Part shown: one piece after another, positions 1-64,000 of the stretch
Position numbering within the stretch: position 1 is the stretch's first letter
How the letters are laid out: the number at the start of each line of letters is the position of its first letter
Origin: an uncultured Lachnospiraceae bacterium
Lineage (GTDB): Bacteria > Bacillota > Clostridia > Lachnospirales > Lachnospiraceae
Reading direction: 5' to 3'
Length of the DNA: 64,000 nucleotides
NCBI GenBank assembly: GCA_949949005.1
Contig: CATLHM010000004.1
Coordinates: 124,001-188,000 of the forward strand
Program-made: the position numbers and the translations under genes
Notes under the pieces: model-generated
Database searches by the model: none
What the model saw: only the letters and a program-made list of their open reading frames with translations
Told to the model about the DNA's origin: nothing

Positions 1-438
1 TACGGCGGAGCCATCAAACAGTTATCCATAGGAGTGGCGTCCGCAATGGGAAAGAAATATATCCACGGTGTAGGCGTTTTGGATGACTTCTGGAATTCAG
101 ACCATGATTCCTTCCTGGAATCCATGGCGGAGGCGGCCTCCTCTGTGATTGACTTTTTTAAAGGAAATCTGGTCTACATCAATGTGATGAAGAACATGTC
201 CGTAGACTGTGACTGCTGCGCGGTGGCAGAGGATCCCTGCATGGGGGACATCGGCATTCTTGCCAGCCTGGATCCGGTTGCAATCGACCAGGCGTGCCTT
301 GACCTGGTGTATGCGTCAGACGATCCGGGAAGGGATCATTTGATTGAGAGAATCGAGTCCCGCAACGGCGTGCATACCATTGAGCGGGCGGCGGAGCTTG
401 GCTATGGGGTGAGAGAGTACGAGCTGGTGGAGGTTTAA
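1..438 (+). CDS. DUF362 domain protein, C-terminal part (5' end outside window)
   Basis: The frame is open from base 1 and ends at the TAA before 439, so this is the C-terminal 145 residues of a longer gene. The stretch GGAIKQLSIGVASAMGKKY followed by a conserved Cys cluster (CDCCAVAEDPC) and a 'LASLDPVAIDQACLDLV' block is typical of DUF362 proteins, which are usually about 370 residues and often associated with Fe-S ferredoxin domains. The ORF caller's GTG at 34 is internal. Molecular function of the family is unknown; the Cys-rich segment suggests metal or cluster binding, which is inference. Confidence 0.8.
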   Translation, partial: YGGAIKQLSIGVASAMGKKYIHGVGVLDDFWNSDHDSFLESMAEAASSVIDFFKGNLVYINVMKNMSVDCDCCAVAEDPCMGDIGILASLDPVAIDQACLDLVYASDDPGRDHLIERIESRNGVHTIERAAELGYGVREYELVEV

Positions 439-539
439 GAGGATAGAGTAATGCTTCTCATTCACTTTTTCCGTAAAAGAATGGATGTGCGGCGTTACCT
501 ATCTCTTTAACGTAGAAAAATAACCGGACAAACACCGAA

Positions 540-570
540 AAGGGACGCTTCACACAAAGAAGTGTCCCTT
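540..570. other. 12-bp stem-loop ahead of the TraX-like gene
   Basis: AAGGGAC at 540-546 pairs with GTCCCTT at 564-570, followed by a G-T wobble and a CTTC/GAAG pairing, with a 7-nt loop. No run of T follows on the plus strand, so it is not a canonical terminator. It lies about 60 nt before the start of the downstream gene and could be a leader hairpin. Confidence 0.5.
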
Positions 571-631
571 GCCGCATCTTGAGGGCTGGGGCCCAAAGTT
601 TGCAGGTTTTGGAAAGGGAATGGAGATTGGT

Positions 632-1399
632 ATGTTTGACAAAGAGTGCAGAGGACTTTCCGGAAATCAATTGAAGATATTGGCAATTTTGTCCATGCTC
701 ATAGACCATCTGGCGTGGACGATCTGGCCCGGATATGAGAATAAAGCCTGGTGGCTGATCGCCATTCACTTGTTTGGGCGACTGGCCGCGCCTGTCATGT
801 GGTTTATGGTGGCGGAGGGATATCGGTATACAAGAAACCTGAAAAAGTATATGGCCAGGCTCTTTGTGCTATCCCTGTTTTCCCATTTTGCATACAATTT
901 TTGCTTTGGAATTTCCTTTGTCCCCTTCCGTGATTCCTTTTTTAATCAGACCAGCGTGATCTGGGCGCTGTTTTGCGCCGTGGTGGCCTTGTATATTTAT
1001 GATGATGAAAAAAGAAGAGTTCCCTTAAAGAGCTGGCAAAAGTCATTGCTGCTGGCAGGCCTTTGCCTTCTGGCATTCCCTTCCGACTGGTCCTGTTTTC
1101 CGGTATTATGTACCCTGCATATTTACCAAAACAGGGGAAACCTGAAAAAGCAGGTGCTGGGTATGCTGGCCTATATTTCCATGTACGTCCTTGTGTGGTG
1201 CCTGTGCATTGATTTTGTTTACGGCCTGGTTCAGTTTGGAATTATTATTGTATGGCCTTTTATGCATTTTTACAATGGCACAAGGGGGAATTATAAGGGA
1301 ATGAAATGGTTTTTCTATGGCTTCTATGTAGGGCACCTGGTTTTGTGCGGGATACTGCGGCTTTTGCTGCACGGGAATGTGGTGACGATTGTGGGGTGA
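632..1399 (+). CDS. TraX-family membrane protein (copy 1)
   Basis: A 255-residue polytopic membrane protein beginning near 'LSGNQLKILAILSMLIDH', the signature start of the TraX family, followed by about seven hydrophobic segments. TraX of F plasmids N-acetylates pilin; chromosomal Firmicute members have no proven role. I place the start at ATG 632, which has GGAG six bases upstream; the longer frame from TTG 569 has no ribosome site. A second paralogue lies at 24477, sharing the N-terminal LKxIAxxSMLxDH block. No conjugation genes are nearby, so a role in acylation of a surface molecule is more likely than in conjugation. Confidence 0.8.
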   Translation: MFDKECRGLSGNQLKILAILSMLIDHLAWTIWPGYENKAWWLIAIHLFGRLAAPVMWFMVAEGYRYTRNLKKYMARLFVLSLFSHFAYNFCFGISFVPFRDSFFNQTSVIWALFCAVVALYIYDDEKRRVPLKSWQKSLLLAGLCLLAFPSDWSCFPVLCTLHIYQNRGNLKKQVLGMLAYISMYVLVWCLCIDFVYGLVQFGIIIVWPFMHFYNGTRGNYKGMKWFFYGFYVGHLVLCGILRLLLHGNVVTIVG

Positions 1400-1490
1400 G
1401 GGCACAGCAGAGGCAGAACAGCCAGGAGGCCGGCCTGCGGCCTCCTGGCTAATAATCGGTATAAGAATAAAAATTTTAGGAGGACAAACC

Positions 1491-1946
1491 ATGTTAGAGA
1501 TTGGAACAAAAGCGCCGGATTTTACATTGCCGGATCAGAACGCAGAGATGCATTCTCTGTCAGACTACCGAGGAAAAAAGGTCATTCTTTATTTTTATCC
1601 CAAGGACAATACACCGGGATGTACGAAGCAGGCCTGTAATTTCGCAGAACTGTATCCGCAGTTTCAGGAGAAGGGAGCGGTAGTGATCGGCATCAGCAAG
1701 GACTCTGTGGCGTCCCACAAAAAATTTGAGGAAAAATACGCCCTGCCCTTTACGCTTCTCTCTGACACGGAGCTTACGGCCATCCAGGACTATGATGTCT
1801 GGAAAGAAAAGAAAAATTACGGCAAGGTATCCATGGGGGTGGTGCGGACGACCTACCTGATCGACGAGGAGGGGAAGATTGCCAGGGCTTTCGATAAGGT
1901 CAAAGCGGCGGAGAATCCCGGGGAGATGCTGGAGGAGATTTCATGA
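1491..1946 (+). CDS. bcp: Bcp-type thiol peroxidase (peroxiredoxin)
   Basis: A 151-residue peroxiredoxin of the BCP/PrxQ class that reduces hydrogen peroxide and organic hydroperoxides in the cytoplasm. The catalytic block YPKDNTPGCTKQAC places the peroxidatic Cys at 44 and the likely resolving Cys at 49, the usual spacing for PrxQ; Arg in 'VVRTTYLID' is also conserved. Start is ATG 1491 with AGGAGG ten bases upstream; the longer frame from 1389 lacks a ribosome site. Its stop overlaps the start of the following yaaA remnant (ATGA), so the two are translationally coupled and form a peroxide-defence unit. Confidence 0.93.
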   Translation: MLEIGTKAPDFTLPDQNAEMHSLSDYRGKKVILYFYPKDNTPGCTKQACNFAELYPQFQEKGAVVIGISKDSVASHKKFEEKYALPFTLLSDTELTAIQDYDVWKEKKNYGKVSMGVVRTTYLIDEEGKIARAFDKVKAAENPGEMLEEIS

Positions 1947-2359
1947 GGATCATCCTTGCCCCTGCAAAAAAGATGAGGGAGGATGACGACACCCTTTCGG
2001 CAGAGGGGCTTCCGGTATTTTTGGAGGAGGCAAAGCGGCTTTTAGAATGGCTTCGGGGGCTGACCTATGAGGAGCTGAAAGCCCTTTGGAAGTGTAATGA
2101 TAAAATTGCAAGACAGAACATGGAACGGATCAAAAGCATGGATTTGTACAGCCGCCTGACGCCAGCGATCCTTTCCTACGACGGAATCGCCTATCAGTAT
2201 ATGGCTCCCGGCGTGTTTGAGGATGGCTCCTTTTCGTATGTGCAGGAGCATCTGCGGATTTTGTCCGGCTTTTACGGCGTACTGAGGCCCATGGACGGGG
2301 TGGCCGCCTATCGGCTGGAAATGCAGGCTAAGGTGACGATAGAGGGAGAGATCGGATGA
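1943..2359 (+). pseudogene. yaaA: truncated YaaA peroxide-stress protein
   Basis: The 138-residue product starts MRIILAPAKKMRED and contains the conserved 'HLRILSGFYGVLRPMDG' and YRLEM blocks of YaaA (DUF328), a DNA-binding protein that limits iron-mediated damage during peroxide stress. Full-length YaaA is about 250 residues; here the frame stops soon after YRLEM, removing the conserved C-terminal half (the LWGD..N..LASxEY region). The next gene is convergent and only 35 bases away, so a deletion is the simplest explanation. It overlaps bcp by four bases. It could also be a short variant still expressed, but I treat it as broken. Confidence 0.7.
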
Positions 2360-2394
2360 TAGAACCTTTGTTTTCCTGTCATGAACCAATTCTT

Positions 2395-3123
2395 TTAACA
2401 GTTTACTCTCTGACACACATTTTCTTTGATTTTGGCAACGATCTGTTCCCTGGTCTTTTCGGCAATCTCTTTGGAGCTCATATCCTTGTAGGCCTCATAA
2501 GGAATCGGGGGCAGGAAATGTACCTGGGTTCGGACCTTCTTCAGGGAATTGAGCTCGAAGGGCTTGTAGGAGTCGATCAAAACCACAGGTATAATGGGGG
2601 TCTGGGACTTGATGGAACATTTAAAGGCGCCGGGGAGAAACTCATGAACCTCGTTTCGGTTGTGGTAATAGCCCCCTTCGGGAAAGACGATGTAGCGCCT
2701 TCCTGCCTTCACCTCTTCGATAATTCCAAGAACGGTTTTTAGCTGCTTTTTCATGTCTGTCTTGTCCAGCCTGCTTCCCTTTAGCAGGGAGATGAACTGG
2801 GTGGTAATCAGTTGGTGGGAGCGTTTATCGTCAATCATCACGGTGCAGGGCTTACTATGCCCGGAGATAATACCCAAAGCGTCGTATTTTCCCTGATGAT
2901 TGGGGTACATGACATAACCGCCCTGGGCTGGAAGATTTTCTGTTCCGTACACATCCGTATGGATCCGGCCGTTCCGCTGCAAAATGGAAACGGCGCGCCG
3001 GGCCACCGCATAGCGCTGCTCTTCGGTGTAGCGTTCCTGATGTTTTTCAATATAGGTTGCTTTGCCCAGGTAAAATATCACAAAGGGCAGGGAAACCAGA
3101 ATCACAAAACAAAATCTTATCAC
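2395..3123 (-). CDS. plsC: 1-acyl-sn-glycerol-3-phosphate acyltransferase (PlsC family)
   Basis: A 242-residue membrane-anchored acyltransferase that would transfer a fatty acyl group to lysophosphatidic acid in phospholipid synthesis. It has an N-terminal membrane segment (about residues 3-20), motif I NHQGKYD with His76 and Asp81 (HX4D), and motif III FPEGG at 147-151. The likely start is GTG at 3123; the ribosome site is weak. It is convergent with the truncated yaaA and stands alone. Family substrate specificity (lysophosphatidate versus other lysolipids) cannot be read from sequence. Confidence 0.85.
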   Translation of the reverse strand: MIRFCFVILVSLPFVIFYLGKATYIEKHQERYTEEQRYAVARRAVSILQRNGRIHTDVYGTENLPAQGGYVMYPNHQGKYDALGIISGHSKPCTVMIDDKRSHQLITTQFISLLKGSRLDKTDMKKQLKTVLGIIEEVKAGRRYIVFPEGGYYHNRNEVHEFLPGAFKCSIKSQTPIIPVVLIDSYKPFELNSLKKVRTQVHFLPPIPYEAYKDMSSKEIAEKTREQIVAKIKENVCQRVNC

Positions 3124-3336
3124 AGTCGTAACCTCACATTCGTATTTAAAAATATAGCACAGGGAAGAGAGAATTTCAAGATGGGGAGTTTTCGAAGAGA
3201 ATTATTCCCTTTGTTCCTTCTGGCAAGTAAAAGCTGTGTTTCCAGAATCACCAGAACTTCTGTTTGCTTCTGCCAAAAATTTTATACAAAATGTATAGAT
3301 ATTGTTTGTATATTGTTAATATATTTGGAAAAAAGA

Positions 3337-3365
3337 TTGACAGAACTTGGTAGTAATAGTAGAAT
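3337..3365 (+). promoter_or_regulatory. sigma-A promoter for the GGDEF-EAL-PAS gene
   Basis: TTGACA at 3337-3342, a 17-base spacer and TAGAAT at 3360-3365. It lies about 80 bases before the ATG at 3443 in the otherwise gene-free, AT-rich interval 3124-3442, in which I see no other feature. Confidence 0.75.
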
Positions 3366-3442
3366 TATATATGATATAAAGACAAATTTTATTTGTTTGT
3401 CTGCCAGAATATAAGGATTCCACGTAATATAGGGGGTGGATT

Positions 3443-6415
3443 ATGGAAAAAGAAAGAACAGAAAGCTGTTCCTATCAGAACCAGGGCGTTCTGACACAAA
3501 ATGCGCTTGACGAGTTGCTTTTCCCACAAGACTTTATGGAGGAGGCGAGGAAGTTCATTGCGGAGAGTGAGCCCAACGCCTACTGCTTCGTCACCATTGA
3601 TATTCTCTACTTTCGGATGTTTAACAAGCTTTACGGACGAAAGGCAGGAGATGCTTGCCTGCAGAAGATCGCAAGCCATCTGGACGAGGCCTGCAAGCAA
3701 AACGGCGGCATGGCAGGGTATTTTCAGGGAGATGACTTTTGCGTTATTATACCATGGCAGATCGAACAGATCGAGCAGCTTCGGGATCAGATATCAAACG
3801 ACATCTCCCAAATTGGGAAGGCTATCGGCATTATTCCTGTCTTTGGGTATACCCCTATCGACGATCCCGGGCTTTCCCCGGAGGTCTTTTTTGACCGGGC
3901 AACCCTTGCCCAGGAACAGGCCAATGTCCACAACCAAATTGTTTGTTACGATCCGAAAATGGAGTGGGATTTGGAAGAGGAGATGCGTTTGCTCTCGGAA
4001 ATCACTGATGCGCTGAAGCGGGATGAGTTTATCTTTTTTGTTCAGCCACAGTGTGATATCACTTCCGGTAAGGTGGTGGGCGCGGAATCCCTGGTACGCT
4101 GGAGGCACGGCACCAAGGGGCTGGTTTCGCCCGGCAAATTCATTCCTGCTTTGGAACGCTGCGGGGCGATTTATCTTTTGGATCAACAAATCTGGGAAAA
4201 GGTATGCCGCTGGCTGCGAAGCTGGATTGACCGGGGCTATGAGCCGGTACCTATTTCCGTCAATATTTCCCGTATCGATATTTTGGCTATGGATGTTCCC
4301 GACTATTTGAACCAACTGCTGAAAAAATACGACCTGTCAGCCAAATATATAAAGGCGGAGATCACCGAAAGCGCTTACACCCAAGATGACCAGTCTATTG
4401 ACAGTACGGTGGAGCGTTTGAGGCAGGACGGATTCCTGGTTATGATGGACGACTTTGGCAGCGGATATTCTTCTTTGAACATGCTGAAAAGCATCCCTGT
4501 GGACGTGCTGAAAATAGATATGCGCTTCCTGGAAATTACGGAGGAAAACGAGCAAAAGGGTATCGGTATTCTGGAATCTATCGTGAATATGGCGCGGCTG
4601 CTTAGCCTGCCCATTATCGTGGAGGGTGTGGAAACCCAGGAGCAGGAAATGGTTTTGCGCAGTATGGGATGCCGGTACACCCAGGGCTTTTATTATTACC
4701 GCCCTATGGGTATCGAACAGTTCGAGGCTCTTTTGGCTGACGAGCGGCGGTTAGACCTGACAGGCCTGCATTGTAAGCAGGTGGAATCTTTCCATATGCG
4801 GGAAGTGATAGACGGAAATCTCTTTACTGATACAATGCTTAACAATATCCTTGGGCCCGCTGCCGTTTATGATGTTTTTGAGCGGCAGGTAGAGATCACC
4901 CGGGTTAATGAGCAGTATTACCGGATGGCTGGCCTGGATGCGGATGACAGGGACATGAGCCGCAAGGTCTGGAACAGTGTCCGGGATGACGACCGGCTGC
5001 TTTTGCAGGAACTATTTGAGCGGGCTTATGAGGTGCGGCCCAGTGAAGCGGAGGGGAACATCCACTATCTGCGGATAGATGGAAAGGTGCTCTGGCTGCG
5101 CGTCAAGGTGTTTTTCCTTCAGGAGAAGAAAGGCCACAGGCTCTACTTCGTCACAGCCAAGGATATCACCGATCTTCAGGAGCATCGCAGGGCCAAGGCA
5201 CGGACGGAACAGCCTTTGGTGAAGCTGGCTGATGTGGAGCGGCAACAGTTGGAACAGTACTATGGATCGTTACCCTGTGGGTACGGATTGTCCAAGATCC
5301 TGCTGGACGAGAATGGGGAGCCGGCAGGCTATGATATTGTTTACATTAACAGGGAGATGGAACGGTTATACGGCAGTAATTTTGACTATATCCGGGGCCT
5401 GATCCTCAAAGCGTTCAAGGATGACGCCAACCGTCTGTTGCGCAAGGCTTATCAGGCGGCATATGTGGGAGAGACGGTGGAACATTATGCCTACAGCTCC
5501 GTTTCCGGCCACTATCTTCAGATTACGCTGTTCCAGCATGATTACGGCTATGTGGCCTGCCTGTTGCGGAACATAACCTACAGGCAGCTTTATAAGGGGG
5601 CATTTAACAGTATGGTGCTCTCCTACCGGGAGGTTTACCACCTTCAGCTTCAGGAGAACTACTGCCGCATGATCCATCCGGATCAGACCAGCGTGACGGA
5701 GCGGGGGAACTATGCCGCTATGGTAGAACGCCATTTCGGCACCGGTAAGATTCTGAAATATGACGAGAAGAACGTTCGGGAGTTCCTTTCCCTGGAATAT
5801 CTGCGAAGCGCATTGGAGAATCAGAACTCGGTGGATTACCGTTACCGCCGGAGCGGAAAGGAAAGCCCGGACGAATGGTGCCAGACCACAGTGACCATCA
5901 GCGAGCGCGAAAACGGAAAGCCAAAAACCGCTATCATTACGATTCAGAGTATTGATAAGATCATGAAGGAAGAAGAAGAGCGGCGGCAGGAGCGCATGAT
6001 GGAATCTCTGGCTAATATGTCCGATGCATTCTTTATTTACCGCGCGATAGACGATGAGAGGATCCTGTATGCCAATCCGGCAATCATGGAACTTTTTGGC
6101 TGTCAGACCATGACGGAATTGATGGAGCTGGTTCAGTACTCCTTCAGGGGTTTGGTTCACCCCGAGGATCTTGCCAGAGTGGAGTGGGAGATTCAGGATC
6201 AAATCAGCAACTCTGTACGAAATATGGATTATGTACAGTACCGAATCATCCGCAAGGATGGGGAGATCCGCTGGGTAGACGACTATGGACATCTGGAGAG
6301 TACAAAGTGGGGTGAAGAGCACCGCCTGTTCTATGTATTTCTAAGGGACATCACGGATACCATAACCTCCGTCCAGAAGGATAAATTGTTGAATACCAAC
6401 CAATTCTACAATTGA
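3443..6415 (+). CDS. degenerate GGDEF - EAL - multiple PAS signalling protein
   Basis: A 990-residue cytoplasmic protein. Residues about 30-160 form a GGDEF-like domain whose signature is FQGDDF instead of GGDEF, so cyclase activity is doubtful. Residues about 175-430 form an EAL phosphodiesterase domain with ESLVRW (EAL motif as ESL), EITES, DDFGSGYSSL, KIDMRF and EGVET; the metal- and general-base residues of active enzymes appear to be present. From about 465 to the end there are three or four PAS-like modules, the last (about 850-985) with the typical 'HPEDLARVEWEI...YRIIRKDGEIRWV' block. The arrangement is inverted: sensory PAS domains follow rather than precede the catalytic part. Likely a cyclic-di-GMP hydrolase or receptor. 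Monocistronic, own promoter, strong terminator. Confidence 0.85.
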   Translation: MEKERTESCSYQNQGVLTQNALDELLFPQDFMEEARKFIAESEPNAYCFVTIDILYFRMFNKLYGRKAGDACLQKIASHLDEACKQNGGMAGYFQGDDFCVIIPWQIEQIEQLRDQISNDISQIGKAIGIIPVFGYTPIDDPGLSPEVFFDRATLAQEQANVHNQIVCYDPKMEWDLEEEMRLLSEITDALKRDEFIFFVQPQCDITSGKVVGAESLVRWRHGTKGLVSPGKFIPALERCGAIYLLDQQIWEKVCRWLRSWIDRGYEPVPISVNISRIDILAMDVPDYLNQLLKKYDLSAKYIKAEITESAYTQDDQSIDSTVERLRQDGFLVMMDDFGSGYSSLNMLKSIPVDVLKIDMRFLEITEENEQKGIGILESIVNMARLLSLPIIVEGVETQEQEMVLRSMGCRYTQGFYYYRPMGIEQFEALLADERRLDLTGLHCKQVESFHMREVIDGNLFTDTMLNNILGPAAVYDVFERQVEITRVNEQYYRMAGLDADDRDMSRKVWNSVRDDDRLLLQELFERAYEVRPSEAEGNIHYLRIDGKVLWLRVKVFFLQEKKGHRLYFVTAKDITDLQEHRRAKARTEQPLVKLADVERQQLEQYYGSLPCGYGLSKILLDENGEPAGYDIVYINREMERLYGSNFDYIRGLILKAFKDDANRLLRKAYQAAYVGETVEHYAYSSVSGHYLQITLFQHDYGYVACLLRNITYRQLYKGAFNSMVLSYREVYHLQLQENYCRMIHPDQTSVTERGNYAAMVERHFGTGKILKYDEKNVREFLSLEYLRSALENQNSVDYRYRRSGKESPDEWCQTTVTISERENGKPKTAIITIQSIDKIMKEEEERRQERMMESLANMSDAFFIYRAIDDERILYANPAIMELFGCQTMTELMELVQYSFRGLVHPEDLARVEWEIQDQISNSVRNMDYVQYRIIRKDGEIRWVDDYGHLESTKWGEEHRLFYVFLRDITDTITSVQKDKLLNTNQFYN

Positions 6416-6440
6416 TTAAAGTGATAATTTTTGTGAACAA

Positions 6441-6504
6441 GCCCCGGCTTCATAGCTGGCTCTGCCCTTTGGGATTGCCTGCTATGAAGCCGGGGCTTTT
6501 ACTT
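6441..6504 (+). terminator. rho-independent terminator after the GGDEF-EAL gene
   Basis: A perfect 16-bp stem, GCCCCGGCTTCATAGC at 6441-6456 pairing with 6481-6496, with a 24-base loop, followed directly by TTTT and ACTTT. Confidence 0.85.
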
Positions 6505-6545
6505 TGAAAGTATCGAATTCTTATGGTAGGTCTGCGCACTTGCTG
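6498..6545. repeat. 48-bp direct repeat, copy A
   Basis: Bases 6498-6545 recur exactly at 6659-6706, offset 161 bp. The unit begins TTTACTTTGAAAGTATCG and ends GCGCACTTGCTG. Between the copies, TTCAAAGTAA-CCCCC (from 6605) is complementary to GGGGGTTTACTTTGAA leading into copy B, so the interval can also fold into a large hairpin. No gene is seen in the interval. Confidence 0.9.
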
Positions 6546-6658
6546 TGCTGACCGTATAGCGCCAAAATGCCTGCTTTTGGCATTTTGTGTGCATCCCCCG
6601 GAGGGTTCAAAGTAACCCCCTTTCATATCATGGTGGTGCCAAGAAAGCGGCATGGGGG

Positions 6659-6706
6659 TTTACTTTGAAAGTATCGAATTCTTATGGTAGGTCTGCGCAC
6701 TTGCTG
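6659..6706. repeat. 48-bp direct repeat, copy B
   Basis: Exact second copy of 6498-6545. It runs directly into a 26-base segment (6706-6731) that is repeated in inverse orientation at 14427-14452. Confidence 0.9.
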
Positions 6707-6731
6707 CGCCAGCGGCGCATGTAAGTTTACT
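6706..6731. repeat. 26-base dispersed repeat (inverted copy at 14427)
   Basis: GCGCCAGCGGCGCATGTAAG and the following six bases are the exact reverse complement of 14427-14452, 7.7 kb away. The two copies flank the whole rarA-to-helicase block in inverted orientation. Confidence 0.85.
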
Positions 6732-6742
6732 TTACCAAATAC

Positions 6743-6792
6743 AAACAAATGTTCTAAAAACCATTGCCATTCGCCGGAAAGTATGCTATTAT
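6743..6792 (+). promoter_or_regulatory. rarA promoter with possible LexA-like box
   Basis: TTGCCA at 6764-6769, 17-base spacer, and TATTAT at 6787-6792 preceded by TGC (extended -10). Ten bases upstream, AAACAAATGTTC at 6743-6754 differs at one base from the Firmicute LexA consensus GAAC-N4-GTTC. The promoter is convincing; the LexA site is a suggestion only because it lies upstream of the -35. Confidence 0.55.
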
Positions 6793-6846
6793 TTATCCAA
6801 ACACACGTTCAGAACCAGGAAGGGATTTTGAAACTTTGAAAGGAGC

Positions 6847-8235
6847 ATGATTGCAGGGATGGAACAGCTTTCACTGTTTTCTGAGGAGGTAACTATGAGC
6901 GCGCCCCTTGCCAGCAGGTTGAGGCCGCGGACACTTGATGACTATATCGGTCAAGAACATTTGTTAGGGCCTGGAAAGGTGCTTCGGCGGATGCTGGAGA
7001 AGGATCTGATCAGCTCTATGATTTTTTGGGGGCCTCCAGGCGTAGGGAAGACCACGCTGGCCCGTATTATTGCGAATATGACACAATCGTCATTTATAGA
7101 TTTCAGCGCGGTTACCAGCGGAATTAAGGAGATCAAGGAAGTGATGAAGCAGGCGGAGAGCAGCAGGCTAATGGGGCAGAAGACCATAGTATTTGTGGAC
7201 GAGATTCACCGCTTCAACAAGGCACAGCAGGATGCATTTCTTCCTTATGTGGAGAAGGGGAGCATCATCCTGATCGGCGCTACCACCGAAAATCCCTCCT
7301 TCGAGATCAATTCCGCCCTCCTTTCCAGGTGCAAGGTGTTTGTCTTGCAGGCCCTGACCACTGAGGATATGGGCAGGCTTTTGCGCCATGCCCTTACGGA
7401 CGGACGGGGCCTTGGGAGCCAGACCATTCATATAGAAGAAAGACTTCTGAATGCCATTGCCGTTTTTGCCAGCGGGGACGCAAGGATGGCCCTGAATACT
7501 CTGGATATGGCTGTCTTAAATGGAAGGATTGAGGCGGATGGCTCCATCACAGTAGGGGAGGAGATATTGGAACAATGCACCGGCCAGAAAATGCTTCTGT
7601 ATGACAGAAATGGGGAGGAGCACTATAATCTGATATCGGCGCTACACAAATCTATGAGAAACAGCGACCCTGACGCGGCCATCTATTGGCTGGCAAGAAT
7701 GCTGGAGGCCGGGGAAGATCCTCTTTATATTGCCAGGCGGCTGATACGCTTTGCCAGTGAGGATGTGGGGATCGCGGATGTGGGCGCCCTTACAGTGGCG
7801 GTGGCTGCCTATCAGGCCTGTCATTTTAACGGTATGCCGGAGTGTGATGTGAATCTGACACAGGCGGTGGTTTATTTGTCCATGGCTCCCAAGTCCAATG
7901 CCCTATATACAGGCTATGGCAGGGCAAAGCAGGATGCAAGGAAGATGTTGACTGAGCCGGTACCGCTTCAGATCAGGAACGGCGTGACCAGCCTGATGCA
8001 GGAGCTGCACTATGGGGAGGGCTATCAGTATGCCCATGACCGGGAGGAAAAGCTGACCGAAATGGAATGCCTGCCAGATTCCCTTAAGGGAAAGGAGTAT
8101 TATGTGCCCACCACCCAGGGTGCGGAGGCGCAGGTGGGGGAGAAGCTAAGGCAGGTGAAGGTGTTTAAAGACTCTCTCAGGGAGGGGAGTTCGGCTTATT
8201 CCTCCCACAAGAAGGAGGCAGGAGATGGCATTTGA
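6847..8235 (+). CDS. rarA: RarA/MgsA replication-associated recombination ATPase
   Basis: A 462-residue AAA+ clamp-loader-like ATPase that acts at stalled replication forks. Walker A GPPGVGKT is at about 62-69, Walker B VFVDEIHR at about 115-122, sensor 1 GATTENPSFE follows, and the C-terminal tetramerisation part has the usual 'SEDVGIAD' and 'MAPKSNA' blocks. Residues 7-11 read QLSLF, a perfect match to the bacterial beta-clamp-binding consensus QL(S/D)LF, so recruitment to the sliding clamp is likely (inference). Start ATG 6847 follows AAAGGAG. The gene overlaps the downstream radical-SAM gene by 11 bases, tying it to a DNA-modification/repair pair. Confidence 0.95.
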   Translation: MIAGMEQLSLFSEEVTMSAPLASRLRPRTLDDYIGQEHLLGPGKVLRRMLEKDLISSMIFWGPPGVGKTTLARIIANMTQSSFIDFSAVTSGIKEIKEVMKQAESSRLMGQKTIVFVDEIHRFNKAQQDAFLPYVEKGSIILIGATTENPSFEINSALLSRCKVFVLQALTTEDMGRLLRHALTDGRGLGSQTIHIEERLLNAIAVFASGDARMALNTLDMAVLNGRIEADGSITVGEEILEQCTGQKMLLYDRNGEEHYNLISALHKSMRNSDPDAAIYWLARMLEAGEDPLYIARRLIRFASEDVGIADVGALTVAVAAYQACHFNGMPECDVNLTQAVVYLSMAPKSNALYTGYGRAKQDARKMLTEPVPLQIRNGVTSLMQELHYGEGYQYAHDREEKLTEMECLPDSLKGKEYYVPTTQGAEAQVGEKLRQVKVFKDSLREGSSAYSSHKKEAGDGI

Positions 8236-9616
8236 GCTGCAGGATACCAAAATGTCCGTTGCGGATACCAAAATATCTCTTGCGGATACCAAAATATCCC
8301 TTATAGAGAATAAAATGTCCCTTATGGAAAAGCTGGGGATCCTTTCGGATGCGGCTAAATATGACGTGTCCTGTTCGTCCAGCGGCGTGGGACGTAAGGG
8401 GGACGGGACAGGGATCGGCAATACCTTAAAGGCCGGGATCTGCCACAGCTTTGGGGCAGACGGCAGATGTATTTCCCTGCTGAAAATTCTTTTTACCAAC
8501 GAATGCATTTATGACTGTAAATATTGTATCAACCGCCGATCCAATGATGTTCCCAGGGCTTCCTTTACGCCGGATGAGATCTGCGAGCTGACCATTCAGT
8601 TTTACAGGAGAAACTATATAGAAGGTCTCTTTTTGAGTTCAGGAATCCTTTACAGCCCGGATTATACCATGGAGCTGATTTATGAGGCGGTGTACAAATT
8701 GCGGACAGTATACCGTTTCCAGGGATATGTTCATGTCAAGGCCATACCGGGCGCGGCTCCGGAGCTGGTACACCGCCTGGGACTTTTGGCGGATCGGATG
8801 AGCGTCAACTTAGAGCTCCCCACCGCGGAGGGGCTTAGGAGCCTTGCGCCCAATAAGCACCGCAAAAATATTCTGACCCCTATGCGTCAGATTCAGCAGG
8901 GAATCACCCAAAATAAGAATGAGATTACCCTTTACCGCCATGCCCCTTCCTTTGTCCCGGCAGGACAGTCCACCCAGATGATTGTGGGCGCTACGCCGGA
9001 GAGTGATTATCAGATTATGATGGTGGCGGAGAACCTTTACCGCAAATTCGACTTAAAGAGGGTGTATTACTCCGCCTTTGTCAGTGTCAATGAGGATAAG
9101 GACTTGCCCGCCCTTCCGGGAGGTCCGCCCCTGCTTCGGGAGCACAGGCTTTATCAGGCTGACTGGCTTTTGCGGTTTTACGGTTTTGAGGCACAGGAGC
9201 TTTTAAGCCAGGAAAAGCCCAATTTTAATGTGCTTTTGGATCCTAAGGCTGATTGGGCGCTGCGGCATTTAGAGCAGTTTCCTGTGGAGATCAACCGGGC
9301 GGATTACCGGACGATTCTGCGGGTGCCCGGCATTGGGGTCAAAAGCGCCCAGAGAATCGTGAGGGCCAGGAGGAGCGGCAGCCTGAACTTTGATGATTTA
9401 AAAAAGATCGGCGTTACCTTGAAGCGGGCTCTTTACTTTATCACCTGTGGGGGCAGGATGATGTACCCCACCAAAATGGAGGAGGATTATATCACCCGGA
9501 ATTTGATTGGAGAGAAGGAAAAGCTTCCCTTTGACAGGGACGGCATGACCTACCAGCAGCTTTCCCTTTTTGACGATAATCAGGAGCCTATGTGGCGGCA
9601 GGCAATAAACAGTTAG
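8225..9616 (+). CDS. putative DNA modification/repair radical SAM protein
   Basis: A 463-residue radical SAM enzyme of the family usually annotated 'putative DNA modification/repair radical SAM protein' (linked to a DUF4130 or uracil-DNA-glycosylase-like partner). CIYDCKYC near residues 94-101 is the CX3CX2C cluster motif; the C-terminal part has a helix-hairpin-helix (ILRVPGIGVKSAQRIV, about 362-380) for DNA binding. The last 20 residues contain QQLSLF, a beta-clamp-binding motif (445-449). Homologues begin near MEKLGILSDAAKYDVSCSSSG; here about 30 extra N-terminal residues form four seven-residue repeats (DTKMSVA, DTKISLA, DTKISLI, ENKMSLM). The start ATG 8225 has a perfect AGGAGGCAGGAG ribosome site. 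Substrate unknown. Confidence 0.9.
   Translation: MAFELQDTKMSVADTKISLADTKISLIENKMSLMEKLGILSDAAKYDVSCSSSGVGRKGDGTGIGNTLKAGICHSFGADGRCISLLKILFTNECIYDCKYCINRRSNDVPRASFTPDEICELTIQFYRRNYIEGLFLSSGILYSPDYTMELIYEAVYKLRTVYRFQGYVHVKAIPGAAPELVHRLGLLADRMSVNLELPTAEGLRSLAPNKHRKNILTPMRQIQQGITQNKNEITLYRHAPSFVPAGQSTQMIVGATPESDYQIMMVAENLYRKFDLKRVYYSAFVSVNEDKDLPALPGGPPLLREHRLYQADWLLRFYGFEAQELLSQEKPNFNVLLDPKADWALRHLEQFPVEINRADYRTILRVPGIGVKSAQRIVRARRSGSLNFDDLKKIGVTLKRALYFITCGGRMMYPTKMEEDYITRNLIGEKEKLPFDRDGMTYQQLSLFDDNQEPMWRQAINS
8246..8329 (+). repeat. four 21-bp in-frame tandem repeats at the start of the radical SAM gene
   Basis: Units of 21 bases beginning GATACCAAAAT (the last degenerate, GAGAATAAAAT) encode a heptad-like N-terminal extension. 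A length that is a multiple of three allows copy-number change without frameshift. Confidence 0.8.
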
Positions 9617-9774
9617 GCCCTTAAGAACGATTTCTCGCGCAAAATGGCGAAATTTTGGCTCCGGTTTATCCGGGTTCGGGGATGTATGGTGAACGGATTG
9701 TATGAGCAATGGGTTGAGGGGACGGAGAAATCCCTCTCCTACCCGGTTGAGGACAGGGCAATCAGACAGGGGGA

Positions 9775-10551
9775 ATGGAGTTGGAGGAATATTATTTGAT
9801 CTGTGAGGATTCCCTGGAGGGGATATTTACAGGGATTTATGACGCTTACCTAAAAAGAAAGCCCCACGCTCAGGTACATTTGTGTGTGGGGCAGGAGGAT
9901 AATTACCGGCTCTTTGCAGTTTATGAGCAGTGTTCGCCAAAGGAAGAAAAGGCGGTTAAGGTGGCAAGAACCATAGGAAGGGAGCTGGGAGAGGAAGCTT
10001 ACATGGCAATCTGCCGGGCCCTGGCCTCGCCGGAGCCGGACAAGGGGGAGGCCGTCTATAAAATGGTAGTGGCAGGGCTGTCCATGAAAAACAAAAAAGG
10101 GGTAATGGGGAATCTGAAGGATCCCTTTATCCGCAGGGTATTTGAGCTGGCAAGATTTACGGCAAACGAGGCGCATTACCATGTGGAATTTCTGCGGTTC
10201 AAGGAGCTGGAAAACGGGATTCTTTATGCCCAGATGGGGCCGAAGAATAATGTGATCACCTTTATAGTTCCCCATTTCGCTGACCGGCTTCCCCTTGAGA
10301 ACTTCGTCATCCATGATATTCTGCGGGAGATTTATGCCCTCCACCCTGCGGGAAAGGACTGGTACCTGGTGACAGGAGACGGAAAAGAAAAGCCGGGGCA
10401 AGCTCTGGTCTATTCCCAGGAGGAGCAGAAATACGGAGAACTGTTCACCCACTTCTTTCATACCATAGCAATAAAAGAACGTGGAAACTACGGACTGCAA
10501 AGAAATATGCTGCCTTTGCGATACCGCAAGTACATGACAGAATTTCAATAA
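9775..10551 (+). CDS. DUF4130-type DNA metabolism protein, partner of the radical SAM enzyme
   Basis: A 258-residue protein matching the 'probable DNA metabolism protein' family (DUF4130) that almost always follows the radical-SAM gene upstream. Recognisable blocks are 'FTGIYDAY' near the N-terminus, 'FLRFKELENGILYAQM' and 'PHFADRLPLENFVIHD' in the middle and LPLRYRKYMTEF at the end. DUF4130 is often fused to a uracil-DNA-glycosylase domain in other organisms, but no such fusion is present here. Start ATG 9775 follows CAGGGGGA. The 158-base gap to the upstream gene contains no obvious terminator, so co-transcription with rarA and the radical-SAM gene is likely. Confidence 0.85.
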   Translation: MELEEYYLICEDSLEGIFTGIYDAYLKRKPHAQVHLCVGQEDNYRLFAVYEQCSPKEEKAVKVARTIGRELGEEAYMAICRALASPEPDKGEAVYKMVVAGLSMKNKKGVMGNLKDPFIRRVFELARFTANEAHYHVEFLRFKELENGILYAQMGPKNNVITFIVPHFADRLPLENFVIHDILREIYALHPAGKDWYLVTGDGKEKPGQALVYSQEEQKYGELFTHFFHTIAIKERGNYGLQRNMLPLRYRKYMTEFQ

Positions 10552-10610
10552 CGGACAGGTTTGTCCAGGATTTACCGAGGCAGTTTATCTGAAAGGTTCT
10601 GCCTGGTATG

Positions 10611-10720
10611 ATTTTCGGAGAAAATTTTTGGAGAAAGATTTTGTCCAAAAAATCTTCAAGAAAAATTTTTCAAGAAAAATCTATGAAGAAAAATTTCTTG
10701 GAAAAAAAATTCTCCGAAAG
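10611..10720. repeat. AT-rich imperfect palindrome, about 110 bp
   Basis: TTTCGGAGAA at 10613-10622 is complementary to TTCTCCGAAA at 10710-10719, and the 88 bases between are built of short A/T-rich units (AAGAAAAATTTTTC and similar). It can form a very long hairpin, and may terminate the DUF4130 transcript. The apparent ORF through it (Lys/Phe/Ser-rich) has no ribosome site and I do not believe it. Confidence 0.6.
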
Positions 10721-10840
10721 TGACAAAAATTCAGGGGAAATAAAGGTATATTGTTCCTTGCTTTGGGGAATAATAGCTCATATAAGCCAAATGCTTATGG
10801 CAGATATTCCTTAAGCCGGGAACAATCTAGTGCATATTGC

Positions 10841-10960
10841 TGAAAACGATTTCCATCAGGAAAATCAAGGTCTGCAGCCCGGCGCGTTGTATGAAAAAAA
10901 GAACTTTACAGGAAAGAAATCAAGTGGTAACCTTTTTATAGACACGAGAAAACGTTTTCT
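10841..10960 (+). promoter_or_regulatory. two cre-like palindromes before the HPr-like gene
   Basis: TGAAAACGATTTCC at 10841-10854 and the perfect 14-bp palindrome AGAAAACGTTTTCT at 10947-10960 resemble CcpA/LacI-family cre operators (TGNAANCGNWNNCA). They precede an HPr-like gene by 34-150 bases, which makes carbon-catabolite control plausible. Resemblance only. Confidence 0.4.
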
Positions 10961-10993
10961 TGCCTGTAACATGGAAGGGGAAAGGCGGTAATT

Positions 10994-11221
10994 ATGAAGC
11001 AGCGGCAAATTAGACTTAAATTAGAGGAAGTAAAGGATTTCGTGACGGCGGCATCCAGGTGTGATTTCGATGTGGACGTTTTTTATAACAGATTTGTGGT
11101 GGACGCCAAGTCAATTGTGGGAGTGCTGGGGCTTGATCTGAACCGAATTCTGACAGTGTCTTACAACGGGTATAATCCGGAATTTGAAAAAATGATTAAT
11201 CGGCTTGCGAAGGCGGGTTGA
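10994..11221 (+). CDS. HPr-like protein lacking the active-site histidine
   Basis: A 75-residue protein. The C-terminal two-thirds (FYNRFVVDAKSIVGVLGLDL, then a variable strand and a terminal helix EKMINRLAKAG) match HPr of the phosphotransferase system, including the Ser corresponding to HPr Ser46 (Ser40 here). The loop that carries His15 in HPr is missing: the N-terminus is a continuous KLEEVKDFVTAAS. So it cannot accept phosphate from enzyme I, but could be phosphorylated by HPr kinase, as with B. subtilis Crh. Strong ribosome site (GGAAGGGGAAAGG). Single gene followed by a terminator. Role as catabolite co-regulator is inferred. Confidence 0.75.
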   Translation: MKQRQIRLKLEEVKDFVTAASRCDFDVDVFYNRFVVDAKSIVGVLGLDLNRILTVSYNGYNPEFEKMINRLAKAG

Positions 11222-11256
11222 AAAAGGGCAGGGACTTTTGAGGTCTCTGCCTTTTT
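11221..11256 (+). terminator. terminator after the HPr-like gene
   Basis: AAAAAGGGCAGGGAC pairs with GTCTCTGCCTTTTT across a TTTTGAG loop, beginning at the last base of the stop codon. Confidence 0.85.
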
Positions 11257-11415
11257 GGTCTTTGCTGTGAAAAATTTCTGATTATCCCCTTTTTATATCA
11301 GGAAAATATAGTTTAATGATTATATCCAAGCTCAGCGACTGTCTACCATTTATTTAGCCCCATAAAACGGAATTGCATAGTCTGGAGGAGCTTGGTATAA
11401 AATCATTATAATTTA

Positions 11416-11592
11416 TTACTCGTTTTTTAATGGCGGTTGTTGATATAATTTTCGATTTATTTCATTTCTTAAAATCTCAATTTCTGCTTGTGCAGCTTCT
11501 TGTCCACCACTTTTTAAATGCCTTTCTATTCGCTCAACTAAAGTTAATTGATCAAAAAGAGCAGCATTTAATTCTTTTTCATTAGATGGCAT
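11416..11592 (-). CDS. 58-residue hypothetical protein
   Basis: A small gene on the minus strand starting ATG at 11592 behind a strong GGAGGTGAAACG ribosome site and ending TAA at 11416. The product starts MPSNEKELNAALFDQLTLVE and has a glutamate/alanine-rich helix (AAQAEIEILRNEINRKL) that could form a coiled coil; the end is QQPPLKNE. TGCTACAAT at 11640-11648 (minus strand) is a good extended -10. Base composition is markedly AT-rich compared with neighbours. I do not recognise the family; the helical, charged character would suit a small regulatory or antitoxin-like protein, but nothing shows this. Confidence 0.65.
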   Translation of the reverse strand: MPSNEKELNAALFDQLTLVERIERHLKSGGQEAAQAEIEILRNEINRKLYQQPPLKNE

Positions 11593-11791
11593 ATCGTTTC
11601 ACCTCCTTCAATTTTACAGGAAAGTTATTTGATATGCTCATTGTAGCATAAATATAAAAGCTTTTCTATATGTATTTCTTATCCGTATAATAACTTGTGA
11701 TAACCTATTAGGTACTATTTTTGCTGTACTGTCTTCTGTCACGAACAGCTGCTACCTCTATAAGGCAACAAAAACTGCATATAAGAATCCA

Positions 11792-11888
11792 TTGACTCCC
11801 TGTAACGGATAGCGTACTATCTTTACAGGGAATATGCGTTGCCGAAAAAACTCGGCATAAAGGTTTAAAAAAGGCCTGTGGCCTTTTT
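11792..11888 (+). promoter_or_regulatory. helicase promoter, palindrome and leader terminator
   Basis: TTGACT (11792-11797), 17 bases, TACTAT (11815-11820) form a promoter upstream of the helicase. A palindrome TCCCTGTAA (11797-11805) / TTACAGGGA (11823-11831) spans from -35 to beyond the -10, as an operator would. AAAAAGGCC-TGT-GGCCTTTTT at 11868-11888 is a compact intrinsic terminator between this promoter and the gene, so expression may be attenuated. The rest of 11593-11791 holds the minus-strand promoter of the small gene and nothing else I can identify. Confidence 0.5.
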
Positions 11889-11959
11889 CAAAACGGGAAT
11901 TTGTGCTGTCGCGCAAAAAAATTCCCATCCTGATTTGAAAGCCGCCTGGCGGCGGCAGA

Positions 11960-14428
11960 ATGGCGGTTAAGATGGAGATACGGATATCGGTCAGGAAGCT
12001 GGTAGAATTTATACTGCGTTCCGGGAATATAGACAATAGAAGAGTAACCTTCAGCGAGACGGCCATGCAGGAGGGTGGAAGGATTCACCGTATGCTTCAG
12101 CGGGGGATGGGGGCGGACTATCAGGCGGAGGTGTTCCTCCGGTATATCTATCCCACGCCGGACTATGATATTTGCATTGAGGGAAGGGCGGACGGGATTA
12201 TTACCGAGAGAGGAGGGCATACCGGGAGAAGATCGGAACTTCCGGGCTGGCCGGAGGTAGAACGGCAGCAGGTGGTAACCTTCGAAGATAAGCCCAGGGC
12301 TCAGAGAAGGAAGGAGCTTGTCACCATCGACGAGATCAAGGGCACATACCGGGACATAGACAAAATGAAAAGCGCGGTTCCGGTACATTTGGCCCAGGCC
12401 AGGTGCTATGCCTACATATACGGAAGCCAGCATGAGCTTGCGCAGGTAAGGGTGAGGCTTACTTATTGTAATATAGACACGGAGAGAGTTCGGTACTTTC
12501 ATTTTGAATACTCCATGGAGGAACTCAGAGAATGGTTTGAGGATGTGATGGGGCAGTATCGGAAGTGGGCGGATTTCCGGTTTGCGTGGCAAAAGCTCCG
12601 CACGGACTCCATCAGGGAGCTGGCCTTTCCTTTTCCCTACAGGGAGGGGCAGAAGGAGCTGGCTTCCTATGTTTACCAGACCATCTATCACAAAAGAAAG
12701 TTGTTTATCGAAGCACCTACCGGCGTGGGTAAAACGATATCTACCCTGTTTCCGGCCATCAAGGCTCTGGGAGAGGGGCTGGGACAGAGAATCTTTTATC
12801 TGACGGCAAAGACGATCACCCGAACCGTGGCGGAGGAGACGCTGGGGCTTATGCGAGAGAAGGGGCTTCGCTGCAAATCCATCACATTGACTGCCAAGGA
12901 CAAAATCTGTTTTATGGGGGAGAGCGAGTGTAATCCGGATTACTGTCCTTACGCCAGGGGCCACTTCGACCGGGTGAATACGGCCATGTATGAGTTGTTG
13001 ACCAATCTGGACAATATTACCAGGGAGGTGATCGAGAGCTGTGCCATGAGCCACAGGGTATGTCCCTTTGAGCTGGGGCTGGATGTGAGCCTTTATGCGG
13101 ATATCGTGATCGGAGACTATAATTATCTCTTTGATCCTCATGTGTACCTGAAACGTTTCTTTTCGGAGGGAGTGAAGGAGGAGTATATTTTTCTCATAGA
13201 CGAGGCCCACAACCTGGTGGACAGGGGGCGGGAAATGTACAGCGCCCTTCTTAGGAAGGAAGATTTCCTTGCCCTGAAAAAGACGATGAAGGAATACGAC
13301 GGCGGAATTTGTTATCAACTAAGCGAGTGCAACAGAGAAATGCTGGAAATGAAGCGGGAGTGCGAGGATTATGTGTATCTTGAACGGGAAGATATAGAGG
13401 CCTTTACAGGAACCCTGATCAGGCTCTCCCGGGCCATAGACAGGTATTTGGAGGAGTATGAGGACAGCCCGGTGAAAAAGGAGCTGCTGGAATTTTATTT
13501 CCAGGTTTCCCATTTCCTGCAAATCTATGACAAGCTGGACAAGGCCTATGTGATCTATAACCAACTGGAGCCGGCGGGCGGATTCTTCATGAAGCTCCTC
13601 TGTGTGGATCCATCCAAAAATCTCCGGGAATGTATGGCCAGGGGAAGGAGTACGGTTCTTTTTTCCGCTACCCTTCTGCCGATTCAGTATTATAAAAGGC
13701 TGCTGGGGGCCAACCCCGAGGATTATGAGGTTTATGCCCGCTCGGTTTTTGATGCCCGCAGGCAGAGGCTGTTCATTGCGGAGGATGTGACAAGCAGATA
13801 TACCAGGCGTTCCAGAGAGGAATACTTAAGCATTGCCGCCTATATACACCGTATCACCTCCCAGAGGGAAGGAAATTATATGATCTTTTTTCCTTCCCAT
13901 GCCTTTATGCAGGAGGTCTGTCAGGTTTATGAGGACAGGTACCTGGACGAGTCCCGGGAGGAAACTATTTTTCAGGAGGAAGCCATGGACGAGGAGAGCC
14001 GAGAGGCTTTTCTGGCACAGTTTGCGGAAGGAAAGGGGAAAACCCTGCTGGGGTTCTGTGTACTTGGCGGCATTTTCAGCGAGGGGATCGACTTAAAAAG
14101 GGACAGGCTGATCGGAGCCATCATTGTGGGGACGGGGCTTCCTATGGTGTGCAATGAGCGGGAGATACTGAAAGATTACTTTGAGAGCAGGGGAGAGCCC
14201 GGGTTTGATTTTGCCTACCGGTATCCGGGAATGAATAAGGTGCTTCAGGCGGCAGGAAGGGTGATCAGGACGGTTGAGGATGTAGGAATCGTAGCCCTTT
14301 TGGACGACCGGTTCTGTACGGCCCCTTATCTGAAAATGTTCCCCAGGGAGTGGTCGGATTATGAGACCGTATCTCTGAAAAGGGTTGAGAAGAGGGTGGA
14401 GCGGTTCTGGAATGAATGGCTCGTATAG
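11960..14428 (+). CDS. XPD/DinG-like ATP-dependent helicase with N-terminal PD-(D/E)XK domain
   Basis: An 822-residue superfamily 2 helicase. The N-terminal 200 residues carry a restriction-like nuclease motif: Asp in GRADGII (about 75-81) and EIKG (about 125). The helicase core has Walker A APTGVGKT (about 251), an iron-sulphur domain with four cysteines (in KICF, CNPDYC and VCPFE), a DEAHN box (about 414) and the motif VI 'QAAGRVIRTVED'. This is the Fe-S 5'-3' helicase family of XPD and DinG, which unwinds damaged or recombining DNA. Start ATG 11960 or 11972; neither has a strong ribosome site. The preceding leader contains a terminator. Role in DNA repair fits the rarA neighbourhood. Confidence 0.88.
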   Translation: MAVKMEIRISVRKLVEFILRSGNIDNRRVTFSETAMQEGGRIHRMLQRGMGADYQAEVFLRYIYPTPDYDICIEGRADGIITERGGHTGRRSELPGWPEVERQQVVTFEDKPRAQRRKELVTIDEIKGTYRDIDKMKSAVPVHLAQARCYAYIYGSQHELAQVRVRLTYCNIDTERVRYFHFEYSMEELREWFEDVMGQYRKWADFRFAWQKLRTDSIRELAFPFPYREGQKELASYVYQTIYHKRKLFIEAPTGVGKTISTLFPAIKALGEGLGQRIFYLTAKTITRTVAEETLGLMREKGLRCKSITLTAKDKICFMGESECNPDYCPYARGHFDRVNTAMYELLTNLDNITREVIESCAMSHRVCPFELGLDVSLYADIVIGDYNYLFDPHVYLKRFFSEGVKEEYIFLIDEAHNLVDRGREMYSALLRKEDFLALKKTMKEYDGGICYQLSECNREMLEMKRECEDYVYLEREDIEAFTGTLIRLSRAIDRYLEEYEDSPVKKELLEFYFQVSHFLQIYDKLDKAYVIYNQLEPAGGFFMKLLCVDPSKNLRECMARGRSTVLFSATLLPIQYYKRLLGANPEDYEVYARSVFDARRQRLFIAEDVTSRYTRRSREEYLSIAAYIHRITSQREGNYMIFFPSHAFMQEVCQVYEDRYLDESREETIFQEEAMDEESREAFLAQFAEGKGKTLLGFCVLGGIFSEGIDLKRDRLIGAIIVGTGLPMVCNEREILKDYFESRGEPGFDFAYRYPGMNKVLQAAGRVIRTVEDVGIVALLDDRFCTAPYLKMFPREWSDYETVSLKRVEKRVERFWNEWLV

Positions 14429-14452
14429 TAAACTTACATGCGCCGCTGGCGC
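14427..14452. repeat. 26-base dispersed repeat (inverted copy of 6706-6731)
   Basis: Exact reverse complement of 6706-6731, overlapping the last two bases of the helicase stop codon. It begins AGTAAACTTACATGCGCC and is followed by further GC-rich inverted sequence. Confidence 0.85.
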
Positions 14453-14498
14453 GGCGCACTACCACGGCATGAAAGCCGATTGTTTTTTTCAAAGTAAG

Positions 14499-14540
14499 GA
14501 GCGCAAAAGGTTGTGGATAACTTTTTTGGCGCTCTTTTTA
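14499..14540 (+). terminator. terminator after the helicase
   Basis: GAGCGC and an A-rich extension pair with GCGCTC preceded by TTTTTTGG, followed by TTTTTATG. The loop includes a TGTGGATAA sequence. Confidence 0.7.
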
Positions 14541-14703
14541 TGTGTGGATAGGATAATGGTGGACATGCCTTCATTTTACGCTGATTTTGGCAGAAAAGTG
14601 GGGGAAAACGGGGATAATTGTCAGAAAATGAAGGATTTCGTCAAAAATGACGTCGTGTTTTGCCGGAAAACATTTACTATGACACTTATGTCATTGTGGA
14701 TAA
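14512..14703 (+). promoter_or_regulatory. cluster of DnaA-box-like sequences
   Basis: TGTGGATAA (reverse complement TTATCCACA, the perfect DnaA box) occurs at 14512-14520 and 14695-14703, and TGTGGATAG at 14543-14551, all in the same orientation within a 190-bp gene-free stretch. No dnaA, dnaN or other origin gene is present, so this is not oriC. The rest of 14541-15022 shows no gene. Confidence 0.4.
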
Positions 14704-15022
14704 CTTTGTGGAAATTGGGGATTTCTCCGTTTTTCTTCATTTTTTGCGTGTGTGTTTTTGAGTTTAAATCTGCAAGCCAGAGACTTCAAAACTTAAAAAA
14801 TACTGGGTGAGTCAATATGGAAAGGGCGAAAAAGGGACAAAATTGACCGGATAGGTTCAGCCTGGGGCTAAATAATTGTCTCCTTTTCTATTTTATGATT
14901 CCTCCATCTTTTCGAACTGTGTATACAGAAAGAGCCAAATATGCTAAAATGAGAAAGATCAGTTTGGAAGTATAAAGTGCAAATAGATCATGACAGAAGA
15001 CAGAAAAGAGGAGGAGTATAAG

Positions 15023-16333
15023 ATGTGGGCATATGAAAGCGTTTTTTATCAGATTTACCCGCTGGGATTTTGCGGAGCGCCTTTCGAGAACGATGGTGTT
15101 TTGGCAAACAGAATCAGGAAGGTGGAGGAGTGGATTCCTCACATGAAGAAGCTGAATGTGAATGCCGTCTATTTTTCACCGGTGTTTGAATCTGATACCC
15201 ATGGTTACAATACGAGAGACTACAAAAAGGTCGACACGCGTTTGGGAACCAATGAGGATTTTAAAGAAGTGGTGGAAAAGCTCCACGAGAGCGGAATCCG
15301 GGTGGTGCTGGATGGTGTGTTCAATCATGTGGGCAGAGGCTTTTATCAGTTTCAGGACGTGCTGAAAAACAGAGAGAGCTCCCCCTATCTTAATTGGTTC
15401 CACATCAGTCTGGGAGGAAATTCCAATTATAATGACGGTCTTTGGTATGAGGGCTGGGAAGGAAATTATGACCTGGTGAAGCTGAACCTGCAAAATGAGG
15501 AGGTGGTAAACCATCTTCTGGATGCGGTGAAATACTGGGTGGATGAGTTTGATATTGACGGCCTGCGTCTGGATGTAGCCTACTGTCTGGATGAAAATTT
15601 CGTCAGAAGGCTGCGGAGCTTTACGGAGTCTCTTAAGCCTGAGTTTTATCTTTTGGGAGAGATGCTTCACGGCGACTATAACCGGCTGGTTAATGACAGT
15701 ATGCTTCATTCCGCCACCAACTATGAATGCTATAAGGGATTGTATTCCAGCTTTAACAGCATGAATATGTTTGAGATTATCCACTCCCTCATGCGTCAGT
15801 TCGGCCCGGAAAACTGGACGCTCTATAAGGGAAAACATTTGCTCTCCTTTGTGGATAACCATGATGTCACAAGGGTGGCAAGTATTTTGGGCAATGAAAA
15901 GCACCTGCCTTTGATCTACGCCCTGTGCTTTGGAATGCCGGGGATTCCCTGTGTATACTATGGAAGCGAGTGGGGGGCAAAGGCAGAAAAGAGGGAAGGA
16001 GACCAGGCCCTTCGGGTCAGCTTCCCGGAGCCGGAGTATAATGAGCTCTCGGAGTGGATCAGCTCTCTGGCTAAGGCAAAGAGAGAGTCCGACGCCCTGA
16101 ATTACGGAACTTTCCGCTCTGTGGTGCTCACCAACAAGCAGTGTATTTTTGAGAGGAAGACCGAGAAGGAGAGAGTGCTGGTGGCAATCAATGCGGACAG
16201 CGAAGCCTATGTGGCGCATTTTGACGCAGGCTGCGGGCTGGCGGAGGATCTGATCTCCGGTAAGATGCACGATTTCGGCGGCGGAAGTGAGCTCCCTGCT
16301 TATAGTGCGTTTTTCTGGAAGATGGAGCGGTAG
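15023..16333 (+). CDS. GH13 alpha-amylase-family glycosidase
   Basis: A 436-residue cytoplasmic (no signal peptide) alpha-glucan hydrolase. The four conserved GH13 regions are visible: DGVFNHVG (about 97), GLRLDVAY with the nucleophile Asp (about 184), GEMLHGD with the acid/base Glu (about 213) and FVDNHDV (about 277). N-terminus begins MWAYESVFYQIYPLGFCG, typical of maltogenic amylase/cyclomaltodextrinase relatives without their N-terminal extra domain. I use ATG 15023 with AGGAGGAG seven bases upstream rather than the longer frame from 14990. Likely processes intracellular maltodextrins or glycogen; a branching enzyme is encoded at 50.9 kb. Monocistronic. Confidence 0.88.
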   Translation: MWAYESVFYQIYPLGFCGAPFENDGVLANRIRKVEEWIPHMKKLNVNAVYFSPVFESDTHGYNTRDYKKVDTRLGTNEDFKEVVEKLHESGIRVVLDGVFNHVGRGFYQFQDVLKNRESSPYLNWFHISLGGNSNYNDGLWYEGWEGNYDLVKLNLQNEEVVNHLLDAVKYWVDEFDIDGLRLDVAYCLDENFVRRLRSFTESLKPEFYLLGEMLHGDYNRLVNDSMLHSATNYECYKGLYSSFNSMNMFEIIHSLMRQFGPENWTLYKGKHLLSFVDNHDVTRVASILGNEKHLPLIYALCFGMPGIPCVYYGSEWGAKAEKREGDQALRVSFPEPEYNELSEWISSLAKAKRESDALNYGTFRSVVLTNKQCIFERKTEKERVLVAINADSEAYVAHFDAGCGLAEDLISGKMHDFGGGSELPAYSAFFWKMER

Positions 16334-16400
16334 ATGGCAATCCTCAGCCCACTGGAGATGGCAGGAAAAAGAACGGGCAGTTCGGAGATTGTTTAAGAGA

Positions 16401-16442
16401 AAAGGCGTTGTGCTGTGGCAACACGGTGCAACGCTTTTTTTT
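16401..16442 (+). terminator. terminator after the GH13 gene
   Basis: AAAGGCGTTGTG pairs with CACGGTGCAACGCTTT across a short loop, followed by a run of eight T. Confidence 0.85.
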
Positions 16443-16537
16443 GCAGGTTCCGATGCAGAGGAAATATGTCGCCAAAGTGGCGCATTGGCGGTGCGCAGGC
16501 AGGGAGAAAAGAAAATCTTGCTTACTCGATCAAATTA

Positions 16538-16601
16538 TGTAAAGCACACTTGACAAACAATGTAAAGCACACTATACTATAAATGTAAAGCGCGCTATAC
16601 A
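16538..16601 (+). promoter_or_regulatory. promoter with three phased operators for the XRE/membrane operon
   Basis: TGTAAAGCRCRCT occurs at 16538, 16561 and 16584, an exact 23-bp spacing. The first and third extend into imperfect 18-bp palindromes (TGTAAAGCACACTTGACA and TGTAAAGCGCGCTATACA). A perfect promoter, TTGACA 16550-16555, 17 bases, TATACT 16573-16578, is embedded in the array, so a bound repressor would occlude RNA polymerase. The XRE protein 70 bp downstream is the likely ligand (autoregulation, inference). Confidence 0.75.
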
Positions 16602-16668
16602 ACCAATCATACGGCAAAGGGCAGCCTGCTATGCCGTTCACCATTCTTATAAGGAAGAGGGAGTTATT

Positions 16669-16878
16669 ATGCAGACCAGAATTGCACAGTATAGAAAGGA
16701 GCGAAAGGTCACCCAGGAGGAATTGGCCGATGCGGTGAATGTGACGAGGCAGACGATCATATCCCTGGAAAGCGGGAAATATAAGGCTTCTCTGGTACTG
16801 GCTCACAAGATTGCCCAGTTTTTTCAGGTGACGATTGAGGAAATGTTTATTTTTGATAAGGAGGAAGAAAATTTATGA
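16669..16878 (+). CDS. XRE/Cro-CI family transcriptional regulator
   Basis: A 69-residue helix-turn-helix protein, essentially one DNA-binding domain: 'ERKVTQEELADAVNVTRQTIISLE' covers the helix-turn-helix, and the C-terminus is a short hydrophobic/acidic tail. Small single-domain regulators of this type (YozG-like) commonly precede a membrane protein gene and repress their own operon. Start ATG 16669 follows GGAAGAGGGAG. The stop overlaps the start of the next gene (ATGA). The three phased palindromes upstream are the probable operators. Confidence 0.9.
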   Translation: MQTRIAQYRKERKVTQEELADAVNVTRQTIISLESGKYKASLVLAHKIAQFFQVTIEEMFIFDKEEENL

Positions 16879-17357
16879 AGTTCAGAGGGCTTTTTTGCGC
16901 CACAACGGCAGCGAATAATGAGGAATACAGAAAGATATTGAAAAAGAGGAATCTCTGGTATCTGCTGATCGGGGCGGCAGGGATTTTGATCGCGGTATCT
17001 GCTCTGGCCGCGCAAAACCAGGGGGTGGAGCTTCCGGACTATATCCTGGGGGTATACTCCGGATTTGGCACAGGGCTTGTATTGGGGATGGCCATACTTA
17101 TTATCCGGAATCTGATGCTGCTTAAAAATGAAGAGAAATTAAAGCAGGATCGTCTCAAAAATACCGATGAGCGGTTAGAGCTGATCGGGAACAAAGCCAG
17201 TCAGGCAGCTTTCAAGGTGTTGCTGCTTGGAGGGAGCGTCACAGCTCTGATCGGGGGGATTTATGAGCCGGTTCTGATCAAGGTACTGCTCTTTGAACTG
17301 GATCTTTTCATTTTTTCCTATCTGGTGGCATTTGCGCATTATAAAAAGAGAATCTGA
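16875..17357 (+). CDS. membrane protein coupled to the XRE regulator
   Basis: A 160-residue protein with four predicted membrane segments (about 30-47, 59-80, 118-136 and 137-153) and a charged cytoplasmic loop (NEEKLKQDRLKNTDERLE). The gene overlaps the XRE regulator by four bases. Such pairs (XRE + DUF2178-like membrane protein) occur widely in Firmicutes with no proven function; an anti-regulator or membrane-stress sensor role is conceivable. I recognise the pair architecture but not a specific function. Confidence 0.75.
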   Translation: MKFRGLFCATTAANNEEYRKILKKRNLWYLLIGAAGILIAVSALAAQNQGVELPDYILGVYSGFGTGLVLGMAILIIRNLMLLKNEEKLKQDRLKNTDERLELIGNKASQAAFKVLLLGGSVTALIGGIYEPVLIKVLLFELDLFIFSYLVAFAHYKKRI

Positions 17358-17433
17358 CCCGGCAAGGGTTCCAAAGAGACGAGCAGAGGCAAACAAAGAC
17401 AAGCAAAGCAAACAAAGGAAAACAAAGACAAGC

Positions 17434-17466
17434 GGGGAAGACCGAATTTCGGACCTTCCCCCTTTT
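17434..17466 (+). terminator. terminator after the XRE/membrane operon
   Basis: GGGGAAG (17434-17440) pairs with CTTCCCC (17455-17461), with CCGAA/TTCGG stacked inside, followed by CTTTT. The preceding 60 bases are a purine-rich run of AACAAAG-like units. Confidence 0.75.
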
Positions 17467-17556
17467 ACGGTACGATCCGCCTCCTGGGAACCGTTTATAG
17501 CGACGGTATGGTAATTCTTTCCGGATAAGCCGGCACGCAGGACGTGACAGGGTTTG

Positions 17557-17584
17557 TTGACAAGGCAATGATGGATGATATAAT
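17557..17584 (+). promoter_or_regulatory. strong promoter for the attenuated ABC exporter
   Basis: TTGACA at 17557-17562, 16 bases, TATAAT at 17579-17584: both hexamers are consensus. Predicted transcription start about 17591, giving a 5' leader of about 270 bases before the exporter gene. Confidence 0.85.
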
Positions 17585-17702
17585 AAGAAGTGTGCGGATG
17601 CGCACGCAGGTCGTAAGGTATCCTCCCATCTGCGATGGGTTCCTCTTTGCGACAGATTATAATTAACAGATTATAATTATAAGAGACAGGGAGCATCGGA
17701 CA

Positions 17703-17744
17703 ATGCTTTTGAAGAATTTTGCATTTAAACCTTTTGTTATGTAA
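17703..17744 (+). CDS. 13-residue leader peptide
   Basis: ATG at 17703 opens a 14-codon frame, MLLKNFAFKPFVM, ending at TAA 17742-17744. AGGGAG eight to nine bases upstream is a credible ribosome site. The stop codon is two bases before the left arm of a large hairpin, so ribosomes translating or stalling on the peptide would control its folding. This is the arrangement of drug-inducible transcription attenuators; the inducer is unknown. Confidence 0.6.
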   Translation: MLLKNFAFKPFVM

Positions 17745-17746
17745 TG

Positions 17747-17829
17747 AGCTGTAAAATACGCAAACAATAATTTCCTTAGGAGATAGTAAAGCTATCTCTT
17801 TCTGTGTTATGCGGTTTTACAGCTATTTT
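17747..17829 (+). terminator. leader attenuator hairpin ahead of the ABC exporter
   Basis: AGCTGTAAAA at 17747-17756 is perfectly complementary to TTTTACAGCT at 17815-17824, with extended partial pairing (TACGCA / TGCGG), followed by ATTTTT. Within its loop, GAGATAG (17780-17786) pairs with CTATCTC (17792-17798). The 3' arm ends 37 bases before the exporter's start codon. An earlier hairpin CCCATC-TGC-GATGGG lies at 17625-17639. Confidence 0.65.
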
Positions 17830-17860
17830 TATGCCTAAAATTCATAACATGGAGGTTAAT

Positions 17861-19621
17861 ATGTTTAAAGGAATTCTGTTTTTTTTAAGAAACGGCTGGA
17901 GATATGACAAAAGATACATTCTCTGGAGAGTATTATACCAGTTTATTCATTCACTGATACCGATTGTTGCCACAATAATGCCCAAATTGATCATTGATGA
18001 ATTAATGGGAAATCAGGAAACAGAAAAGCTGCTTATGTACGTTTCCATTTTGGTTGTCTATACTGCGGCAGCCACCCTGTTCTCTGAATATTTTAATTGG
18101 GATGGATTTAGCAGACGGTGCAGAGTGAACGCAGAGTTTGACAGTGACCTGCATAGACATTTGGCAGAGGCTGATTTTGAGAGATTGGAAGATCCGAATT
18201 TCTTAGATATGCAGAAAAAGGCCGGCAAGTTCTTATATTGTGACTGGCATGGATTTGGCTATTTGCTTGACTGCTGGCTGAATGCGCTTGGGCATATTTT
18301 TACATTGATCGGAATAGCAGCCATTATAGCTACCATTGACGTTAGGATATTGATCCTGTTTATTGTACTCATCATTCTGGGTGCGTTGATTGAGAAAAGG
18401 GCGAAGCAAAATGCCATCAGATTGTCGGAAGGGATCATCAAAGATCAGAGAGGCTGGATGTATTATGCTGGTTTGTTTCAAGATCATGGTTTTGCAAAGG
18501 AGATTCGATTAAACTCCCTTGGAAAGTGGCTGCTTGACAGGGAGAGAAATTATTTTACAAAAGTAAACGAGAACCAAAAGAAGCAAAATGACGGATTTAT
18601 GATCTCCGGATTTTTCGGCGCGGTTTTTACATTGGTTCAGCAGAGCGCAGCATATGCTTATTTAATATATTGTGTGGTCAGCGGCGCCATTTCCATCGGT
18701 TCGTTTAGCATGTATACAGGTGCAGTAGCAACATTTTCGATTGCATTGCGCAAGGCGCTTGACAGCCTGATCGAAATTCATGCATATGACGCTTACTATG
18801 ACAAACTTGATGAGTACTTGAACTTGCCCAGGAAACTGCGCCAGGGCAGGGAATTGATGGATGGGGACAGAGGGCATTTGATTGAATTCAGAAACGTCGC
18901 CTTCCGGTATTCCGGCAGCGATGCATATGCCCTGAAAAACGTCAATATCACAATTCCCTTTGGTCAAAAACTTTCTATTGTCGGGGAAAATGGTGCGGGA
19001 AAGACAACATTTGTCAAATTGCTGACCAGGATGTATGATCCAACGGAAGGTGAAATTCTTTTTGACGGAGTGAATATCAAAAAAATAGACTATGATCAAT
19101 ATATGAGTTTCTTCGCATCAGTATTTCAGGATTATAAGCTATTTTCATTTTCCATTAAAGACAACGTTGCACTTGCACAACCTATGGACGAAAGCAAGGT
19201 AAGGGATATTCTTGCGTATGTGGGGTTGGGCGAAAAACTTTGCAAGCTGCATAATGGCATTGATACTTCTGTTTTTAAGAATTTTGATGAGGAGGGATTT
19301 GAACCATCGGGAGGGGAGGGACAGAAAATCGCCCTGGCGCGGGCTTTATATAAAGACGCTCCTGTCATGATATTAGACGAACCTACCGCGGCTATGGATC
19401 CGAAAGCTGAATACGAGCTTTATCAAAGATTCAATGAAATGGTTCAGGGAAAAACGGCGGTATATATTTCGCACAGACTGTCAAGTGCTAAATTTTGTGA
19501 TGTAATAGCGGTATTTAGTAACGGGCAAATCGTTGAGTATGGCTCACATGATGAATTGTACCGTAAGGGCGGACTGTATACGGAGTTATTTTCAATGCAA
19601 TCTCAGTATTACTCTCAGTGA
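17861..19621 (+). CDS. ABC exporter, fused membrane and ATPase domains
   Basis: A 586-residue half-transporter. Residues about 1-320 hold the transmembrane domain (first segments near 20-40 and 55-75); the ATPase domain has Walker A GENGAGKTT (about 375), signature PSGGEGQK (about 483) and Walker B VMILDEP (about 502). The SGGEGQK signature and single-gene organisation are typical of peptide/lipid or drug exporters in Lachnospiraceae. I use ATG 17861 with GGAGG eight bases upstream; the frame extends to 17804 but that runs through the attenuator hairpin. Base composition is slightly more AT-rich than neighbours. Expression is probably induced by ribosome stalling in the leader, suggesting an antibiotic or antimicrobial peptide as substrate. 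Confidence 0.85.
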   Translation: MFKGILFFLRNGWRYDKRYILWRVLYQFIHSLIPIVATIMPKLIIDELMGNQETEKLLMYVSILVVYTAAATLFSEYFNWDGFSRRCRVNAEFDSDLHRHLAEADFERLEDPNFLDMQKKAGKFLYCDWHGFGYLLDCWLNALGHIFTLIGIAAIIATIDVRILILFIVLIILGALIEKRAKQNAIRLSEGIIKDQRGWMYYAGLFQDHGFAKEIRLNSLGKWLLDRERNYFTKVNENQKKQNDGFMISGFFGAVFTLVQQSAAYAYLIYCVVSGAISIGSFSMYTGAVATFSIALRKALDSLIEIHAYDAYYDKLDEYLNLPRKLRQGRELMDGDRGHLIEFRNVAFRYSGSDAYALKNVNITIPFGQKLSIVGENGAGKTTFVKLLTRMYDPTEGEILFDGVNIKKIDYDQYMSFFASVFQDYKLFSFSIKDNVALAQPMDESKVRDILAYVGLGEKLCKLHNGIDTSVFKNFDEEGFEPSGGEGQKIALARALYKDAPVMILDEPTAAMDPKAEYELYQRFNEMVQGKTAVYISHRLSSAKFCDVIAVFSNGQIVEYGSHDELYRKGGLYTELFSMQSQYYSQ

Positions 19622-19757
19622 GTGGTGCTGGCTTCTGACCCGCAGCGGACGGGCAGCCCAAAAGGTTTTCTTTAGAATATTTTAAGGTTTCCTTCTCTAT
19701 GAGGAACCTATAATTTGTGATACCATGGCAGTAATACAAAGCAGGAGTGTGACTGTC

Positions 19758-21095
19758 ATGGTATTTTCTTTTTACGAGATTTGCTGGTTCTTCTTTATCT
19801 ATTCTTTTGCAGGCTGGTGCGCAGAGGTATGCCTGGCCGCTATAAATAGGAAGAAATTCATCAACCGCGGTGTGGTAAACGGCCCTCTCTGCCCGATTTA
19901 CGGAACCGGAGCGGCTCTCTTCACCATCTTTCTCCCGGAGCTTAAGGGAGATCTTTTCTTTCTGTTTCTGGGCGGGATGATTCTGGCCTCGTTTATCGAG
20001 TTCACCACAGGCGCTTTGCTGGAAAAGCTGTTTCACAGGAAATGGTGGGATTATTCCGGTATCCGCTTTAATTTTGAAGGCTATATCTGTCTGAGATATT
20101 CCGTCCTGTGGGGAATATTTGCGGTGCTTCTGATTTTGTTCGTCAATCCCTTTCTGGCGACCTTGATCGCGTTGCTGCCGAAAGCCCTGGGCGTCGTCTT
20201 GCTCTGGGGGCTTTCCTTTTGTCTGTTTTTGGATGCGCTGGGAACTGCCCTGACCATACGGGGGATGCAAAAAAATATGGGGGATGCGCTGAAAGGCATG
20301 GAAGAGGCGGCAAAGCTTTCCAGGCTGCTTGAAAATGCCATTACCAGACGGATTTCCAGACATATGGAGAGAGCGTTTCCTCTTCTGGATGTGAGGAGCC
20401 TTAAGGAACAGAAGGCAGAAGCAGTGTCCGGGGAAGAGGAGGTTTTTGCAAAGGGCTGCAGCGCCTACAAGCTGATCAGCCTGTTTTTTCTGGGAGCCTT
20501 TTTGGGAGATGTGACGGAGACCATTTTCTGCCTGATTACTACCGGGCGTCTCATGAGCCGAAGCAGTGTGGTTTATGGCCCTTTCAGCATCGTATGGGGG
20601 CTGGGCTGCGGACTTTTGACAGCGGTTTTGTACCGATGGAGGAATAAGGGCGATTCCAGCCTCTTTATAGCCGGAACCCTTTTGGGCGGCGCTTATGAGT
20701 ACATATGCAGCGTTTTTACGGAGCTGGTCTTTGGCACGGTCTTTTGGGATTACAGCGGCTTTCGGTTCAATCTTGGGGGAAGAATCAATCTGCTCTACTG
20801 CTTTTTCTGGGGAATCGCGGCAGTGGTGTGGATGAAGGTACTTTATCCCTTTTTGTCGAAATGGATCGAGCGTCTTCCACTGCGGTTTGGGAAGATATTG
20901 TGTAACTGTATGGTGATCTTCATGATCGTTGACTGTCTGCTCTCCGGCATGGCGCTGACAAGATATGAGGAGAGACAAAGGGGAGTGGAAAAGGGGGTAT
21001 TCTCGGAAATCTCTACCGGGATAGAGGAATTTCTGGACGGACATTTTGATGATGAGAGGATGGAGAGAATTTATCCTAATGCCAGGTTTGTATAA
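19758..21095 (+). CDS. CmpB-like 'putative ABC-transporter type IV' membrane protein, duplicated
   Basis: A 445-residue polytopic membrane protein of the ABC_trans_CmpB (DUF1113) family. Two homologous halves are visible: 'VVNGPLCPIYGTGA ... WWDYSGIRFNFEGYICL' in the first 125 residues and 'VVYGPFSIVWGLGC ... FWDYSGFRFNLGGRINL' in the last 190, so the gene arose by internal duplication; a charged linker (about 175-240) joins them. I prefer ATG 19758 (AGGAG upstream) to the ATG at 19725, which has no ribosome site. No ATPase gene is adjacent. Function unknown. Confidence 0.8.
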   Translation: MVFSFYEICWFFFIYSFAGWCAEVCLAAINRKKFINRGVVNGPLCPIYGTGAALFTIFLPELKGDLFFLFLGGMILASFIEFTTGALLEKLFHRKWWDYSGIRFNFEGYICLRYSVLWGIFAVLLILFVNPFLATLIALLPKALGVVLLWGLSFCLFLDALGTALTIRGMQKNMGDALKGMEEAAKLSRLLENAITRRISRHMERAFPLLDVRSLKEQKAEAVSGEEEVFAKGCSAYKLISLFFLGAFLGDVTETIFCLITTGRLMSRSSVVYGPFSIVWGLGCGLLTAVLYRWRNKGDSSLFIAGTLLGGAYEYICSVFTELVFGTVFWDYSGFRFNLGGRINLLYCFFWGIAAVVWMKVLYPFLSKWIERLPLRFGKILCNCMVIFMIVDCLLSGMALTRYEERQRGVEKGVFSEISTGIEEFLDGHFDDERMERIYPNARFV

Positions 21096-21131
21096 ATCGG
21101 CAAGTATTCACAAAAATCTTTCCTATTCTTA

Positions 21132-21190
21132 TTGACAAAACAATATTATATGGCGTATAGTATATGCAACACATAATACTATACGTCATA
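21132..21190 (+). promoter_or_regulatory. PadR operon promoter and operator
   Basis: TTGACA at 21132-21137, 18 bases, TATAGT at 21156-21161. The -10 lies in the left arm of an inverted repeat: TATGGCGTATAGTAT (21149-21163) and ATACTATACGTCATA (21176-21190), 15-base arms with one mismatch and 12 bases between. This is where the PadR protein would bind for autoregulation. Confidence 0.8.
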
Positions 21191-21231
21191 TAATATTATA
21201 AACAGTAAACCTCAAAGAAAGGAGGGGCAGT

Positions 21232-21558
21232 ATGGTTTTTAACACGGGAGCAGCGCTCTTAGATGCGATCGTACTTGCCGTGGTTTCTAGGGAATTTGAC
21301 GGAGCTTACGGTTATAAGATCACCCAGGATGTCCGCCAGGTGATCGAGCTTTCGGAATCCACATTGTACCCGGTGCTTCGCAGGCTTCAGAAGGACGAGT
21401 GCCTTGAGGTCTATGACAGGGAATGTGCGGGCAGGAACAGAAGGTATTATAAAGCAACGGAAAAGGGACGATTGCAGCTTAATTTGTATAAAAGCGAGTG
21501 GATAAAATATTCTGCAAAAATTAATTCTATCTTTGAGGGAGGAATAAGGGATGAGTAG
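21232..21558 (+). CDS. PadR-family transcriptional regulator
   Basis: A 108-residue winged-helix protein: 'AYGYKITQDVRQVIELSESTLYPVLRRLQKDECLEVYDRE' covers the recognition helix and wing, and 'RRYYKATEKGRLQL' is the typical PadR wing. Start ATG 21232 follows AAAGGAGGGG. It overlaps the DUF1700 gene by eight bases and heads a four-gene operon. PadR proteins paired with DUF1700/DUF4097 genes control envelope-stress responses in Firmicutes. Binding to the large palindrome upstream is inferred. Confidence 0.93.
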   Translation: MVFNTGAALLDAIVLAVVSREFDGAYGYKITQDVRQVIELSESTLYPVLRRLQKDECLEVYDRECAGRNRRYYKATEKGRLQLNLYKSEWIKYSAKINSIFEGGIRDE

Positions 21559-22417
21559 ATGGGAATTTATGAGGCAATTGGAGGAATTGCTTTCGGATAT
21601 TTCGCCGAACGAGCGGGAGGAGGCCCTTCAATATTATAATGATTATTTTAACGATGCGGGAAGGGATAATGAGCAGGAGGTGATCGTGGCCCTTGGCTCT
21701 CCGGAGCAGGTGGCTAAGATCGTCAGAGAAGGGCTTGAGGATGGAGGCAGTCAGGGAGAATTTACAGAAAAAGGATTTTCGAATCACGCCGCTTCTCTGG
21801 AAAATGAGATCATCAAAAAGGAACAGGGAGCTTCGGGCGGTTCCCAGGGGGATACAGACTCCTTTTGGAGGGATGGGGATACGCAGAGGGCTCAAAGCTC
21901 CCAAAGTACGCAAAGCACCCAAGGCACCCAAAGCGCTCAAAGCGAATTTCCCAGGGGAGAAAGTACACAGACTGCCGGGGACTTTGGGAATTCCGGCGGG
22001 GAATATCATGAATCCTCCAGGGCCCAAAAGAAGGATATGCCCGGCTGGGCCATTGCGCTGATTGTGATCGGATGTATTATTGCATCTCCGGTACTGCTCT
22101 CGGTAATTACAGCCGTACTGGGACTGCTGCTCGGAGGGATTTGTACGATCCTGGCAGTGGTGCTGGGAATTGGCCTTGCCGCAACCATTCTGTTCGTGGT
22201 GGCGGTAGCTCTGGCAGCGGCAGGGCTGGGATGTCTCTTTGCCCATCCTCTGGTAGGAGCAGGGCTTTTGGGCGGCGGCCTGATCTGCGGGGCGCTGGGG
22301 ATTTTGTTCCTTTTGGGTACGGTTCTTCTGGCAGGAAAGGGAATCCCAGCGGTGTGCAGGGGCATAGCCTATCTGTATCATTGTATTTTTGACAGAAAGA
22401 AAGGAGCGGCGGCATGA
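21551..22417 (+). CDS. DUF1700 membrane protein
   Basis: A 288-residue protein. Residues 1-65 are the DUF1700/HAAS-like signature (FMRQLEELLSDISPNEREE, YYNDYFNDAG, LGSPEQVAKIV). A low-complexity Ser/Gln/Thr linker (about 95-150, with repeated AQSSQSTQSTQGTQSAQS) follows, then four hydrophobic segments from about 165 to 275. The repeated linker DNA is a CAAAG-rich run and may vary in length. It sits between the PadR regulator and a DUF4097 gene, overlapping both, the usual arrangement for a membrane-stress sensing operon. Confidence 0.9.
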   Translation: MSRWEFMRQLEELLSDISPNEREEALQYYNDYFNDAGRDNEQEVIVALGSPEQVAKIVREGLEDGGSQGEFTEKGFSNHAASLENEIIKKEQGASGGSQGDTDSFWRDGDTQRAQSSQSTQSTQGTQSAQSEFPRGESTQTAGDFGNSGGEYHESSRAQKKDMPGWAIALIVIGCIIASPVLLSVITAVLGLLLGGICTILAVVLGIGLAATILFVVAVALAAAGLGCLFAHPLVGAGLLGGGLICGALGILFLLGTVLLAGKGIPAVCRGIAYLYHCIFDRKKGAAA

Positions 22418-23373
22418 AAAAATTTGTAAAAATCTCTTTGACGATTGCGGGGATCATGGGATTAGTGGGGTGCCTGCTTTGCCTGATCAGCGTGATAGGC
22501 GGCGGCGGAACTATCATTTCCTATGCCAATGATGAATATGTACGGGAACAGCTTGAAGGAAGGGGAGGCAGCCTGACCCGTAGACTGTTGAATATGGCCA
22601 GGCATCTGGATGACGGGGAGCTTCCCGAAGATCTGGACATCAATGGTGAGGATGCCGGGATAGAGGGGCTGGAACGGCATATAGATGTGGGGGAAGTACA
22701 AGGGCTTTCTCTTCACCTTGGAGCCGGGAGCTTTCTCCTGGACGAGAAGGCAGCAGGAGAGGGAGAAACCATTGACCTGTATATTCAGGGGGAGGGAAGC
22801 TGTGACTACTATGTAAAGAACAAGACCCTTTATGTGGAGGGCTTTAAGGGACATCATGTTCTGGATACCCATTTCAACAAGAATGTCATTACCCTGAAGT
22901 TTCCCATGGGCATGAAATTTGACGAGGTGGAAATTGAGGTGGGGGCAGGTATCATGGAGGCCTATCACATCGACGCCAGGGACATAGAGACTACGGTAGG
23001 CGCGGGGGCGCTGAGCCTGTACCAGTCTAAGGCCCAGGAGCTTTCGGTGGATATTGGAGCGGGAGAATTTTGCGCCCAGGATATGACCTCCCAGGAGGCG
23101 GATCTGAGCGTGGGCGTTGGCAGTTGCAGCTATGCGGGAAGCATTGCCCGGTCTTTGGAAGCGGAATGCAACATGGGAAATATCGACCTTCTTTTGAAGG
23201 GAAGGGAAAGCGATTACAACTATGAGCTGGAATGCAGCGGAGGGAACATCACCATGGACAGCTTTGAGACGGCGGCATTTGCAATGGAAAAGGAGATCGA
23301 CAACAAAGCGGCAGACACATTTGAGCTAAGATGCAACCTGGGAAATATATCCGTTCATTTTGAAGAGGAATAG
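22414..23373 (+). CDS. DUF4097-family beta-strand repeat protein
   Basis: A 319-residue protein with an N-terminal membrane anchor (about 5-32) and a long beta-helical C-terminal part built of repeated glycine-containing strands (VEVGAGIMEAYHIDA, TTVGAGALSLYQSKA, VDIGAGEFCAQDM, VGVGSCSYAGSI, NMGNIDLLLKG). These are the hallmarks of DUF4097 (putative adhesin), found with PadR and DUF1700 proteins. Start overlaps the DUF1700 stop (ATGA). Extracellular face is likely for the beta domain; function in sensing cell-wall damage is inferred from context. Confidence 0.88.
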   Translation: MKKFVKISLTIAGIMGLVGCLLCLISVIGGGGTIISYANDEYVREQLEGRGGSLTRRLLNMARHLDDGELPEDLDINGEDAGIEGLERHIDVGEVQGLSLHLGAGSFLLDEKAAGEGETIDLYIQGEGSCDYYVKNKTLYVEGFKGHHVLDTHFNKNVITLKFPMGMKFDEVEIEVGAGIMEAYHIDARDIETTVGAGALSLYQSKAQELSVDIGAGEFCAQDMTSQEADLSVGVGSCSYAGSIARSLEAECNMGNIDLLLKGRESDYNYELECSGGNITMDSFETAAFAMEKEIDNKAADTFELRCNLGNISVHFEEE

Positions 23374-23385
23374 GAGGGATAGCGG

Positions 23386-23619
23386 ATGATTACATTATTG
23401 GTGATGATTTTCGTTTTTATGATTGTGTTTGGAATATTAGGATTTTGCCTGCGCCTTACGGGAGGCGTGCTAAAGCTGGTGTGTAAGATTCTCTTCCTGC
23501 TTCCCGTGGGTATTTTGTGTGCAGCTCTAGGCGTGGCCTTTTGCTGCACGCTGATACTCATACCTTTGGGAATCGCCTGCTTTAAGCTGACAGGCTCTCT
23601 CTTCTCTGCGGTGATCTAA
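23386..23619 (+). CDS. small membrane protein, last gene of PadR operon
   Basis: A 77-residue very hydrophobic protein with two or three membrane segments and a GGVLKL/CCTLILIPLG core. It starts 13 bases after the DUF4097 stop with AGGAGGGATAGCG upstream and ends just before a strong terminator, so it completes the operon. Comparable small membrane proteins accompany PadR-DUF1700-DUF4097 sets. No function known. Confidence 0.8.
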   Translation: MITLLVMIFVFMIVFGILGFCLRLTGGVLKLVCKILFLLPVGILCAALGVAFCCTLILIPLGIACFKLTGSLFSAVI

Positions 23620-23620
23620 A

Positions 23621-23654
23621 GGCAGGCAGGTTCAGGCCCTGCCTGCCTTTTTTT
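23621..23654 (+). terminator. terminator of the PadR operon, overlapping convergent gene end
   Basis: GGCAGGCAGG (23621-23630) pairs with CCTGCCTGCC (23638-23647), followed by seven T. The stem covers the C-terminal codons of the convergent ECF gene. Confidence 0.9.
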
Positions 23655-24237
23655 CCTTGCCAAAGGTAAGGAATAATCCTGATTTACGCAGTCCCGGGCG
23701 AAGGGCTAAGTAGACTGCCACCGAGACGATGGTGGAGGTCAGGGCGTTGATGGAGGTGGAAGCCACATTCCATGCAAGAGTAAGCTCTGCGGCGGGCTTT
23801 CCCAGAATCATAAGCTTATAAAAATAGCCGATCAGGGGGTCAAATATTACATTGAATAGAAGGCCTCCGGCGGCAGCAAGGGTTGCAGTTGCCACCACTT
23901 TCTTGTGATCTGTTTCCAGGGTGATCTTTCCTATTTTGTGGGCGATCAGTCCGGTGATCAGGCCGATGCACAGCTTTAAGAGAAAGGTTTTGGGGGCATA
24001 GACTACATAGACGGGATCCAGAAGATCCCCAATGGTCATGCCGATGGCGCCTCCAAGGCCTCCCCAGAAGCCGCCCAGAAGCAGGGCGCCCAGGACGCAG
24101 ACCGCGTTGCCGAGATGGATGGAGGTGGCGTCGCCTCCGGGAAGGGGAATCTTGATCTGCAAAAAAGTAAAGACCACATAGGACAGGGCGGCCATCAGGC
24201 CAGTCATAGCAATTTTTTGTGCAAGTTCATTTTTCAT
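23632..24237 (-). CDS. ECF transporter S component
   Basis: A 201-residue membrane protein with six hydrophobic segments and the conserved 'SIHLGNAVCVLGALLLGGFWGGLGG' loop of the ECF S-component family (riboflavin/vitamin-type, PF07155-like). It would bind a vitamin or related substrate and work with the general EcfA-A'-T module, which is not in this window. I use ATG 24237, nine bases after GGAG; the ATG two codons earlier is too close to the ribosome site. About 100 bases of leader precede it in which I could not confirm any riboswitch. Substrate cannot be assigned. Confidence 0.8.
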   Translation of the reverse strand: MKNELAQKIAMTGLMAALSYVVFTFLQIKIPLPGGDATSIHLGNAVCVLGALLLGGFWGGLGGAIGMTIGDLLDPVYVVYAPKTFLLKLCIGLITGLIAHKIGKITLETDHKKVVATATLAAAGGLLFNVIFDPLIGYFYKLMILGKPAAELTLAWNVASTSINALTSTIVSVAVYLALRPGLRKSGLFLTFGKEKKAGRA

Positions 24238-24476
24238 AACCATATACTCCTTTCAAAGTCAGGGAACGGTGCCTTATCGGTACAATTCCGCCACATGTTT
24301 TTATTATATGCAGAAGTGGCATTGCAAAAAGTGCCAAATTAAAACTTTTTAACCATGCCAGTTATGGAGAGGCCATGGGCGGCGGCGTTTTTGATTGCCG
24401 TAGCAGGAAGAACAGTATATAATGGAAGGAAGAGGGCACGGAAGTTTCCGGATTTTGAAAGGGCAGGGTTAACACC

Positions 24477-25238
24477 ATGGAAAAATACTCAAAAATAAGC
24501 GGCAGTACTTTAAAACTGATTGCGGTTTTCTCGATGCTGACAGATCATGTGGCGGCAGTGCTGCTACCCTATCCCATGATAGACCACGGGATCTATTATC
24601 TTGATACTTCCATAGAATATGCTGCGGCAGTACTTGGGGAGGGGCCTGCCGGATGGTTTTATATCCTGTATCAGGTCATGCGCAGGCTGGTGGGGAGACT
24701 GGCCTTTCCGATCTACTGTTTTCTTTTGGTGGAGGGCTTTGAGAGAACCCACAGCCGGGCCAAGTATGCGCTGCGGCTTTTTCTGTTTACCCTGATCTCA
24801 GAGATTCCCTTTGACCTGGCTTTTAGCAGCCAGATGTTTTATAAGTATTATCAGAACGTTTTCTTTACCCTTCTGCTGGGCTTTCTGATGATGTGGGCCA
24901 TGAGCATATTGGAAGAGCGGGTGAAGATACCGGCCCTTAAGTGGGGAGGTTTTGCTCTGGTCTTTCTGGCGGCGGCTTTCGTGGCCGAAAAGATTTACTG
25001 CGACTACGGGGCCCACGGAATCATAGCCATAGCTCTTCTGTATCTGTTTCGAAAAAACAGGCGGCAGCAAATCATTGCGGGTATCGTGGCTTTCCTGTGG
25101 GAGGTGACAGCGCCCCTGGCTTTTCTTTTCATCGGCTTTTATAATGGAAAACGGGGACTGAAGCTGAAATACCTGTTCTATTTCTTTTACCCTCTTCATT
25201 TGCTGATTCTTTATTTTTTCACCAGGCTGCTGGCGTAA
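24477..25238 (+). CDS. TraX-family membrane protein (copy 2)
   Basis: A 253-residue polytopic membrane protein with about eight hydrophobic segments. The N-terminal LIAVFSMLTDHVAAVLL and central 'RLAFPIYCFLLVEGFERTHSRAKYALRL' match TraX proteins; the C-terminal 'LFIGFYNGKRGLKLKYLFYFFYPLHLLIL' block is also conserved. It is longer than the copy at 632 by an insert after the first membrane segment. Solitary gene preceded by AGGGCAGGG. Likely an acetyltransferase-like membrane enzyme acting on a surface molecule. Confidence 0.85.
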   Translation: MEKYSKISGSTLKLIAVFSMLTDHVAAVLLPYPMIDHGIYYLDTSIEYAAAVLGEGPAGWFYILYQVMRRLVGRLAFPIYCFLLVEGFERTHSRAKYALRLFLFTLISEIPFDLAFSSQMFYKYYQNVFFTLLLGFLMMWAMSILEERVKIPALKWGGFALVFLAAAFVAEKIYCDYGAHGIIAIALLYLFRKNRRQQIIAGIVAFLWEVTAPLAFLFIGFYNGKRGLKLKYLFYFFYPLHLLILYFFTRLLA

Positions 25239-25263
25239 TATTTATTCTCTATTCATTTTTCTG

Positions 25264-25312
25264 TTGACATTTTTTCCCTTAATACTTATAATGTTAATTG
25301 TTAACTAGTTAA
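25264..25312 (+). promoter_or_regulatory. MarR operon promoter and operator
   Basis: Consensus TTGACA at 25264-25269, 17 bases, TATAAT at 25287-25292. Downstream TTAACTAGTTAA at 25301-25312 is a perfect 12-bp palindrome inside a larger TTAA-rich inverted array; it overlaps the transcription start and is a good MarR operator candidate. Confidence 0.85.
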
Positions 25313-25359
25313 ATGTTAAGTATTTAATTATTTTCAAGGTCTGTAAAAAGGAGAGGACA

Positions 25360-25833
25360 ATGCAAGGTGATTTACAGTATGAGATCATCCATCTCTTTCG
25401 CTGTACGGATCATGTGCTTAAGCGGGCAATCGGCAAAAAGGTGGAGGGCACCGGGCTCTACAGGAGCCAGCACCGTCTTCTGATGATACTTGGAAGCCAT
25501 CCGGACTGTTCCCAGAGCGCCATTGCGGAAAAAATGGAGATTTCCCCTCCCGCCGTAGCGGTTGCTCTAAAAAAGCTGGAGAAGGGCGGCTATATCAGCA
25601 GGCAGTGTCATATGCAGGATAACCGTGTGAATGAGATTGTGGTGACAGAGAAGGGGCAGAAGGCTATAGACGAGAGCATTCTTTGCTTTCAGGAGATAAA
25701 CGCCGCTATTTTGGAGGGCTTTTCCCCGGAAGAGATGGAGCAGCTCAAAGGCTTTCTGGAACGGATGATCGCCAATGGAGAGAGGTATTATCAAAGTGCG
25801 CAAAAGGCAGCGCAGAAAAGAGGAGATCTATGA
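25360..25833 (+). CDS. MarR-family transcriptional regulator
   Basis: A 157-residue winged-helix dimer-type regulator: 'CSQSAIAEKMEISPPAVAVALKKLEKGGYISRQCHMQDNRVNEIVVTEKG' is the DNA-binding core with the D-x-R wing. It heads a three-gene operon with two ABC exporter subunits, overlapping the first (ATGA). Binding of a drug-like ligand would release the operator and induce the exporter; this is the usual logic for MarR-ABC operons and is inferred here. Confidence 0.93.
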   Translation: MQGDLQYEIIHLFRCTDHVLKRAIGKKVEGTGLYRSQHRLLMILGSHPDCSQSAIAEKMEISPPAVAVALKKLEKGGYISRQCHMQDNRVNEIVVTEKGQKAIDESILCFQEINAAILEGFSPEEMEQLKGFLERMIANGERYYQSAQKAAQKRGDL

Positions 25834-27563
25834 AGAGATATTGGAAGTATATCAGGCCGTATCTGCCGGCCTTCATTTTGGGGCCCCTGATGATGATCGT
25901 GGAAGTGATCGGGGAGGTGGCGCTCCCCAAGTTCATGGCAAATATTATCAATATAGGGGCGGCTCAGCACAATGTGCCCTATATCGTTGGGATGGGCGTT
26001 ACCATGATCATCACGGCGCTTCTGATGATGGCAGGGGGCATTGGCGGCGCTTATTTCGGGGCTAAGGCATCTATCAGCTTTGCGGCGGATTTAAGGAGGG
26101 ATGTGTTTGATAAGGTACAGCAGTTTTCCTTTGCCAACCTGGATCAGTTCAGCACAGGCTCTCTGGTGACCCGGCTGACCAACGATATTACCCAGGTGCA
26201 GAACATGATCAATATGGCCCTTAGGATGATGCTGAGGGCGCCGGGAATGCTGATCGGGGCGCTGATTATGGCGCTGATCATGAATGTCCAGCTCTCTATC
26301 GTAGTGTTGGTAGTGATTCCGGTTTTGATTACCCTGATCACCCTGGTCATCAGGATAGCTTTCCCCAAGTTTGATATTATGCAGAAAAAGCTGGATACTT
26401 TAAACTCTACGGTTCAGGAAATGCTGACTAACGTGCGGGTGATCAAGTCCTTTGTACGGGGAAGCTATGAGGAGGAGCGGTTTGGGGCTGCAAATGAGGA
26501 GCTGAAAAATTCCAGCCTGGACGCCTTTAAGGTGGTTATCCTGAATATGCCGATCATGATGCTGATGATGAATGTGACCACCCTGGGAGTGGTATGGTTC
26601 GGCGGAAAGCAGATACTGGCAGGCGAAATGCCGGTAGGGGATCTGACCGCGTTTACCTCCTATATTGTACAGATTCTGATGTCCCTTATGATGCTTGCCA
26701 TGGTGCTTCTGCAAAGCTCCAGAGCCCTGGCCTCCCTCAGGCGTATCACGCAGGTGCTGGACACCCAGGTAAGCCTTACCGACGAGGGATGCGCCCTGCC
26801 GGATAAAAAGGTTGACAGCGGCAGTGTGGAATTTAAGGATGTGACCTTCCGCTATTACAAAGAAAACAAAGAAGCAGTGCTCTCCCACATCAGCTTTCGG
26901 GTTAAGAGCGGCCAGGTGCTGGGAATTATCGGTTCTACCGGAAGCGGTAAGACTACGCTGGTGCAGATGATCCCAAGGCTTTATGATGTGGATGAGGGAG
27001 AAATCCGGGTAGACGGTGTGAATGTAAAGGATTATTCCCTGAAAAATTTGAGGGACGGCGTGGGGATGGTTCTGCAAAAAAATGTTCTTTTTTCCGGTAC
27101 CATTATGGAAAACCTGATGTGGGGAGATTCCGGGGCCTCTCAGGAAGAAATTTTTGCGGCCTCCAAAGCGGCCCAGGCGGATCCCTTTGTGAGCTCTTTC
27201 ACGCAGGGGTATCTGACCGAGTTGGGACAGGGCGGTGTGAACGTGTCCGGCGGGCAGAAGCAGAGACTCTGTATTGCCAGGGCTCTTCTCAAAAAACCGA
27301 AAATACTGATTCTGGACGATTCCACCAGCGCCGTGGACACGGCCACGGAGGCGAAAATAAGGGAGAGCTTCGGCACGACCCTCAAAGGTTCCACCAAGAT
27401 CATCATTGCCCAGAGAATAACGTCGGTGATGGATGCCGATCAGATTCTGGTATTGGATGAAGGGAAGATTGTGGGCCTTGGCAGCCATGAACAGCTCCTT
27501 AAGGATTGCGAGCCTTATCAGGAAATCTATTATTCTCAGATGGAACGGGAGGTGAGTGCGTAA
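25830..27563 (+). CDS. ABC exporter subunit 1 (multidrug type, heterodimer)
   Basis: A 577-residue fused permease-ATPase. Six membrane helices lie in about 15-310; ATPase domain: Walker A GSTGSGKTT (about 372), signature VSGGQKQR (about 475), Walker B ILILDDSTSAVD (about 492) where the usual catalytic Glu after the Walker B Asp is Asp (DDS). This is the degenerate-site partner commonly seen in heterodimeric exporters such as BmrC/LmrC. I start at ATG 25830 (AGGAG upstream), overlapping the MarR stop. The next gene overlaps by one base. Confidence 0.92.
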   Translation: MKRYWKYIRPYLPAFILGPLMMIVEVIGEVALPKFMANIINIGAAQHNVPYIVGMGVTMIITALLMMAGGIGGAYFGAKASISFAADLRRDVFDKVQQFSFANLDQFSTGSLVTRLTNDITQVQNMINMALRMMLRAPGMLIGALIMALIMNVQLSIVVLVVIPVLITLITLVIRIAFPKFDIMQKKLDTLNSTVQEMLTNVRVIKSFVRGSYEEERFGAANEELKNSSLDAFKVVILNMPIMMLMMNVTTLGVVWFGGKQILAGEMPVGDLTAFTSYIVQILMSLMMLAMVLLQSSRALASLRRITQVLDTQVSLTDEGCALPDKKVDSGSVEFKDVTFRYYKENKEAVLSHISFRVKSGQVLGIIGSTGSGKTTLVQMIPRLYDVDEGEIRVDGVNVKDYSLKNLRDGVGMVLQKNVLFSGTIMENLMWGDSGASQEEIFAASKAAQADPFVSSFTQGYLTELGQGGVNVSGGQKQRLCIARALLKKPKILILDDSTSAVDTATEAKIRESFGTTLKGSTKIIIAQRITSVMDADQILVLDEGKIVGLGSHEQLLKDCEPYQEIYYSQMEREVSA

Positions 27564-29605
27564 TGAAACAGGAAAAACTGGAATATTTACAAAAGAAATA
27601 TGAAAGCCGTTTAAATCCTCACACAGATAAGGAGGAGGCCCCGGCCCAGGGAGGGCACAGAGGGCGGGGGCCTGGGGGCCCCGGAAGAGGCCCCGGCCCC
27701 AGAGGCGGCATGCCGGTGAAAAAGCCTAAAAATGTGAAGAAAACCATGGGAAGGCTCTTTGCCTATATTTCCCATGAAAAATGGAAGCTTTTTATCGTGT
27801 TTCTGTGCGTGATCGGAGGAACCGTTGCCAACCTGGCAGGCTCCTATATGCTGCGTCCCATCATTAACGGTCTGACTTCCCCAGAGGGGAGCGCCGCTTC
27901 TTTGCTGAGGGGGATTTTGACCATGGCGGTCATTTATGTGACAGGCGTGGCGGCTCAGTACTTACAGCAGCGAATTATGATCGGGATTTCCCAGAATGCC
28001 ATCTGCAAGCTGAGGAACGATCTGTTTGGAAAGATGCAGAAGCTTCCGGTGCGTTATTATGACACCAACAACCATGGGGACGTGATGAGCCGCTTTACCA
28101 ACGATGTGGATGCGGTGGGGGAAATGCTCAATAATACGGTGGTGCAGTTGATTTCCGGAACCATCAATATCATAGGAACTTTTGCGCTTATGATCTATAC
28201 CAATGTGTGGCTGACGCTGATCACGATCGTCATGATTCCGGTGATGCTCAAGGCCGTGCAGACCGTGGGAGGCAGGAGCCGGAAGTATTACCGGGCGCAG
28301 CAGGCCGCCATAGGTACCATAAACGGTTATATTGAGGAGACGGTAACAGGACAGAAGGTGGTGAAGGTGTTTAACCACGAGGAGGATTCCCGGGAGGAGT
28401 TTGAGTTCCTGAATCAGGATTTGCGCAGGAAGCAGATCAAGGCCCAGTTTTTCGGCGGTATCATGGGGCCGGTGATGGGAAATTTAAGCCAGGTCAGCTA
28501 TTCCCTGACGGCCTGTATCGGCGGTGTCCTCTGTGTCCTTAGAGGCTTTGACATCGGCGGCCTGACGGTTTTTGTCAACTATTCCAGACAGTTTTCCCGG
28601 CCCATCAATGAGGTGGCCATGCAGGTGAACACCATCTTTTCCGCCCTGGCCGGAGCGGAGAGGGTATTTGCGGTGATGGATGCGGAGCCGGAAAAGGAAG
28701 ACCCGGTTCATGCAATCAGCATTGTGGAAGGTGTGGAAGGCGGGCATGCAGAGGGCAGTCCGGAGGGCGGAAAGAGCCTTTACCGTATTCCCAAAGAAAA
28801 TGCACTTACAAAATCAGAGAATTTCATGGAAAATGTGGTCAAAGAGGAGGAAGGGTATTATTATAAGGAAGTAAAGGGCGCTGTGACCCTCACAGACGTG
28901 ACCTTTAGCTATAATCCGGATAAGACCATCCTGAAACATATTTCCCTTTATGCCAAGCCGGGGCAGAAGATTGCCTTTGTAGGCTCTACCGGAGCGGGCA
29001 AGACGACCATCACCAACCTGATCAACCGGTTTTACGATATTGACTCAGGCACCATCACCATAGACGGGATTCCTATTACGGAGCTGGAGCGGGACTGCCT
29101 GAGAAGGAATATTTCCATGGTACTGCAGGACACCCATCTGTTTACGGGAACGGTTCGCGAAAATATCCGCTACGGCAGGCTGGACGCCACGGACGAAGAG
29201 GTGGAACAGGCCGCAAGGACAGCCAGCGCCCACTCTTTCATCGTACATTTGGAACATGGCTACGATACCATGTTGGAGGGGGATGGCGCAAACTTAAGCC
29301 AGGGCCAGAGGCAGCTGATCAATATTGCCCGGGCGGCAATCTCCAAAGCCCCTATCCTGATCCTGGATGAGGCTACCAGCTCGGTGGATACCCGGACAGA
29401 AAAGCACATCGAGAAGGGGATGGACCGTCTGATGGCGCAGAGAACCACGCTGGTCATCGCCCACAGGCTTTCTACCGTGCGCAATGCCAATGCCATCATG
29501 GTGTTGGAGAACGGAGAGATCATCGAGCGGGGAGATCATGACGATCTGCTGGCACAAAAGGGACGGTACTACGAATTGTATACAGGATTGAGCGAATTGG
29601 ATTAA
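27563..29605 (+). CDS. ABC exporter subunit 2 (multidrug type, heterodimer)
   Basis: A 680-residue fused permease-ATPase starting at ATG 27563 (TAATG junction, GGAGG upstream). It has an unusual N-terminal cytoplasmic extension rich in Gly/Pro/Arg (about 25-55) before the first helix and a roughly 50-residue acidic/glycine insert between membrane and ATPase domains. Walker A GSTGAGKTT (about 474), signature LSQGQRQL (about 575), Walker B ILILDEATSSVD (about 592) with canonical Glu. Together with subunit 1 it forms a heterodimer with one canonical and one degenerate site, regulated by the upstream MarR protein. Confidence 0.93.
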   Translation: MKQEKLEYLQKKYESRLNPHTDKEEAPAQGGHRGRGPGGPGRGPGPRGGMPVKKPKNVKKTMGRLFAYISHEKWKLFIVFLCVIGGTVANLAGSYMLRPIINGLTSPEGSAASLLRGILTMAVIYVTGVAAQYLQQRIMIGISQNAICKLRNDLFGKMQKLPVRYYDTNNHGDVMSRFTNDVDAVGEMLNNTVVQLISGTINIIGTFALMIYTNVWLTLITIVMIPVMLKAVQTVGGRSRKYYRAQQAAIGTINGYIEETVTGQKVVKVFNHEEDSREEFEFLNQDLRRKQIKAQFFGGIMGPVMGNLSQVSYSLTACIGGVLCVLRGFDIGGLTVFVNYSRQFSRPINEVAMQVNTIFSALAGAERVFAVMDAEPEKEDPVHAISIVEGVEGGHAEGSPEGGKSLYRIPKENALTKSENFMENVVKEEEGYYYKEVKGAVTLTDVTFSYNPDKTILKHISLYAKPGQKIAFVGSTGAGKTTITNLINRFYDIDSGTITIDGIPITELERDCLRRNISMVLQDTHLFTGTVRENIRYGRLDATDEEVEQAARTASAHSFIVHLEHGYDTMLEGDGANLSQGQRQLINIARAAISKAPILILDEATSSVDTRTEKHIEKGMDRLMAQRTTLVIAHRLSTVRNANAIMVLENGEIIERGDHDDLLAQKGRYYELYTGLSELD

Positions 29606-29690
29606 AGTACGCACACACACAAAGGGCAGGAGAGCATCATCAAAGAACCCGGTTTATAGCGCAATAAACAGCGCGGAAATGAGGAAATCT

Positions 29691-30224
29691 ATGAAAAAAG
29701 TATTGGTAGTTGTGGATATGCAGAATGATTTTATTGACGGCGCTCTGGGCACCAGCGAGGCACAATCCATTGTGGAAAACGTGGTGAGGAAAATAGAGAG
29801 CTATGCAGGCGGGAGCGTATTTGCCACCAGAGATACCCACGGGGAAAATTACCTGGAAACCTCGGAGGGACGGCATCTGCCGGTTCCCCATTGCATCAAA
29901 GGGACGAAGGGATGGGAGATACGTCCTGAGATTGCCGGGGCTTTGGAGAAGGTTCAGGCACAGATCATAGATAAGCCCACCTTCGGTTCGGAGATTCTTG
30001 CCAAAAGGCTCTTTGCCCTGACAGAGGGAAACCAGAGAGAGATGGAGATCGAGCTGGTAGGGCTGTGTACGGATATCTGTGTGGTTTCCAATGCGCTTCT
30101 GCTCAAGGCCAAAATGCCGGAGGCAGCCATCAAGGCAGATTCGGCCTGTATGGCAGGGGTTACGCCGCAAAGTCATGAGGCGGCGCTGCTCACCATGAAA
30201 ATGTGCCAGGTGGAAATTGTATGA
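29691..30224 (+). CDS. cysteine hydrolase, nicotinamidase/isochorismatase family
   Basis: A 177-residue hydrolase with the catalytic triad Asp in VVDMQNDF, Lys in IDKPTFGS and Cys in VGLCTDICVVSNA, and the cis-peptide region after it. FATRDTHGENY includes the metal-site histidine. Nicotinamidases convert nicotinamide to nicotinate for NAD salvage and are the closest match, but other amidases share the triad. Start ATG 29691 with GAGGAAA upstream; the ORF extends 12 bases further but without ribosome site. No NAD genes adjoin. It may be co-transcribed with the ABC exporter (86-base gap). Confidence 0.85.
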   Translation: MKKVLVVVDMQNDFIDGALGTSEAQSIVENVVRKIESYAGGSVFATRDTHGENYLETSEGRHLPVPHCIKGTKGWEIRPEIAGALEKVQAQIIDKPTFGSEILAKRLFALTEGNQREMEIELVGLCTDICVVSNALLLKAKMPEAAIKADSACMAGVTPQSHEAALLTMKMCQVEIV

Positions 30225-30264
30225 GCGGCATTTATCTTTGCAAAATCGCGTGCATCTCTATGTG

Positions 30265-30331
30265 ATAGGTAAAACCTATAACTGGTAAAATTTTTTAGAT
30301 ATTGTACAAGGATAAGGATTGATGCTATACT
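30265..30331 (+). promoter_or_regulatory. metQ promoter with LysR-type box
   Basis: TTGTAC at 30302-30307, 17 bases, TATACT at 30325-30330 preceded by TGC (extended -10). ATAGGTAAAACCTAT at 30265-30279 is a perfect palindrome containing the T-N11-A LysR motif, centred about 65 bases before the predicted start, the classic activator position. The LysR gene encoded just downstream of metQ is the likely regulator. Confidence 0.65.
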
Positions 30332-30385
30332 CTGTACTTGAACATGACCGATAAAAAGGGAATTAAAAATGAGGAGGATAGTATC

Positions 30386-31198
30386 ATGAAAAAATTATTG
30401 GCATTATTGGTGACAGGAGCCCTTGCGGTGGGAGCGCTCAGCGGCTGCGGCGCAGGCGGCGGAGACGACAAGACGATTAAGGTGGCGGCCTCAGCTACGC
30501 CCCATGCGGAGGTGCTTGAGCAGGCCAAGGCCATCCTTTCGGAGCAGGGATATGATTTGCAGGTGACGGTTTTTGACGATTATGTACAGCCCAATGAGGT
30601 GGTGGAAAGCGGGGATTTTGACGCCAACTATTTCCAGCACATCCCCTATCTGGACAGCTTCAATGCGGAGAAGGGAACCCATCTGGTAAACGCAGGCGGC
30701 ATCCATTATGAACCCTTCGGAATTTATCCCGGCACCAAGGCAGCCCTCTCAGATGTTGCGGATGGGGACAGCGTGGCAGTTCCCAATGACACCACCAATG
30801 AGGCCAGAGCGCTTTTGCTGTTACAGGACAATGGACTGATCACATTGAAGGAAGGGGCAGGACTTAACGCAACGGTGAATGACATTGCAGAGAATCCCCA
30901 CAACCTGGAGATTGTTGAGCTTGAGGCAGCCCAGGTGCCTCGGGTGGTGGACGAGGTTGCCTTTGTAGTGCTAAACGGCAATTATGCTCTGGAGGCGGGC
31001 TTCTCCGTGGCAAAGGATGCCATCGCCTATGAAAAATCCGATTCCGAGGCGGCCAAGACTTATGTGAATGTGATCGCGGTGAAAGAGGGCAACGAGGGCG
31101 CCGCTAAGATCAAGGCCCTGGTGGATGTGCTTAAGTCGGATGCAATTAAGAATTACATAAACGATACTTACGATGGGGCAGTAATACCTTTCGCATAA
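30386..31198 (+). CDS. metQ: MetQ/NlpA-type methionine-binding lipoprotein
   Basis: A 270-residue lipoprotein: signal peptide MKKLLALLVTGALAVGALSGC with lipobox LSGC (Cys21), then KVAASATPHAEVLEQAK, 'QPNEVVESGDFDANYFQHIPYLD' and 'PFGIYPG' blocks diagnostic of NlpA/MetQ substrate-binding proteins that deliver D- or L-methionine to MetNI. No metN or metI is adjacent, so it is an orphan binding protein. I start at ATG 30386 (GGAGGATAGT upstream). A LysR gene follows and a LysR box lies in the promoter, so methionine or sulphur control is plausible. Confidence 0.88.
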   Translation: MKKLLALLVTGALAVGALSGCGAGGGDDKTIKVAASATPHAEVLEQAKAILSEQGYDLQVTVFDDYVQPNEVVESGDFDANYFQHIPYLDSFNAEKGTHLVNAGGIHYEPFGIYPGTKAALSDVADGDSVAVPNDTTNEARALLLLQDNGLITLKEGAGLNATVNDIAENPHNLEIVELEAAQVPRVVDEVAFVVLNGNYALEAGFSVAKDAIAYEKSDSEAAKTYVNVIAVKEGNEGAAKIKALVDVLKSDAIKNYINDTYDGAVIPFA

Positions 31199-31218
31199 AA
31201 ATCGTAGTGCTTTTGGCG

Positions 31219-31250
31219 ACTCCGGAATTGCGGTTCCGGAGTTGTTCTTT
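31219..31250 (+). terminator. terminator after metQ
   Basis: ACTCCGGAA (31219-31227) pairs with TTCCGGAGT (31234-31242) across TTGCGG, followed by TGTTCTTTC. The T-run is interrupted, so efficiency may be partial. Confidence 0.6.
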
Positions 31251-31341
31251 CTGCGCAGGCCCATGTACAAAGCGCTACAGCGCTTGGAAATATGCCGCGA
31301 AAGCGGCGCAAGGGCCGCGCAAATGTGAAATCAAAAGGAGC

Positions 31342-32262
31342 ATGGTGAAGTCTATGACGCTGACACAATTAAGGTATGTACTCGCGGTGGCGGACACCCA
31401 TTCCATGAATGAGGCGGCCCGCACTCTTTTTATCGCCCAGCCCAGCCTTTCCCAGGCGGTGAAGGAGCTGGAGGAGGAGATCGGCATCACCCTTTTTAAC
31501 AGAAGCAACAGAGGCGTACGGATCACGCCGGAGGGAGAGGAGTTTCTGGGCTATGCCAGACAGGTGGTGGAGCAGTACCGGTTGGTGGAGGAACGATATA
31601 TCGAAAAAAGAAACAGCAAGAAGCGATTTAGCGTCTCTATGCAGCATTACACCTTTGCGGTGAAGGCCTTTGTGGAGCTGGTCAAACAGTTCGGCATGGA
31701 TGAGTATGAGTTTGCCGTCCATGAGACCAAGACCTATGAGGTGATCGAGGATGTGAAGAATTTCCGCAGTGAGATCGGGGTTCTTTACCTGAACGACTTC
31801 AACAGGGCCGTGCTCACCAAGCTTTTTCAGGAGTCCGAGGTGGAGTTCCATGAGATTTTACAATGCGGTATCTATGTCTATATGTGGAAGGGGCATCCTT
31901 TGGCAGGAAAAGAAGAGATTGCCATGGAAGAGCTGGACGAGTATCCCTGCCTTTCCTTTGAGCAGGGAGTGAATAATTCCTTCTACTTTGCGGAGGAGGT
32001 TTTAAGTACCTACGCATACAAACGGCTGATCAAGGCAAACGACCGGGCCACCCTTCTAAACCTCATGGTAGGGCTCAACGGTTTTACCCTGTGCTCCGGT
32101 ATCATATGCGAGAGCCTTAACGGTTCTGATTACTGTGCGGTGAAGTTGAAATCGGATGAAATCATGACCATTGGCTATCTGAAAAGAAAGGGAGCTGCCG
32201 TCAGCCCCCTGGGACAGAAGTATTTGGAGGAAGTGGAGAAGTTCAGGGAAAGCGTGATGTAG
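31342..32262 (+). CDS. LysR-family transcriptional regulator
   Basis: A 306-residue regulator. The N-terminal helix-turn-helix reads MTLTQLRYVLAVADTHSMNEAARTLFIAQPSLSQAVKELEEEIGITLFNR..., typical of LysR, with a CysB/MetR-like effector domain behind. ATG 31342 is one base after AAAGGAG and ATG 31354 is 13 bases away; the real start may be either. It lies 150 bases downstream of metQ. The likely target is the palindrome before metQ. Its last 20 bases overlap the end of the convergent exosortase gene. Confidence 0.9.
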   Translation: MVKSMTLTQLRYVLAVADTHSMNEAARTLFIAQPSLSQAVKELEEEIGITLFNRSNRGVRITPEGEEFLGYARQVVEQYRLVEERYIEKRNSKKRFSVSMQHYTFAVKAFVELVKQFGMDEYEFAVHETKTYEVIEDVKNFRSEIGVLYLNDFNRAVLTKLFQESEVEFHEILQCGIYVYMWKGHPLAGKEEIAMEELDEYPCLSFEQGVNNSFYFAEEVLSTYAYKRLIKANDRATLLNLMVGLNGFTLCSGIICESLNGSDYCAVKLKSDEIMTIGYLKRKGAAVSPLGQKYLEEVEKFRESVM

Positions 32263-33157
32263 AGCGTGATGCAGAGGTTCGGCAATGCCTGACCAGATGT
32301 AAAATCCCGAATGCCGTCAGGACTGCGGAACATGCGAGGATGACCAGCGCCGCATAGGAGGTAAGCTGTTTCCTGCCGTTTATGTTGGCTCTGTTCAGGA
32401 AGGGGATTCCCAGTACAAAGAAGAGATACCACAAAAGGGGTTTTAGAAGCGGGAGAAAAGCTTTGCCCCTGCTATTTTTCCACTCTTTATTTTCTCTTTC
32501 TTCCAAGGGCTCCTTTCCGGTTCTGCGCAGGAAAGCTTTCAGGGTTAGTTTGTCGAAGAAACGGTAGATCGCCAGCAGGGAGGCAAAGTAAACAGCGGTT
32601 CCGATCAGGGTATGGAGGCTGTCAGGAGTGAGCCAGCCATGGTATCCGCCATGCGTTTGGAAGAAGACGGACTGCTCCCAAAGGAGTGGGAGATAGAGGG
32701 AGGAAATAATTCGCAGACCATTGACTAAGATGGTTAATAGGTAGGACAGGATAAGGCCTGCCAGAATATAGCCAAGGCCATCCAGCCCCTTGGCGGCAGG
32801 GCCGGATTTTTTGGAACCTGATAGCTGACGCCGCCTCATATCCGCTGTTATGGGAAGCATACGGTGAAGGAAGGAAAAGAGCAGGGCGGCGGAGGTAATG
32901 ATCATGAATTGAAATCCGCTGCAGGATTTGGCAATAATAAAGCGCAGGTCATGATTGACATAACCCATAGGGGGAATCCATTCAAAGGAGATTCCGCTTA
33001 AGGCCTGCACCCACCATGCGGTGGGCGCTAAGAGCCATTGCAGGTCGGTGACATCCGCTTTTTGGTAAAAAAGCTTCATGCCGAGAATAATGACCAATAT
33101 AGTCAAATACAAGAATCCATATTGTTTTATGAGTCTTTTCAGGTTGGTGATGTTCAT
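32243..33157 (-). CDS. exosortase family protein (XrtK-like)
   Basis: A 304-residue multi-spanning membrane protease with the exosortase catalytic triad: Cys79 in AKSCSGFQF, Arg149 in VNGLRI and His182 in DSLHTLIG. About seven or eight hydrophobic segments are seen, and the C-terminal tail beyond about 215 adds two more. Exosortases cleave C-terminal sorting signals of proteins, mostly in Gram-negative bacteria; a Gram-positive copy is unusual. The gene overlaps the upstream VIT-vWA gene by four bases, and that protein ends in a SEP-type sorting signal, so it is a dedicated protease/substrate pair (inference). Related Bacteroidetes XrtK systems also pair with SEP-type substrates. Confidence 0.82.
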   Translation of the reverse strand: MNITNLKRLIKQYGFLYLTILVIILGMKLFYQKADVTDLQWLLAPTAWWVQALSGISFEWIPPMGYVNHDLRFIIAKSCSGFQFMIITSAALLFSFLHRMLPITADMRRRQLSGSKKSGPAAKGLDGLGYILAGLILSYLLTILVNGLRIISSLYLPLLWEQSVFFQTHGGYHGWLTPDSLHTLIGTAVYFASLLAIYRFFDKLTLKAFLRRTGKEPLEERENKEWKNSRGKAFLPLLKPLLWYLFFVLGIPFLNRANINGRKQLTSYAALVILACSAVLTAFGILHLVRHCRTSASRSTSRFP

Positions 33158-35304
33158 ATCTGCCGGCCTCTTTCTTTTTTCCTGCGAATAAAGTATGTCA
33201 GTGTGAACGTAAGCACTGCTGCTAAAACCAGCACCGGGCCGCCAGGCTCCGAGCCTATCCGGTAACCGCCCAGCGCAAGGTCGGAGACCTGTAAAGGCAG
33301 GGGCAGAGGCTGATTCACATCCCGGCTCTCCTTTTCGGGATTGCGGATGGTGTCCACCACGGCGATAAAGGAGGTATAGGGGGTCATCATACTGTATTTC
33401 AGCCCAATTTGGGTCACTTCATTTTTGATGTCAGGATCGTTTTCATTGATTCCGTAGTCGGTAAGCCGTTCAATCTTTTTCCGTGCCCAGAGATAGCGGA
33501 TGGCATCGTTATCTTTTAGGGGCTTGATCTGATCCACGGGAATTTCCTTCACAAATTTTCCGTTTCCATTGTTACCGGTTATTTTGACTGTTCCGGTCAG
33601 GTCTCCCCGCCATTTTCCGTAGACGACAATGGGTCTTTGGGCGAAGAGGGTGGGCAGCTTTTTGGGCTCCACATCGTAGACGTCGAAACCGTCATAGGTC
33701 ACCTGAATGTCGGTCAGTATGGGCGACTCAATGTAGGTACGGAAGCGCTCCGCAGTTTCTGATGCTTCTGAGGAATCTGTTACCACAAAGGATTCCCCGA
33801 TACCGGCTTTGGCAATGCCGTCTATGAGATAGCGGTTGACAGAGGTTCCGATGCCAAAGGAGAAAAAGCTGACCTTGTCCAGGTTGTCGTCGATAATGTT
33901 GAAGATTTCTCTTTCTCCGGAGATATAGCCGTCTGTGATGACCACCACGCTGCGGGCTTCATTTTGGTCGCCCAGGAAAGAAAGGGCGGCTTCTAAGGCC
34001 GGGGCCAGCTCCGTTCCGCCGCCTCCCTGCTGCTCGTCGATGAGGCGGATGGCAGTATTGATGTTTTTTTCGTTGGCGGCCACCGAAGTGGATGACATAA
34101 GGAAAGCTTCGTCCGAGAACATCATCAGATTAAAGGAATCCGTCTCCCGAAGATTGGACACCAGATTTTTGATCAGATCCTTGGCGGTATCTAAGGGAAA
34201 GCCACACATGGAGCCGGACACATCCAGTACAAACATATATTCACGGGGCGGGATATCTTCGATCTCGCAGCGCTCGGGAGGCTGTACCATCAGCATAAAA
34301 TAATTTTCCTCCTCCCCCTTGTTTAACATCAGGCCGCAGTCCACTTTCTCGCCGGTTAATTGATATTCCAGGATAAAATCACGATTCCCGGCATAGTCGT
34401 TGGGATTATTATTTTCGGAGCCTTTGTTTTCAGAGCCCTTGCTTTCAGAGCTATTCTTCCCGGAGCTGGCAAGGGTGATTTTGGCCGAGCCGTCGCTGTT
34501 TTTGGTCACATGGATATCATGGGAGGTACTGCGGATGTCCGCAATGGGAACGCCTGCAGAGAGATTGACGGTGATGTCATATTTCCCCGGAGGAATGTTT
34601 CCCTCTGAGAGATAAGGGGTTTCCACCCACCCGTCCTCTTCGCCGGTATTACCGGAGGTATTTTCGGCGCTGCGGTCACTCTTATCCTCACCGGCCTTGT
34701 CGGCATCGTTCTCACCGCTTTCCTCTCTTTGAGGGCTGGCATACCGGGGGCCTACTACTGTGGGAAAAACAAATTGATAGATATTTTCCTCCGGCTCTAC
34801 CAATTCCGTATAGTGAAGTTCAATGCGTACATTGTCCCCTGGCATGATATTTGCAATGTCCATGGTAAAGACATTAGGACGCTGCTGTTCTAAAAGGGAG
34901 GCGCTTTTGCCCTCGCTTTTGGCCTCCTCAAAATCTTCCTTGGCCTCTTCCTTTTCTTTGATTTTAGCAGTGACGATATTGTCACCAATGATCATCCGCA
35001 TTCCATGAATGGTGACATTGTCAGAGGCGGGAAAGACATAGCTGGCATTTATGGGGCTCTCCCCTTCGTTGGCATAGGTCTGTACCACATAGGTTTCGGC
35101 AATGATGCCGTCGATGTCGGTGGTAACGGAAGTTTCCTTTAAGGGAAACCGATCTACGGAAGGGTCGCCGCTTAAGATAATGATATAGGGGGCAAGGTTT
35201 TCCTCATCGGTATCCTCTTCTTCCATGGCATAGGCAGAAGAAGAGCCAAACAGAAAAATAAACAGGGAAAAAATCATGCAGTAAAGGATTCTTTTCTTTT
35301 TCAT
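33154..35304 (-). CDS. VIT and von Willebrand A domain surface protein with exosortase sorting signal
   Basis: A 716-residue exported protein. Signal peptide 1-26 (MKKKRILYCMIFSLFIFLFG... SSSAYA); VIT domain about 45-165 (VVQTYANEGESPINASYVFPAS); a low-complexity acidic linker about 195-290; von Willebrand A domain about 355-530 with MIDAS DVSGSM; beta domains follow. The C-terminus is GSEPGGP (from residue 684), a hydrophobic membrane segment and RRKKERGRQI: the tripartite signal of exosortase/archaeosortase substrates. The only exosortase seen is encoded directly downstream. The vWA domain binds ligands via metal; target unknown. Confidence 0.88.
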   Translation of the reverse strand: MKKKRILYCMIFSLFIFLFGSSSAYAMEEEDTDEENLAPYIIILSGDPSVDRFPLKETSVTTDIDGIIAETYVVQTYANEGESPINASYVFPASDNVTIHGMRMIIGDNIVTAKIKEKEEAKEDFEEAKSEGKSASLLEQQRPNVFTMDIANIMPGDNVRIELHYTELVEPEENIYQFVFPTVVGPRYASPQREESGENDADKAGEDKSDRSAENTSGNTGEEDGWVETPYLSEGNIPPGKYDITVNLSAGVPIADIRSTSHDIHVTKNSDGSAKITLASSGKNSSESKGSENKGSENNNPNDYAGNRDFILEYQLTGEKVDCGLMLNKGEEENYFMLMVQPPERCEIEDIPPREYMFVLDVSGSMCGFPLDTAKDLIKNLVSNLRETDSFNLMMFSDEAFLMSSTSVAANEKNINTAIRLIDEQQGGGGTELAPALEAALSFLGDQNEARSVVVITDGYISGEREIFNIIDDNLDKVSFFSFGIGTSVNRYLIDGIAKAGIGESFVVTDSSEASETAERFRTYIESPILTDIQVTYDGFDVYDVEPKKLPTLFAQRPIVVYGKWRGDLTGTVKITGNNGNGKFVKEIPVDQIKPLKDNDAIRYLWARKKIERLTDYGINENDPDIKNEVTQIGLKYSMMTPYTSFIAVVDTIRNPEKESRDVNQPLPLPLQVSDLALGGYRIGSEPGGPVLVLAAVLTFTLTYFIRRKKERGRQI

Positions 35305-35376
35305 TATTCTCTCTCATTCCGCTGCGGGGCAGCTTTTTGCTTTTGGTTAACATAGGGGGAACGTTCTCTATCTAAC

Positions 35377-35412
35377 TATCGTGAACGACAAATTATTTTG
35401 TCGTTTACTATA
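35377..35412. repeat. 36-bp palindromic dispersed repeat, copy 1
   Basis: TATCGTGAACGACAAATTAT then a near-perfect complementary half ending TATA (35377-35412). Its reverse complement recurs with one mismatch at 41554-41589; a degraded partial copy (TATAGTAAACCATAAAATAA) lies near 35550. The remaining bases of the 345-bp gap 35305-35650 show no gene. Confidence 0.85.
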
Positions 35413-35650
35413 AATTACCGTATCCAGGCATCAAACTGGCATCAGATTTCCATCAGATTCCCATCAAAGTTGTATCATTTTTGCATCATCAGCTTGCGCG
35501 CATTCTTCGGCCATGAATACTCGAGCGGAAAATGTGCTGCCGGGCTCTATAGTAAACCATAAAATAATTTGCCTGGATTTTAGTTGTTTCTTTTTTGCAG
35601 AGAATAGTTTAAAATAAGAAAACAACGGATGCTACAGGAGCGGAACAGAT

Positions 35651-36358
35651 ATGGAATTGCTGCACGATAAAGATATCAGAGAGCCTCTGTTTGATTTTTT
35701 GGAGGAAACCTATGGGAAGATCCGGATCCTGGAAGAGAAAACCATGGGGCAATCCCGGGCAGACGCGGTGATGGTCACGCCCGAAGGGCTCTTTGGGATT
35801 GAGATTAAAAGCGATGCGGACACCTATGCCAGGCTAAATCGCCAGGTAAAGGACTACAATCTGTATTACGACTATAACTATGCAGTGGTGGGGACAAGCC
35901 ATGCCGCACATATCCGCGGGCATCTCCCGCAGTGGTGGGGCGTGATCACCGTGGAAGAGGTGGAGGGAAAGGCGGATTTTTACATCATGCGAAGGCCCCT
36001 TCCCAACCCGGAGGTGGACTGGCCCAAAAAGATCAGTATTTTGTGGAGGCCGGAGCTTGCGCATATCCAGAAACGAAACGGACTGCCCGAATATAAAGAG
36101 AAAAGCAAGTTGTTTGTGCAGAGAAAGCTTCTGGAAGGGGTGCCCTTGGAGCTTTTGCAAAGACACCTCTGTGAGGAGCTCTTTGAGAGGGATTACACAT
36201 TGATCGGGGAGCAGATCAGGGAATTTCGCGCTTCAAACTCGGTGAGCGGTTTGCGGGGGATGGCCGCCCTTGATCGTGTAAGCGCATCTCCAAGCGGGGC
36301 TGCTTTAGGTGGAAAGACGGTGGGGAGGAAAAGAAGAAGGCGGAGCGTGAGGCATTGA
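35651..36358 (+). CDS. sce7726-type PD-(D/E)XK nuclease-like protein
   Basis: A 235-residue protein. Near the N-terminus Asp38 (RADAVMV), Glu51 and Lys53 (GIEIKSD) fit a PD-(D/E)XK nuclease site; 'RLNRQVKDYNLYYDYNYAVVGTSHAAHI' follows, typical of sce7726 family proteins, which are often near phage-defence genes. The C-terminus is basic (KTVGRKRRRRSVRH) and may bind nucleic acid. It is 60 bases upstream of the Septu-like ATPase and could belong with it, though its base composition is like the host's while the ATPase is AT-rich. Real activity is inferred. Confidence 0.7.
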   Translation: MELLHDKDIREPLFDFLEETYGKIRILEEKTMGQSRADAVMVTPEGLFGIEIKSDADTYARLNRQVKDYNLYYDYNYAVVGTSHAAHIRGHLPQWWGVITVEEVEGKADFYIMRRPLPNPEVDWPKKISILWRPELAHIQKRNGLPEYKEKSKLFVQRKLLEGVPLELLQRHLCEELFERDYTLIGEQIREFRASNSVSGLRGMAALDRVSASPSGAALGGKTVGRKRRRRSVRH

Positions 36359-36415
36359 GTTACCGCATCTTGCGATATATAATAGCAGGAGACGGCTGCG
36401 GAGGGAGAAGCTTGG

Positions 36416-37546
36416 ATGGAGCATTATATCAGAGAGATTAAAATTGATGGACTGAGGCATTTATCTAATGTCGTGATATCGCTGAATGCAGAAAGCAGAC
36501 AGCATTTAATGATTACCGGAAAAAATGGTTCGGGAAAAACCTCTTTGCTTAGGGCGATGCAAAGATATTTACAGGCAATAAATGATGGGAAAATGAGATT
36601 GTTGCATTATGTAGAAGGATATAAAAAGGGAATAGATATTTCATTTAATGAATACAGAGATCTGGATTCCTTATATAAGCAAGGAGATTTTATTACAGCA
36701 TATTTTCCGGCAAACAGAAAAACTGAGATCATCCGTGCGAATGGCGTGGAGGATATTAAATTAAACAGTTATTATGCGATTGATTCTGAACCAGGGAAGC
36801 TTTTGCTAAAGTATATGGTACATTTGAAAACCCAGCAGGCCTATGCAAGAAATGAAGGGGATATGGCAATTGCAGACAGAATCCAGAAATGGTTCGATAG
36901 ATTTGTGGATGCTCTGCGGATTTTGCTGGATGACAATTCTATTACGCTGGAATATGACTATAAAGATTATGATTTTAAGATTCACCAAGAGGGAAGAATT
37001 CCTTTTGGATTTGACAAGCTCTCAGACGGATATTCCTCGGTTATCCATATTGTGTCTGATTTGATTTTGAGAATGGATAGGAATTGGCTTTTGGGAGATA
37101 GATTGAGTGAATACAATGTGGAAGGAATTGTCTTGATAGACGAGCTGGAAACGCATCTTCATATTGAGCTGCAAAGGAAAATACTTCCTTTCCTGACGGA
37201 ATTTTTCCCGCGGATTCAGTTTATTGTCACAACCCACTCGCCTTATATACTTAATTCGATTTCTAATGCGAAAGTTTATGATCTGGAACGGAACATGGAA
37301 TTGGAGAATGCATTTGCATATTCTTCGGATGGTCTTGCAGAAGGATTCTTTGAAGCGGAACAGTATTCGGAAGAGCTGAAAAATAAGGTGGAAAGATATC
37401 AGTGCCTGGTTCAGAAAGGGAATCCAACGGAGGAAGAACGTGCGGAAAGAGCAAGACTTCGGAGTCTGCTAAAAAACCTGCCAGGAGAATTGGCACAGGA
37501 AGCAAAAGATAAATTTGAAGAGATAGAAGGCAGACGTCATGATTAA
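36416..37546 (+). CDS. AAA ATPase of a Septu-like defence pair (PtuA-like)
   Basis: A 376-residue ATPase of the ABC-ATPase/SMC-like type seen in PtuA and retron-linked ATPases. Walker A TGKNGSGKTS (about 34-43), Walker B VLIDELETHLH (about 240), and 'VTTHSPYILNS' (D-loop/His switch) are present; no Toprim domain is fused. The C-terminal 70 residues are charged and helical. It overlaps the HNH gene by eight bases, the hallmark of PtuAB-type systems, in which the ATPase controls an HNH nuclease that cleaves DNA during phage infection. AT-rich composition relative to neighbours suggests transfer. Confidence 0.75.
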   Translation: MEHYIREIKIDGLRHLSNVVISLNAESRQHLMITGKNGSGKTSLLRAMQRYLQAINDGKMRLLHYVEGYKKGIDISFNEYRDLDSLYKQGDFITAYFPANRKTEIIRANGVEDIKLNSYYAIDSEPGKLLLKYMVHLKTQQAYARNEGDMAIADRIQKWFDRFVDALRILLDDNSITLEYDYKDYDFKIHQEGRIPFGFDKLSDGYSSVIHIVSDLILRMDRNWLLGDRLSEYNVEGIVLIDELETHLHIELQRKILPFLTEFFPRIQFIVTTHSPYILNSISNAKVYDLERNMELENAFAYSSDGLAEGFFEAEQYSEELKNKVERYQCLVQKGNPTEEERAERARLRSLLKNLPGELAQEAKDKFEEIEGRRHD

Positions 37547-38216
37547 AATTGAGCGAAAAGAGACGGAGAAAGCGAGGAAAGCAGTACAATCTTTACAAAA
37601 GGCAAAAAGCAGTAAAAGCTCATATAATACGCCGGAGGTAAATGCAGCGTTACGAGAAATGTTTCATGGCAAGTGCTATTTATGTGAAAATAAGGAGAGT
37701 ACCTCTTTTCAGATTGAACACATGTACTCTTGTGGTAAGAACCCAGAACTTAAGTATGACTGGAACAATCTTTTTTTAGTCTGTGCCCACTGCAATAATA
37801 CGAAGCTTGATAAATATGAGCCGATTTTGGACTGTACAAAAGAAAATATTGAAGAAGCTATTGCGTTTCGGAAGAAAGGATATTTCGGAACAGAAGAAGA
37901 GCTGGTGTTTGAAGTGTTGGATTTTACGGATGAAACACTTAATACCCAGAGGCTTCTTAAGGAGATATATTATGGTTCTACCCCACAGAAAAAAATGGAA
38001 GCCAAAATCCTGAGAAAAATTCTCAGAAAAGAGCTTTCGCAATTTAAGGAATATGTTCGTGAATATCAGGAAGCCGAGGATGAGGAAAAAGAAGATTTAA
38101 AGTGCCTGTTAAAGCAGCAGTTAGGAGATGCCTCTGCTTTTGCAGCCTTTAAGCGATGGCTGATCCGGGATAATGAAGAAGTATATCCGGAGTTAGCGGT
38201 ATATAGTAAGCAATAA
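37539..38216 (+). CDS. HNH endonuclease of a Septu-like defence pair (PtuB-like)
   Basis: A 225-residue HNH nuclease: zinc cysteines at 46 and 49 (KCYLCE), HNH core QIEHMYSCG with His61, then 'LKYDWNNLFLVCAHCNNTK' with the Asn and the second Cys pair (Cys82, Cys85). This is the HNH type (TIGR02646-like) encoded after PtuA ATPases and in retron effectors. No reverse transcriptase or msDNA locus is seen, so a Septu-like pair is favoured over a retron. The helical C-terminal half (about 110-220) is family-typical. AT-rich. Confidence 0.78.
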   Translation: MIKIERKETEKARKAVQSLQKAKSSKSSYNTPEVNAALREMFHGKCYLCENKESTSFQIEHMYSCGKNPELKYDWNNLFLVCAHCNNTKLDKYEPILDCTKENIEEAIAFRKKGYFGTEEELVFEVLDFTDETLNTQRLLKEIYYGSTPQKKMEAKILRKILRKELSQFKEYVREYQEAEDEEKEDLKCLLKQQLGDASAFAAFKRWLIRDNEEVYPELAVYSKQ

Positions 38217-38249
38217 GTAGCGGAAGCAAACATGGAAAGGAGAACGATA

Positions 38250-38945
38250 ATGGAACTGAGTTATTCTGCTCTGCGGGAGCAAATCTGTGACATCTGCCAT
38301 AAAATGTGGCAGCTTGGATGGGTGGCTGCAAATGACGGGAATATTTCCGTGAAGCTGGAGGACGGTACCTTTCTGGCTACGCCTACCGGTATCAGCAAAA
38401 GCTTTATCACCCCGGAGAAGCTGGTGCGCATTGATCAGGAGGGAAAGGTGCTGGAAGCCATGGAAGGTTACCGCCCTTCCTCGGAGATCAAGATGCACAT
38501 GCGCTGTTATGAGGAGAGGGAGGACGTAGGGGCTGTATTGCATGCCCATCCCCCGGTGGCTACCGGCTATGCGGTGGCGAACATACCGCTGGATGAGTAT
38601 TCCATGATCGAGACGGTGCTGACCCTGGGCTCTATTCCGGTAACGCCCTACGGAACGCCCTCTACCTATGAGGTTCCCGATGCGATCGCTCCCTATCTGG
38701 GAGAGCACGATGCCCTGCTCTTACAAAATCATGGGGCACTGACGGTAGGGGCGGATGTGGTGACCGCTTACTACCGGATGGAAACCCTGGAGCTTTTTGC
38801 CAAGATCAGCTTAAATGCCCATTTGCTGGGCGGCGCAAAGGAGATTTCAAGAGAAAATATTGACCGGTTGATCTCCATGCGGCAGGGGTACGGTGTGACG
38901 GGAAGGCATCCGGGATACAAGAAATATTCTGATGAAACGCTCTGA
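38250..38945 (+). CDS. class II aldolase (fuculose/ribulose phosphate family)
   Basis: A 231-residue zinc aldolase. The N-terminal phosphate-binding segment AANDGNISVKLEDG and TPTGISK, catalytic Glu79, zinc ligands His98 and His100 (LHAHPP) and a third His in LLQNHGALTVG are all present, as in L-fuculose-1-phosphate aldolase and L-ribulose-5-phosphate 4-epimerase. Which sugar phosphate it cleaves cannot be read here; no kinase or isomerase adjoins. Start ATG 38250 with GGAG seven bases upstream; the 18-base-longer frame starts on the ribosome site. It sits between the Septu pair and the type III toxin system. Confidence 0.88.
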   Translation: MELSYSALREQICDICHKMWQLGWVAANDGNISVKLEDGTFLATPTGISKSFITPEKLVRIDQEGKVLEAMEGYRPSSEIKMHMRCYEEREDVGAVLHAHPPVATGYAVANIPLDEYSMIETVLTLGSIPVTPYGTPSTYEVPDAIAPYLGEHDALLLQNHGALTVGADVVTAYYRMETLELFAKISLNAHLLGGAKEISRENIDRLISMRQGYGVTGRHPGYKKYSDETL

Positions 38946-39003
38946 CGAAATGTTCCTGCGAGCAGAGGGATTGATGAATTTGCCACTATAATACAAAGAG
39001 CAG

Positions 39004-39032
39004 CGGCGGCTTTGAGCTCCCAAAAGCCGCCG
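39004..39032. terminator. GC-rich hairpin after the aldolase
   Basis: CGGCGGCTTT (39004-39013) pairs with AAAGCCGCCG (39023-39032). On the plus strand no T-run follows, so it is a weak terminator; the rest of the gap up to 39250 holds nothing I can identify. Confidence 0.5.
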
Positions 39033-39250
39033 TGTATGAATAGGTGTGTGAAAATGCCTCTGCTGTATGATGGCTTTTTTTCTTTTGCGTCGTGCGGCAG
39101 ATCACTTGTCTTGCAGACACAGAGCGATAAAACATATAAGCGTCCACTGTTAACAATCGCAGGACTGAAAGAAACAGGCTTGCAAGCACGAACCTGCGGA
39201 CATACTATGGCATACGGAACATGAACGACAAGCCGTGCCGCTGGATAATT

Positions 39251-39772
39251 TTATGTATCGGAATAAGAAGCGCATTTTCCTTCGAGCATTTTGAAATTAC
39301 AACATCTTGATGCTAAAGAAGAGTCTGGTTTGGCAGTACACTTCTGATATAATTTCAGGGCCTTGCCTTGTAAGATGTCCTGAACTTTGTCGATCAGGGC
39401 TTTTTCCTTTTGGAGAAGATAGATATAATCGGTTTTTTCTTTTTCATTTTTAAAGGAACGGTAATTTTCGATCTGATTGTATTTTAGCTGTGTGATACAG
39501 TTATCAGGAACGGGGATCATATTGTTGATGTTAAGTACCGCATAAAGATAACCGCTGGATTCATCCAGGAGTTTGTGGAAATCCAGACTGTTGGACATCT
39601 TCTGGTGCTTTGGCTTTGCGGAAGAAATTGGAACATAGTAATGGAAAGTTCCAATAGTAAGAAGGATACCCACATGAAGTTTCAGGCGGTCTCCATATTC
39701 CACATATCCTACGCGGGAGTCAAATTGTGTCAGGTAATTTATATATTTTTTATCAACAACGTACCAGTTCAT
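39251..39772 (-). CDS. ToxN/AbiQ-family endoribonuclease, type III toxin
   Basis: A 173-residue toxin starting at ATG 39772 behind a perfect GGAGGTCCC ribosome site. 'YVVDKKYINYLTQFDSRV' at the N-terminus, 'VGILLTIGTFHYYVPISSAKPKHQKM' and 'LDFHKLLDESSGYLYAVLNINNMIPVP' are hallmark blocks of ToxN/AbiQ, with the catalytic Lys/Ser/Thr region in the middle. These endoribonucleases are held inactive by a repeat RNA and are released upon phage infection. The frame extends a further 25 codons upstream through the antitoxin RNA, which is non-coding. Preceded by the repeat RNA and its terminator in the standard order. Confidence 0.9.
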   Translation of the reverse strand: MNWYVVDKKYINYLTQFDSRVGYVEYGDRLKLHVGILLTIGTFHYYVPISSAKPKHQKMSNSLDFHKLLDESSGYLYAVLNINNMIPVPDNCITQLKYNQIENYRSFKNEKEKTDYIYLLQKEKALIDKVQDILQGKALKLYQKCTAKPDSSLASRCCNFKMLEGKCASYSDT

Positions 39773-39789
39773 GGGACCTCCAAATAAGC

Positions 39790-39914
39790 AAAAAGCGGGT
39801 GGATTTACTCCACCCACTGCTTTTAACCGATTGTTTTGATTGGACAATCTAACCGCTTTTAACCGAGCATTTTAACTGGACGCTCTAACCGCTTTACAGA
39901 TATTGCTATCTGTA
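39790..39914 (-). ncRNA. ToxI-like antitoxin repeat RNA
   Basis: Two exact-length 36-base tandem repeats at 39821-39856 and 39857-39892, sharing TTTTAACCG at one end and CTAACCGC at the other, with a partial third at 39893. On the RNA strand each unit begins GCGGTTAG and ends CGGTTAAAA. A 5' hairpin ACAGATA-GCAA-TATCTGT (39897-39914) precedes and a terminator stem GGGTGG/CCACCC plus TTTTT (39790-39815) follows, before the toxin gene. This is the repeat RNA of type III toxin-antitoxin systems, which the toxin processes to single repeats that bind and inhibit it. Two and a bit repeats is at the short end of the range. Confidence 0.85.
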
Positions 39915-39919
39915 ATTTT

Positions 39920-39948
39920 ATTATATGCAATCAGAGCAAAAAAATCAA
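39920..39948 (-). promoter_or_regulatory. promoter of the antitoxin RNA
   Basis: On the minus strand TTGATT (39943-39948), 17 bases, TATAAT (39920-39925). Predicted start about 39913, at the 5' hairpin of the RNA. The terminator before the toxin would give most transcripts as antitoxin only. Confidence 0.8.
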
Positions 39949-40070
39949 TGCCTTAATTTGTCAAATTTAATGAGTTCCTGGCGGAGGCGGTGGCATCGCT
40001 CCCTATCCATGTGTACCACTATACAGAGACCGGAAAGGGCTGCCGCCTGGTCGATGGAGCTGGAGAAAGT

Positions 40071-40817
40071 ATGCGGTATTATCAGTGTGAAAAATATCCA
40101 ATAGAGTTTGTAGTGTCAGAAAATATTGATAAGTGTTTTGCTACCCATAACCATGTAGGTCATTATATCGTATCGCTGGCCGTGCAGGGAGAGGTTACAG
40201 TTTATCTGGAAAATAGGAAATTGGTGTGTCATGAGGGGGATGTATTTACCATCCCGCCATATGCCTTGCATTCGGTGTGCCAGGAAAGGGGAGCGTGTCT
40301 TCTATCTATGTGCGTGGGAACAGCCTTTGTCGCGGAAACGGATTCTGAAACGGCAGAGGGCATTGTCAGGGAATTATTAAAAGATGCGGTTGGGCAGGGT
40401 ATATTTGGAAAAACACAGGAAGAAAAACTTCTGGCTTCCATGCAGGCAATTTTCCGTGTTCAGGATGAGAGCGGAAGGAAAATGGATACAGGTATAAAAA
40501 TTCTTGCTGATAGGATTACAAGCCACCCGGAATTTGAACTGTCCATAGAGACACTGGCAGCAGAAATTTTTGTCAGCAAATATTATCTCATAAGGAAATT
40601 CAAAAGGAGTGTGGGATTGACACCACACCAGTTTTGTATTCAGAACCGCATACGGAAGGCTCAGAGTCTTTTGGATGCGGAAAAGGCTATCAGCAGGATT
40701 GCGGTAGAAATGGGATTTTATGACCAGAGCCATTTTGACAAGGCTTTTCAGAAGATAGTCGGGATTTCGCCATCAGAATATGTTGAATCTAAAAGGATGA
40801 TACAGAAATCAACATAG
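40071..40817 (+). CDS. AraC-family transcriptional regulator
   Basis: A 248-residue regulator: N-terminal cupin-like sensing domain (HNHVGHYIVSLAVQGEVTVYLENRKLVCHEGDVFTIPP) and a C-terminal double helix-turn-helix ('LAAEIFVSKYYLIRKFKRSVGLTPHQFCIQNRIRKAQSLL' and 'ISRIAVEMGFYDQSHFDKAFQKIVGISPSEY'). I use ATG 40071 with GGAG six bases before; the open frame extends to GTG 39990 but without spaced ribosome site. The target is probably the cupin gene directly downstream. Confidence 0.88.
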   Translation: MRYYQCEKYPIEFVVSENIDKCFATHNHVGHYIVSLAVQGEVTVYLENRKLVCHEGDVFTIPPYALHSVCQERGACLLSMCVGTAFVAETDSETAEGIVRELLKDAVGQGIFGKTQEEKLLASMQAIFRVQDESGRKMDTGIKILADRITSHPEFELSIETLAAEIFVSKYYLIRKFKRSVGLTPHQFCIQNRIRKAQSLLDAEKAISRIAVEMGFYDQSHFDKAFQKIVGISPSEYVESKRMIQKST

Positions 40818-40900
40818 GGCAATTTTTTACAAGACGCGGCAGTCTCTGATCCATATAATCTAAGGGTAAGAAAAATTACATATTTATCGGAGGTGTCGGA

Positions 40901-41284
40901 ATGGATACATTTGAACTGTTTCACAATGGAAAGTTGGTTCTGCCGGAAAAAGAGGTTGGTTTTGGAGAGATTGCATGGTCAAAACACCCGACGTTTGAAG
41001 GAGTGGAGCTGAAGCATATCGTAACGGCAAAGGATACAGATGGGAAATTCAGCTACCATTTGGTACGGATTGCGTCCGGTTGCAGCATTGGAAACCATAT
41101 TCACGAAACGCAGTTGGAAACGCATGAGGTGATAAAGGGGAGCGGGAGATGTGTAAATGCAGGCAGCACTATTCCATATGAGGCTGGAACAATTTCCATC
41201 ATGCAGGCGGGTGTGCCGCATGAAGTTACTGCGGGTTCGGAGGGATTATATCTGTTTGCCAAGTTTATGCCCGCTTTATGTTAG
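40901..41284 (+). CDS. cupin domain protein
   Basis: A 127-residue single cupin barrel, with metal-binding His residues in IGNHIHETQLETHEVIKGSGRC and a second motif VPHEVTAGSEG. Ribosome site GGAGGTGTCGG before ATG 40901. It follows the AraC regulator by 83 bases and ends before a terminator; the pair is likely a small effector-responsive unit. Enzyme activity, if any, is unknown. Confidence 0.85.
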   Translation: MDTFELFHNGKLVLPEKEVGFGEIAWSKHPTFEGVELKHIVTAKDTDGKFSYHLVRIASGCSIGNHIHETQLETHEVIKGSGRCVNAGSTIPYEAGTISIMQAGVPHEVTAGSEGLYLFAKFMPALC

Positions 41285-41304
41285 GTAAAAATACAGTAGG
41301 ATAA

Positions 41305-41355
41305 GCAAAGACCGGCGTACTATGGACTTCATCTGCCATATGCGGCGGTTTTTGC
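41305..41355 (+). terminator. terminator after the cupin gene
   Basis: GCAAAGACCG (41305-41314) pairs with CGGTTTTTGC (41346-41355), 10 bp with one G-T wobble, and the T-run is within the right arm. Confidence 0.65.
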
Positions 41356-41553
41356 TTGTGCCGCCTTGCGGGGCAGCCGCCCCTACATCGGACGAATGGC
41401 GAAAAACTTTTCGTTCCCATTTAAATAGGGTTTCGTTCCATCATGGCTGATTGCGCCAAAATTCTGACGATATAAAAAGTAGAAAGAACTGCCTGCCGGG
41501 AATAATTTGGAAGGAGGTGAAAGTCGGTATGGGATTTGACCGTGGCAGTTAGC

Positions 41554-41589
41554 TATAGTAAACGACAAAATAATTTGTCGTTCACTATA
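41554..41589. repeat. 36-bp palindromic dispersed repeat, copy 2
   Basis: Begins TATAGTAAACGACAAAATAA and continues to the complementary end at 41589; reverse complement of copy 1 at 35377 with one mismatch in 36. Both sit in gene-free gaps next to accessory genes. Confidence 0.85.
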
Positions 41590-41703
41590 AAATGTGATTA
41601 TGGAGCAATGAACCGCTCGGACTTATTACGAGGGAGCGGAAACGGTTCTGAACGACAGAGGAACCGTGGTATCAAAATAATGACAATAATGGAGGATTTG
41701 AAA

Positions 41704-42282
41704 ATGAGCGTAAATGGAATTGGAAGTTATAATTATAGCAGCAATTATGTAGGGATGAATCGAACGGCACAGATGAGGAATAGGCAGAAACCCGCAATGG
41801 GGAATGTGGCAAACACCCAGACATCTAATATTACGCTTCACTATACAGGGCCGAATGGAGATAAGGCATTGACAGCAGTTGGGTTCCCGGATGGCACCAG
41901 TGCATCCGTCTACAAGGCAGATAATTATAATGCTGCTGATCCGGAATACAGGGTAAGGCATTGGGGAAAATCGGATGATTATACAGACACCAATGTAAGA
42001 ATCAATGATGTTGACCCGGAAAACGGCAGCTATCTTGAAATGCTTGCTTATGCTACATATAGCGATGTGCAGGGTTATACTTCTGATGCATTCGGCGATT
42101 TCCTGTCGGCTGCGGGTGGTGTGAATGGTGATATCACCTATGATGAAAACAGCGTTAATGTGAGAAAGAACTTTATGAATATGGTCAGGGATTTCATGCA
42201 GATGCAGTACGACAACAATAATCTTGCAGGATATCTGTCATTTAAAAAGTTCTACGACTATATGGCAGACGGACGGAATTAG
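41704..42282 (+). CDS. unknown paralogous protein A
   Basis: A 192-residue protein with no signal peptide or membrane segment. It resembles the gene 58 bases downstream across its whole length: MSVNGIGS start, 'ASVYKADNYNAADPEYRVRHWGKSD', 'INDVDPENGSYLEMLAYATY' and the end 'NLAGYLSFKKFYDYM'. Start ATG 41704, nine bases after GGAGG; the open frame extends further but the palindromic repeat lies in it. I do not recognise the family. The hydrophilic, Asn-rich start resembles flagellar/injected-type export substrates, but no secretion genes are adjacent. AT-richer than neighbours. Confidence 0.7.
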   Translation: MSVNGIGSYNYSSNYVGMNRTAQMRNRQKPAMGNVANTQTSNITLHYTGPNGDKALTAVGFPDGTSASVYKADNYNAADPEYRVRHWGKSDDYTDTNVRINDVDPENGSYLEMLAYATYSDVQGYTSDAFGDFLSAAGGVNGDITYDENSVNVRKNFMNMVRDFMQMQYDNNNLAGYLSFKKFYDYMADGRN

Positions 42283-42339
42283 GAAAAGTATTGAATGACA
42301 GAGGGGTTGACATAACAAATGAATGGAGGATTAAAGAAA

Positions 42340-42921
42340 ATGAATGTAAATGGAATAGAGGCAGCAGGATATCCGGCAGCAGGGTATGAGAGGAGAAGGA
42401 CGGAAAGGAATGTGGCAGGAAGGAATTTTGCAGAACAGGTAGCGAATACGGCACAGGCAACAGCCACCCTGCATGGCACTGATGAAGGTTCAGGGGATAT
42501 TGCAATCAGCTCATGGGCGGATGTTGTGAGCGGTTCATCTATTTCCGTCTATAAGACACAGGACTTTGATGCGGCGAATCCCGTGTATAAGGTCAAGACA
42601 TGGGATAAATCGGGGAACATGACGGAGCAGATGGTGGATGTGTCAAAGGTAGACCCGGAGAACTGCGATACGGCAGAAATGTATACGTACACAGCTCATA
42701 TGAAAGAAAGCGGGAAGGGCAGTTTTGAGGATACGGTGCTGAAAGCCACAGTCGCAAAAGCCGTGAAGAACGCGGAGCAGAGAAGTGCGGGCTCATGGAG
42801 CTTTTCGGAAAAGACGGATTGGGTAAAAATTGTAAATGATATCATGCAGTCAGAGTACCAACATGGGGATTTGAAAGGCTACATGGAGTGGAAGAAGTTC
42901 TTGGGATTTTTAGAGAAATAG
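42340..42921 (+). CDS. unknown paralogous protein B
   Basis: A 193-residue paralogue of protein A, starting MNVNGIEAAGYPA after GGAGG. Shared blocks: 'SVYKTQDFDAANPVYKVKTWDKSGN', 'DVSKVDPENCDTAEMYTYTAH' and 'DLKGYMEWKKFLGFLEK'. The N-terminal 40 residues differ, so the pair arose by duplication and diverged there. No membrane segment or catalytic motif is visible. The tandem pair without other partners suggests a small two-protein unit; function unknown. Its downstream gap to 43190 contains a short open frame 'SIGLGILSVVLGIAAFIEKG' with no start codon, possibly a decayed membrane-protein tail. Confidence 0.7.
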   Translation: MNVNGIEAAGYPAAGYERRRTERNVAGRNFAEQVANTAQATATLHGTDEGSGDIAISSWADVVSGSSISVYKTQDFDAANPVYKVKTWDKSGNMTEQMVDVSKVDPENCDTAEMYTYTAHMKESGKGSFEDTVLKATVAKAVKNAEQRSAGSWSFSEKTDWVKIVNDIMQSEYQHGDLKGYMEWKKFLGFLEK

Positions 42922-43190
42922 ACTTTTCTTGTTCCCTATCAGTGTGAGGAGGCGGTTGAGGTGGGGATCCATGAGCTGGTAAAATGTAGAATCTTTTTCC
43001 TATCCAATCCCTCCTGACCTGGTGTCGTAGCTTACCTCTGTTTTGGCGGGATAGCAAGGGTGTAGTTTTTTGCCAAACACAGATTGTGTATCAATAGGTC
43101 TTGGTATTCTCTCAGTTGTCTTGGGCATAGCCGCATTTATAGAAAAAGGATTAAGAAAAATATCCTGTACAATGTCAGTGAATTAGATCC

Positions 43191-43850
43191 TTACAGTTTC
43201 GTTTTAGCATCAAGAAAATCTTTTACTTCCAGTAAGCTGTCAAATTTTTGGTAGTACAATTGCCGGATTTCTTCGTCCGGAGCGATCAGATCCGGCACCA
43301 TAAGAGGCTTCATTCCTGCGGCATGAGCCGACCGGATTCCGTTTGGAGAATCCTCAACGGCAAAGCAGTCGGCCGGGGCAGCATCCAAAAGCTCACAGGC
43401 TTTGAGATAAATTTCGGGATGGGGTTTGCTGTGGGAAACCATATCCCCGCATACCAAAATATCAAAATATTTCAAAAGCCCAATTTTTTTCATTTCACTG
43501 CGCACCACCGCCTCTCTGGTGGAGGAGGCCAGCCCGATACGGAAGTCATTTTTCTTTAAAAAATCGAATAGTTCATAGACACCGGGTTTTACCGGAAGAA
43601 GTCCTGCTTCCACCTGGGCATGAAAAATTTCGGAGGCCCGGCTGCGGAGCGGTTCATAGGGGAAGTCCTCTCCGTAAACCCTCAGAAAAAGGGCTTTTGT
43701 TTCAGGAGCCGTGATCCCGATGCATTGCAGCAGGGTGCTCTCAATGTTTTGGATGCCTTCCTGCAGGGCAATCTCTTTCCAGATTTTCAGGATCAGAGCT
43801 TCCGAATCAATGAGCACTCCATCCATATCGAATACAATATTTTTAATCAT
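43191..43850 (-). CDS. HAD-superfamily hydrolase, phosphoglucomutase-like subclass
   Basis: A 219-residue HAD phosphatase/mutase. Motif I FDMDGVLID (nucleophile Asp), motif II LASST, motif III Lys in SKPHP and motif IV AVEDSPNGIRSA are all in order. This is the subclass with a small alpha-helical cap (beta-phosphoglucomutase or 2-deoxyglucose-6-phosphatase-like). Substrate cannot be fixed from sequence. It stands alone between unknown and PHP genes. Start ATG 43850 after AGGAAAGAG. Confidence 0.85.
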   Translation of the reverse strand: MIKNIVFDMDGVLIDSEALILKIWKEIALQEGIQNIESTLLQCIGITAPETKALFLRVYGEDFPYEPLRSRASEIFHAQVEAGLLPVKPGVYELFDFLKKNDFRIGLASSTREAVVRSEMKKIGLLKYFDILVCGDMVSHSKPHPEIYLKACELLDAAPADCFAVEDSPNGIRSAHAAGMKPLMVPDLIAPDEEIRQLYYQKFDSLLEVKDFLDAKTKL

Positions 43851-43883
43851 TTCTCTCTTTCCTTGATGGTGGTGAAATCTCTT

Positions 43884-43990
43884 TTATATGGCAAGGGGAT
43901 TAAACAGATTGGGCTCAGGTATCGTTTCTCCGTCTTCCAATGCAGTTTCAATCCACTCAGAAATAATGACTTCTGCATAGTATTTGCCAT
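43884..43990 (-). pseudogene. decayed HicB-like antitoxin fragment
   Basis: On the minus strand ATG at 43990 follows AAAGGAGAAACAA, but the start frame diverges after about four codons; one base out, the sequence reads YYAEVIISEWIETALEDGETIPEPNL, close to the C-terminal helix of HicB-type antitoxins (…W…ALEDGExIPEP). The total length (107) is not a multiple of three, so a frameshift and N-terminal deletion are likely. Resemblance is to a short motif only. Confidence 0.35.
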
Positions 43991-44102
43991 TTGTTTCTCC
44001 TTTATTTCTTTATATTATACCAGAGTATTTCCTCTTTTACTATTTTCTTTTTTAGTTTATAATTGAAAAATAGTGAAACGAAAGGAAGGGCTGAGATACG
44101 AT

Positions 44103-44849
44103 ATGACAAGAGAAGATTATCCTTATTTATATGAGACACATATGCACACCTGTGAGAGCAGTGCCTGTGCCCACAATACCGGAAAAGAGATGGCCCAGGC
44201 CGCCAAGGACAGGGGATACACGGGAATCATTATCACTGACCATAACTGGTATGGCAACAATTGTATTGACTCCTCCCTTCCCTGGAAGGAATGGATAGGA
44301 CAGTTTTGTAAGGGTTATGAACATGCAAAGGAGGAAGGGGATCGGATCGGGCTGGATGTGTTTTTTGGTTACGAATCCGGCTATCGCGGACCGGAGTTCC
44401 TGGTTTATGGGGTTGACAAGGCCTGGCTGATTGCCCACCCTGAGATCAAGGATGCCTCTGCCAGGGAACAGTACTGCCTGATCCATGAGGCAGGGGGGAT
44501 GGTGATCCAGGCCCATCCTTTTCGGGTGGCAGACTATATGGAGCAGTTTGGCCAGTTCCCGGAAGATGTGGACGGAGTGGAGGGAATCAACGGCGCCCAT
44601 TCCTCCCCCTTAAGTTTCTGCCACAATCATCCGGAGTTTGACATACAGGCCATAGCCTACGCGGCGGAAAACCACCTGCCGCTGACTGCCGGTTCGGATA
44701 TTCATATGAAGGAGCTCTTAGGATGCGGCATGGCATTTAAGAGAAGGCTGAAGTCTGTTCAGGACTTTCAACAGGCTGTGCTGGGAGGGGAGGATTATCT
44801 GCTCACAGACGGTGTCCGCTGGTATGACAGGGCGGGAAAGCTTCTATAA
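44103..44849 (+). CDS. PHP-domain metal-dependent phosphoesterase
   Basis: A 248-residue PHP protein: YETHMHTCESSACAHN with metal-binding His13 and His15, IITDHNWYG, 'FFGYESGYRG', QAHPFRVADY and TAGSDIHMKE place the metal ligands in the standard order. PHP proteins hydrolyse phosphate esters (for instance histidinol phosphate or nucleotides), but the substrate is open. Start ATG 44103; the frame reaches GTG 44073 through the ribosome site region. No neighbour suggests a pathway. Confidence 0.82.
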   Translation: MTREDYPYLYETHMHTCESSACAHNTGKEMAQAAKDRGYTGIIITDHNWYGNNCIDSSLPWKEWIGQFCKGYEHAKEEGDRIGLDVFFGYESGYRGPEFLVYGVDKAWLIAHPEIKDASAREQYCLIHEAGGMVIQAHPFRVADYMEQFGQFPEDVDGVEGINGAHSSPLSFCHNHPEFDIQAIAYAAENHLPLTAGSDIHMKELLGCGMAFKRRLKSVQDFQQAVLGGEDYLLTDGVRWYDRAGKLL

Positions 44850-44890
44850 AAAAGAAAATTCTGGGAAATATATTATTAGGAGGGATCGAG

Positions 44891-46294
44891 GTGGAGAATC
44901 GTTTTGATGTGATCATCATTGGCGCAGGCCCGGGAGGGATTTTCTGTGCCTATGAATTATTGGATAAAAAAAAGGATCTGAAGGTACTTTTGCTTGAAAA
45001 GGGGCGTTCCATTGAAAAGAGGCAGTGCCCTAAGAGGGTTACCAACCAGTGTGTGGGCTGTAAGCCCTGTTCCATCACCACAGGATTTGCAGGGGCAGGG
45101 GCTTTTTCTGACGGAAAGCTTTCCCTGTCCCCGGATGTGGGAGGAAACCTGCCGTCGATCCTGGGGTATGATAAGACTCAGGAGCTGATTGGGGAGTCTG
45201 ACAGCATTTACCTGAAATTTGGTGCGGACACCAAAGTCTACGGTGTGGATAAACAGGCACAAATCCGGGAAACCAGATTAAAGGCGATCAACGCCAACTT
45301 AAAGCTGGTGGAGTGCCCGATCCGACATCTGGGAACCGAGGAAGGGTACAAGATTTACGAAAAGCTTCAGCGCCATCTAAAGCAGCAGGGGGCAGAACTG
45401 GTCTTTAACACCATGGTGGAAAATATCCTGGTGGAGGATGGCCGGGCTGTGGGCGTCCAGACAGATAAGGGAGAAATCTTTTACGGAAAAGAGATTATCT
45501 CGGCCGTAGGGCGGGAAGGCGCCGACTGGTTCAGGGAAAAATGTGAGGAGATCGGGATTGAGACCATGCCTGGGACAGTGGATATCGGTGTGCGGGTGGA
45601 GGTCAGGGACGAGGTTATGCAGTTCCTCAACGAAAACCTCTATGAGGCCAAGCTGATCTACCATACCCCTACCTTTGACGATAAGGTGAGAACCTTCTGC
45701 ACCAATCCCTCCGGGGAGGTGGCTACGGAGTACTATGAGGGAGGGCTGGCGGTGGTGAACGGCCATGCCTACAAATCCCGGGACTTTAAGACAGACAATA
45801 CCAACTTTGCCATCCTGGTAAGCAAGAATTTTACCAAGCCTTTTAAGACCCCTATTGAATATGGAAAGCATATAGCCCGGCTTTCCAACATGCTCTGTGG
45901 CGGGAAGATACTGGTGCAGACCTTCGGGGATTTCAAGAGGGGGAGAAGAACCACGGAAGAGCGCCTTAGCAGAAACAACCTGATACCCACCTTAAAGGAT
46001 GCGGTGCCGGGAGACCTATCCCTGGTATTCCCCCACCGAATTATGGTGGATATTGAGGAAATGCTGGTTGCGCTGGATAAGATCACGCCCGGGATTGCAG
46101 CGGACGAGACCCTTCTCTACGGCGTGGAGGTGAAATTCTACTCTAACAGAGTGATTGTAAATGGGGATTTTGAAACCAGCGTAAAAGGGCTTCGGGCAAT
46201 CGGCGACGGAGCCGGAGTGACCCGGGGGCTTCAACAGGCTTCCGCTAACGGTATCAGCGTGGCGAGAAGTATTTTGAGGGCGATGGAAGCATGA
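44891..46294 (+). CDS. FAD-dependent oxidoreductase (COG2509-type dehydrogenase)
   Basis: A 467-residue flavoprotein starting at GTG 44891 with AGGAGGG seven bases upstream. Dinucleotide-binding GAGPGGIFCAYEL (about 11-23) begins the protein; 'RVTNQCVGCKPCSITTGFAGAGAFSDGKLSLSP' and 'AVGREGADWF' are typical of uncharacterised FAD-dependent dehydrogenases related to the glucose-inhibited division/Rossmann family, with the C-terminal 'GDGAGVTRGLQQASANGISVARSIL' closing the FAD site. Electron partner and substrate unknown. The stop overlaps the next gene's start by four bases. Confidence 0.85.
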   Translation: MENRFDVIIIGAGPGGIFCAYELLDKKKDLKVLLLEKGRSIEKRQCPKRVTNQCVGCKPCSITTGFAGAGAFSDGKLSLSPDVGGNLPSILGYDKTQELIGESDSIYLKFGADTKVYGVDKQAQIRETRLKAINANLKLVECPIRHLGTEEGYKIYEKLQRHLKQQGAELVFNTMVENILVEDGRAVGVQTDKGEIFYGKEIISAVGREGADWFREKCEEIGIETMPGTVDIGVRVEVRDEVMQFLNENLYEAKLIYHTPTFDDKVRTFCTNPSGEVATEYYEGGLAVVNGHAYKSRDFKTDNTNFAILVSKNFTKPFKTPIEYGKHIARLSNMLCGGKILVQTFGDFKRGRRTTEERLSRNNLIPTLKDAVPGDLSLVFPHRIMVDIEEMLVALDKITPGIAADETLLYGVEVKFYSNRVIVNGDFETSVKGLRAIGDGAGVTRGLQQASANGISVARSILRAMEA

Positions 46295-47352
46295 GAGCTG
46301 TGAAAAAAAAGTGGATTCTGATTTTTTTGTGCGGCCTGGCCTTGCTGGCCCTGTCCGGCTGCGAAAAAAAGGAGGGGGAGGTAAAGCTGGTGCTGACCAC
46401 TGGCTTTAAGAAAGATGAGATCTTTCGGATTGAAACCATGTCCTGCACCCTGCCGGAGGTCATGGTTTATCTGACCAATACCCAGGATCAGTATGAGAGC
46501 GTTTACGGAGCGGAGATCTGGAAAACCAATTTAAACGGAGTGACGCTGGAAGAGAGTATCAAGGAGACGGTGCTTGCCCAGCTTGCCCAGATCAAGACCA
46601 TGAATCTTCTGGCCCAGCAGCAAGGGGTTTCTCTGGACGAGGCGGAGCTTGCCAGGGTCAGGGAGGCGGCCAAAACCTATTTCAGCTCCCTAAACGAGAC
46701 GGAGCAGGAGGCTATGCAGGTTACGGAGGAGGTCATCGGACAGCTCTATTCGGAGCTGGCCCTTGCCAATAAAGTATATGAGTATATTATTAAGGATATC
46801 AATCCTGAGATCAGTGACGATGAGGCCCGCAGTATTACCATACAGGATATTCTGATCAAAACCTATAGCCAGGACGGCACGGGCAAAAGAACCCGGTACG
46901 AGGAAAGCGCCAGGGAAGATGCCTATGAGCGCGCCAGTGAGATTTTGCTGCTGGCACGGGATGAGGATAATGATTTTGAGAGCCTGGTGGTTCAGTACAG
47001 TGAGGGGGAAAAAGGCACCTATTCCTTTGGAAAGGGAGAGGTGGAGGAAGATTTCGAAAATGCGGCCTTTAATCTGGAAACGGGAGAAATCAGCGGCATT
47101 GTGGAGACGGAAGAGGGCTTTCACGTCATTAAGTGCATCAGCACCTTCAACCGGGAGGAGACGGATGCCAACAAAATAAAGATCGTAGAGAAAAGAAGGG
47201 GAGAAGTTTTTGGCCAGGAATATGATGCCTTTGTGGATTCCCTGACCAGAACCCTGAACGAGGAGCTTTGGGAATCCGTGGCCTTTTTAAAGGGAGATGA
47301 GATTGTCACCAAAGACTTTTTCGAGGTCTACCGTCAATATTTTGCAGAGTGA
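46291..47352 (+). CDS. PrsA/SurA-like foldase lipoprotein
   Basis: A 353-residue lipoprotein with signal MRAVKKKWILIFLCGLALLALSGC (Cys24). A SurA-N-like helical chaperone part covers about 45-180, and the parvulin-type region 'TIQDILIKT..., 'ARDEDNDFESLVVQYSEGEKGTYSFGKGEVEEDFENAAFNLETGEISGIVETEEGFHVIK' about 185-290 is a peptidyl-prolyl isomerase domain. It would assist folding of secreted proteins outside the membrane. Translationally coupled to the FAD gene (ATGA); that link is unusual and unexplained. Confidence 0.85.
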   Translation: MRAVKKKWILIFLCGLALLALSGCEKKEGEVKLVLTTGFKKDEIFRIETMSCTLPEVMVYLTNTQDQYESVYGAEIWKTNLNGVTLEESIKETVLAQLAQIKTMNLLAQQQGVSLDEAELARVREAAKTYFSSLNETEQEAMQVTEEVIGQLYSELALANKVYEYIIKDINPEISDDEARSITIQDILIKTYSQDGTGKRTRYEESAREDAYERASEILLLARDEDNDFESLVVQYSEGEKGTYSFGKGEVEEDFENAAFNLETGEISGIVETEEGFHVIKCISTFNREETDANKIKIVEKRRGEVFGQEYDAFVDSLTRTLNEELWESVAFLKGDEIVTKDFFEVYRQYFAE

Positions 47353-47460
47353 AAGTTTGGAAGCAGACTTTCAAACTCTTTATCGGCCCAGTATCACAGG
47401 CACAGCCTGGGATATGCAGAGGTATAAGGATAGGAAAGAAGCATTTTATAAAAATTTAAT

Positions 47461-47494
47461 AATCCCGCAAACCCGCATAAACACGGGATTTTTT
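47461..47494 (+). terminator. terminator after the foldase gene
   Basis: AATCCCG (47461-47467) pairs with CGGGATT (47484-47490), with an alternative inner CCCG/CGGG pairing, followed by TTTT. Confidence 0.75.
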
Positions 47495-47513
47495 GTGGAT
47501 TTGGACCAAATTG

Positions 47514-47584
47514 CTAGCACTCACTATTGATGAGTGCTAACTTTTTCTTGACTTTTAAATCAAAGGGAATTAAACTTAAGTTTA
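47514..47584 (+). promoter_or_regulatory. CIRCE element and htpG promoter
   Basis: CTAGCACTC (47514-47522), 9 bases, GAGTGCTAA (47532-47540): a CIRCE inverted repeat with one departure from TTAGCACTC-N9-GAGTGCTAA, the HrcA repressor site. Immediately downstream TTGACT (47548-47553), 17 bases, TAAACT (47571-47576); the -10 is inside a perfect palindrome TAAACTTAAGTTTA (47571-47584). HrcA control of htpG is predicted; in B. subtilis htpG lacks CIRCE. Confidence 0.85.
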
Positions 47585-47683
47585 GCTTAAGAAAAAAGGA
47601 GTAAGCCCGAGTCCTGCGGCGTCGCCCCGCAGGAAGGTTTACCTGCAATTAAAAATTATAGGAAAGAAGAAGGAGTGATCATC

Positions 47684-49927
47684 GTGGCAGAGAAGCACGG
47701 AAACTTATCTATCAACAGCGAAAACATATTTCCAATTATTAAGAAATGGTTATATTCCGACCATGACATTTTTTTCAGGGAACTGATTTCCAACGGATGC
47801 GACGCCATCACCAAGCTGAAAAAGCTGGATATGATGGGGGAATATTCCTTACCGGCAGACTTTAAGGGAAAAATTCAGGTACTGGTAAACCCGGAGGAGA
47901 AGACCCTTAAGTTTATCGATAACGGTGTGGGTATGACGGCGGATGAGGTGGAGGAGTACATTAACCAGATTGCCTTTTCCGGAGCAACGGATTTCATCGC
48001 CAAATATAAGGACAAGACCAACGAGGATCAGATCATCGGTCACTTTGGTCTGGGCTTTTATTCGGCGTTCATGGTGGCGGACGAGGTGCATATCGACACC
48101 CTTTCCTGGCAGCCGGATGCAAGTCCCGTACACTGGGAGTGTGACGGCGGCACGGAATTTGATATGAAGGAAGGGGAGAGGACTGAGGTAGGTACCACCG
48201 TAACCCTTTTTATCAACGAGGATGTGCTGGAGTTCTGTAACGAGTACAAGGCCAGAGAGGTCATCAAGAAATACTGTTCCTTTATGCCTATGGAAATTTA
48301 TCTTTCCAAGGAAAACACCACGGACACCCAGACTATTGACGCGGAGGAGAAGTTAGATACCGATACGGTGGTGGAGGAGATCAAGCCCGAGAAGGAAGAG
48401 GATAAATTAAGATATAAGATTATCAGACGTCCGGAGCTGTTAAATGAGACCACGCCTCTTTGGACCAAGCATCCCAACGACTGCACCAAGGAGGAATATC
48501 TGGAATTTTACCGCAAGGTATTCCAGGATTATAAGGAGCCCTTGTTCTGGATTCATTTGAACATGGATTATCCCTTCAATTTAAAGGGAATCCTTTACTT
48601 CCCCAAGATCAACATGGAGTATGAGTCCATTGAGGGTGTGATCAAGCTCTACAATAACCAGGTATTCATCGCGGACAATATCAAGGAGGTTATTCCGGAA
48701 TTTTTGATGCTCCTGAAGGGTGTGATCGACTGTCCTGACCTTCCGCTGAACGTGTCCAGAAGCGCGTTGCAGAACGACGGCTTTGTAAAGAAGATTTCCG
48801 ACTATATCAGCAAAAAGGTGGCGGATAAGCTCTCCGGCATGTGCAAGACGGAAAAGGAAGAGTACGACAAATATTGGGATGACATCAGCCCCTTCATCAA
48901 GTTCGGCTGCCTGAAGGATGACAAGTTCTGTGAGAAGATGACGGACTACATTCTCTTTAAGAACCTGGAGGGCAAGTACCTGACCCTTCCCGAGTGCCTT
49001 GAAGTGAATAAGAGCGACCCGGACGAAGTGGACGGGGAGGAAAAGAAGGACGCTGAGGAAAAGGCAGGTACTGAGACAGGCGCAGAGGATGCCACGGAAG
49101 AGGGTAAAGAGGAAAGCCCTGCCGCCGAGGTTGTGGATGCGGACGGCAACGTGGTAAGCGAAGGCGAGGCCGAAAATACTGCGGATACCGGGGATGCTTC
49201 GGAGGAAGAGAGTGAGGAAGAAAGCCCTGCCGCCGAGGTGGTAGACGCAGACGGCAACGTGGTAAGCGGAGAGGAAGACGAAGATTCTGAGGACGACGAA
49301 GAGGAAGAAAAGAAGGAAAAGGTGATCTACTATGTAACCGATGAGAAGCAGCAGAGCCAGTATATCCAGATGTTCAAGGCTGCCAAGATGGACGCCGTTA
49401 TCCTGACCCACAACATTGACCAGCCCTTTATCTCCCAGTTGGAGTCCAAGAATGAGGGAATCAAGTTTCAGAGAATCGATGCCGATTTGACAGACACCTT
49501 CAAGGCCAAGACCAACAAGAAGACGGAGAAGGAGTTGGAGGCAGCGGCTGAGGCTGTGGGCAAGGTGATGAAGAAGGTTCTTAAGAAAGACAAGATCACC
49601 ATCAAGGTTGAAAAGCTTAAAAATAAGAAGATTTCCTCCATGATTACCCTTTCCGAGGAAAGCAGAAGAATGCAGGATATGATGAAGATGTACGCCATGC
49701 CTGGAATGGATATGGGCGGTATGGGGAAAGAGGGAGAAACCCTGATCCTGAACGCCAACCATCCGCTGGTGCAGTATGTGATGGAGCATACCGAGGGAAA
49801 GAATGTGAACATGATCTGCGAGCAGCTTTATGATCTGGCTCTGCTCCAGCATGCGCCCCTCGAGCCCGAGGCCATGACCAAGTTTGTAGCCAGAAGCAAT
49901 GATATTATGATGCTGCTGACGAAATAA
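47684..49927 (+). CDS. htpG: Hsp90 family chaperone HtpG with an acidic insert
   Basis: A 747-residue cytoplasmic ATP-dependent chaperone. N-terminal GHKL ATPase motifs are clear: FFRELISNGCDA (usually SNASDA), DNGVGMT and GHFGLGFYSAFMVAD. Standard bacterial HtpG is about 620 residues; this one has a roughly 110-residue acidic insert between the middle and C-terminal parts, containing two copies of ESPAAEVVDADGNVVS and long Glu/Asp runs, plus a shorter charged segment after the N domain. Start GTG 47684 with AAGGAG eight bases upstream. Under CIRCE control. Confidence 0.93.
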   Translation: MAEKHGNLSINSENIFPIIKKWLYSDHDIFFRELISNGCDAITKLKKLDMMGEYSLPADFKGKIQVLVNPEEKTLKFIDNGVGMTADEVEEYINQIAFSGATDFIAKYKDKTNEDQIIGHFGLGFYSAFMVADEVHIDTLSWQPDASPVHWECDGGTEFDMKEGERTEVGTTVTLFINEDVLEFCNEYKAREVIKKYCSFMPMEIYLSKENTTDTQTIDAEEKLDTDTVVEEIKPEKEEDKLRYKIIRRPELLNETTPLWTKHPNDCTKEEYLEFYRKVFQDYKEPLFWIHLNMDYPFNLKGILYFPKINMEYESIEGVIKLYNNQVFIADNIKEVIPEFLMLLKGVIDCPDLPLNVSRSALQNDGFVKKISDYISKKVADKLSGMCKTEKEEYDKYWDDISPFIKFGCLKDDKFCEKMTDYILFKNLEGKYLTLPECLEVNKSDPDEVDGEEKKDAEEKAGTETGAEDATEEGKEESPAAEVVDADGNVVSEGEAENTADTGDASEEESEEESPAAEVVDADGNVVSGEEDEDSEDDEEEEKKEKVIYYVTDEKQQSQYIQMFKAAKMDAVILTHNIDQPFISQLESKNEGIKFQRIDADLTDTFKAKTNKKTEKELEAAAEAVGKVMKKVLKKDKITIKVEKLKNKKISSMITLSEESRRMQDMMKMYAMPGMDMGGMGKEGETLILNANHPLVQYVMEHTEGKNVNMICEQLYDLALLQHAPLEPEAMTKFVARSNDIMMLLTK
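49013..49320 (+). repeat. acidic, internally repeated insert in htpG
   Basis: DNA of about 300 bases encoding an acidic, low-complexity segment; the 16-residue block ESPAAEVVDADGNVVS occurs twice, about 35 codons apart. Repeat copy number is a multiple of three bases, so length can vary in frame. Confidence 0.85.
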
Positions 49928-49970
49928 CAGAGAGTAGCTGCGCTTTCAAGAGCGTTTAATGAACGGAAAG

Positions 49971-50011
49971 AACCGCCCTGACACCAAAACCGGTATTGGG
50001 GCGGTTTTTTT
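49971..50011 (+). terminator. terminator after htpG
   Basis: AACCGCCC (49971-49978) pairs with GGGCGGTT (49999-50006), followed by five T. It lies between htpG and the convergent TetR gene. Confidence 0.85.
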
Positions 50012-50033
50012 GTGTACCTGGCGGAGCTGGCGT

Positions 50034-50594
50034 TCACAGGTTATTTTCGGCAGTGCCTGAGAACCACATCGGCCGCAGGAGTTTTACGATATTGCTGATC
50101 GTCTCCGTCAAAATTTCCGCAGTCAGGGACTGGTTGTTGATATAGGCATGGTAGCCGCCCTGGATGCAGTAGGAGAGCAGGATATTTTTTTCAGCGTCCT
50201 TTTCATACTCAGGATGCAGCCGGAAGATGGCTTTTTTCAGCTCAAATTCCAGCTTGTCTGCCAGTCTGCTCCGCTCCTTGCCGGAAAAAAGGGTATTGAT
50301 AATGGAAATGTGGGACATGAAGGCAAGGCACAGCTCTCTGGTGAAAATATCAGGGTTTTTCATGGAGACCTCATGGGTGAGGGAGATACCCTGCAGCATG
50401 GAGAGGATGGTCTCCGTTTCCAGGGCGTCGGAGAGCTGGTAAATATCCTCATAATGGGAGTAAAAGGTAGACTTGTTGATGCAGGCCAGGGCGCAGAGCT
50501 CCCGAACGGAAATCTTTTCCAGGGGCTTTTTTGAGCGTAGCTCCATGAAAGCGTTCTTGATGGCTTTTTCTGTTTTTTCAATTCTCAGATCCAT
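50034..50594 (-). CDS. TetR-family transcriptional regulator
   Basis: A 186-residue regulator. Helix-turn-helix: 'EKISVRELCALACINKSTFYSHYEDIYQLSDAL' (about 27-60), as in the AcrR/TetR family; a helical effector domain follows. Start ATG 50594 behind GGAGGTCTGCT. Its gene is divergent from glgB with a 297-base gap. Regulated target is unknown; glgB is the only nearby candidate. Confidence 0.9.
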   Translation of the reverse strand: MDLRIEKTEKAIKNAFMELRSKKPLEKISVRELCALACINKSTFYSHYEDIYQLSDALETETILSMLQGISLTHEVSMKNPDIFTRELCLAFMSHISIINTLFSGKERSRLADKLEFELKKAIFRLHPEYEKDAEKNILLSYCIQGGYHAYINNQSLTAEILTETISNIVKLLRPMWFSGTAENNL

Positions 50595-50636
50595 AGCAGA
50601 CCTCCCTGATGTTTGGATAAGTAATTGATTTTTCCT

Positions 50637-50665
50637 TTGACGTTTTTGGAGAATAAAGATATTAT
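50637..50665 (+). promoter_or_regulatory. putative promoter upstream of glgB
   Basis: TTGACG at 50637-50642, 17 bases, TATTAT at 50660-50665. It faces glgB across a roughly 230-base leader; no other plus-strand gene is present. Confidence 0.55.
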
Positions 50666-50891
50666 ACTTCTATAAAGGGGGAACGGCAAGCGGATAAGGG
50701 GAAGGGAGGATTTGAGGAAAATGCAAGAGAGCTTCTTCTCTGTTACCGGATGACGTTAAAGGACATTCCATAGAAAAAGTTGGTTAACCGCCGATTGTCC
50801 ATAAATGTCGGTGGACAATGCCGCTTCTTAAAGATAAGATGGGGATAACAAATAAAACAACTACTGTCTATTATCTTTAAGGAGGGTGCGT

Positions 50892-52676
50892 ATGGATTTT
50901 TATGGATTTTATACAGGGAAAATATTTGATGCCTATGAATATTTAGGAGCCCATAAGGAGGGAAAAGGATACACATTCCGCACCTTTGCCCCCGGCGCGG
51001 AGAAGGTGGCTCTGATCGGCGAATTTAACGGCTGGCAGGATCAGGCCATGAATAAGGCTTATGACGGCAATTTCTGGGAATGCCATGTGGAAGAGGCCCG
51101 GGAAGGGGAAATGTACAAGTATCGCATTTACTTAAGGGACGGGCAGTGTATTGACCACTGCGACCCTTACGGCTTTGGCATGGAGCTTCGGCCCAAGACG
51201 GCCTCTTTTATAAGGGATATGGATCGGTATCTATTTTCGGACGAGGCGTGGATGCAGTCCCGGAGCGACTGTAAAAACAGGCCGCTGAATATTTACGAGG
51301 TTCACATGGGCTCCTTCCGCAAGCCCTCGGGGGAGCCGGATGCCTGGTACAATTATGAGGAGATGAGTGAGATTCTAATTCCCTATCTGAAAGAGAAAGG
51401 CTATAACTATCTGGAGGTAATGCCCTTAAACGAATATCCCAGCGACGAGTCCTGGGGGTATCAGAGCACAGGCTTTTTCAGCCCCACTTCCAGATACGGG
51501 ACGGCGGATCAGCTCAAAGCCTTTGTGAATGCCTGCCACAGGAATGGAATCGGAGTGATTATGGATTTTGTCCCGGTGCATTTCGCGGTGGACGGCTATG
51601 CCCTGGCTAATTATGACGGCACGGCCCTGTACGAATACCCCAATTCCGCAGTGGGGGTCAGCGAGTGGGGAAGCTGCAATTTCATGCACTCCCGGGGGGA
51701 GGTGCGCAGCTTTTTGCAGTCAGCGGCTTGCTATTGGCTTAAGGAATTTCATATGGACGGCCTACGCATGGACGCCATCAGCCGGGCTATTTACTGGCAG
51801 GGCAGCCCGGAGCGGGGGGTAAATCGGAATGCGGTGGAGTTTTTGAGGTATATGAACCAGGGGCTAAAGCAGCTTTATCCCACGGTGATTCTTTCCGCAG
51901 AGGATTCCACTTCCTTTCCCGGCGTCACCAAACCGGTATCGGAAGGCGGGCTGGGATTTGACTATAAATGGGATATGGGATGGATGAATGATACCCTGAA
52001 TTACTTCCGGACGGAGCCAAAGTACCGGAGCGAGAATTACCACAAGCTCACCTTTTCCATGATGTACTATTATGACGACAGATTCCTGCTTCCTCTGTCC
52101 CATGACGAGGTGGTTCACGGAAAGGCAACGATTTTGCAGAAGATGAGCGGCCCATATGAGGAGAAATTTCCCCAGGCCCGGGCGTTGTATATGTACATGT
52201 ATGCCCATCCCGGCAAGAAGCTGAATTTTATGGGTAATGAGATCGGCCAGTTCCGGGAGTGGGACGAAAAGCGGGAGCAGGACTGGAACCTTTTGGAATT
52301 TCCCCTTCATCAGTGCTTTTTGCGGTTTATGGAGGAGTTGAACGGGATTTACGGCTCTCATCCGGCCTTTTATGAGAAGGATTATGACAGGGAGGGCTTT
52401 GAGTGGATCGACTGCCATCAGGAGGAAAAGTGTATCTATGCCTTTGAGCGCATAAGCCGCAGGGAGCGCGTCGCGGCGGTATTTAACTTTTCTGACCGGG
52501 AGCAGAAATATTTGCTGAAGATTCAGGATGCCAGGGAGCTGGAACCCTTGCTTTCCAGTGCGTGGAGGGAGTTTGGGGGGAAAGAGACGAGAAGCAGTAA
52601 AAAGCTTACAGGCAGCAGGGGGGAGTTTACCGTTTCCCTGCCGGCTTACTCGGGTGGGTATTATCTGGTGGAGTGA
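50892..52676 (+). CDS. glgB: 1,4-alpha-glucan branching enzyme
   Basis: A 594-residue GH13_9 enzyme that makes alpha-1,6 branches in glycogen. An N-terminal CBM48 carbohydrate-binding domain (IGEFNGW, about 39-45) is followed by the catalytic domain with regions I DFVPVHF (about 224), II DGLRMDA (about 288, nucleophile Asp), III SAEDST (about 334) and IV SHDEVVHG (about 402). Start ATG 50892 with GGAGGGTG upstream. No other glycogen genes (glgC, glgA, glgP) are adjacent, so it is a lone branching enzyme; it is shorter than E. coli GlgB because it lacks the extra N-terminal module. Confidence 0.95.
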   Translation: MDFYGFYTGKIFDAYEYLGAHKEGKGYTFRTFAPGAEKVALIGEFNGWQDQAMNKAYDGNFWECHVEEAREGEMYKYRIYLRDGQCIDHCDPYGFGMELRPKTASFIRDMDRYLFSDEAWMQSRSDCKNRPLNIYEVHMGSFRKPSGEPDAWYNYEEMSEILIPYLKEKGYNYLEVMPLNEYPSDESWGYQSTGFFSPTSRYGTADQLKAFVNACHRNGIGVIMDFVPVHFAVDGYALANYDGTALYEYPNSAVGVSEWGSCNFMHSRGEVRSFLQSAACYWLKEFHMDGLRMDAISRAIYWQGSPERGVNRNAVEFLRYMNQGLKQLYPTVILSAEDSTSFPGVTKPVSEGGLGFDYKWDMGWMNDTLNYFRTEPKYRSENYHKLTFSMMYYYDDRFLLPLSHDEVVHGKATILQKMSGPYEEKFPQARALYMYMYAHPGKKLNFMGNEIGQFREWDEKREQDWNLLEFPLHQCFLRFMEELNGIYGSHPAFYEKDYDREGFEWIDCHQEEKCIYAFERISRRERVAAVFNFSDREQKYLLKIQDARELEPLLSSAWREFGGKETRSSKKLTGSRGEFTVSLPAYSGGYYLVE

Positions 52677-52688
52677 TGAAAGCGGGAT

Positions 52689-52770
52689 GGAAAGGCCGGA
52701 ACGTTGGAAAGGCCGGAGCGTTGGAAAGACCGGAGCGTTGGCAAGGCCGGAGCGTTGGCAAAGTCGGAAC
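52689..52770. repeat. 17-bp tandem repeat (minisatellite) after glgB
   Basis: Four full units of GGAAAGGCCGGAGCGTT-type sequence at 52689, 52706, 52723 and 52740 with one or two substitutions, then a partial fifth to 52770. The 17-base length is not a multiple of three, so it is unlikely to be coding. Confidence 0.92.
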
Positions 52771-52856
52771 TAAAACCAGGGTGTATTACCATGAGGAATC
52801 GGGAGCTGCATATACGCAAAAGTAAGAAATTTTGCAAAAAAGGGAGGGATAGAAAA

Positions 52857-55046
52857 TTGCCTGTCACAGAAAAAATGATCGATCAACTCTATGCTGGCTG
52901 GCTTGCCAAGGTGATCGGTGTGCGGCTGGGAGCCCCTGTGGAGGGGTGGACATACCAAAAAATCAAGGAAAAGTATGGCATTATTAACGGGTATATTTCA
53001 GATTTCAAAAACTTTGCGGCGGATGATGACACAAATGTGCCGATTTTTTTCATACGCGCCCTGGAAAAATGCGGAAAAGACCATGAGCTGGAAGCCGCAG
53101 ACGTGGCGGATGCGCTGCTGGACTATGCCCCCTACGAGCACGGGTTTTTCTGGTGGGGCGGTTATGGCATGTCCACAGAACACACGGCCTATCAGAATCT
53201 GATAAACGGGATTCCTGCGCCACGCAGCGGGAGTATGGCCCAGAATGGTGCCACGGTGGCGGAGCAGATCGGCGGGCAGATCTTTATAGATACCTGGGGG
53301 CTGGTATCTCCCGGCAGGCCGGAGCTGGCGGCCAAAATGGCGAAGGCGGCGGCCAGCGTTACCCATGACGGGAATGGGGTTTATGGTGGTATCTTTGTGG
53401 CCTGCTGTATCAGCATTGCCTACATGGAGCGGGATATCAGGGCCATACTTCTTGGAGCCCTGGATTTCATACCGGCGGATTGCGAATATGCAAGGGCGGT
53501 GAGGGCCGTCATGGATTATCATGAAAAAAATCCTGAAAGCTGGCGGGATTGCTTCTCCTATATCTATGAAAACTTTGGCTATGATAAGTACCCCGGCAAT
53601 TGCCACATCATTCCCAATATCTGCGTCATGATTCTGGCCCTTTTGTACGGGAAAGGGGATTTTGACGCCACCATTGAAATCTGTACCATGTGCGGCTGGG
53701 ATACGGACTGCAACGTGGGAAATGTGGCTGCCATCATGGGAGTGCGGGGAGGAACCTGCGCCATCGACTATGAAAAATGGCGCAGGCCCATCCGGGATCT
53801 GCTGATCTGTTCCGGCAGTATGGGCAGCCTGAATATCCAGAGCATTCCCCAGGGAGCGGATTATCTGCTGAAAATGATGCTGCGCCTTGGTTATGAGCTG
53901 CCAGGGCAATGGGCGTCTGTGCTCAGCCAAAACAGCCGTCTGTGCCATTTTGAATATGAGGGCTCAACGGACTGTATGCGTTCCAGAGTCGTCTCCGCTT
54001 TGCAGGAGGAGCAGGACAGGGACGGAAAGGGGGAGGGAAAAGCCTTACTTTCCAACACGGACAGACAGGCCCATTCGGGAAAGCGCTCTCTTCTGATTCA
54101 GGCAAAGCAGGTAAAGGAAGCGGAGGTCTATCAAAAGACTTACTATTTTCCGGAGGATTTTGACGACAGCCGGTATGACCCTTCTTTTTCCCCGCTGGTT
54201 TACCCGGGAGATACCCTGCATTGTTATGTGAGAGGGGAGAAGGTAAAAGAATCCAATATAAAAGGGGAAAAGGTAAAAGCCGCCTTGTTCGCGAGGGACA
54301 GCCGCAGCCAGGCAATGGTTTTGGGGCCGGAGATCATTCTTTCCGACGACGGCTGGACAAAGCTGGATTTCAGGATTCCATCCGGGGAAGAGAATGAGCC
54401 TGTATTAGCACTGGTTGACGAAGTGGGGATCCTGCTCTCCTGTGAGGAAAAGGGGGATTTCCTATGCTATCTGGATGATTTTTATTGGGAGGGCGGAGCG
54501 TGCTACACCATTGATATGAAGAGAGAAAGACTGGAAATCTGGCCAACAACGGGAGTACCACACTATGAGATTTCCCAATTTACCAGATGGAAAGGGATTA
54601 CCTATCTTGACCAAGGCAGGCTTCATTTAACTGGTGAGGGTAGGTCTGCCGCATTCACCGGAAGTCACGAATGGAAAGATTATGCAGTTACGGCAGAGAT
54701 AGGAGCGGAGTTGGGAGAAAAAAGCCTGCTCTGTTTTAGGGTGCAGGGTGCCATGCATTTTTATGCTTTCGGGCTTTATGGGAAAGGCAGGGTTGCCCTG
54801 CTTAAGGTCGCAAATGGCGTACAGGAGTTGGCTCTTGCGAATTGCAGGTGGGAGGAAAAGGTCTCATACAGGCTTTGTGTGAGTGTAAAGGGAAATGAGA
54901 TTACGGCGGCTTTAGGGGAGAGCGTGCTTTTTTGTGTCATGGATGAGGAAAGGCCCTATCTCACAGGAAGCATTGGGCTGTTAACTCTGGATGGAAGCCA
55001 TATGTCCTGTGGGCGGATCGAGGTGGTAACTGATGAAAAAATCTGA
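52857..55046 (+). CDS. ADP-ribosylglycohydrolase-family protein with C-terminal beta domain
   Basis: A 729-residue protein. Metal-binding ADP-ribosylglycohydrolase motifs: FAADDDTNVPIFF (about 56) and GWDTDCNVGNVAA (about 280). After about 390, the remaining 340 residues form beta-rich modules resembling a concanavalin/LamG or DUF1080 domain (for example 'DYAVTAEIGAELGEKSLLCFRVQ'). ARH-like enzymes remove ADP-ribose or hydrolyse related N-ribosyl bonds. I place the start at TTG 52857, eight bases after GGGAGGG; ATG 52791 and 52875 are alternatives. It overlaps the ribokinase gene by 14 bases; together they could release and phosphorylate ribose. Confidence 0.82.
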   Translation: MPVTEKMIDQLYAGWLAKVIGVRLGAPVEGWTYQKIKEKYGIINGYISDFKNFAADDDTNVPIFFIRALEKCGKDHELEAADVADALLDYAPYEHGFFWWGGYGMSTEHTAYQNLINGIPAPRSGSMAQNGATVAEQIGGQIFIDTWGLVSPGRPELAAKMAKAAASVTHDGNGVYGGIFVACCISIAYMERDIRAILLGALDFIPADCEYARAVRAVMDYHEKNPESWRDCFSYIYENFGYDKYPGNCHIIPNICVMILALLYGKGDFDATIEICTMCGWDTDCNVGNVAAIMGVRGGTCAIDYEKWRRPIRDLLICSGSMGSLNIQSIPQGADYLLKMMLRLGYELPGQWASVLSQNSRLCHFEYEGSTDCMRSRVVSALQEEQDRDGKGEGKALLSNTDRQAHSGKRSLLIQAKQVKEAEVYQKTYYFPEDFDDSRYDPSFSPLVYPGDTLHCYVRGEKVKESNIKGEKVKAALFARDSRSQAMVLGPEIILSDDGWTKLDFRIPSGEENEPVLALVDEVGILLSCEEKGDFLCYLDDFYWEGGACYTIDMKRERLEIWPTTGVPHYEISQFTRWKGITYLDQGRLHLTGEGRSAAFTGSHEWKDYAVTAEIGAELGEKSLLCFRVQGAMHFYAFGLYGKGRVALLKVANGVQELALANCRWEEKVSYRLCVSVKGNEITAALGESVLFCVMDEERPYLTGSIGLLTLDGSHMSCGRIEVVTDEKI

Positions 55047-55986
55047 GAGTATCAAAGAAAAACATGAAAAACTTGAAAATCATAAAATTTTGGTGATTGG
55101 CAGCCTGAATATGGATTTGGCGATAGAACTGGATCACATTCCGACAGTGGGAGAGACCATTTTAAGCGACGGTGTTGGGACGGCGCCGGGAGGGAAGGGG
55201 GCCAACCAGGCCTGCGCAGTGGGCAGGATTGCGGGGGGCTGTTCTTTGATCGGCGCGGTTGGAAATGACGGATACGGAAAAGCCTTGCAGGAAAGCTTGC
55301 AGAATTTTCGGGTGGATACCAGAGGGCTGGTCACGAAACCCGGGGATGCAACGGGGATGGCGGTGGTTATGGTGAATAAAGAGGGGAATAACAGTATCGT
55401 GGTGATTCCCGGAGCCAATGGGGCTCTGACGCCGGAGGATATTGAAGCACATCGGGAACTGGTAAAAGAGAGTAAGTTGCTGATTATGCAGTTGGAGATC
55501 CCTTTAGAGAGCGTGCTTTACGGGGCAAAGCTGGCCAAATCCCTGGGGAAAACGGTGATCCTGGATCCTGCCCCTGCGCCAGAGGCGTTTCCGGAGGAGT
55601 TGTATCAGTATATAGATATTATAAAACCCAATGAGACCGAACTTAGCCGTCTTACGGGGATCAGCGCCGAGGGGACAGGCTATGTCCAGGGGGCGCAGTA
55701 TCTGCGGCAAAAGGGAATAAAAAATGTGCTGGTCACTTTGGGGGAAAAAGGCGCTTACTATGATTCCCAGGATGAAGGGAAGGGTTTCATTCCGGCTTGC
55801 CCTGTAGATGTGGTGGATACCACGGCGGCAGGAGACGCTTTTACCGCCGCAGTTGCGGCAAAACTCAGCGACGGTGCTTCCCTCCATGAGGCAGCCAGGT
55901 TCGCTTCCAGGGTATCTTCCATTGTGGTTACACGAAAAGGGGCGCAGTCGTCGATCCCATCGTGGGAGGAGGTCTGTGCTTTATAA
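55033..55986 (+). CDS. rbsK: ribokinase (PfkB family)
   Basis: A 317-residue sugar kinase: substrate-binding GSLNMDL and APGGKGANQACA (about 52-63), anion-hole motif DTTAAGDAF (about 262) with catalytic Asp, and the second PfkB signature. It phosphorylates ribose to ribose-5-phosphate; other pentoses or nucleosides are possible. It begins inside the end of the ADP-ribosylglycohydrolase gene, so the two are co-translated. A likely pathway is ADP-ribose or N-ribosyl compound breakdown followed by ribose phosphorylation. Confidence 0.92.
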   Translation: MKKSESIKEKHEKLENHKILVIGSLNMDLAIELDHIPTVGETILSDGVGTAPGGKGANQACAVGRIAGGCSLIGAVGNDGYGKALQESLQNFRVDTRGLVTKPGDATGMAVVMVNKEGNNSIVVIPGANGALTPEDIEAHRELVKESKLLIMQLEIPLESVLYGAKLAKSLGKTVILDPAPAPEAFPEELYQYIDIIKPNETELSRLTGISAEGTGYVQGAQYLRQKGIKNVLVTLGEKGAYYDSQDEGKGFIPACPVDVVDTTAAGDAFTAAVAAKLSDGASLHEAARFASRVSSIVVTRKGAQSSIPSWEEVCAL

Positions 55987-56202
55987 CAAATCCGGGATTC
56001 GGATGCTCAAACCGCCGTAGATGTCCACAGTGATGTGGTGCTTGAAAAATTGTGTAAATCTGATATAGTAAGGAGTAGAGGAGACGGCAGAAAGCGGTTA
56101 AGAATAGGCAAATACAGAATAGTATATACTTATGGTCTGAACGGAGAAATTAAAGTATTATATATTATGGATGTTGATACAAGGGGCGATATTTATAAAT
56201 AG
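55987..56202 (+). pseudogene. RelE/ParE toxin C-terminal remnant
   Basis: Directly after the ribokinase stop, in the same frame, the sequence is open to TAG 56202 and ends 'KRLRIGKYRIVYTYGLNGEIKVLYIMDVDTRGDIYK', the beta-strand core and tail of RelE/ParE toxins. The usual N-terminal helices are missing and no good start is present. Upstream residues show weak similarity only. A degraded toxin. Confidence 0.6.
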
Positions 56203-56217
56203 AAAGGAAGTGATTCT

Positions 56218-56430
56218 ATGAGCGCGGCGACAAAAGAAGTTATTAACTTAATGGAAATCTTACCGGAGAGTGATCAAAACTTTGCCCTTGAATTTATAAA
56301 AAAACTTGTTCTTGCATGGGACCCGGATTATACAAAGGTTACACCGACAGAAAGAAAAATACTGGAAGAGGTGGAAAAGGATATTCTTGAAAATGGAACA
56401 ATATCGCATGATGCTATAAATTGGGATTAG
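56218..56430 (+). CDS. small antitoxin-like protein
   Basis: A 70-residue protein starting MSAATKEVINLMEILPESD, followed by a helix (NFALEFIKKLVLAWD) and the acidic end DAINWD, behind GAAAGGAAGTG. Such proteins are commonly annotated next to RelE-type toxins. Here the toxin gene upstream is only a fragment, so it would be an orphan. AT-rich. Assignment from memory of family, moderately sure. Confidence 0.55.
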   Translation: MSAATKEVINLMEILPESDQNFALEFIKKLVLAWDPDYTKVTPTERKILEEVEKDILENGTISHDAINWD

Positions 56431-56567
56431 GAGGTAAGCGCCAAGGGAAGCGTTCCATTGAACCGATAAAGAGAGCAGAAGGAACCAAGGAGAATAAAAA
56501 CTGATGGCAGCCAGAGCCGATACACAGTTCTGGCTGTTTTCACTATAACAGTTCTATAAACTGGAAT

Positions 56568-56960
56568 TTATTTATGTCGTGGATATTCAGGCATCAAATC
56601 AATCAATCTTGTTGTCCGCCCTTCTCTATCCAATAGAATTTCAATATTTTCCACATCTCCGCCTAAATGCATCATAAATTCTCTACAAATACCACAAGAT
56701 GGAATTATATTTCCATCTTTATATACTGAAACCACTTTTGTAATCTCACTTTCGCCATATGTAAGCATTGTTGATAAAGCATTTCTTTCCGTGCACATTC
56801 CTATAGAGCCGTCCGTATCAATGCATATACCCTTATAAATATTACCTTTTTTTGTGAGTACGGCAGATGCCACACTCCCTACCCACATTTTACTTGAAAC
56901 ATCATGGGGATTCAAAACGCTCATTGCTTCTTCATATAACATTTTCCATTCTTTGTTCAC
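56568..56960 (-). CDS. cytidine deaminase
   Basis: A 130-residue zinc deaminase starting at GTG 56960 behind AAGGAGGACAAAACA. The active site is CTERN (Cys56, catalytic Glu58) and PSCGICREF (Cys89, Cys92): three Cys ligands, as in tetrameric cytidine deaminases and blasticidin-S-type deaminases. It would convert cytidine/deoxycytidine to uridine. The gene is AT-rich and lies among toxin relics, which suggests recent transfer. Start context and surrounding gaps show no other gene. Confidence 0.85.
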   Translation of the reverse strand: MNKEWKMLYEEAMSVLNPHDVSSKMWVGSVASAVLTKKGNIYKGICIDTDGSIGMCTERNALSTMLTYGESEITKVVSVYKDGNIIPSCGICREFMMHLGGDVENIEILLDREGRTTRLIDLMPEYPRHK

Positions 56961-57132
56961 TGTTTTGTCCTCCTTAATAAAATACCGATTTATATATTTG
57001 ATTATAAAATCTTTATCTGCCTTTTAGAATGTATATTCATAGGTTATTTTTCAATGGGTACACAAATCCGAAAAGGGAATTTCAATAGAAGAACGGATAC
57101 CAGGCTTGAACAGATATCCTTGTTTTCAATAA

Positions 57133-57166
57133 GTAACCGGGTAAGCTCAAAGGCCTACCCGGTTAC
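57133..57166 (-). terminator. terminator of the sugar transport operon
   Basis: An 11-bp stem, GTAACCGGGTA at 57133-57143 pairing with TACCCGGTTAC at 57156-57166; on the minus strand it follows the binding-protein gene and is followed by TTATTG. Confidence 0.75.
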
Positions 57167-57192
57167 TGGCAAGTTTATCAAATAATTAGGAA

Positions 57193-59031
57193 TTAATTAG
57201 ATTTAGTACTTCTGTCAACAGCGGTCTGATAAAGGGAAACGATATCGTTTACGCCGGCAGCCTCAAGCTCGCCAAGGTAAGCATTCCAGTTATCATCGGT
57301 TACACCGCCGGTGATCCAGGTGTTGATATATCTGTCAACAATATCAGATACGGTGGGCTGAATCTGAGCCAGTCTGGTCAGCTCGTCTACAGTCATCATG
57401 ACACGAGGGATGGCGTCATATTCTTCCATAACCTCATCCTTACCGTTTACCTTCTGCCACTCAAGAAGCTGTACAGCATCATAAGCGTATCCGGCAACGG
57501 TCTCATAGTACTCGTTCAGTACAATCATGGAACCACGTGCTGTGGTGGAGTTGGAACGTGCCTTACCGAAAGTATCATAGTCAGCGCCTTCATGAGAAGG
57601 AACATATCTTCCCTGCTCGTCAAGAGGAGTTCTTAAGATGCCGTTTTCATCTTTTACATAGTTGTAACCTTCTGCACCCCAGTTGGACTGAACGGAGATG
57701 GCGGGATCGCCTACCATGTAGTCAACGAATCTTGCGATTACATGAGGGAATTTAGCAGTAGTGGTGATTGCGGTATCGGAGGAATCCTGTAATTCGGAGT
57801 AGTTGTTCAAAAAGCCCATCTTGCCGGCTTCGCCTTCCAGACGAGGAAGAGGAACATACTCATCATGTACATCCAGGTTGGTGATCTCCTGGTCAGTCCA
57901 GGTACCGAAGCATCCGATTCTGGCAACATCTTCTTTGATCAGAGAGGTCTTGTAAGAAGCGCTCTCGTCAGCCTCGAAGGAGCCGTTCCAGATCAGGTTT
58001 TCGTTGTAAAGCATGTTGAAGAATTCAGCAGTCTTTCTGAAAGCTTCGTCCATAGCGGTAAAGGTAACCTTACCGTCGATCAGTCTTAAGTGGTCAGCAT
58101 ATGCGTTACCACCGCAGTAAGAGTCTGCGCATCCGAATGCGCCGGTAAAACGATAGAACATGTTGTAGGAACCAAAGCTGTCGGTTGCGCCGAACCATGA
58201 TGCCATGGGGATTTCATCGGCTTCGCCGTTTCCATTTAAGTCGCCGCCGTCACGGAATGCTTTCAGACAGTCTACCCACTCGTCAACAGTGGTGGGAACC
58301 TCTTTGCCTACCTGATCCAGCCAGGTCTTGTTGATCAAAAGAGGGCCGCCGGTAAGTACCAGACCGTACATTTCCTCAATGTAAGGGAAACCGTATGTAT
58401 GGCCGTTAGGAGCGGTGATCTCTGCACGATAGTTGGGATGATCGTCAAGGATCTTCTTTAAGTTGGGCATATAATCGTTGATCAGACCCTCGGTAGGAAG
58501 GAAAATGTCCTGATCCGCATACTGAACTACGATGTTACCGGATTTACCATCGCCGAAGTTCCAGAATGCATCCGGGAGATCATCACCGGAAGCCAGCATC
58601 AGGTTGATTTTTTCCTGAGCGCCTTCGTTAGGGATGGACTGCCACTCGAATTCTACGCCGGTATCTTCGAACCATTTCTGAGCCATAGCCAGTTCGCCAA
58701 CTTCAACTACACGTTCAGGGTTGTTGATGAAAAGCATAGTAATTTTGCCATACTTCTCTTCAAAAGCAGCAGGATCCTTAATAATAGGAAGAGATCCGTC
58801 CAAAGCGATAAGGCCGGCATCCACCGCTTCCTGCTCTTCAGGGGTAAGTCCCGTATCAGTTGCCGATGCAGCGGAATCTACTGCTTCCTGAATGTCCTCT
58901 ACATTCTCTTGGGGTGCGGAACTGCCACTGTCAGAACTGCTTCCACTGTCGCTTCCGCCACCGCCGCAGCCTGAGAGCAGGCCAGCTACCATGGTGAGGG
59001 AAAGCAGAATTGAAATAATTTTCTTTTTCAT
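57193..59031 (-). CDS. sugar ABC transporter substrate-binding lipoprotein
   Basis: A 612-residue lipoprotein with signal MKKKIISILLSLTMVAGLLSGC (Cys22), followed by a Gly/Ser linker. LplA-type extracellular solute-binding protein: 'ASGDDLPDAFW', 'GGPLLINKTWLDQVGKEVPTTVDEW' and a Ca-binding-type loop DGGDLNGNGEADEIP. It would capture an oligosaccharide and feed the two permeases encoded upstream. A hairpin separates it from them on the minus strand. No ATPase gene is present in the cluster, as usual where a shared MsmX-type ATPase is used. Start ATG 59031 behind AAGGAGG. Confidence 0.93.
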   Translation of the reverse strand: MKKKIISILLSLTMVAGLLSGCGGGGSDSGSSSDSGSSAPQENVEDIQEAVDSAASATDTGLTPEEQEAVDAGLIALDGSLPIIKDPAAFEEKYGKITMLFINNPERVVEVGELAMAQKWFEDTGVEFEWQSIPNEGAQEKINLMLASGDDLPDAFWNFGDGKSGNIVVQYADQDIFLPTEGLINDYMPNLKKILDDHPNYRAEITAPNGHTYGFPYIEEMYGLVLTGGPLLINKTWLDQVGKEVPTTVDEWVDCLKAFRDGGDLNGNGEADEIPMASWFGATDSFGSYNMFYRFTGAFGCADSYCGGNAYADHLRLIDGKVTFTAMDEAFRKTAEFFNMLYNENLIWNGSFEADESASYKTSLIKEDVARIGCFGTWTDQEITNLDVHDEYVPLPRLEGEAGKMGFLNNYSELQDSSDTAITTTAKFPHVIARFVDYMVGDPAISVQSNWGAEGYNYVKDENGILRTPLDEQGRYVPSHEGADYDTFGKARSNSTTARGSMIVLNEYYETVAGYAYDAVQLLEWQKVNGKDEVMEEYDAIPRVMMTVDELTRLAQIQPTVSDIVDRYINTWITGGVTDDNWNAYLGELEAAGVNDIVSLYQTAVDRSTKSN

Positions 59032-59059
59032 TGTGTCCTCCTTTTTATGTGAGTTGTTT

Positions 59060-59120
59060 TATAAAAAACATCCCGCAAGCGTATCGCACTTGCTTTTAGC
59101 AATGCGGAATGCTTTTTTCG
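59060..59120 (-). terminator. hairpin between permease and binding-protein genes
   Basis: Plus-strand AAACATCCCGCA (59066-59077) is complementary to TGCGGAATGCTT (59103-59114), 12 bp with two G-T wobbles, with a nested GCAAG/CTTGC hairpin. T runs flank both ends, so it may act in both directions and lower or protect the binding-protein transcript. Confidence 0.65.
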
Positions 59121-59209
59121 TGAATAGTTTTGAGGTTTGGCGGCACACCAGAGGCATGCCGCCTGGGAGTATATGATTAATATGAAGAAAACCGAAGTAA
59201 GTTTAAGTA

Positions 59210-60127
59210 TTAGCCCTTAACGGCACCGATGGTAACACCCTTTGCAAAGTACTTCTGGATGAAAGGATATACGATCAGAAGAGGGGCGGCAGCTACAACC
59301 ACGATACAGTACTTGAGCTGTTCAGCCAGTTTCTGCTTGGTAATCATGGCGTCTCCGGAGGAACCCATCTGGTTAGCCTGGTTCATCAGTACCAGGTTAC
59401 GCAGGATAACCTGCAGGGGCATCTTGTTGTCATCCTGTAAGTACATTAAAGCGTTGAAGAACTGGTTCCACATAGCCGTGGCGTAGAACAAAGCCATAAC
59501 TGCAATGATGGTACTGGAAAGTGGAATGGCAATCTTAAAGAAGAAGCCGAAGTCCGAGCAGCCGTCTACCTTGGAGGCCTCAAGAAGCTCATCCGGAATA
59601 CCTGACTCGAAGAAAGAACGGCATACGATCAGGTTGTAAGCAGATACTGCAACGGGAAGTACCATAGCCCAGATGGAATTGTAAATATTAAGAGTCCTGA
59701 TGGTCAGGTACAGGGGGATAATACCGCCGCTGAAGAACATGGTAAAGGTAAATACAAAGATCAGTCCGCGTCTGCCCACCAAATCCTTTCTGGAAAGGGC
59801 GTAACCCGCAGGGATGGTAGCAATCAGGGATACAACGGTTCCCACTACAGTGTAGATTATTGTATTTTTGTAGGAAGTCCACAGAGGCATATAGGATAAG
59901 GTGGTCTTATAGCCTTCGAAGTAGGGCTTCACAGGATAAAACAGAACCTTGCCGGAATTTACGATAACCGGATCAGTCATGGAAGCAATCACTACATAAT
60001 ATAAAGGATAAACAATAACGATACAGATCAGCGTCATGATGGCTATATTAACACCGTTAAAAATTTTATCACTGGCAGAGAGCTTCATTTTTGTCTTGTG
60101 ATTTGCAAGATCGCTATTTTTGCTCAT
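59210..60127 (-). CDS. sugar ABC transporter permease (LplC/MalG-type)
   Basis: A 305-residue membrane protein with six segments and the conserved EAA-loop region 'EASKVDGCSDFGFFFKIAIPLSSTIIAVMAL' of carbohydrate importers. The first segment is at about 30-50. Start ATG 60127 with AGGAGGAAATT. It lies downstream of the other permease (27-base gap) and upstream of the binding protein on the minus strand. Substrate sugar is not fixed. Confidence 0.93.
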   Translation of the reverse strand: MSKNSDLANHKTKMKLSASDKIFNGVNIAIMTLICIVIVYPLYYVVIASMTDPVIVNSGKVLFYPVKPYFEGYKTTLSYMPLWTSYKNTIIYTVVGTVVSLIATIPAGYALSRKDLVGRRGLIFVFTFTMFFSGGIIPLYLTIRTLNIYNSIWAMVLPVAVSAYNLIVCRSFFESGIPDELLEASKVDGCSDFGFFFKIAIPLSSTIIAVMALFYATAMWNQFFNALMYLQDDNKMPLQVILRNLVLMNQANQMGSSGDAMITKQKLAEQLKYCIVVVAAAPLLIVYPFIQKYFAKGVTIGAVKG

Positions 60128-60154
60128 TGAAATTTCCTCCTATCTAAATAAGTA

Positions 60155-61087
60155 TTAGAAAATACTAATATCGCTGACTTTCTTGGCAACCTTGTTGGCA
60201 ATTACCAGAATGATAAAGTTGGCAACGGAGTTAAACAGACCAACCGCCGTAGCGAAGCTGTACTGAGCAGTCTGAAGACCAACCTTATATACATAGGTAG
60301 AAATTAATTCGCTGACGATGGTGTTGGAACCGTTCTGCATCAGGTAAGCTTTCTCGTAACCAACGTTCATGATGTTGCCGACCTGGAGGATCAGCATCAG
60401 GATAACGGTGGGCATGATCATGGGAACGTCTATGTAGAGCACTCTCTGAAAACGGGATGCTCCGTCGATGGTGGCCGCCTCATAGTAGTCCGGGCTGATG
60501 GCTGTCAAGGCTGCGATGTAGATAACGGCGTTAAAGCCCATGGTCTGCCAGATGTTGGTTCCGATAAATAATGTTCTGAACCATTCTGGAAGAGAGGTGA
60601 AGAGAATTTCGCTCCCGCCTGTGGAACGGATGATTCCGTTTACTACACCATTGGCGGAGAAGAATACGGTGATCAAACTTACTACTACTACGTTTGACAT
60701 AAAGTAGGGGGCGTAGCTGATGGTCTGGATGGCTTTGGATGCCTTTTTGCTTCTCACCTGGTTAAGCAACAGTGCGAAAATAACCGGGATAGGGAAAGCG
60801 AATACCAAACTTTCCAGGCTGACGATGATGGTGTTCTTGATCGCGTTTACGGCGATACTGGTACTGAAAAAGTCCGAAAAATACTTGAACAGCGGGTGTG
60901 CCCAGGGACTTCCCAGAATACCTTCGCGGATCTTGTAATCCTTGAAAGCGATGATAACACCGTACATGGGGTAGTATGCGAAGATGATTGCCCACAACAG
61001 AGCGGGGATCAGGAGCACATACAGCTGCCAGCACTTTGTCGCCTCTTTCAGATAGTACTTGAACAGTTCACTCTTTTTTGGTTTCAT
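60155..61087 (-). CDS. sugar ABC transporter permease (LplB/MalF-type)
   Basis: A 310-residue membrane protein with six segments; the EAA loop 'YYEAATIDGASRFQRVLYIDVPMIMPTVILML' identifies it as a carbohydrate importer permease. I start at ATG 61087, since the ORF's earlier ATG lies within the GAGGAGG ribosome site. It is the first structural gene after the LacI regulator, and the promoter 60 bases upstream of it is a good sigma-A promoter. Pairs with the LplC-type gene and uses a shared ATPase. Confidence 0.93.
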   Translation of the reverse strand: MKPKKSELFKYYLKEATKCWQLYVLLIPALLWAIIFAYYPMYGVIIAFKDYKIREGILGSPWAHPLFKYFSDFFSTSIAVNAIKNTIIVSLESLVFAFPIPVIFALLLNQVRSKKASKAIQTISYAPYFMSNVVVVSLITVFFSANGVVNGIIRSTGGSEILFTSLPEWFRTLFIGTNIWQTMGFNAVIYIAALTAISPDYYEAATIDGASRFQRVLYIDVPMIMPTVILMLILQVGNIMNVGYEKAYLMQNGSNTIVSELISTYVYKVGLQTAQYSFATAVGLFNSVANFIILVIANKVAKKVSDISIF

Positions 61088-61135
61088 AAAGTATTTCCTC
61101 CTCATTTCATAATGTGGAACAGAGCTTATATGAGT

Positions 61136-61164
61136 ATGATAGGTAAAGAGGACAGAGTTGTCAA
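61136..61164 (-). promoter_or_regulatory. promoter of the sugar transport operon
   Basis: Minus strand TTGACA (61159-61164), 17 bases, TATCAT (61136-61141). About 45 bases separate the predicted start from the permease start codon. Confidence 0.75.
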
Positions 61165-61259
61165 TGAAAAATATACATTTCGTGTTTGTGAACAGTTTTG
61201 GGAGTTTGTTTTTGTTAAAAATGACGAAAGAAATATAAAAAAATTGTAAAGAAAAAAAG

Positions 61260-61271
61260 TGAACCGATTCA
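61260..61271 (-). promoter_or_regulatory. LacI-type operator-like palindrome
   Basis: TGAACCGATTCA, a CG-centred 12-base near-palindrome between the LacI gene and the transport operon, about 95 bases upstream of the promoter -35. It resembles sites for LacI-family regulators; the distance means it would act at a distance or serve another promoter. Confidence 0.45.
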
Positions 61272-61312
61272 AGTTTTTATGAAACAGTCCACTTTTTGTG
61301 CAAGATTGGGTT

Positions 61313-62275
61313 TTAAGTTGTTCCACGGCCTTTCCATATTACTGGAACAATGGTCTCCATTTCTACAGGTTTGCCCTCTAACAGTTCCACAAGCCTGTCT
61401 GCGCAGGCAGCGGCAAGCGCAGGACAATCCTGTTCCACAACAGAGAGCTCAGGGTAGGAGAGCCTTGTGATCTCTGTGCCGTCATAGCCGATGATCCGTA
61501 GCTGTTCGGGAACCTTGATCCCCATTTCCAGGGCAATCGACAGGCAGCTTAAGGCGGCGATGTCGTTGGTCATACAGCCGTCCATCTCCCGAATCACGTT
61601 CCAGTAATCCCGAACCACGTTCCTGTCATAGGAATAACCCATAAAATTCCAGGGGGTGTGGACGGAAGTGACCTGACAGCCGTTGCTGCGCAGAACCTTT
61701 TCCAGAACCGTGTGCCGCGAGTGGATGCTGACGCTTAAATTACTGCCCATGAACTGAATGATCTTGCTGCAGCCGCTTTTTAAAAAGGCCTCCGCCGCAA
61801 GGCGCCCTCCCTGGTCATGGTCGGAATGGACGATAGGCACATCATCACCCCAGCATCTGTCCATGGAAACAATGGCCCTTGTGCCCCGCTTTTCAAAGTC
61901 GGGCGGGGAATCCCCCAGGGTGATCAGGCCGTTTATGATGCCTTCGTCTAACATATCTATGGCTTCTCTCTGATGGAGATTGTTGTTGCAGTTATCAAAG
62001 AGCAGACAGCGGTACCCCCGCTGATGCAGCTCGGTCTCGATCGCGTCGGACATTTTGGAAAAAAAAGGATGCCGCAGCAGGGGAAGCATGATACCGATAG
62101 TCAGAACCCTGGCGGGCGTCCTGGCAGCGGATTCATATTCATATCCCATTTCATCTGCAGCAGCAAATATTTTTTCTCGGGTAGCTTTGGCCGTATAGCC
62201 GGTGTCGCTTAGAGCTCTTGATACGGTACCCACCCCGACACCGGCTTTTTTGGCAACGTCTCTCATCGTTGTCAT
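61313..62275 (-). CDS. LacI-family transcriptional regulator
   Basis: A 320-residue regulator. HTH: TMRDVAKKAGVGVGTVSRAL (about 3-22), then a hinge and a periplasmic-binding-like effector domain (GIMLPLLRHPFFSKM, 'IIGYDGTEITRLSYPELSVVEQD'). It is encoded just upstream of the sugar ABC transporter in the same orientation and most likely controls it in response to the transported sugar. Start ATG 62275 behind AGAGGG. Confidence 0.93.
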   Translation of the reverse strand: MTTMRDVAKKAGVGVGTVSRALSDTGYTAKATREKIFAAADEMGYEYESAARTPARVLTIGIMLPLLRHPFFSKMSDAIETELHQRGYRCLLFDNCNNNLHQREAIDMLDEGIINGLITLGDSPPDFEKRGTRAIVSMDRCWGDDVPIVHSDHDQGGRLAAEAFLKSGCSKIIQFMGSNLSVSIHSRHTVLEKVLRSNGCQVTSVHTPWNFMGYSYDRNVVRDYWNVIREMDGCMTNDIAALSCLSIALEMGIKVPEQLRIIGYDGTEITRLSYPELSVVEQDCPALAAACADRLVELLEGKPVEMETIVPVIWKGRGTT

Positions 62276-62526
62276 GTGGTATCCCTCTTTTCATGTTCCA
62301 TATACTTCTGTCATTAATATAACACACAATATCTAGTGGGGGCAACCACAAAAAGAAACAAAGAAAAGGGTTCCATATAGGCATTTTGCTGTATCTGGTA
62401 CCGACCTGTTCTGTTCCATAATATCTGGGAAGATCGGGGCTGCCGGACAGCGCCATGAACCTGGCGGGTGAACCGTTGAAGAAGACCTGCATAAGATATG
62501 ATAACCATAAATATAGAGGTAGCCCC

Positions 62527-63045
62527 ATGCCCAAGAACATTTTACACAGTACCCAGAACGGTACGGATAATACCTACACCGGAAAGCTTCAGATTAATGT
62601 AACCTCCTCGCTGGGCCTTATTCCTGTACAGGATGCCACAATAACCATTTCTTATACAGGCGTGCCGGATGTGACGATAGAAAAAATCAGCACGGATTCC
62701 TCCGGGCAGACGGAAATGGTGGATTTGCCGGCTCCGCCCCCGGAGTACAGCTTAAACCCTGTGGAACAGCAGCCCTACTCGGAATACAATATTCAGGTGG
62801 AGGCTCCCGGCTATGAGCCGGTGATGGTATCTGGAACAGAAATTTTGCCCGGAGTTACAGCCATGCAGCCGGTGCAGCTTACACCGGTGGAAACCACGCA
62901 GCAGGAGGAAGAGGTGATCGTAATACCGGATCACACGCTGTATGGAGAGTACCCGCCCAAAATACCGGAGGACGAGATCAAGCCCATGGACGAGAGCGGG
63001 GAGATTGTTTTGAGCAGGGTAGTGATACCGGAGTATGTGGTTGTA
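62527..63045 (+). pseudogene. N-terminal fragment of a spore-type peptidoglycan-binding/cortex-lytic-like gene, interrupted by a mobile element
   Basis: ATG 62527 (GAGG upstream) opens a frame with MPKNILHSTQNGTD, a carboxypeptidase-regulatory-type beta domain (LQINVTSSLGLIPVQDATI ... YEPVMVSG) and a conserved tail 'VIPDHTLYGEYPPKIPEDEIKP...VVIPEYVVV'. From memory, Lachnospiraceae homologues continue from EYVVV into a long domain found in spore cortex-lytic or SpoIID-like proteins of over 400 residues. Here the frame leaves the family at about 63045 and runs into the antisense of a recombinase, ending at 63276. The gene is therefore split; the rest should lie at the other end of the inserted element. 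The family name is from memory, the interruption is visible. Confidence 0.75.
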
Positions 63046-63063
63046 GACTATAAGATAGTACTA
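63034..63063. other. probable attachment-site junction (attL-like)
   Basis: Between the last family-conserved codons (about 63037-63045, TATGTGGTTGTA) and the recombinase stop codon (63064-63066) lies the boundary of the inserted element. I cannot see the other end, so the core sequence is not defined. Confidence 0.55.
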
Positions 63064-64000
63064 CTACTTAATCAAAAAATCAAACCCGCAAAGCTTATGG
63101 GTTTCAGGGTTTATGTAGATACCTTTGATTTTGTCGTGCCAGAAGGCTCTCTTGTGCTCCTTATCCAGCTTTTCATAAGCGGCCTGCCAGTTGCCGGAGA
63201 ATGCAGCGAAAAGCGGCTGGCAGGCCCTTTCATCAGGACTCTTTGTCAGGTCTTCCAATTTGCCGATCTTTTCTGATAGCAAATCATATTGCATATCGTA
63301 TTCCGCCTCTTCTATTCGTCCTTTCTGGAAGATAAGATTCAAGCGCGAAAGTTCTTTTTTTAATTTCTCTATCTCTTTGGCTGGGTCAGCCTTTAATTCT
63401 TTTTGAAGCATGAGACGAAAAGACATTTGCGCATCGGCAAGTTCCTGAAGCTTCTGGTCAACGTTTGCAAGGATGTATTTCTCGACGGTGCTTTCATAGA
63501 TGTTTATTCCACAGGTGCAAAGGGTGCGGGAGCGCTGCTTCTGCTTGCATAGATAGACAGGGCTTATATATACTTTCCCGCTGGGCTTTTTGGTCTTATG
63601 CTGGTATCCGGCAAAGTTGTGTCCGCATACAGGGCATTTGATCAGGCTGGAAAAGATATAGGGCTCATTCTTTCCTGAAAATGTTTTTAATGAGCCGATT
63701 TCTTTTATACTGTCAAATTGTTCTTTGGTGATGTATGGTTCACAGAAATTATCCTTTCCGTAAGCATGGCCATAATAGACCGGATTTTTGAACATATAGT
63801 GTATGGTGGTTGCGGGGGGAGCGGATTCTGCGTATTTTTCAATGATATAGGTGGCGGTGGCACGCTTGGAATGGGTAGTAAAATAGTGGGAAAATAAATC
63901 CTCTACAATATGCCGTGTCTTTTCATCTTTCACAAACTTCTTGTTTTCTGCTTTATAGCCGAAGCTTGCATGTGAGCCGGAAAGAATTTCGTTTTTTCGG
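63064..64000 (-). CDS. large serine recombinase (C-terminal part; N-terminus beyond window)
   Basis: Open on the minus strand from the window edge to TAG 63064, so at least 312 residues; the catalytic N-terminus lies beyond base 64000. Visible: recombinase-domain sequence (SGSHASFGYKAENKKFVKDE, IVEDLFSHYFTTHSKRATATYIIEKY, NPVYYGHAYGKDN), a zinc-ribbon CPVCG ... C near the middle, a long coiled coil (about PAKEIEKLKKELSRLNLIFQKGRIEEAEYDMQ) and the end FLIK. Such integrases of phages and ICEs act at att sites next to their gene. It points away from the spore-type gene it interrupts. Confidence 0.9.
   Translation of the reverse strand, partial: RKNEILSGSHASFGYKAENKKFVKDEKTRHIVEDLFSHYFTTHSKRATATYIIEKYAESAPPATTIHYMFKNPVYYGHAYGKDNFCEPYITKEQFDSIKEIGSLKTFSGKNEPYIFSSLIKCPVCGHNFAGYQHKTKKPSGKVYISPVYLCKQKQRSRTLCTCGINIYESTVEKYILANVDQKLQELADAQMSFRLMLQKELKADPAKEIEKLKKELSRLNLIFQKGRIEEAEYDMQYDLLSEKIGKLEDLTKSPDERACQPLFAAFSGNWQAAYEKLDKEHKRAFWHDKIKGIYINPETHKLCGFDFLIK

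What the first reader, a model, noticed from the sequence alone, without database searches (positions are those of the whole stretch)
62527..64000. Mobile element inserted into a spore-type gene (possible skin-like developmental element)
A spore cortex-lytic/peptidoglycan-binding-type gene starts normally but leaves its conserved frame at about 63045, directly at the 3' end of a large serine recombinase on the opposite strand. The gene's promoter and N-terminal half survive, as with sigK-skin or spsM-SPbeta. If the element excises precisely during sporulation, the gene would be restored.
Basis: partly seen in the sequence, partly recalled or inferred. Interest (0 to 1): 0.85.

Follow-up and report, generated by a model that had tools for sequence, protein, structure and literature searches.

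The report
Spore germination gene split by excisable elements
A gene that gut bacteria need to reopen their spores (sleC) is cut by a phage in this genome, and many related bacteria carry similar exact cuts; because the separated pieces stay well preserved, the inserts are probably removed when a spore is made, so mobile DNA may control whether the spore can germinate.

Summary
The gene at 62527 is the 5' part of sleC, the clostridial spore cortex-lytic enzyme (full-length relative matches PDB 9h68, E 8e-127). It stops at a large serine recombinase (LSR) of a temperate phage. The 3' part lies on contig C10, right behind a second, unrelated LSR; synteny with two intact relatives shows that both contigs flank one locus. 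The gene thus looks cut at two sites (A, residue 171; B, residue 228); the middle piece is not in the assembly. In the genus sleC is split in 14 of 37 genomes; spoIVA in 0 of 36 assessable. All 13 B-type LSR hits (E<=1e-60) in those 37 genomes sit inside sleC or a sleC paralogue. Removing elements in silico restores the frame in relatives, including Parablautia muri at site A. In two species pairs that share a probably old insertion, the halves show dN/dS 0.009-0.031. A sigK-like promoter is common. Best reading: skin-like intervening elements in a new target gene, excised in the mother cell. Excision itself was not observed. New variant of a known kind.

The parts
62472..62498 (+). sigK-like (mother-cell) promoter candidate: AC, 16-nt gap, CATAAGATA
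   Evidence: Position: motif AC-N16/17-CATANNNTA in 57 of 81 loci against 0.62 expected in mononucleotide shuffles; alignment. The consensus letters are recalled.
62527..63044 (+). 5' part of sleC (spore cortex-lytic enzyme), about 172 codons, reading frame open
   Evidence: identity of the gene by PDB 9h68
63040..63044 (+). attL core of element A (GTTGT), site A
   Evidence: By homology to P. muri, where AGTTGT is shared by attL and attR; own attR not assembled
63045..63063 (.). element-side attL arm, similar in three LSR1-family elements
63064..64000 (-). large serine recombinase LSR1 (462 aa; continues past the window to contig C4:188452)
63040..64000 (.). left end of element A, a temperate prophage: about 13 kb of it on contig C4, including an S24-type CI-like repressor, a superinfection-exclusion lipoprotein and a replication initiator, up to the contig end at C4:200110

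Best explanation
The window holds the 5' exon of sleC, interrupted by a temperate phage that a large serine recombinase inserted at a fixed site (site A). In the same genome the gene is also cut at a second site (site B) by another LSR element. Most likely these are skin-type intervening elements. In growing cells sleC is split and silent. In the sporulating mother cell, where sleC is switched on by sigK, the recombinases with their directionality factors cut the elements out exactly, the reading frame is rejoined, and SleC is packed into the spore so that it can later germinate. The forespore chromosome keeps the elements. Shown: insertion at fixed sites, restorable frame in relatives, recombinases tied to this gene, strong constraint on both halves, a common sigK-like promoter, and spoIVA in the host. 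Inferred: that excision happens, that it is confined to sporulating mother cells, and that both insertions lie on one chromosome in this strain.
For: 3' part of the gene on C10 right after a second LSR. The genes left of the window copy and the transporter gene right of the C10 copy flank the intact gene in two close relatives, L034 and L037. sleC split in 14 of 37 genus genomes, spoIVA in 0 of 36 assessable. All 13 B-type LSR hits at E<=1e-60 in those 37 genomes lie in sleC or its paralogue (one search read). In-silico removal gives an uninterrupted ORF in 21 of 21 pairs examined, 16 with an unambiguous shared core of 4-15 bp. No stop codons in the compared parts of 13 C-halves and 30 N-halves. 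Pairs L045/L047 and L050/L053 share an element about as diverged as the host gene, yet the host parts show dN/dS 0.009-0.031. In six genomes the only sleC-family matches at E<=1e-8 are the two separate halves: G001, G003, G007, G014, G024, G033 (the element itself was not seen in G003). sigK-like promoter. sleC is listed as a sigK target in C. difficile (PMC5025042 table passage).
Against: No reads or cultures: excision was not seen. Element A's right end and the middle exon are missing from this incomplete assembly. No sigK-like promoter was found upstream of the LSR or candidate RDF genes (0 of 23, expected 0.16), so the timing switch is unidentified. Median pN/pS against the nearest intact gene is higher for interrupted genes than between intact ones (0.085 v 0.042 for C-halves, 0.116 v 0.073 for N-halves), though far below 1. 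Some elements have moved between species recently, which also fits a mere landing site. One split sleC (L044) has no detectable LSR in its element. G002 and G030 have an intact sleC while a B-type LSR splits only their paralogue.
Confidence: 0.8

Rival explanations
1. Landing site only: phages and LSR elements favour sleC because it is dispensable in vegetative growth; the gene is simply lost in carriers and no regulated excision occurs.
For: The LSRs of L092 and L096 are nearly identical (4 nonsynonymous and 14 synonymous differences over 577 codons) while the host gene is far diverged (N-part pS 0.63), so insertions can be recent. No mother-cell promoter found for the LSRs.
Against: No stop codon in the compared halves; probably old shared insertions with dN/dS 0.009-0.031 in the host parts; six genomes whose only sleC-family matches are two separate halves; spoIVA unbroken in 36 of 37 genomes, the last cut by a contig start.
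Confidence: 0.13
2. Mixed population: some cells of this species carry only element A and others only element B, and the assembly joined them; the gene is not in three pieces on one chromosome.
For: The window lies in a 41-contig assembly with 59% estimated completeness, and the middle exon was not found. By my reading, none of the other 36 genus genomes shows both insertions in one gene.
Against: Both parts have the same identity (89%) to P0001, and a missing contig is unsurprising at that completeness.
Confidence: 0.35
3. The truncated 5' ORF is itself a functional shortened protein.
For: The ORF stays open 76 codons past the junction in the window.
Against: The tail past site A is 76 codons here and 2 codons in P. 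muri, with no likeness, and the SpoIID-like match (186-263 of P0001) lies wholly after site A.
Confidence: 0.02

Closest known systems
skin elements in sigK (Bacillus subtilis; Clostridioides difficile skinCd, PMC5025042: abstract, outline and passages seen)
   Same: LSR element inside a mother-cell sporulation gene; excision rebuilds the gene
   Different: Target is sleC, not sigK; several insertion sites in one gene; two element types in the window's genome; excision not yet observed
gin element in gerE (Bacillus cereus ATCC10987; PMC5595907: part 1 of 6 of the text and passages seen)
   Same: LSR cassette without phage genes in a spore gene, short direct-repeat core
   Different: gin is 28.6 kb with three recombinases; the site-B elements with both ends on one contig here are 2.0-9.4 kb (longer ones would mostly not fit in the 10-kb flanks), usually with one LSR of a family tied to this gene
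yin element in yabG (Clostridium botulinum V73; PMC10747680: abstract and passages seen)
   Same: Phage-like element in a sigK-regulated gene of the same pathway (that paper states that YabG processes pre-pro-SleC in C. difficile)
   Different: yin is reported from one strain; sleC insertions recur across a genus and a family
SP-beta prophage in spsM (B. subtilis; PMC4191935: start of abstract in a search listing seen)
   Same: Temperate phage inserted in a spore gene, like element A
   Different: Different host, phage and target gene

Membership tests
Sporulation gene-intervening (skin-type) element | Lies inside the ORF of a sporulation gene | tested here: met
Sporulation gene-intervening (skin-type) element | Encodes a serine recombinase next to an element end | tested here: met
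   LSR1 19 nt from the core; LSR2 at the C10 junction
Sporulation gene-intervening (skin-type) element | Direct-repeat core at both ends; removal restores the frame | tested here: inconclusive
   Met in relatives, including P. muri at site A; in the window's own genome only attL of A and attR of B are assembled
Sporulation gene-intervening (skin-type) element | Carries a recombination directionality factor | tested here: inconclusive
   A small ORF at or just before the LSR start in 9 of 14 site-B elements; function unknown, no Pfam match for the three tested; none identified for element A
Sporulation gene-intervening (skin-type) element | Excised in the mother cell during sporulation | not testable with these tools
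   Needs cultures or reads
Sporulation gene-intervening (skin-type) element | Host is a spore former | tested here: met
   SpoIVA ATPase family in the window's genome, 399.5 bits against a cut-off of 26.6; of the 14 control genomes one was over the cut-off (B. subtilis and T. maritima matched at all). One marker only.
SleC cortex-lytic enzyme | Full-length homology to a characterised SleC | tested here: met
   PDB 9h68, 'Spore cortex-lytic enzyme pre-pro-form', 427 bits over residues 17-418 of the intact relative P0001; that this chain is SleC is recalled from the name
Temperate phage (element A) | Lysogeny and replication genes beside the integrase | tested here: met
   S24 CI-like repressor, superinfection-exclusion lipoprotein, replication initiator, D12 methylase; structural genes not seen, the contig ends first

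The most novel reading that the evidence does not exclude
sleC is a long-term home for 'DNA introns': a lineage of serine recombinases that, in this genus, is found only in sleC-family genes. In the window's strain the gene is in three exons and needs two different recombinases to be rebuilt in the mother cell, so that spores can germinate only if a phage and a second element both leave on time. In a relative (G025) one recombinase, held in the split sleC paralogue, may serve two split genes in trans.
Probability: 0.42. Interest if true: 0.92.

Novelty: new variant of a known kind. Interest (0 to 1): 0.82.

Why it matters
Programmed excision from spore genes is known from a short list of genes (sigK, spsM, spoVFB, gerE, yabG; list in a passage of PMC10747680). 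Here it appears as a recurrent trait of Lachnospiraceae, common spore formers of the mammalian gut, and it hits the enzyme that lets spores germinate. It would put transmission of commensals under the control of mobile elements, and it offers many natural replicates, some in named strains, to ask when such elements are domesticated, how excision is timed, and how a recombinase family becomes tied to one gene. It also warns that annotation may call this gene broken in many gut genomes.

Tried and rejected
Truncated protein as the natural form: rejected. Pseudogene: not supported by the comparisons made. Middle exon in the same assembly: sought by protein and by DNA; only the sleC paralogue on C29 (55%), the C10 edge of the 3' part and two short DNA matches were found. 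A near-identical phage in IMG/VR that would carry attR: three phage-A proteins were tried. LSR1 gave three loci, the best 79% identical (L150), whose record shows only the N-part of sleC. The PAPS-reductase-like protein gave 102 confirmed, of which the best 80 were kept (best 83% identical); none of these 80 loci held sleC parts or LSR1 at the limits used. The Ltp lipoprotein gave none. LSR2 found nothing in IMG/VR. A sigK-like promoter upstream of the LSR or candidate RDF: none in 23. One search gave a wrong C-half value for L044, because the first alignment ran on into the element; I disregard that row, but it is inside the printed median. Some rows report stop codons inside a match; those I looked at (P. 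muri; L044, L050 and L053) lie past the junction, the others were not checked one by one. In one search the automatic pick was wrong or missing for L044, L050, L053, L054, L164, L165 and L169; redid these seven. The joins were required to be in frame, so the evidence is the shared core at the junction rather than the frame as such. L164's core is ambiguous (2 or 5 bp). An earlier count said 10 of 14 for the small ORF; the output shows 9 of 14.

Literature: all ten searches of the held PMC library were used. No paper in what they listed is, by its title or the start of its abstract, about elements inside sleC; several listings were partial (for example 15 of 305 papers, 8 of 61, 20 of 24). No paper held all of 'skin element', 'sporulation' and 'Lachnospiraceae'. 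Subscription journals and preprints are not covered.

Full report
What is there. The ORF that starts at 62527 follows a conserved protein family for 172-173 codons and then leaves it at 63040-63045. A 462-aa large serine recombinase (LSR1) ends at 63064 on the other strand. The window is C4:124001-188000 of a 41-contig, 3.0 Mb assembly with an estimated completeness of 59%. C4 ends at 200110, still among phage genes. The genes there are those of a temperate phage: S24-type CI-like repressor, superinfection-exclusion lipoprotein, replication initiator, D12 methylase, PAPS-reductase-like protein. I call this element A; about 13 kb of it is assembled.

The gene is sleC. The intact relative P0001 (422 aa, from locus L005, genome G006) matches PDB 9h68, 'Spore cortex-lytic enzyme pre-pro-form', over residues 17-418 with 427 bits, and carries a SpoIID-like domain and a peptidoglycan-binding domain. 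In C. difficile, sleC is listed among sigK targets (PMC5025042, table passage), and a sleC deletion lowers germination about 3 logs (PMC6021603, passages). Upstream of the start codon, a sigK-like arrangement AC-N16/17-CATANNNTA occurs in 57 of 81 loci examined, the window included, against 0.62 expected from mononucleotide shuffles; the -10 part alone in 72 of 81 against 5.7. Of the 24 without the full motif, some are loci whose match starts inside the gene; others truly deviate. The consensus letters are recalled; the paper looked at (PMC517825, passages) gives them only as a figure.

The 3' part exists, and there is a second element. P0001 finds the 5' part on C4 (residues 1-171, 89%) and the 3' part on C10 (residues 223-422, 89%). 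On C10 the 3' part follows directly on another LSR (LSR2, 526 aa, its start cut off by the contig end). LSR2 is 24% identical to LSR1. In the close relatives L034 and L037 the intact gene is flanked on the left by the window's LacI and ABC-transporter genes (80-95% identical) and on the right, 5-6 kb downstream, by the C10 transporter gene (87-88%); on C10 that gene follows at once, as it does in L039. So C4 and C10 are most likely the two sides of one locus. The segment between site A (residue 171) and site B (residue 228) was not found in the assembly, only the sleC paralogue on C29. Either the gene is in three pieces on one chromosome, or the assembly merges cells with A and cells with B.

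Site A in other hosts. LSRs 74% (P. muri D42-62, a named strain) and 79% (IMG/VR contig L150) identical to LSR1 sit at the same point of their own sleC. In P. muri both ends are known, on two contigs. They share AGTTGT, and removal gives a 421-aa ORF that aligns with P0001 without a gap. The arms next to the P. muri core hold an inverted repeat, TAGGTGTACT and AGTACACCTA. The other eight LSR1-like hits at E<=1e-60 in the genus are at most 53% identical and lie on other contigs than sleC (one search read).

How common it is. The best 80 of 167 confirmed GTDB loci were kept for the N-part. In 28 of these 80 the gene is not full length: by my reading are cut at site B, one at site A (L041), one just before it (L097), and two at about residue 304 (L035, L038). 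In a few (L060, L077) the contig ends within about 200 bases of the cut. In the genus, by my reading, sleC is intact in 23 of 37 genomes and split in 14: 11 at site B (one of them the window's genome, which also has site A), one at site A only, two at about residue 304. In G003, counted among the 14, both halves end at contig ends and the element is not seen; in G022 only the 3' half is found. The control gene spoIVA gives one unbroken match in 36 of 37, the last being cut by a contig start. Fisher p is 2.7e-5, or 6.5e-5 without G003. Across the family, 131 of 200 genomes, one per genus, have the gene at E<=1e-45. The listing of matches was cut off. By my reading of what it shows, in 17 of the 131 the best match ends at one of the known places (6 at site B, the window's included; 11 near residue 293-307); for some of these only one half is visible at that limit. 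Six more are partial for unclear reasons (G121, G141, G170, G172, G202, G221), and one (G101) has no visible row.

A recombinase family tied to this gene. With LSR2 as query at E<=1e-60, 13 hits were found in 12 of the 37 genus genomes. All 13 lie inside a split sleC or a split sleC paralogue, none elsewhere (one search read). Three genomes had more first-look candidates than were scored (G008, G021, G029). The paralogue alone is the target in G002 and G030, whose sleC is intact. These LSRs form two subfamilies about 35% identical that use the same site B. A small ORF (61-116 aa) at or just before the LSR start was found in 9 of 14 site-B elements; in 8 of the 9 it reaches into the LSR start. 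I take it as a candidate directionality factor. No Pfam family matched the three tested.

Excision in silico. For 19 pairs on one contig and two pairs on two contigs, deleting from core to core gives an uninterrupted ORF of 379-423 aa in 21 of 21 (some begin after the true start). In-frame joining was a condition of the search, so the informative part is the shared core at the junction: 4-15 bp and unambiguous in 16, ambiguous in L164, 2-3 bp in L044, L050, L053 and L165. Elements at site B of sleC with both ends on one contig run from 2.7 to 9.4 kb; longer ones would mostly not fit in the 10-kb flanks fetched.

Are the halves alive? No stop codon appears in the compared parts of 13 C-halves or 30 N-halves. 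Median pN/pS to the nearest intact gene is 0.085 and 0.116, against 0.042 and 0.073 between intact genes. This is higher but far below 1; the nearest intact neighbours are often far away, synonymous sites are often saturated, and one C-half row (L044) is an alignment error. The stronger test uses species that share an element. L045/L047 and L050/L053 hold the same element with the same cargo. Element genes differ by pS 0.44-0.54 and 0.29-0.42, host parts by 0.35-0.49 and 0.49-0.53, so the insertion probably predates the split of the species. The host parts show dN/dS 0.028-0.031 and 0.009-0.030. In G001, G024 and G033 (the genomes behind L045, L050, L053; estimated at least 90% complete) no other sleC-family match was found at E<=1e-8. 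Such constraint on a gene that is never whole would be hard to explain. In contrast, L092 and L096 have nearly identical LSRs in diverged hosts, so elements also move between species.

Mechanism and limits. The best reading is a skin-type switch: split and silent in growth, rejoined in the mother cell when sleC is due. Shown are the insertion sites, the restorable frame in relatives, the constraint, the recombinases tied to the gene, the promoter pattern and one sporulation marker in the host (SpoIVA). Not shown are excision and its timing: no sigK-like promoter was found upstream of 23 LSR or candidate RDF genes, and no reads were available. In G025 the sleC element (L044) has no LSR detectable with four LSR queries, while its split paralogue has one (L169), which suggests action in trans; that assembly has 8% estimated contamination.

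Comparison. Intervened spore genes named in the passages read are sigK, spsM, spoVFB, gerE and yabG (PMC10747680). sleC is not among them, and the listings of ten library searches showed no paper on it (see Tried and rejected for their limits). The kind is known; the target, the several sites per gene, the recombinase family tied to it and the probable double split appear new. I therefore file it as a new variant of a known kind.

Noticed in passing
L044:10690-15812: The sleC-interrupting element of G025 has no detectable LSR; the only B-type LSR hit of that genome lies in the element that splits its sleC paralogue (L169). One recombinase may serve two split genes.
   Followed up: partly
L050, L053, L055 (about 10790-16383): Site-B elements carry a Bmp-type ABC transporter and a thymidine kinase as cargo (Pfam tested for L050 only); L055 has the same cargo with an LSR of the other subfamily.
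   Followed up: partly
L045:10803-12455 and similar ORFs in L044, L047, L051, L054, L166, L167: A large DUF5722-type protein recurs as cargo of site-B elements (Pfam tested for L045 only; the others by likeness of the sequence).
   Followed up: partly
L097:10644-15550: Three ORFs that look by eye like serine recombinases in a row next to a sleC cut just before site A, reminiscent of the three recombinases of the gin element; no family search was run on them.
   Followed up: no
L165:12353-13996: At the residue-304 site an ORF that looks like a serine recombinase runs in frame into the 3' part of sleC, a recombinase-PG-binding fusion as long as the element is integrated (by eye).
   Followed up: no
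L119:1563-1583: The last six codons and the stop of LSR2 are written in the core and host sleC sequence in another frame, so excision would change the recombinase's own C-terminus.
   Followed up: no
L173:4059-4847: In G030 (10% estimated contamination) a second sleC 3' part starting near site A lies beside genes that look by eye like ParA/ParB and replication genes: perhaps a plasmid-like element at site A.
   Followed up: no
L002:8669-8905 (contig C4): Small ORF next to LSR1 with a weak match, below the curated cut-off, to Hol_Tox holin-like toxins.
   Followed up: no
L166, L167, L168, L169: The sleC paralogue family (about 43% identical to P0001, with extra domains) is itself split at the equivalent of site B in G002, G030 (two copies) and G025.
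   Followed up: partly
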